Source: a bacterium
Lineage (GTDB): Bacteria; SZUA-182; DTGQ01
NCBI GenBank assembly: GCA_023512255.1
Contig: JAILZY010000100.1
Location: 1 to 12,119 of the forward strand
Length of the DNA: 12,119 nucleotides
Reading direction: 5' to 3'
The first letter of the stretch is position 1. Every line of letters starts with the position of its first letter. A program made the translations under genes and the position numbers. The notes below the pieces were generated by a model. That model made no database searches and was not told the DNA's origin. It was given only the letters and a program-made list of their open reading frames with translations. This document shows positions 1 to 12,119 of this stretch, piece by piece.

Positions 1-61
1 CTATTGTCTTTTACCTCAATACCCTTCCCCTGCAGCTTATCTACTTCTCCTAATTTTAAAT

Positions 62-75
62 ATGGGGAACATCTG
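62..75 (+). repeat. Dispersed 14-bp motif, copy 1
   Basis: ATGGGGAACATCTG. The exact reverse complement occurs at 12046-12059, and a 13/14 match (ATGGGGAGCATCTG) at 3771-3784. Read on the minus strand, copies 1 and 3 continue to resemble each other for roughly ten more A/T-rich bases after CCCCAT. The rest of 1-99 shows no gene I can support. Confidence 0.5.
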
Positions 76-99
76 CTCAGCCTCCTTATCATTCTATTC

Positions 100-128
100 T
101 TGGCCTGGTTCAAAATTTAATATATAAT
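100..128 (+). promoter_or_regulatory. Candidate sigma-70-type promoter of the Rpn gene
   Basis: A perfect -10 hexamer TATAAT at 123-128 lies 17 bp downstream of TTGGCC (100-105), which matches the -35 consensus TTGACA at four of six positions. Transcription would start near 135 and leave a leader of about 30 nt before the ATG at 164. This is a consensus match only. Confidence 0.45.
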
Positions 129-163
129 TAGAAAAGACCGACTGATTAAGGGAGCAAGATGCT

Positions 164-1120
164 ATGTCAAAGAGAATTAACCCCTATGATCAGAGTTTGA
201 AGCTCGTTGTCAAGTACTACCCTAGGGTATTCGTAAGTCTACTAAACCTGGGTGAGAAGGTAGAAATAGCGGTGGAAAATCCGGAAATAAATCTGCCAGA
301 GAAGCGGGCTGACTATGTCTTGCGACTGACCACCGAAGATGGTCAGGAAGGGTATATTATCTTTGAGTTCCAGTTTATTGGAAGTACAGATGCTCTCAAA
401 AGTTGCTTTATCAAGTGTGCGCTGTTACATGAGCATACTAGCCTGCCAGTTATTGGAGTAATTATCTACCTCATGAAAAGGGGCTGTCAGCAGGTGTACG
501 ATATATGTTTTCAGGGTTGCCGGAATCAGTACCATTTTGAGATTATTCGGCTGTGGGAGTACCGGGAGGAGATAGAGAGTGGAAAATTAAAGGAGCTTGC
601 CCCCTTTCTCATCTTATTTACTGATGAGCCTGTAGAGGAGGTTTTGAACAGAGAGAAAAAACTGATTATGCAGGTTGAAGATGAGAAGAAACGGGCAAAT
701 CTTTTATCAATAGCCATGACTCTTGCTGCCCATCGGTTTAAAGGAGCTTGGGTTAAGGAGTACTTCAAGGAGGAAATTAAGATGGTCAAGTCGGCAGATA
801 TTATCCAGGAATGGATAGAAGAGGGAATCGAGAAGGGGAGAAAGGAGGGACTTCAACAAGGTATCCAGCAAGGCCTTCAACAAGGTATCCAGCAAGGCCT
901 TCAACAAGGCATCCAGCAAGGACTTCAGCAGGGGATCCAGCAAGGCATACGAGGTGGACTGCTGGATGCTATCTCATTTGGACTGGAGCTTAGGTTTGGA
1001 GTCGATGGATTGAAGTTGTATGAGCGGATCGGTCAGATAGATTCGGTGGAAAAGCTCAAGGCCATTAAGGAAGCAATCAGAATAGCCAAGGATATCAAAG
1101 AGATAGAAAGCTTGCTCTAG
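164..1120 (+). CDS. Rpn-family recombination-promoting nuclease / putative transposase (PD-(D/E)XK), full-length form
   Basis: 318 residues. The N-terminal ~200 residues look like the Rpn/YhgA PD-(D/E)XK nuclease fold: D50 in 'RADYVLRL' followed by the strand 'YIIFEFQ' with E68 and Q70, the E-x-Q form of the active site usual in this family. The middle is helical; residues 230-261 are four LQQGIQQG repeats, and a short C-terminal domain ends in KDIKEIESLL. The ATG at 164 has an AAGGGAG ribosome site at 148-154. Family knowledge: Rpn proteins are DNA endonucleases first linked to recombination and later reported as phage-defence toxins, inhibited by a short C-terminal product made from an internal start. 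An internal start of that kind is visible here (782). The gene stands alone, with argB starting 71 bp downstream. Family assignment is secure from motif and architecture; activity in this organism is inferred. Confidence 0.87.
   Translation: MSKRINPYDQSLKLVVKYYPRVFVSLLNLGEKVEIAVENPEINLPEKRADYVLRLTTEDGQEGYIIFEFQFIGSTDALKSCFIKCALLHEHTSLPVIGVIIYLMKRGCQQVYDICFQGCRNQYHFEIIRLWEYREEIESGKLKELAPFLILFTDEPVEEVLNREKKLIMQVEDEKKRANLLSIAMTLAAHRFKGAWVKEYFKEEIKMVKSADIIQEWIEEGIEKGRKEGLQQGIQQGLQQGIQQGLQQGIQQGLQQGIQQGIRGGLLDAISFGLELRFGVDGLKLYERIGQIDSVEKLKAIKEAIRIAKDIKEIESLL
767..784 (+). promoter_or_regulatory. Strong internal ribosome-binding site inside the Rpn gene
   Basis: AAGGAGG at 767-773 lies 8 nt before an ATG at 782 that is in frame with the Rpn reading frame (codon 207). 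Both sequence and spacing are near-ideal and at least as good as the site serving the full-length start at 164. It would initiate the separate C-terminal product described at 782-1120. Confidence 0.6.
782..1120 (+). CDS. Candidate RpnS: internally initiated C-terminal product (putative antitoxin)
   Basis: Initiation at the internal ATG would give a 112-residue protein identical to residues 207-318 of the long form. It starts MVKSADIIQEWIEEG, contains the whole LQQGIQQG array, and lacks the catalytic D50/E68/Q70. Established knowledge: in characterised Rpn systems the variable C-terminal domain is translated separately from within the nuclease gene, dimerises through a helix that can carry four-residue repeats of variable number, and neutralises the full-length toxin. 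The position just before a four-residue repeat array (LQQG/IQQG), the strong ribosome site and the in-frame ATG all fit. That this start is used in vivo is inference. Confidence 0.55.
   Translation: MVKSADIIQEWIEEGIEKGRKEGLQQGIQQGLQQGIQQGLQQGIQQGLQQGIQQGIRGGLLDAISFGLELRFGVDGLKLYERIGQIDSVEKLKAIKEAIRIAKDIKEIESLL
851..946 (+). repeat. Four tandem 24-bp repeats coding LQQGIQQG
   Basis: Units at 851-874, 875-898, 899-922 and 923-946. Units 1 and 2 are identical, unit 3 differs at two bases, and unit 4 is more diverged. Each unit starts CTTCAACAAGG (or CTTCAGCAGGG) and codes eight residues, so loss or gain of a unit keeps the frame. The array lies in the predicted dimerisation helix shared by the long and short Rpn products. 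Confidence 0.95.
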
Positions 1121-1191
1121 CTCATAGCCGGAGAAGATTTCGGGCAGTAGTCTGTGGAAATACCAGCTTAACAGCCTTTTTGAGGAATACT

Positions 1192-2073
1192 ATGGAGAAA
1201 ATTATCGAGAAGGCCGGGATATTGATTGAGGCCTTGCCCTATATTAAAAATTTCTATGGGAAAACCTTTGTTATTAAGTATGGCGGTGCGGCTCAGACCG
1301 ATGAGGCTTTAAAAGCTTCCTTTGCTCAGGATGTGGTTTTGCTTAACTACATTGGTATCAATACAGTCATTGTTCACGGCGGTGGCCCTAAGATATCAGA
1401 GACGATGAGAAAGATGGGCAAGGTACCCAATTTTATTCATGGCCATCGAGTTACTGATGGCGAGACGATTGATATCGTTGAGATGGTCTTGAGCGGTCTG
1501 ATTAATAAGGAAATCATTACCCTGATCAACCGGCATGGTGGAAAGGCAGTAGGGTTGACTGGAAAAGATGGTGGCCTGATCAGTGCAGTTAAAAAGGTGA
1601 TTAAAAAGGTCTCGCCCGAAACCGGGCTTGATGAAATCATAGACCTTGGCCATGTTGGTGAAATTAGTCGGGTGAATCCTGAGGTCATCATAAATCTCAA
1701 ACAAAACGGCTTTATTCCGGTTATCGCTCCGGTTGGGGTGAGCGATGACGGACAGACCTTGAATATCAATGCTGATGATATGGCTGCCTCGCTTGCTTCA
1801 GCGATCAAGGCTGAGAAGCTGATTCTCTTGACTGATGTGCCTGGTATTCTCGACCGGGAGGGGAAAATCATCTCGACCATTAAGAGGGATGAGGTTGAAA
1901 AACATATTCAGGACGGGACGATTTCAGGCGGAATGATACCCAAGATCAGGGCTTGTGTCGAAGCTGTAAAGAATCAGGTTAAAAAGATCCATATTGTAGA
2001 TGGCAGGATCTCCCACTGCCTGCTTCTTGAGATCTTTACCCAGCAGGGGATAGGGACCGAGATCGTGAACTGA
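1192..2073 (+). CDS. argB: Acetylglutamate kinase
   Basis: Phosphorylates N-acetyl-L-glutamate with ATP, the second step of arginine/ornithine synthesis; cytosolic amino-acid-kinase fold. From the ATG at 1192 it is 293 residues. Visible signatures: KYGG (K29), HGGGP (62-66), the acetylglutamate-site region HRVTDGE, NINAD (N191, D195) and GMIPK (K251), which match the catalytic lysines, asparagine and aspartate of the E. coli enzyme. The N-terminal helix before the first strand (EKAGILIEALPYIKNF) and the C-terminal ending LLLEIFTQQGIGTEI are typical of the hexameric, arginine-inhibited type, so feedback inhibition is expected (inference). A TTG at 1180 is also in frame, but TGAGG at 1181-1185 fits the ATG at 1192 better. 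No other arginine gene is present. A small hairpin CTGACT-cct-AGTCAG (2070-2084) overlaps the stop but has no U-tract. Confidence 0.95.
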   Translation: MEKIIEKAGILIEALPYIKNFYGKTFVIKYGGAAQTDEALKASFAQDVVLLNYIGINTVIVHGGGPKISETMRKMGKVPNFIHGHRVTDGETIDIVEMVLSGLINKEIITLINRHGGKAVGLTGKDGGLISAVKKVIKKVSPETGLDEIIDLGHVGEISRVNPEVIINLKQNGFIPVIAPVGVSDDGQTLNINADDMAASLASAIKAEKLILLTDVPGILDREGKIISTIKRDEVEKHIQDGTISGGMIPKIRACVEAVKNQVKKIHIVDGRISHCLLLEIFTQQGIGTEIVN

Positions 2074-2124
2074 CTCCTAGTCAGGGTGGGAGTTGGTTGA
2101 CCGCGAGCGAAAGGAGGGAAAAAC

Positions 2125-2658
2125 ATGGCGGCCACAAAAAAGAAAGCCTTGTTGATTATCGATATGCTTAATGATTTCGTGAACCAGGGGGCACCTCTTG
2201 AGGTTCCTGAGACCCGGCGAGTGATCCCGGCTATCCAGGAAGAGATAGCCAGAGCTCGGCAGGAAGGGTATCCGGTAATTTATGTTTGCGATTCCCATGA
2301 ACCTAATGATCGTGAGTTTAAGCGCTTTGGCTGGCCTGCCCATGCGGTCAGAGGCAGTCTGGGGGCAGAGGTGATTGATGAGCTAAAGCCCTCAGCCGAT
2401 GACTTTGTGGTTGAAAAAACCACCTATTCTGGCTTTTACAATACTAGGCTGGATGATCTTTTAAAAACCCTCGGCGTGGATACCCTAAGGCTTACTGGCT
2501 GTGTTACCCATATCTGCATTATGTTTACCGCCTCTGATGCAGTGCTTCGGGGATATGAGGTTGAGGTGGTCAAAAATGGAGTAGCTGGCCTGGCCCCTGA
2601 GGATCATGAGGCCGCGCTGCGAATCATGAGCGGGGTAATGGGTGTGGCTATCGTCTAA
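2125..2658 (+). CDS. Isochorismatase-superfamily cysteine hydrolase, nicotinamidase-like
   Basis: 177 residues, a complete isochorismatase-like alpha/beta domain. The Asp-Lys-Cys triad is visible: D13 in IIDMLNDF, K98 in VVEKTTYSGF, and C131 in TGCVTHICIMFTA. D56, H58 (CDSHEPND) and H73 (GWPAHAVRG) match the D-x-H...H metal site of nicotinamidases, so nicotinamide deamidation for NAD salvage is a reasonable guess. Substrates in this superfamily vary (nicotinamide, ureidoacrylate, N-carbamoyl compounds) and sequence alone does not fix them. The ATG is preceded by a strong site (AAAGGAGGG, 2110-2118). It starts 51 bp after argB, so co-transcription is plausible. No signal peptide is seen; presumably cytosolic. 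Confidence 0.88.
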   Translation: MAATKKKALLIIDMLNDFVNQGAPLEVPETRRVIPAIQEEIARARQEGYPVIYVCDSHEPNDREFKRFGWPAHAVRGSLGAEVIDELKPSADDFVVEKTTYSGFYNTRLDDLLKTLGVDTLRLTGCVTHICIMFTASDAVLRGYEVEVVKNGVAGLAPEDHEAALRIMSGVMGVAIV

Positions 2659-2770
2659 AATTACTTGATGAATCTCGCAAAGATGAATGAATCGGCGATG
2701 GATCGTAAGATGAATCGGGCACTTTCCCTACTATGGAAGTTACCTTGCCTTTGGAGGTTATAATATTAGG

Positions 2771-3571
2771 ATGTTTCGGGATCAAAAAGTTGTGGTAGTC
2801 ATGCCAGCGTATAATGCAGCTAAAACCTTGGAGCAGACATATAGGGAAATCCCGTTTGATATTGTGGATAGTGTAGTTTTAGTGGATGATGCCAGTCAGG
2901 ACAATACCCTTGAAGTAGCCAGAAAGCTTGGCCTGAGCAATATAATCCGCCATCCGGTAAATCGAGGCTATGGTGGAAATCAAAAAACCTGCTACACTAC
3001 GGCTCTTTCTCTGGGAGCAGATATTGTCATTATGCTTCATCCTGACTACCAGTATACCCCTAAACTGATTCATGCTATGGCCTCACTCATCGGAGTTGGG
3101 CAGTACGACCTTATTCTGGCCTCCAGGATTTTAGGCGATGGTGCTCTTGAAGGGGGAATGCCTCTCTACAAGTATATAGGAAACCGATTCTTGACCTGTT
3201 TTGAAAATTATCTGCTCGGCAAGAAGCTGTCTGAATATCATACCGGATACCGTGCCTTTTCTCGTAAGGTGCTCGAAACCCTTCCTCTTGAGGAAAACTC
3301 CGATGACTTTATCTTTGATAATGAAATCCTGGCTCAGGCCATTTTTTTTGGTTTCAGAATCGGAGAGATTTCCTGCCCAACCCGCTATATTGCTGGAGAA
3401 TCCTCTTCAATCAGCCTGCGGCGTAGTATCACCTATGGGCTGGGTGTGCTGAAAACATCCATAAAGTTTCGGATGCAGAAGATGGGCTTGAAGCATTATC
3501 CGATCTTTTCTTCAAGAGGGAGGAGGCTGAATTTATCATCCGGCTCAGGCCGCGGTCAGGCTAGTGAGTAA
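2771..3571 (+). CDS. Family 2 glycosyltransferase, DPM1-like
   Basis: 266 residues with a GT-A fold: [14 protein letters not shown] at the N-terminus, the nucleotide-binding pair D39-D40 in VLVDDASQD, the RGYGGNQK motif common in polyprenyl-phosphate sugar synthases, and HPDYQY (D92) in the DXD position. There is no C-terminal membrane segment, so it is a soluble or peripheral enzyme rather than the ArnC/GtrB type with two TM helices. Likely role: transferring a sugar from a nucleotide donor to a lipid carrier or surface glycan; donor and acceptor cannot be read from the sequence. GGAGG at 2753-2757 lies 13 nt from the ATG, which is long. The last ~20 residues ([17 protein letters not shown]) are low-complexity and basic. 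A MITE-like element follows 22 bp after the stop. Confidence 0.88.
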
Positions 3572-3593
3572 AGGGGGTCAAGGTAAAAAACAA

Positions 3594-3685
3594 TCGCTCT
3601 TATTTATTAGCTACCATTGAGAGACATAACCCTAATAAGAGCTAAGAACCTTCGAGGGTTTATGGTGTCTGATATATAAGAGCGA
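3594..3685. mobile_element. MITE-like element, copy 1 (92 bp)
   Basis: Bounded by perfect 10-bp inverted repeats TCGCTCTTAT (3594-3603) and ATAAGAGCGA (3676-3685). Directly outside both ends lies the same hexamer AAACAA (3588-3593 and 3686-3691), a 6-bp target-site duplication. It has no coding capacity. Internal inverted pairs TTAGCT/AGCTAA (3608-3613, 3640-3645) and AACCCT/AGGGTT (3628-3633, 3655-3660) give it hairpin potential. A longer relative lies at 8924-9045. It sits just after the glycosyltransferase stop. Confidence 0.8.
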
Positions 3686-3757
3686 AAACAATAGTTGAAA
3701 GTGGGAGGTACAAGCGAAAAAAGCCTCTTTTTCAACCCGGAAAGTGGTAAAGAGAAA

Positions 3758-3784
3758 CTCCCCTCTATAAATGGGGAGCATCTG
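3758..3784 (+). repeat. Hairpin containing dispersed 14-bp motif, copy 2
   Basis: CTCCCC (3758-3763) can pair with GGGGAG (3773-3778) across a 9-nt loop. The right arm lies within ATGGGGAGCATCTG (3771-3784), a 13/14 match to the motif at 62-75 and (inverted) 12046-12059. It lies in the 5' leader of the pentapeptide-repeat gene. The remainder of 3692-3835 shows nothing recognisable except a ribosome site. Confidence 0.45.
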
Positions 3785-3835
3785 AGAGGCTATCCGGATC
3801 TTTGTGTTTTTCAGCTCGATGAGGAGTGAAAAAAT

Positions 3836-4786
3836 ATGGAAAAACATCTTGAGGGAGTTCATTGGCCAGGTCATAACCTAGCCTATGCTGATCTTACTCA
3901 AGCCTCGATGATTAGGGCCAATCTTGAGCGGGCCAATCTTGAGCGGGCTAACCTGTGGAGAGCAAACCTTGACTATGCCTATGCCCGTGAGGCATGTTTC
4001 AAACATGCTTCCTTGAGAGAGGCCCGAGGACAGAATATTAATCTTGAGCGTGCCTTTATGGAAGGAGCAGATCTGGCTTGGGCTTATCTGCCTGGATCTT
4101 TCCTCCATGCCGCCCATTTGGCCTGGGCTAACCTTGAGGGGGTTAATTTTCGCTCGGCTAACCTGACGCTTGCCAACCTTGCCCATGCCAAACTTATCAA
4201 TGCTGACCTTTGGGGAGCCAATCTGAGTCAGGCTAACCTTGAGGGAGCCGTACTAATCAACACCAGCCTGGAGAAAACCAATCTGCACGGCTGCAACCTG
4301 GCCTATGCCCAGCTGATTAACGTCAATCTGCGGGGCGCAAATCTCGGTCAGACAAGTTTCTACGGCGCTACTATTGATCAGGTAAATATGGACGAGGCCG
4401 CGCATATTCAGCAGGCGAATTTCGATCAGGCCACTTTTATTAATGGAAAGCTCTTACGTTTTATGAACTTTGCCAATGCCTCTTTTCAAAATCGAGACTT
4501 GCGCCAGGTAGATTTCCAGGGGGCAGATCTAGGCGGCGCCAACTTTGAGGGTGCCCAGCTGGATGGGGCCAATCTCAAAGATACCAATTTAATGTTCTGC
4601 AATTTTCAGGGAGCATCGATTCAAGGCACCCTGTTTGACTATGCCATTATGACTGGCGCTAATATCTCGCACATTGAGCAATTTCAGGGAGCTAGTTTTC
4701 GAGGGGTAAACTGGTGGGCGGCTAGTTGTCTTTCTCCTGAGGAGTTTAAAAATTATCTTAAGAAAAATTTTCCTGCTCGCTTCTAG
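3836..4786 (+). CDS. Pentapeptide-repeat protein
   Basis: 316 residues made almost entirely of A(D/N)LXX-type pentapeptides (ANLERANLERANLWRANL and similar), broken by looser stretches around residues 45-65 and 180-215. Such repeats form a right-handed quadrilateral beta-helix. The C-terminus (VNWWAASCLSPEEFKNYLKK) leaves the repeat pattern and is probably a helical cap. No signal peptide or membrane segment is visible, so a cytosolic location is likely. Some family members mimic DNA and protect gyrase (Qnr, MfpA), but nothing here singles out that role and the function is unknown. The ATG is preceded by GAGGAG (3821-3826). The leader carries a MITE and a hairpin; the 3' end is partly duplicated downstream. 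Confidence 0.92.
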   Translation: MEKHLEGVHWPGHNLAYADLTQASMIRANLERANLERANLWRANLDYAYAREACFKHASLREARGQNINLERAFMEGADLAWAYLPGSFLHAAHLAWANLEGVNFRSANLTLANLAHAKLINADLWGANLSQANLEGAVLINTSLEKTNLHGCNLAYAQLINVNLRGANLGQTSFYGATIDQVNMDEAAHIQQANFDQATFINGKLLRFMNFANASFQNRDLRQVDFQGADLGGANFEGAQLDGANLKDTNLMFCNFQGASIQGTLFDYAIMTGANISHIEQFQGASFRGVNWWAASCLSPEEFKNYLKKNFPARF

Positions 4787-4849
4787 GGAATGGAGCAGGT
4801 TTCACTTGTTCGAGTTTGGATACAAATTTCCCTGCTCGCCTATAGGGAA
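4765..4849 (+). repeat. Imperfect direct repeat: 3' end of pentapeptide gene duplicated
   Basis: The 26 bases at 4765-4790, which include the stop codon of the pentapeptide gene, recur at 4824-4849 with three mismatches (23/26). Shared core CCTGCTCGC, then AGGGAA. The second copy ends 5 nt before the TTG start of the next gene, so its AGGGAAG may serve as that gene's ribosome site. CCTGCTC (4772-4778) can also pair with GAGCAGG (4793-4799) to form a hairpin spanning the stop; it lacks a U-tract, so it is a poor terminator. Confidence 0.75.
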
Positions 4850-4854
4850 GTATC

Positions 4855-5532
4855 TTGAAAAAGATCAGATTGGTGGCCTCAATGCCTTATGTACCATTTT
4901 CAGTGGTCTTAGCTTTTCTCCTTTTGGTTCTCTTTTTTCTTATTAAGATTCAGATAATCACCTATGCCTTTGAAAAAATTGGCATTCAGCACCAGTCTCT
5001 TTTTTTTCTTCTATTTTTGTCCTTGCTTGGAAGTTATGTGAACATTCCGCTCTGGCAAATTCCCCCGCTCATTCCCTCCTGGCTGGTTAGATATTCACGG
5101 TTTGGTACCTGGTCTGCCCCCCTTCCCCTTACCATCCAGACCACGATAGCCGTTAACCTGGGCGGAGCTATTATTCCCAGTTTTATCTCACTCAGGCTGA
5201 TGACCAAAACTCCCTCGCCGGGCAAAGCAACCTTAGCTACCCTGATTGTTGCTCTAATTATTCAGGCTATCGCCCGGCCGGTCCCCGGGGTTGGAATCGT
5301 GGTCCCGGCTCTGTTCCCTCCTTTATGCGCTGCCTTGATTTCGCTTCTCATCGAGGGCCAAGCTACCCCTCAGACCGCTTATATCGCCGGCAGCATCGGC
5401 ACTTTGATCGGGGCTGATCTGGTCAATTTACCTAAGCTTGCTTGCCTTGGTCTGCCTGTGGCCTCTATAGGAGGGGCTGGCACATTCGATGGGATTTTCC
5501 TGACTGGTCTCATTGCCGCGCTCTTAGCTTGA
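4855..5532 (+). CDS. DUF1614-type multi-spanning membrane protein
   Basis: 225 residues, very hydrophobic, with about six or seven membrane segments (roughly 12-35, 48-65, 96-115, 124-140, 145-166, 176-193, 203-225). I recognise the DUF1614 pattern: SYVNIPLW (60-67), NLGGAIIPS (101-109), the proline/glycine-rich stretch RPVPGVGIVVPALFPP (141-156), GADLVNL (186-192) and a C-terminal SIGGAGTFDGIFLTG. Function is unknown for the family; the glycine- and proline-rich helices resemble those of transporters, but no substrate is known. Start is uncertain: TTG at 4855 (preceded by AGGGAAG) or ATG at 4882 (nine codons later, preceded by GGTGG). Its stop is 2 bp from the converging stop of the sigma-54 activator gene. 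Confidence 0.8.
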   Translation: MKKIRLVASMPYVPFSVVLAFLLLVLFFLIKIQIITYAFEKIGIQHQSLFFLLFLSLLGSYVNIPLWQIPPLIPSWLVRYSRFGTWSAPLPLTIQTTIAVNLGGAIIPSFISLRLMTKTPSPGKATLATLIVALIIQAIARPVPGVGIVVPALFPPLCAALISLLIEGQATPQTAYIAGSIGTLIGADLVNLPKLACLGLPVASIGGAGTFDGIFLTGLIAALLA

Positions 5533-5534
5533 AA

Positions 5535-8500
5535 TTAAAGCTGCTTTCTCTTCAAGAATCTATCTTCGAGAGACACGATCTTATCGCCCTGAGAAATTCC
5601 TTTGACAGTTTTATTGATCCCGTGCTTTTTCATCAATCGCCAGAGGGTAGAGCGGGCAATGCCTAGCCTCTGGGCCGTATGTCCTAGGTGTCCGCCTGTT
5701 TCCTTAAGGGCATTGATGATCATCCAGGCCTCCATTTCGTCAAGGGTTTGGATCTTTTCTCCTAATACCCGATCCTGCTCAGGTGCAGAGGGCGATTCGG
5801 TCTTCTTTTTCTTCTTTGCCTTCTGGATTTCTTCCGGGAAATCCTCTGGCATGAGGACATTTCTCTTGGCACAGATAAAGGCATGTTCAATGGTATTTTC
5901 CAGTTGACGGATGTTGCCTGGCCAGTCAAAGCTGACCAGACAATCCATGGCCGCTGGAGAGACCGAGGAAATATTCCGATTGAGCTTCTTATTGAATTGC
6001 TCGATAAAATGGTTGACTAGCAAAGGAATATCATCTACTCGCTCTTTCAGGGGGGGGAGGTAGATATTGACTACATTCAGCCGATAGTATAAATCCTCAC
6101 GAAATTCTCCCCTAGCTACTGCGGCCTTAAGGTCTTTGTTAGTAGCGGCGATAACCCGCACATTGACACTGATGGTCTTCAAAGACCCTACCCGCTCAAA
6201 TTGCCGCTCCTGTAGTACCCTGAGCAATTTTACCTGAATCATCGGGGAGATATCACCAATTTCGTCCAGAAATATAGTCCCACCGTCTGCCATTTCAAAT
6301 CGTCCCATTTTATCCCTGATAGCACCAGTGAATGCCCCTCGAACATGGCCAAAGAGCTCACTCTCCAAGAGCCCATCGGGCAGGGCCGAGCAGCTAACCC
6401 CGATGAAGGGCTTATCATGCTGAGGGCTATTGTAGTGAATTGCCCGGGCGATCAGCTCTTTTCCCGTACCGCTTGCTCCCTGGATGAGAACCGTAGTGAA
6501 TCCCTGGGAAACAATGGAGATAAGCTCGTAGATCTCCTGCATTTTGTGATTCTTTCCAATAATATTGCCGAACCGATAGCGCTCTTTAAGGTCCCGAAGT
6601 CGGTTTTGCTCAAATTCAAAAAGCTTGTTCTCCAGCCGCTTGCGCTCGGTAACATCGCGAAAGACCTTGAGCAAAGAGATCGTTCCATCTTCCATAACAA
6701 TAGGACTCATGGAAATATCGAGAGTCTGCCCTTGGAGAGAATCTCTAGTCAAGAATAGGCTTTGCCTTTTGTCTATGATCTCCTCCAGCACGCAGGCATC
6801 ACAAGGCTCGCTTCGTCCCCATAGGGCTTTATAGCAGAGCCTGTGGAGCTGATCCCCAAAGATTTTTTGACCGCTTTCATTCATGTATTGAATTGTGTAA
6901 TTTTTATCAATAATCATCACTCCGTCGCTTAGGCTCTTTAAAATAGCTCGAAACTTATCCCGGCTGACCTGGATCTCTTTTTCGAGTTTTCTCCTCTCTG
7001 TAATCTCGGTAAAGACCGCTGAGGCACCACGGTAGTCTCCCCGCTCATTGAAAATAGATGAGAGGCTGCAAATTAATGTCAAGTGTTCGCCTCTCTGATT
7101 AGGCAATTCGATCTCGAATGAAAATGCTTTATTTTTTTTGCTTTCTTCAATCGCCTCTTTCATTTTGACCTGATTTTCCACATCTAGGAAGATGCCGTAA
7201 TTCTGACCGATAATCTCTTTATGCTCATAGCCGAGCACTTCACAAAATTTTCGGTTTACAAAAGTAATTTTATCTTCATGGTCAATGACCATCAGCCCTT
7301 CATTCATCTGCTCGACCAGGTTTTGGTATCGGTTCTCGGATTCCTTGGCTAGGATATCCATCTTCCTCACCTGGGTAACATCTCTGGCCATCTCGACTAC
7401 TCTGGTGACTTTCCCCTCGTGATCTAGAATGGGTGAGGCACACATTTCATAGAAAAATTTCTGCCCTTTTTCCTCTCCCGTAACCTCCATCCAGTGGGAG
7501 TTACCATCGGCAAAGCTGGCCTTGACCACACATTCTGAGCATGGCTGATGCAGACCTCGATAGATTTGGTAACATTTTTTACCGATCAGACCCTCTCCGT
7601 TTCCCCTGGCATTACTCCACACTACCCGCAGCTCTGGATCAAGGATCACAATTCGGTCGTTAATTGACTGTAGGACCGCCCGCAGCTTGGCTTCTGATTT
7701 TTTAATCTTCTCTTCAAGCTGAATCTCGCGAGTCAGATACGCAACCCGCTCCTCAGTACAAACCCGTTTGTTATTGATGGCAATCAACAGAATGCTCCCT
7801 ACGGTCATTAAAGTGATGAGCCCTAACATAATCAGGGTAAATCTTTTCTGCAGCTTGCCAATGGGATTTGATATTTCGCTGTAGGGCGTGAACATGGTCA
7901 TGATCCAGGATTTGACCGGCAAATGTATAGGCGCATAAGACAAAAGCTCCATCCGGCCAAGATTGGGACTTATGACCCTAAGGAGGCCCTTCCCCTTGCC
8001 AAGCAGAAGCCTTAGGAAATCTTCCTTATTTTGGAATGGGAAGACCTTGTTTTTTTCATCGATCATCTTAATGTCTATATCCTTGATATTCTGTCCGATG
8101 AATTGGGGGCAGGGATGATCGAGGATCGTCCCGTCAGCATCAAGAATACTTACATAGCTTCCACCCAAGTTTACATGCCCGAGAAAATGGTCAGCCATCT
8201 TTTTGACATCAATATCCGCAGCCAGAGTACCTAATAATTTTCTCTGCTCATACCCCGCCGGCGAAGCCTCAGCAGGATGCGAAGTATCCACACCAAAGAC
8301 AGGAACGCTGATTCGTATTCTTCCCTCTCTCTTTTCATTAAAAAATAACTTGGATATGAATATCATGTCTCCACTGGGGCTTTTAGGCTGCTTTTCCCAG
8401 TCATAATCTGCCCTTATATCTTCACCTCTGTCAGCCAGTTGCGGGGCAGCTTGTTGTAATTTCCCCTGCTTATCAAAATAGAACAAGGAGACTAAAAAGC

Positions 8501-8840
8501 CATTTTTTTTGAGGTGAAGAGAATAGAGATTATCTAAGGCGGTCTGTTTGATCGGTATCGCTGAATCTTGGTCCGATTTTAATTCATTGAGGATACACAG
8601 ATCCTTGATAACCTCATTGATAACCTCTTCAATTCCATGAGCCGCACTTTCTACCGAGGTTAACTGATGCTTTTGAAATTCGCTGATAATGTTATCTTTA
8701 GATTGGGTATAGATGGAGAGAATAACAAAGATTAAAAGGATGACCGCCACAATACCGGCGATGATAATAGGGTGATTACTTCTATATATATTATCCAGGA
8801 ATATATTGCTCTTTTCTTTTAACTCCTGGCCAATGCTCAT
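5535..8840 (-). CDS. Membrane-bound sigma-54-dependent transcriptional activator with Cache-like sensor and three PAS domains
   Basis: About 1101 residues from the ATG at 8840. A TTG six codons upstream (8858) is possible, but GGAG lies 10 nt before the ATG. Order: TM 25-44; periplasmic double-Cache-like sensor ~48-330; TM ~334-355; coiled linker; PAS1 ~385-494; PAS2 ~500-615; PAS3 ~627-734; AAA+ ~758-990 with Walker A GASGTGKE (788-795), the sigma-54-contacting GAFTGA loop (835-840) and Walker B FLDEIGD (D859, E860); Fis-type helix-turn-helix ~1045-1072 ([19 protein letters not shown]). Known: GAFTGA AAA+ proteins remodel sigma-54 RNA polymerase from enhancer sites. Here sensing and activation sit in one chain, with no kinase or receiver, so an extracytoplasmic ligand may control transcription directly (inference). 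PAS1 and PAS3 share C-Y-x9-C-x2-C (C423/C434/C437; C669/C680/C683). A CheY-like gene lies upstream on the same strand. The target genes are not evident. Confidence 0.93.
8253..8276 (-). repeat. Short hairpin-forming repeat in frame in the activator gene (copy A)
   Basis: On the minus strand the 24 bases start CCTGCTGAGGCTTCGCCGGC and code PAEASPAG within the sensor region (residues ~189-196), a small Ala/Pro-rich insertion in an otherwise ordinary Cache-like domain. A nearly identical sequence with one extra G occurs in the same reading frame in tilS (11698-11717). It can fold as a hairpin, with GGC-ttc-GCC at the tip. Confidence 0.5.
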
Positions 8841-8923
8841 GAATAATAATCTCCACAACTCCCCCCTTCGTAGCTTTTAAGAAAAATTATCTGATAGAAA
8901 TAGAAAGGCATAATTAATTTAAT

Positions 8924-9045
8924 TCGCTCTTATGTCTCAAATTTATTAGCTACCATTAAGAGATATAACCCTCATAAGAGCTAAGCCCCTTCGAGTTTAT
9001 GGTTGTTCTGATATAGGGTTTATGGTGTCTGATATATAAGAGCGA
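8924..9045. mobile_element. MITE-like element, copy 2 (122 bp)
   Basis: Perfect terminal inverted repeats TCGCTCTTAT (8924-8933) and ATAAGAGCGA (9036-9045) continue imperfectly to about 16 bp. The same hexamer TTTAAT flanks both ends (8918-8923 and 9046-9051), consistent with a 6-bp target duplication. Relative to copy 1 the core is 48/53 identical and the last 29 bases are identical. Copy 2 additionally carries 9 nt (8934-8942) and 21 nt (8996-9016). It lies in the leader of the sigma-54 activator gene, about 80 bp from its ATG, and could affect that gene's expression. Confidence 0.85.
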
Positions 9046-9117
9046 TTTAATTATAAATTATAACATATCAAATTGGAAAATCAAATCTTTGGAAAAGAAA
9101 AAAACATTTTCTCAAAA

Positions 9118-9222
9118 GCCACGCTCTCACATCTTAAGGGAGAGACCAGCGCTTAGGCGCACGCACAGCCTGCGGTTTTTTGATTGAGCTTTGTGGCGCG
9201 ATTTTTGCCTTCGGGCGGTTTT
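9118..9222 (+). ncRNA. Candidate structured RNA: cluster of GC-rich hairpins ending in a UUCG hairpin and U-tract
   Basis: In an AT-rich intergenic gap, a run of short GC-rich stems appears. GCCAC (9118-9122) can close with GTGGC (9193-9197). Inside are CTCTC/GAGAG (9124-9128, 9140-9144), GCGC-TTAG-GCGC (9149-9160) and CGCA-CAGCC-TGCG (9162-9174) followed by six Ts (9176-9181). After the closing stem comes GCC-TTCG-GGC (9207-9216), with the canonical C(UUCG)G tetraloop, extendable by G-U pairs, then GGTTTT. The UUCG loop and T-tracts favour the plus strand, which would make it a small RNA with a terminator. Read on the minus strand it would be a leader element of the sigma-54 activator. I recognise no known RNA family. 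Confidence 0.4.
9194..9209 (+). promoter_or_regulatory. Sigma-54 promoter-like sequence
   Basis: TGGCGC-N5-TTGCC resembles the -24/-12 consensus TGGCAC-N5-TTGCA, with the key GG (9195-9196) and GC (9207-9208) at exact spacing. A transcript would start near 9220 and run antisense into the response-regulator gene. The site overlaps the hairpin cluster, so it may be a coincidence of that structure. It is the only sequence of this type I noticed here. Confidence 0.25.
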
Positions 9223-9264
9223 CCCATGCAGGAAACTTAATTAATTGAAATTACATGAATTTTT

Positions 9265-9645
9265 TCATGAAGGTTGATTCAGGATATTTGAGACGAACTG
9301 CTTTAATTCTTCAATTCGAAGTGGCTTGTTAAGGAATTCATCCGCCCCTTGTTCCATAGCCTCAAGATATGATTTTTGCCCTCCGAAGGCGGTAATTAGC
9401 ACAACCTTAATATTAGGGTCTTTCTTTCGAACCGCCTTCAACAGCCTGACTCCTCCCATCTGTGGCATATTTTTATCGGCTAAAATCAGATCGAAGTGAT
9501 CTTCCTCGATCTTGTCTAGGGCCTGCTTACCATTTTGGGCAGTGGCGATTCCATACCCCGCCTCTTCCAAAGCCTCCCGGTAAACGCTGCAAAGCTCTTC
9601 ATTATCATCCACAATTAATATCTTAGGCACCTTTTTTGTATCCAT
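9265..9645 (-). CDS. Stand-alone response-regulator receiver domain protein (CheY/Spo0F-like)
   Basis: 126 residues from the ATG at 9645; an in-frame TTG one codon earlier is less likely. AGAGGGA lies about 8 nt upstream of the ATG. It is a single receiver domain with no output domain. In the frame that counts the TTG as residue 1: acidic pair D14-D15 (IVDDNEE), phospho-acceptor D58 in LILADKNMP, T86 in VLITAFGG, and K108 in FLNKPL. All residues needed for phosphorylation are present. Single-domain receivers act in phosphorelays or bind partner proteins. No histidine kinase lies in the window; the next gene on the same strand is the sigma-54 activator, but a 424-bp gap with its own structures separates them, so a shared operon is uncertain. 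The stop overlaps a small CATGAA/TTCATG inverted repeat (9253-9268). Confidence 0.93.
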   Translation of the reverse strand: MDTKKVPKILIVDDNEELCSVYREALEEAGYGIATAQNGKQALDKIEEDHFDLILADKNMPQMGGVRLLKAVRKKDPNIKVVLITAFGGQKSYLEAMEQGADEFLNKPLRIEELKQFVSNILNQPS

Positions 9646-9676
9646 CAATTTTTCCCTCTTTTCAATTTTCCTTACA

Positions 9677-9716
9677 TCACTTATTTTAGTGAGCAGCCCT
9701 CATGGAGAATATTCCC
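9677..9716. promoter_or_regulatory. Two dyad-symmetric sites upstream of the response regulator (operator candidates)
   Basis: TCACT-N6-AGTGA (9677-9692) and GGAGAATATTCCC (9704-9716, with a perfect GAATATTC core) lie 32-71 bp upstream of the response-regulator ATG. Dyads in this position can be repressor or activator sites. No convincing -35/-10 pair was found on the minus strand, and the binding protein is unknown. Confidence 0.25.
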
Positions 9717-9771
9717 GTGTATTGGTGGTGGGGGGAAGTGTCTGTTTATCTTTCTATTGTTTCTCAATATA

Positions 9772-9780
9772 TGATATAAT
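9772..9780 (+). promoter_or_regulatory. Extended -10 promoter candidate for the Nudix gene
   Basis: TGATATAAT is a perfect extended -10 (TGnTATAAT), which can work without a good -35; none is seen at the right distance. It points toward the Nudix gene 117 bp downstream. The rest of 9781-9881 shows no further recognisable element. Confidence 0.4.
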
Positions 9781-9897
9781 AACTTATTTGTAAAGATGAA
9801 AAGTAAATGGTGCAGACAAAGGCATTATTGCGGGCAAAAGTATTAAAGGCGTTTCAATTGGTAGTGAGGGGTAGCAGCCAGGGAAGGAGCGAAAAAC

Positions 9898-10302
9898 ATG
9901 GAGCAAAAATATCGTTATCCCCTGCCGACCGTAGATATTATCATTGAGGTAGAGGGTAAGGGAATTGTTTTAATCCGGCGAAAGAATCCACCATACGGCT
10001 GGGCCATACCAGGTGGGTTTGTGGAATATGGAGAATCCCTAGAAGAGGCTGCTATCCGGGAGGCCAAAGAGGAAACGAATCTTGATGTGCACCTGGTGCG
10101 GCAGTTCCATACCTATTCTGATCCAGGCAGAGATCCTCGCTTTTGCACTATCTCTACTGTCTATCTGGCTACAGCTAAGGGAGAGCCGGAAGGCAAGGAT
10201 GATGCTACCGAGGCCCGCATTTTTACCAGAGATCGCCTTCCTCCTGATCTTGCCTTTGATCACGCGAAGATTTTAAATGATTATTTTGAGAAAAGATACT
10301 GA
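9898..10302 (+). CDS. Nudix hydrolase
   Basis: 134 residues, a single Nudix domain. The Nudix box is G40-x5-E46-x7-R54-E55-A-K-E58-E59-T-N-L, complete except that the late glycine is Asn, a common variant (EETNL). E55, E58 and E59 provide the metal ligands. The preceding strand ([26 protein letters not shown]) is typical of small ADP-ribose/NADH-type or nucleoside-diphosphate-X pyrophosphatases. The substrate cannot be fixed from sequence; a generic NDP-X hydrolysing, house-cleaning role is likely. The ATG has an excellent site, GGAAGGAG (9882-9889). The stop is followed within 5 bp by a palindromic repeat and then tilS, so it may be transcribed with tilS unless the repeat terminates. Confidence 0.92.
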
Positions 10303-10306
10303 TTAT

Positions 10307-10473
10307 TACCGAACACATTTTATCTTCCGGTTTTGTATATGCACTGTAAGTGCAGGCATTTCATGTCATTCCCGCGAAAGTGGGCATCCAGAGAGGGTTG
10401 CTGCAATTATACATTGCTGCAATTATCCATGGATTACCCACTTTTGCGGGAGTGACGATAAAAGTGTCCGGTA
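10307..10473. repeat. Nested palindromic intergenic repeat (GTCATTCCCGC type)
   Basis: Inner arms: 10365-10390 (GTCATTCCCGCGAAAGTGGG then CATCCA) and 10430-10456 are imperfect inverted copies; each arm contains its own small hairpin (CCCGC-GAAA-GTGGG; CCCAC-TTTT-GCGGG). An outer pair, TACCGAACACATTTTATC (10307-10324) and GATAAAAGTGTCCGGTA (10457-10473), is also inverted. In the centre, TTGCTGCAATTAT occurs twice (10398-10410, 10414-10426). Between the outer and inner left arms lies the hairpin GCACT-gta-AGTGC (10341-10353). Inner arms of this kind are scattered in intergenic regions of many Proteobacteria and related genomes. It fills the Nudix-tilS gap and may act as a terminator or be a non-autonomous mobile element. 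Confidence 0.8.
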
Positions 10474-10526
10474 GTGAAACAATTCAGTTCACCCATTGAT
10501 GAAAAAAGCGGTTTGAGTCGAAAAAG

Positions 10527-12023
10527 ATGAAAAAAAGGGTAAAATATCACCTTGTGCAGTGCGTTAGGAAATTTTCTGAAGAGCACTCGCTTTTGGGAAA
10601 AAAAGATAGGGTTATTATCGGCCTCTCTGGAGGGCCCGATTCGGTTGCTCTTCTCTACCTCCTGCTTGAGTTGCGGGAAGAATATCACCTGACTCTGATT
10701 CTGGCTCATCTTGAGCATGGCATTCGGGGTGAGGAATCACGCCAGCAGGCGCAGTTTGTTCAGCATCTTGGAGAGGAGCTCGGCTTGCCGTGCTTCATTC
10801 GTTATATGGATGTGCCGCAACTTAGGAGGATAAAAGGCCTGTCCCTAGAGGAGGCGGCTAGGGAAGCTCGGTATCAGTTTTTCAGGGAGGTAGCTAAGGA
10901 GACTGAGGCTACTAAGATTGCTTTGGGGCATACGGCTGATGATCAGGCTGAGACCCTGCTGATGCGGCTTTTGCGGGGAGCTGGCCCAGAGGGCCTGGCC
11001 GCCATAAGACCCAGGAGGGATGAGGAAATCCCCCTGATTCGGCCCCTGTTAAATATATTTCGTCGGCAAATACTTGACTTTCTGGCTGAGCAGAAGATAC
11101 CCTTTTGTCTTGATTCGACTAACCAGGAGCCAAACTGCTTGCGAAACAGAATCCGTCTTCATCTAATTCCCTTGCTGAGCAAAGAGTATAATCCGAAGAT
11201 TATGATGATCCTGCATCAGACCGCATCCATTCTAGGAGAAGAGAGGGAGTGGCTTTCTAGCCTGGTCAAAGAGCACCTTAGACAGTGCCTTGAACAAGCC
11301 GAGGAGCAGAAGATGCGCCTTGCTTTAGGTCATTTTTTGGCCGCTCCCGTTGCTCTTCAGAGGGAGACCTTGCGCCAGGCAGTCCAGCAGGTTGGATCAG
11401 CCCCATACAGGATAGGGTTTACCAAAGTGTCTGCTGCTCTGAAATGGCTAAGGGGGGGGCGGCGGGCGGAGGGAGGATTGGTGCACCTTGGCCAGGATAT
11501 TTACCTGCGAAAGCTTGGCCAAAGCTTTGAGATTGAGCGAAGGCCAGCGCCGCCTAAGATCCGGCCGCCAGAGGATTTCTGCTACCAGATGAATATCCCC
11601 GGCAAGACCATAATTCCAGAACTTGGTCTTTCGATCCTGGCTGAGATTGTTCCAGTCTCATCTCTTGCTGCGGCTGAAGGAGCCTCAGTTGAGACTTCTG
11701 CTGAGGCTTCGGCCGGCAGAGTGCTGCGGTGCGGCTTTCGATTCGAGCCCGAGAAAGCCTATCTTGATTTTGATACCCTGCCCCTTCCTCTCTTTATCCG
11801 CAAGCGCCGGCCAGGGGATAGGTTCCATCCGCTGGGTGGGCCAGGGCATAAGAGGCTGAAACGTTTTTTCATTGATGCCAAAATACCCCAGCCTGAGCGA
11901 GAAAAGATCCCGCTGGTGGCTTTTGGTCAGGAAGTGGTTTGGGTTTTCGAGAGGCGGATCGCTGATCCCTTCAAGGTAACTGAGAAAACCGAGCGCGTGC
12001 TTCGACTTGGGAGAATTTTCTGA
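10527..12023 (+). CDS. tilS: tRNA(Ile)-lysidine synthetase
   Basis: 498 residues. TilS adenylates C34 of tRNA-Ile(CAU) and attaches lysine, changing the codon read from AUG to AUA; normally essential. N-terminal PP-loop ATPase domain with SGGPDS (34-39), GHTADDQAET (134-143) and the NRIR motif (207-210); middle tRNA-binding domain ~245-330; C-terminal TilS domain ~420-490 (FIRKRRPGDRFHPLGG, KRLKRFFIDAKIP). It is near the upper end of usual lengths (about 430-480), partly because of an Ala/Ser/Glu-rich linker at ~378-398 that contains a repeat shared with the sigma-54 gene. A G8 run lies at 11452-11459. The ATG at 10527 has only a weak ribosome site; the M-K-K-R-V start agrees with the family's N-terminus. 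Confidence 0.95.
   Translation: MKKRVKYHLVQCVRKFSEEHSLLGKKDRVIIGLSGGPDSVALLYLLLELREEYHLTLILAHLEHGIRGEESRQQAQFVQHLGEELGLPCFIRYMDVPQLRRIKGLSLEEAAREARYQFFREVAKETEATKIALGHTADDQAETLLMRLLRGAGPEGLAAIRPRRDEEIPLIRPLLNIFRRQILDFLAEQKIPFCLDSTNQEPNCLRNRIRLHLIPLLSKEYNPKIMMILHQTASILGEEREWLSSLVKEHLRQCLEQAEEQKMRLALGHFLAAPVALQRETLRQAVQQVGSAPYRIGFTKVSAALKWLRGGRRAEGGLVHLGQDIYLRKLGQSFEIERRPAPPKIRPPEDFCYQMNIPGKTIIPELGLSILAEIVPVSSLAAAEGASVETSAEASAGRVLRCGFRFEPEKAYLDFDTLPLPLFIRKRRPGDRFHPLGGPGHKRLKRFFIDAKIPQPEREKIPLVAFGQEVVWVFERRIADPFKVTEKTERVLRLGRIF
11698..11717 (+). repeat. Short hairpin-forming repeat in frame in tilS (copy B)
   Basis: CTGCTGAGGCTTCGGCCGGC codes SAEASAG (with neighbouring bases) in the linker before the TilS C-terminal domain. 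It matches the minus-strand sequence at 8253-8276 except for one extra G, and both are read in the same frame (AEAS). Just upstream, AGCCTCAG (11681-11688) is the inverse of CTGAGGCT here, so a longer hairpin is possible. Confidence 0.5.
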
Positions 12024-12045
12024 ATTTTGTATTGCTGTGTTATGC

Positions 12046-12059
12046 CAGATGTTCCCCAT
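12046..12059 (-). repeat. Dispersed 14-bp motif, copy 3 (inverted)
   Basis: CAGATGTTCCCCAT, the exact reverse complement of 62-75. It lies 23 bp after the tilS stop. On this strand the match to copy 1 continues approximately into a following A-rich stretch. Confidence 0.5.
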
Positions 12060-12086
12060 GTTGAAAAAATAATGTTGAAAATATAA

Positions 12087-12096
12087 AGGGGAGGAG
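12087..12096 (+). promoter_or_regulatory. Ribosome-binding-like stretch at the right edge
   Basis: AGGGGAGGAG, in a purine-rich run to the window end with no ATG, GTG or TTG after it. A gene may start just outside. In many bacteria ftsH follows tilS, which is only a guess here. Part of 12024-12119 is otherwise AT-rich with no clear terminator after tilS. Confidence 0.35.
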
Positions 12097-12119
12097 AGAA
12101 AATAAAGAGAGAAGAAAGT

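Follow-up and report, generated by a model that had tools for sequence, protein, structure and literature searches.

A divergent Rpn-type gene that probably encodes its own antitoxin from an internal start conserved across unrelated Rpn types

The window analyzed here, a 12,119-nucleotide stretch of bacterial DNA, contains a gene that very probably makes both a DNA-cutting nuclease and, separately, its own C-terminal tail. Judged from comparison with its relatives, the gene is very probably a divergent gene-within-gene toxin–antitoxin of the Rpn family, as described for E. coli (Zhong et al., PMC10327210), and a single-gene Rpn-type toxin–antitoxin unit is, with good confidence, the best explanation of its layout. 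The sequence-only reading had placed a Shine–Dalgarno (SD) motif, AAGGAGG, ahead of an in-frame ATG that would start a 112-residue C-terminal product just before a series of four-residue repeats. Upon re-reading of the sequence, these positions are exact (Table 1): the ATG is codon 207 of the long open reading frame and follows the SD motif after a gap of 8 nt. The first glycine of the repeats lies 14 residues past Met207, as the proposed placement requires and inside the range of 8–20 residues given for repeats after the internal Met in the published systems (Zhong et al., PMC10327210).

Table 1 Features of the Rpn-type gene, in window coordinates.
Feature	Position	Strand	Basis
Long product, RpnL-like, 318 aa	164..1120	+	Open reading frame with ATG start; paralogues, AF2 model, structure comparison
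Layout of long product: N-terminal PD-(D/E)XK nuclease domain, linker, four-residue-repeat helix, C-terminal helical domain
Nuclease part, residues 1-206, in long product only	164..781	+	AF2 model, structural matches
Putative active site D50...E68-x-Q70	311..373 (codons 311-313, 365-367, 371-373)	+	Invariance in family
Internal Shine–Dalgarno AAGGAGG	767..773	+	Sequence, anti-SD energy, kept in paralogues and other Rpn types
Short-product ORF, RpnS-like, probable antitoxin, 112 aa	782..1120	+	In-frame ATG; Met aligned across homologues
G-[IL]-Q-Q four-residue repeats, 11 steps, residues 221-265	824..958	+	Modelled as one long helix
DNA tandem repeat within repeat region, period 12/24 nt	851-948
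C-terminal helical domain, type a, weakly DUF4351-like	962..1117	+	Common to other Rpn nuclease types
Promoter-like site TTGGCC-17-TATAAT, long transcript	100..128	+	Consensus scan only, 10/12 matches

The internal site is the stronger of the two start sites of the gene, with an anti-SD pairing energy of −11.4 kcal/mol compared to −7.6 kcal/mol at the start of the long product, and it ranks best among the seven internal in-frame ATG/GTG codons. Sites of this strength precede 8 of 1159 (0.7%) internal in-frame ATGs in 197 long ORFs, a background drawn from 20 stretches of the host genome and that of a sister species. The region from −15 to +3 around the ATG is also predicted to be accessible (mean unpaired probability 0.70, 99th percentile of the in-frame positions of the gene). 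The measure itself was validated on E. coli, where the known internal starts of rpnA (M244), rpnB, rpnC and rpnE each rank first in their gene (−8.5 to −10.8). When the window gene was resampled with synonymous codons, the site strength was equalled in 28% of cases (P = 0.28), since the residues K-E-E favor AAGGAGG; taken alone, this gene is thus suggestive only and cannot decide the matter, which falls to comparison with its relatives. A consensus scan of the gene found no promoter-like site well upstream of the internal SD, in contrast to the E. coli rpn genes, which have an internal transcription start (PMC10327210).

The closest comparison is provided by the paralogues. Full-length copies number four in the host genome (L001–L004) and one intact in the sister species (L008), are 55–69% identical, and are accompanied in the sister species by broken or shortened copies. 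Seven genes of the genus cover the site; each has an ATG at the matching alignment position, and six of the seven reach a pairing energy of −9 or better, where about 0.04 would be expected per gene. The exception, L004, has a weak site (−6.0) and a Met shifted one residue later. In L010, the Lys codon is now GCG (Ala) and GGAGG is retained. Conservation of the SD and ATG in close homologues, on which the sequence-only reading had staked its proposal, is therefore observed, and the variable repeat number that it took from the known systems is seen as well, with 2–11 steps among the paralogues.

In the sister genome, three copies are degraded, and each retains its internal start and some or all of its tail. 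In L015 (G001:C33:104544-104768, minus strand), the nuclease domain is deleted, such that the start MPKK is fused directly to ERADLLSIAM..., and the tail is truncated. In a tandem pair of window-type genes (L012/L010 and L008, G001:C30:71857-73700), the first gene is frameshifted in the nuclease part, with the internal SD/ATG and tail intact. Finally, an intact gene of the DUF2887 type (L065, G001:C54:~126800-128250) is followed directly 3′ by a second, nuclease-less copy (L065/L067) of 156 aa that comprises only the C-terminal part, has its own strong SD/ATG, and opens its frame about 20 nt past the L065 stop. This arrangement resembles that of E. coli ypaA/rpnES downstream of rpnE (PMC10327210). 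Two contigs of the host genome (L005 and L006; G000:C20 and C117, first 150 bases) open with the same type a tail, just past the would-be repeats; at least one more copy in this genome is therefore probable, with the repeats as the probable cause of the assembly breaks.

More distant homologues are found in cyanobacteria. Using tblastn, residues 8–215 match cyanobacterial plasmid proteins annotated as Rpn or DUF4351 (23–27% identity, E to 4e-8), two of which pass the TIGR01784 model (2e-22 and 2e-25), while another has a clear DUF4351 tail (PF14261, E 6e-23). Several have such a tail, and, as a difference from the window gene, they have few or no four-residue repeats. All 13 sampled genes have a Met at the corresponding boundary, as (D/E)(I/V/T)M, and in 12 of them no other internal start scores higher. 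As in the window gene, an SD accompanies this Met; one example of the group is WP_341531813.1, from a plasmid of Nostoc sp. UHCC 0302. The residues before this Met vary (RED, RRD, RKD, RSE, REE), and the SD is rebuilt each time. In the RSE class, TTA AGG AGT GAA ATC ATG spells AAGGAG in a codon phase that differs from that of AAG GAG GAA in the window. Upon synonymous resampling, P values are 0.007–0.008 for RKD, 0.015–0.017 for RSE, and 0.08–0.09 for RED, RRD and REE, with one weak-site gene at 0.54. This rebuilding is the strongest indication that selection acts on the nucleotides as such.

Rpn genes of other types also show this placement. Within the same genus and family, unrelated N-terminal sequences have an SD/ATG directly 5′ of the repeats in five local contexts: YEEEKK-M (−12.3) in a truncated type, SREEVIQ-M (−13.3) in the DUF2887 type, and DKEGIV-M (−11.9), DKEDLI-M (−12.2) and GGEI-M (−10.2) in further Rpn types. 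A type from genome G078 reads AAGGAGGTAnAAAAA...GTG, with a pairing energy of −12.6. Of 24 PF04754 genes from a diverse set of genomes, 19 have a linker site of −9 or better; the nuclease domains, which offer 1.7 times the number of codons, have one such site. The DUF2887 family (PF11103) is Rpn-like, with moderate profile–profile similarity to the window protein over 177 columns; profile–profile comparison with the PF04754 and PF12784 alignments is weak. The sister-genome DUF2887 copy has a type a tail and an internal SD of −13.3. DUF2887 is a separate Pfam family, and its internal site is weaker in other sampled genomes.

PF12784-type genes behave differently. In a first survey, none of 25 had a strong internal start close to the tail, and the type was initially taken to lack one. 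This idea was rejected upon a second pass over the whole ORF, which located strong internal starts further upstream in several of them, 103–118 residues from the end and in one case 181. The PF12784 copies in the genus of the window showed no strong site. In five PF12784-type genes (L105, L108, L113, L124 and L130), a strong SD and ATG lie about 180 codons into the matched domain, at a greater distance from the tail than in other Rpn types, and may perhaps give a longer short form.

Given this comparative evidence, the internal SD/ATG is clearly more than what chance would be expected to give, and at the level of sequence the sequence-only reading is well supported. Because the residues and the codon phase differ while the SD is kept at an equal architectural place, the internal start appears to be selected as nucleotide sequence across unrelated Rpn types.

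An AF2 model of the long product (six sequences, pLDDT 71.7) has an alpha-beta-beta-beta-alpha-beta core, and the top structural matches are PD-(D/E)XK endonucleases, led by EndoMS (2vld_B, Z 10.5, rmsd of 2.2 over 96 residues) and followed by PaqCI, McrC, Can2, MspJI and NucC; the nuclease fold expected of an Rpn protein is thus seen in the model. D50, E68 and Q70 are invariant in five of five full-length family members and are placed in the model where the motif is expected, as putative catalytic residues. The model of the short form (pLDDT 81.5) consists of a long helix (4–77) containing the repeats and three short helices after it, in agreement with the statement that the repeats lengthen the first helix of the short form (Zhong et al., PMC10327210). 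The structure of E. coli RpnAS (7TH0) is a dimer of three-helix bundles with a long first helix (PMC10327210); it is not among the structural matches listed for the short form, and it is absent from a sequence search of solved structures, which returned repeat or low-complexity matches only.

The window gene is not recognized as Rpn by Pfam, NCBIfam or PADLOC, and its nuclease domain has no match to PF04754, PF12784 or TIGR01784 at E < 1. The one hit, TIGR01784 at 0.03, lies over the repeat side. This sub-threshold score is best read as that of a divergent subfamily, not as exclusion from the Rpn family; membership is supported by homology to the TIGR01784-passing cyanobacterial proteins, by fold and by architecture. 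The earlier identification as Rpn holds on these grounds, with the qualification that the standard profiles miss the gene. Matches to FliH (NCBIfam) and Yae1_N (Pfam) were rejected as due to GxxxG-type repeats and not to protein homology. As such, the repeats at window positions 782-958 are a trap for automatic annotation. No relatives were found in viral contigs or phage records, and a search of genome contigs returned one distant Lachnospiraceae locus only.

The C-terminal domain has a distribution of its own. The window gene and L002, which has 10 repeat steps, share the type a tail (72% identical), and in the sister genome the same domain is also found on three other kinds of N-terminal part: the window tail is 51–62% identical to those on PF12784-type (L060, L061), DUF2887-type (L065) and truncated (L057) N-domains. 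L003, L004 and L008, with nuclease domains 60–63% identical to that of the window gene, carry a type b tail that is 19–31% identical to the window tail and is related to the tails of PF04754-type proteins (28–45% identical). Five of 14 related tails match PF14261 (DUF4351) weakly (best E 0.0054, cut-off 25 bits); the window tail itself has no match to this model. The simplest reading of these sequences is a C-terminal domain that passes from one toxin type to another. More speculatively, and perhaps less probably than not by some distance, the C-terminal antitoxin domain may serve throughout the genus as an exchangeable cassette on at least four N-terminal kinds, three of them nuclease families. 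The short protein of one locus could then neutralize, or fail to neutralize, toxins of other families, and repeat number and tail type would encode which partners match in a combinatorial Rpn network.

In the preferred explanation, the full-length protein would be a PD-(D/E)XK nuclease toxin that oligomerizes via the repeat helix and C-terminal domain. Ribosomes would also initiate at the internal ATG to give the 112-residue C-terminal domain alone, and this short form is expected to outnumber the long form, given that its start site is the stronger of the two and is predicted to be accessible. The short form would pair with the matching domain of the long form and block the nuclease, with the fit between partners set by repeat number and tail type, and phage infection or DNA stress would release the free nuclease. 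This scheme follows E. coli, where the short form is translated from such an internal start and blocks toxicity, SOS induction and DNA cleavage, the two forms make a 2:2 complex, one added repeat alters specificity, and one plasmid-borne Rpn member protects against T-even phages (PMC10327210). The short product has been demonstrated in E. coli and for one C. difficile gene (Zhong et al., PMC10327210). In common with E. coli RpnA–RpnE (COG5464, PF04754; Zhong et al. 2023), the window gene has a PD-(D/E)XK N-terminal domain, an internal SD with in-frame ATG, repeats of variable number just past the internal Met, and a short form predicted to have a long first helix. It differs in a nuclease that is missed by PF04754, PF12784 and TIGR01784 and has the motif D..E-x-Q, in G-[IL]-Q-Q repeats, and in a C-terminal sequence that is other than that of RpnS and weakly DUF4351-like. 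By analogy with E. coli, we infer that the long form is toxic, that the short form inhibits it, and that the gene acts in phage defence. Since no defence genes are seen beside the gene or its copies, a role against phage is less secure than the two-product layout.

Three other explanations were weighed. The internal SD/ATG could be a by-product of a charged helix, in which K-E-E is followed by Met at a domain boundary, with no short protein of importance. The resampling result for the window gene suits this idea, Lys-Glu-Glu codons readily spelling AAGGAGG, but the site is found at an equal architectural place in types with unrelated residues (YEEEKKM, SREEVIQM, DKEGIVM, GGEIM, LRREDIM), cyanobacteria form the SD anew in a different codon phase, and the same measure recovers the proven E. 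coli starts, which together make a by-product improbable. It is very improbable that the short protein is made but works, like Cas11d in type I-D Cascade, as a subunit with a structural or activating role in the nuclease complex, and not as an antitoxin. The domain is a predicted long oligomerizing helix and internal starts also serve subunits (Cas10d/Cas11d, cited in PMC10327210); however, the E. coli short form has been shown to inhibit its long partner both in vivo and in vitro (PMC10327210), and the persistence of free-standing or nuclease-less tails (L015 and the second C54 copy) suits an antitoxin.

The third explanation keeps the two-product Rpn nuclease and assigns it to DNA mobility or recombination, or to plasmid or chromosome maintenance, rather than to phage defence. 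Rpn proteins were originally reported to promote recombination (Kingston et al. 2017, cited in PMC10327210), many of the distant homologues sit on cyanobacterial plasmids, and the neighbors look, by eye, like housekeeping genes (argB, tilS, hydrogenase-like, uvrA-like) with no defence island. Set against these points, there is no sign of autonomous transposition and one member gives phage protection (Zhong et al., PMC10327210), so that this role is considered rather unlikely. Downstream of the gene is a NAG-kinase gene (argB-like), followed by what appear by eye to be ordinary metabolic and regulatory genes. Elsewhere in the window, a 316-aa protein at 3836-4786 (+) consists mostly of pentapeptide repeats, A(N/D)LxxA, and a large sensor-regulator at 5535-8858 (−), by appearance with PAS domains and a sigma-54 activator domain, is adjoined by a receiver-domain protein at 9265-9648 (−).

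With a single-gene toxin–antitoxin unit as the preferred explanation, the Rpn gene-within-gene design would extend to a nuclease subfamily that is missed by the standard profiles tested. Beyond the known Rpn case, the comparison points to conservation of the internal start at the nucleotide level across unrelated Rpn types and to exchange of the C-terminal domain between them. With C-terminal domains shared and swapped in this way, natural pairs drawn from a single genus offer a direct test of antitoxin specificity.

Follow-up and report, generated by a model that had tools for sequence, protein, structure and literature searches.

The short repeat found twice in the window (the whole 12,119-nucleotide stretch of DNA that was analyzed, which is contig 109, C109, of a 3.83-Mb assembly, G000, in 172 contigs) is almost certainly a non-autonomous miniature inverted-repeat transposable element (MITE), one of a family of roughly 100 copies in this genome. 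Elements of this class are short (< ~600 bp) and carry no transposase gene. The family described here is likewise short and devoid of a transposase gene, and it displays terminal inverted repeats, target duplications of a fixed length and empty sites, the latter paralogous in that they lie in other copies of a repeat into which the element has inserted. Coordinates of the features in the window are collected in Table 1.

Table 1. Features of the two MITE copies and of the repeat carrying copy 1, in window coordinates
Feature	Position	Strand	Remarks
MITE copy 1	3594..3685	+	92 bp, non-coding; exact ends
Left terminal inverted repeat TCGCTCTTATTTATTAGCTACCAT, copy 1	3594..3617	+	83% complementary to 3662-3685
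Right terminal inverted repeat ATGGTGTCTGATATATAAGAGCGA, copy 1	3662..3685	+	83% complementary to 3594-3617
Target duplication AAACAA, left, copy 1	3588..3593	.	
Target duplication AAACAA, right, copy 1	3686..3691	.	
MITE-B copy, decayed, carrying copy 1	3580..3784	+	ends CAGATGTTCCCCA / TGGGGAACATCTG, 9-bp duplications
MITE copy 2	8924..9045	+	122 bp
Target duplication TTTAAT, left, copy 2	8918..8923	.	
Target duplication TTTAAT, right, copy 2	9046..9051	.	

Copy 1 begins with an exact match to TCGCTCTTAT (3594-3603) and ends with an exact match to ATAAGAGCGA (3676-3685), and its end pattern arose by chance in none of 200 shuffles of the window. The earlier note on this DNA had placed AAACAA directly outside both termini, and both hexamers are indeed exact, so that 3588-3691 comprises the element together with its two duplications. 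That note also spoke of a 92-bp non-coding core, which is right as regards coding but not as regards the core: 92 bp is the length of the entire element, whose imperfect inverted repeats of ~24 bp (83% complementarity) enclose a centre of only 44 bp. The second, related copy with a different target duplication of its own was likewise confirmed, TTTAAT being present on both sides; in this copy the right end is partly duplicated internally and ~10 additional bases occur near the left end. Copy 1 is predicted to fold into a single long imperfect hairpin (z -4.3), which is attributable to the terminal inverted repeats since these would give such a fold. A long hairpin, together with the strong intergenic bias described below, would also suit a structured repeat that lies between genes and does not move (an RNA or terminator hairpin, or a REP/BIME-like sequence), serving a regulatory role and flanked by hexamers that match by coincidence; however, the inverted repeats suffice for the hairpin, an Rfam search of the window returned no family at threshold, and the duplications and empty sites presented in the following paragraphs make this explanation very improbable.

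Ends of the element occur 207 times in the assembly at up to 3 mismatches, as against none for a reversed control pattern, from which the figure of roughly 100 copies is derived; 93 exact ATATAAGAGCGA right ends are present, and BLAST yields at least 54 matches to the element (40 of 144 candidates scored). A total of 80 copies could be delimited in the 0.6 Mb of sequence read near known ends, with sizes of 47-189 bp (mainly 92 and ~115 bp) and none above 200 bp; the longer, ~115-bp form has part of the right end repeated (TTTATGGTTGTTCTGATATAGGG). Aligned copies are mostly only a few bases apart, and the automatic orientation is reversed in a few of them (e.g. C109:8924), which lowers the mean identity and leaves the duplication counts unaffected. 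Among 74 insertion sites reconstructed without the element, just 2 are spanned by an open reading frame of at least 150 aa, compared with 772 of 1000 random positions, and the intergenic location of most surviving copies may reflect target preference, selection, or both. Many of the 172 contigs end within the repeat, and the MITE therefore likely explains part of the fragmentation of the assembly.

Genome-wide duplication of the flanking hexamer, expected from the earlier note, is present. The 80 delimited copies, a set chosen using the duplication, include 70 with a perfect 6-bp duplication and 10 matching at five of six positions. In a control set of 38 copies chosen by their ends alone, regardless of duplication, 27 have perfect 6-bp duplications (2.6% in a control with flanks shuffled between copies) and 5 match at five of six positions (1.2% with shuffled flanks), frequencies far in excess of those expected if the hexamers flanking a static structured repeat were coincidental. 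A duplication is lacking in three of the 38, for which recombination between copies or decay is the probable reason. The duplication extends to 7 or 8 bp in none of the 38, and is longer than 6 bp in none of another set of 62 copies, in which 53 perfect duplications represent 45 different hexamers; the insertion sites have mostly unrelated flanks. The element nonetheless shows a preference for WA-N6-TW sites: the base immediately left of the duplication is A in 86% of cases and that immediately right is T in 86%, with A or T one base further out in 98%, in a profile that pools both strands and whose symmetry is therefore built in.

The most direct evidence comes from a second repeat family of ~155 bp, designated MITE-B, that has 28 matches in this assembly and none in a same-genus genome (G001), and that is flanked by 9-bp duplications, perfect by eye in three copies (C24:3748, C147 and C77) and matching at 8 of 9 positions in others. 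Copy 1 lies in a decayed MITE-B copy whose left terminus is missing next to the stop codon that closes the upstream open reading frame (2771-3571), and the flanks of copy 1 are found again around copies on C14, C24, C106, C147 and C107. Six MITE-B copies hold the element at the same position, three in each orientation, and AAACAA is present twice wherever the sequence can be read. Several full-length MITE-B copies run uninterrupted through AGGTAAAAAACAATAGTTGAAAGTGGG or close variants of it with the hexamer single (C156:24521 and C100:92, and with small variants C14:17722, C24:22463, C158:42065 and C134:12875), the AAACAA duplication being present at this site only where the element is inserted. 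These filled and empty sites, which constitute a clean, nested record of insertion, are direct proof that the element inserts. The earlier note had proposed a search for empty sites in related genomes; such sites occur in this genome itself, within other copies of the host repeat, and together with the genome-wide 6-bp duplications they bear out its claim that the element transposes as a unit. The empty sites with a single hexamer refute a non-mobile structured repeat as a full explanation, and the occurrence of both orientations at one host site is a further argument against it. Two additional stretches, at 54-75 and 12046-12067 near the two ends of the contig, resemble MITE-B ends.

The concentration of six copies at one MITE-B site raises the question of whether the ends of the element play no part in its spread, which would then be purely passive, through recombination or through carriage within MITE-B and other larger repeats. 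Composites of the element within MITE-B that have their own 9-bp duplications (C24, C147) are consistent with such passage, and some copies may have travelled as part of MITE-B; the six filled sites reflect either repeated insertion or the movement of some composites as one unit. As an account of the whole family, however, passive spread is contradicted by the diversity of duplicated hexamers and the mostly unrelated flanks, and even inside MITE-B the element differs in orientation and length, so that we regard it as extremely unlikely.

For an element that moves by its own ends, a transposase made elsewhere would bind TCGCTCTYATWTATYAGNCACCAT-like ends, excise or copy the element, and insert it at AT-rich WA-N6-TW sites by way of cuts staggered by 6 bp, the repair of which would create the hexamer duplication. 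Mobilization in trans is inferred, no transposase bearing the MITE ends having been found in the parts of the genome examined. The DDE_Tnp_1 genes at 3 loci of the present assembly and at 13 loci of three other genomes (G001-G003) are in no case bounded by MITE ends, and derivation from an IS4/IS5-type (DDE_Tnp_1) element was accordingly rejected for the loci examined. The sole MITE end beside a DDE_Tnp_1 gene (on C29) belongs to an ordinary 115-bp copy adjoining another IS remnant. That DDE_Tnp_1 remnant (L098, ~890-2190) is apparently bounded by CTCACTACCGGACA-type ends, and the 115-bp MITE copy lies just downstream of it. Pairs of ends more than 200 bp apart with a matching hexamer are absent from the 0.6 Mb of stretches read. 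The MITE probably stems from an insertion sequence by loss of the transposase gene, followed by multiplication of the short form, and this parent could be missing from the assembly because of its fragmentation into 172 contigs, many of them ending in the repeat. It is conceivable, if rather doubtful, that the ends, together with the preference for WA-N6-TW and the duplication of 6 bp, define an undescribed insertion-sequence family confined to this poorly sampled lineage, its autonomous member being either lost or located in unassembled DNA.

In the collections searched the element is unmatched except for a few relatives in one species of the same genus. This genome (G001) contains about ten such ends, and the 24-bp end recurs there with a few differences, joined to different cores. 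Its elements include one of ~126 bp (L110) with CTGTT common to both outer flanks, one of 180 bp (L102) and one of 399 bp (L111, flanks TTCTCG/TTCTTG); hexamer duplications matching at five of six positions are present among them, and for the relative at C71:688 a duplicated hexamer is not clearly discernible. The 399-bp element (1501-1899 of L111, on contig C13 of that genome) is non-coding, its core contains a further inverted repeat, and several of its copies stop at contig breaks. The remaining seven genomes of the class contain no end at 3 mismatches, and the plasmid, phage and viral-contig collections contain no match to the element. Across a wider set of 386 genomes, six 3-mismatch matches (compared with 4 for the reversed control pattern) were dismissed as chance; their second ends are unconvincing and most lie inside open reading frames. 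The same judgment applies to 20 exact bases in a member of the Latescibacterota (L100), which fall in a stretch that by eye is topoisomerase I-like and lack a second end, while matches in genome G007 (L103, L105) were set aside as lying within apparent coding sequence.

Elements of this kind are ordinary, well-known genomic parasites; the present case adds a MITE family of high copy number, which appears to have been active recently, in a sparsely sampled lineage whose class is represented by 9 genomes in the collection searched. Correia elements duplicate TA, compared with 6 bp in the present family. ERIC and Correia-type MITEs have other end sequences, but resemble the window MITE in being short, with inverted repeats and tens to hundreds of copies (PMC10969869). 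The Chunjie MITE of Geobacter uraniireducens is similarly non-coding and mostly intergenic, with tens of copies, conserved terminal inverted repeats, direct repeats and variation in copy size; at 178-235 bp, against 47-189 bp here, it is likened by description and not by sequence (PMC10969869). QMITE families of Coxiella burnetii are also numerous and variable in size, and the insertion of IS1111 into QMITE2 parallels the nesting of one mobile element within another (PMC10969869), although in the present case the guest is itself a MITE and the host repeat an apparent second MITE family.

Two other features of the window were noted. An open reading frame at 164-1120, which by eye resembles Rpn/PD-(D/E)XK-type genes, contains an in-frame 12-bp repeat encoding a QGLQQGIQ run, and a 26-bp direct repeat (4765-4790 and 4824-4849; 88% identity, 59 bp from start to start) is located at the end of a pentapeptide-repeat-like open reading frame.
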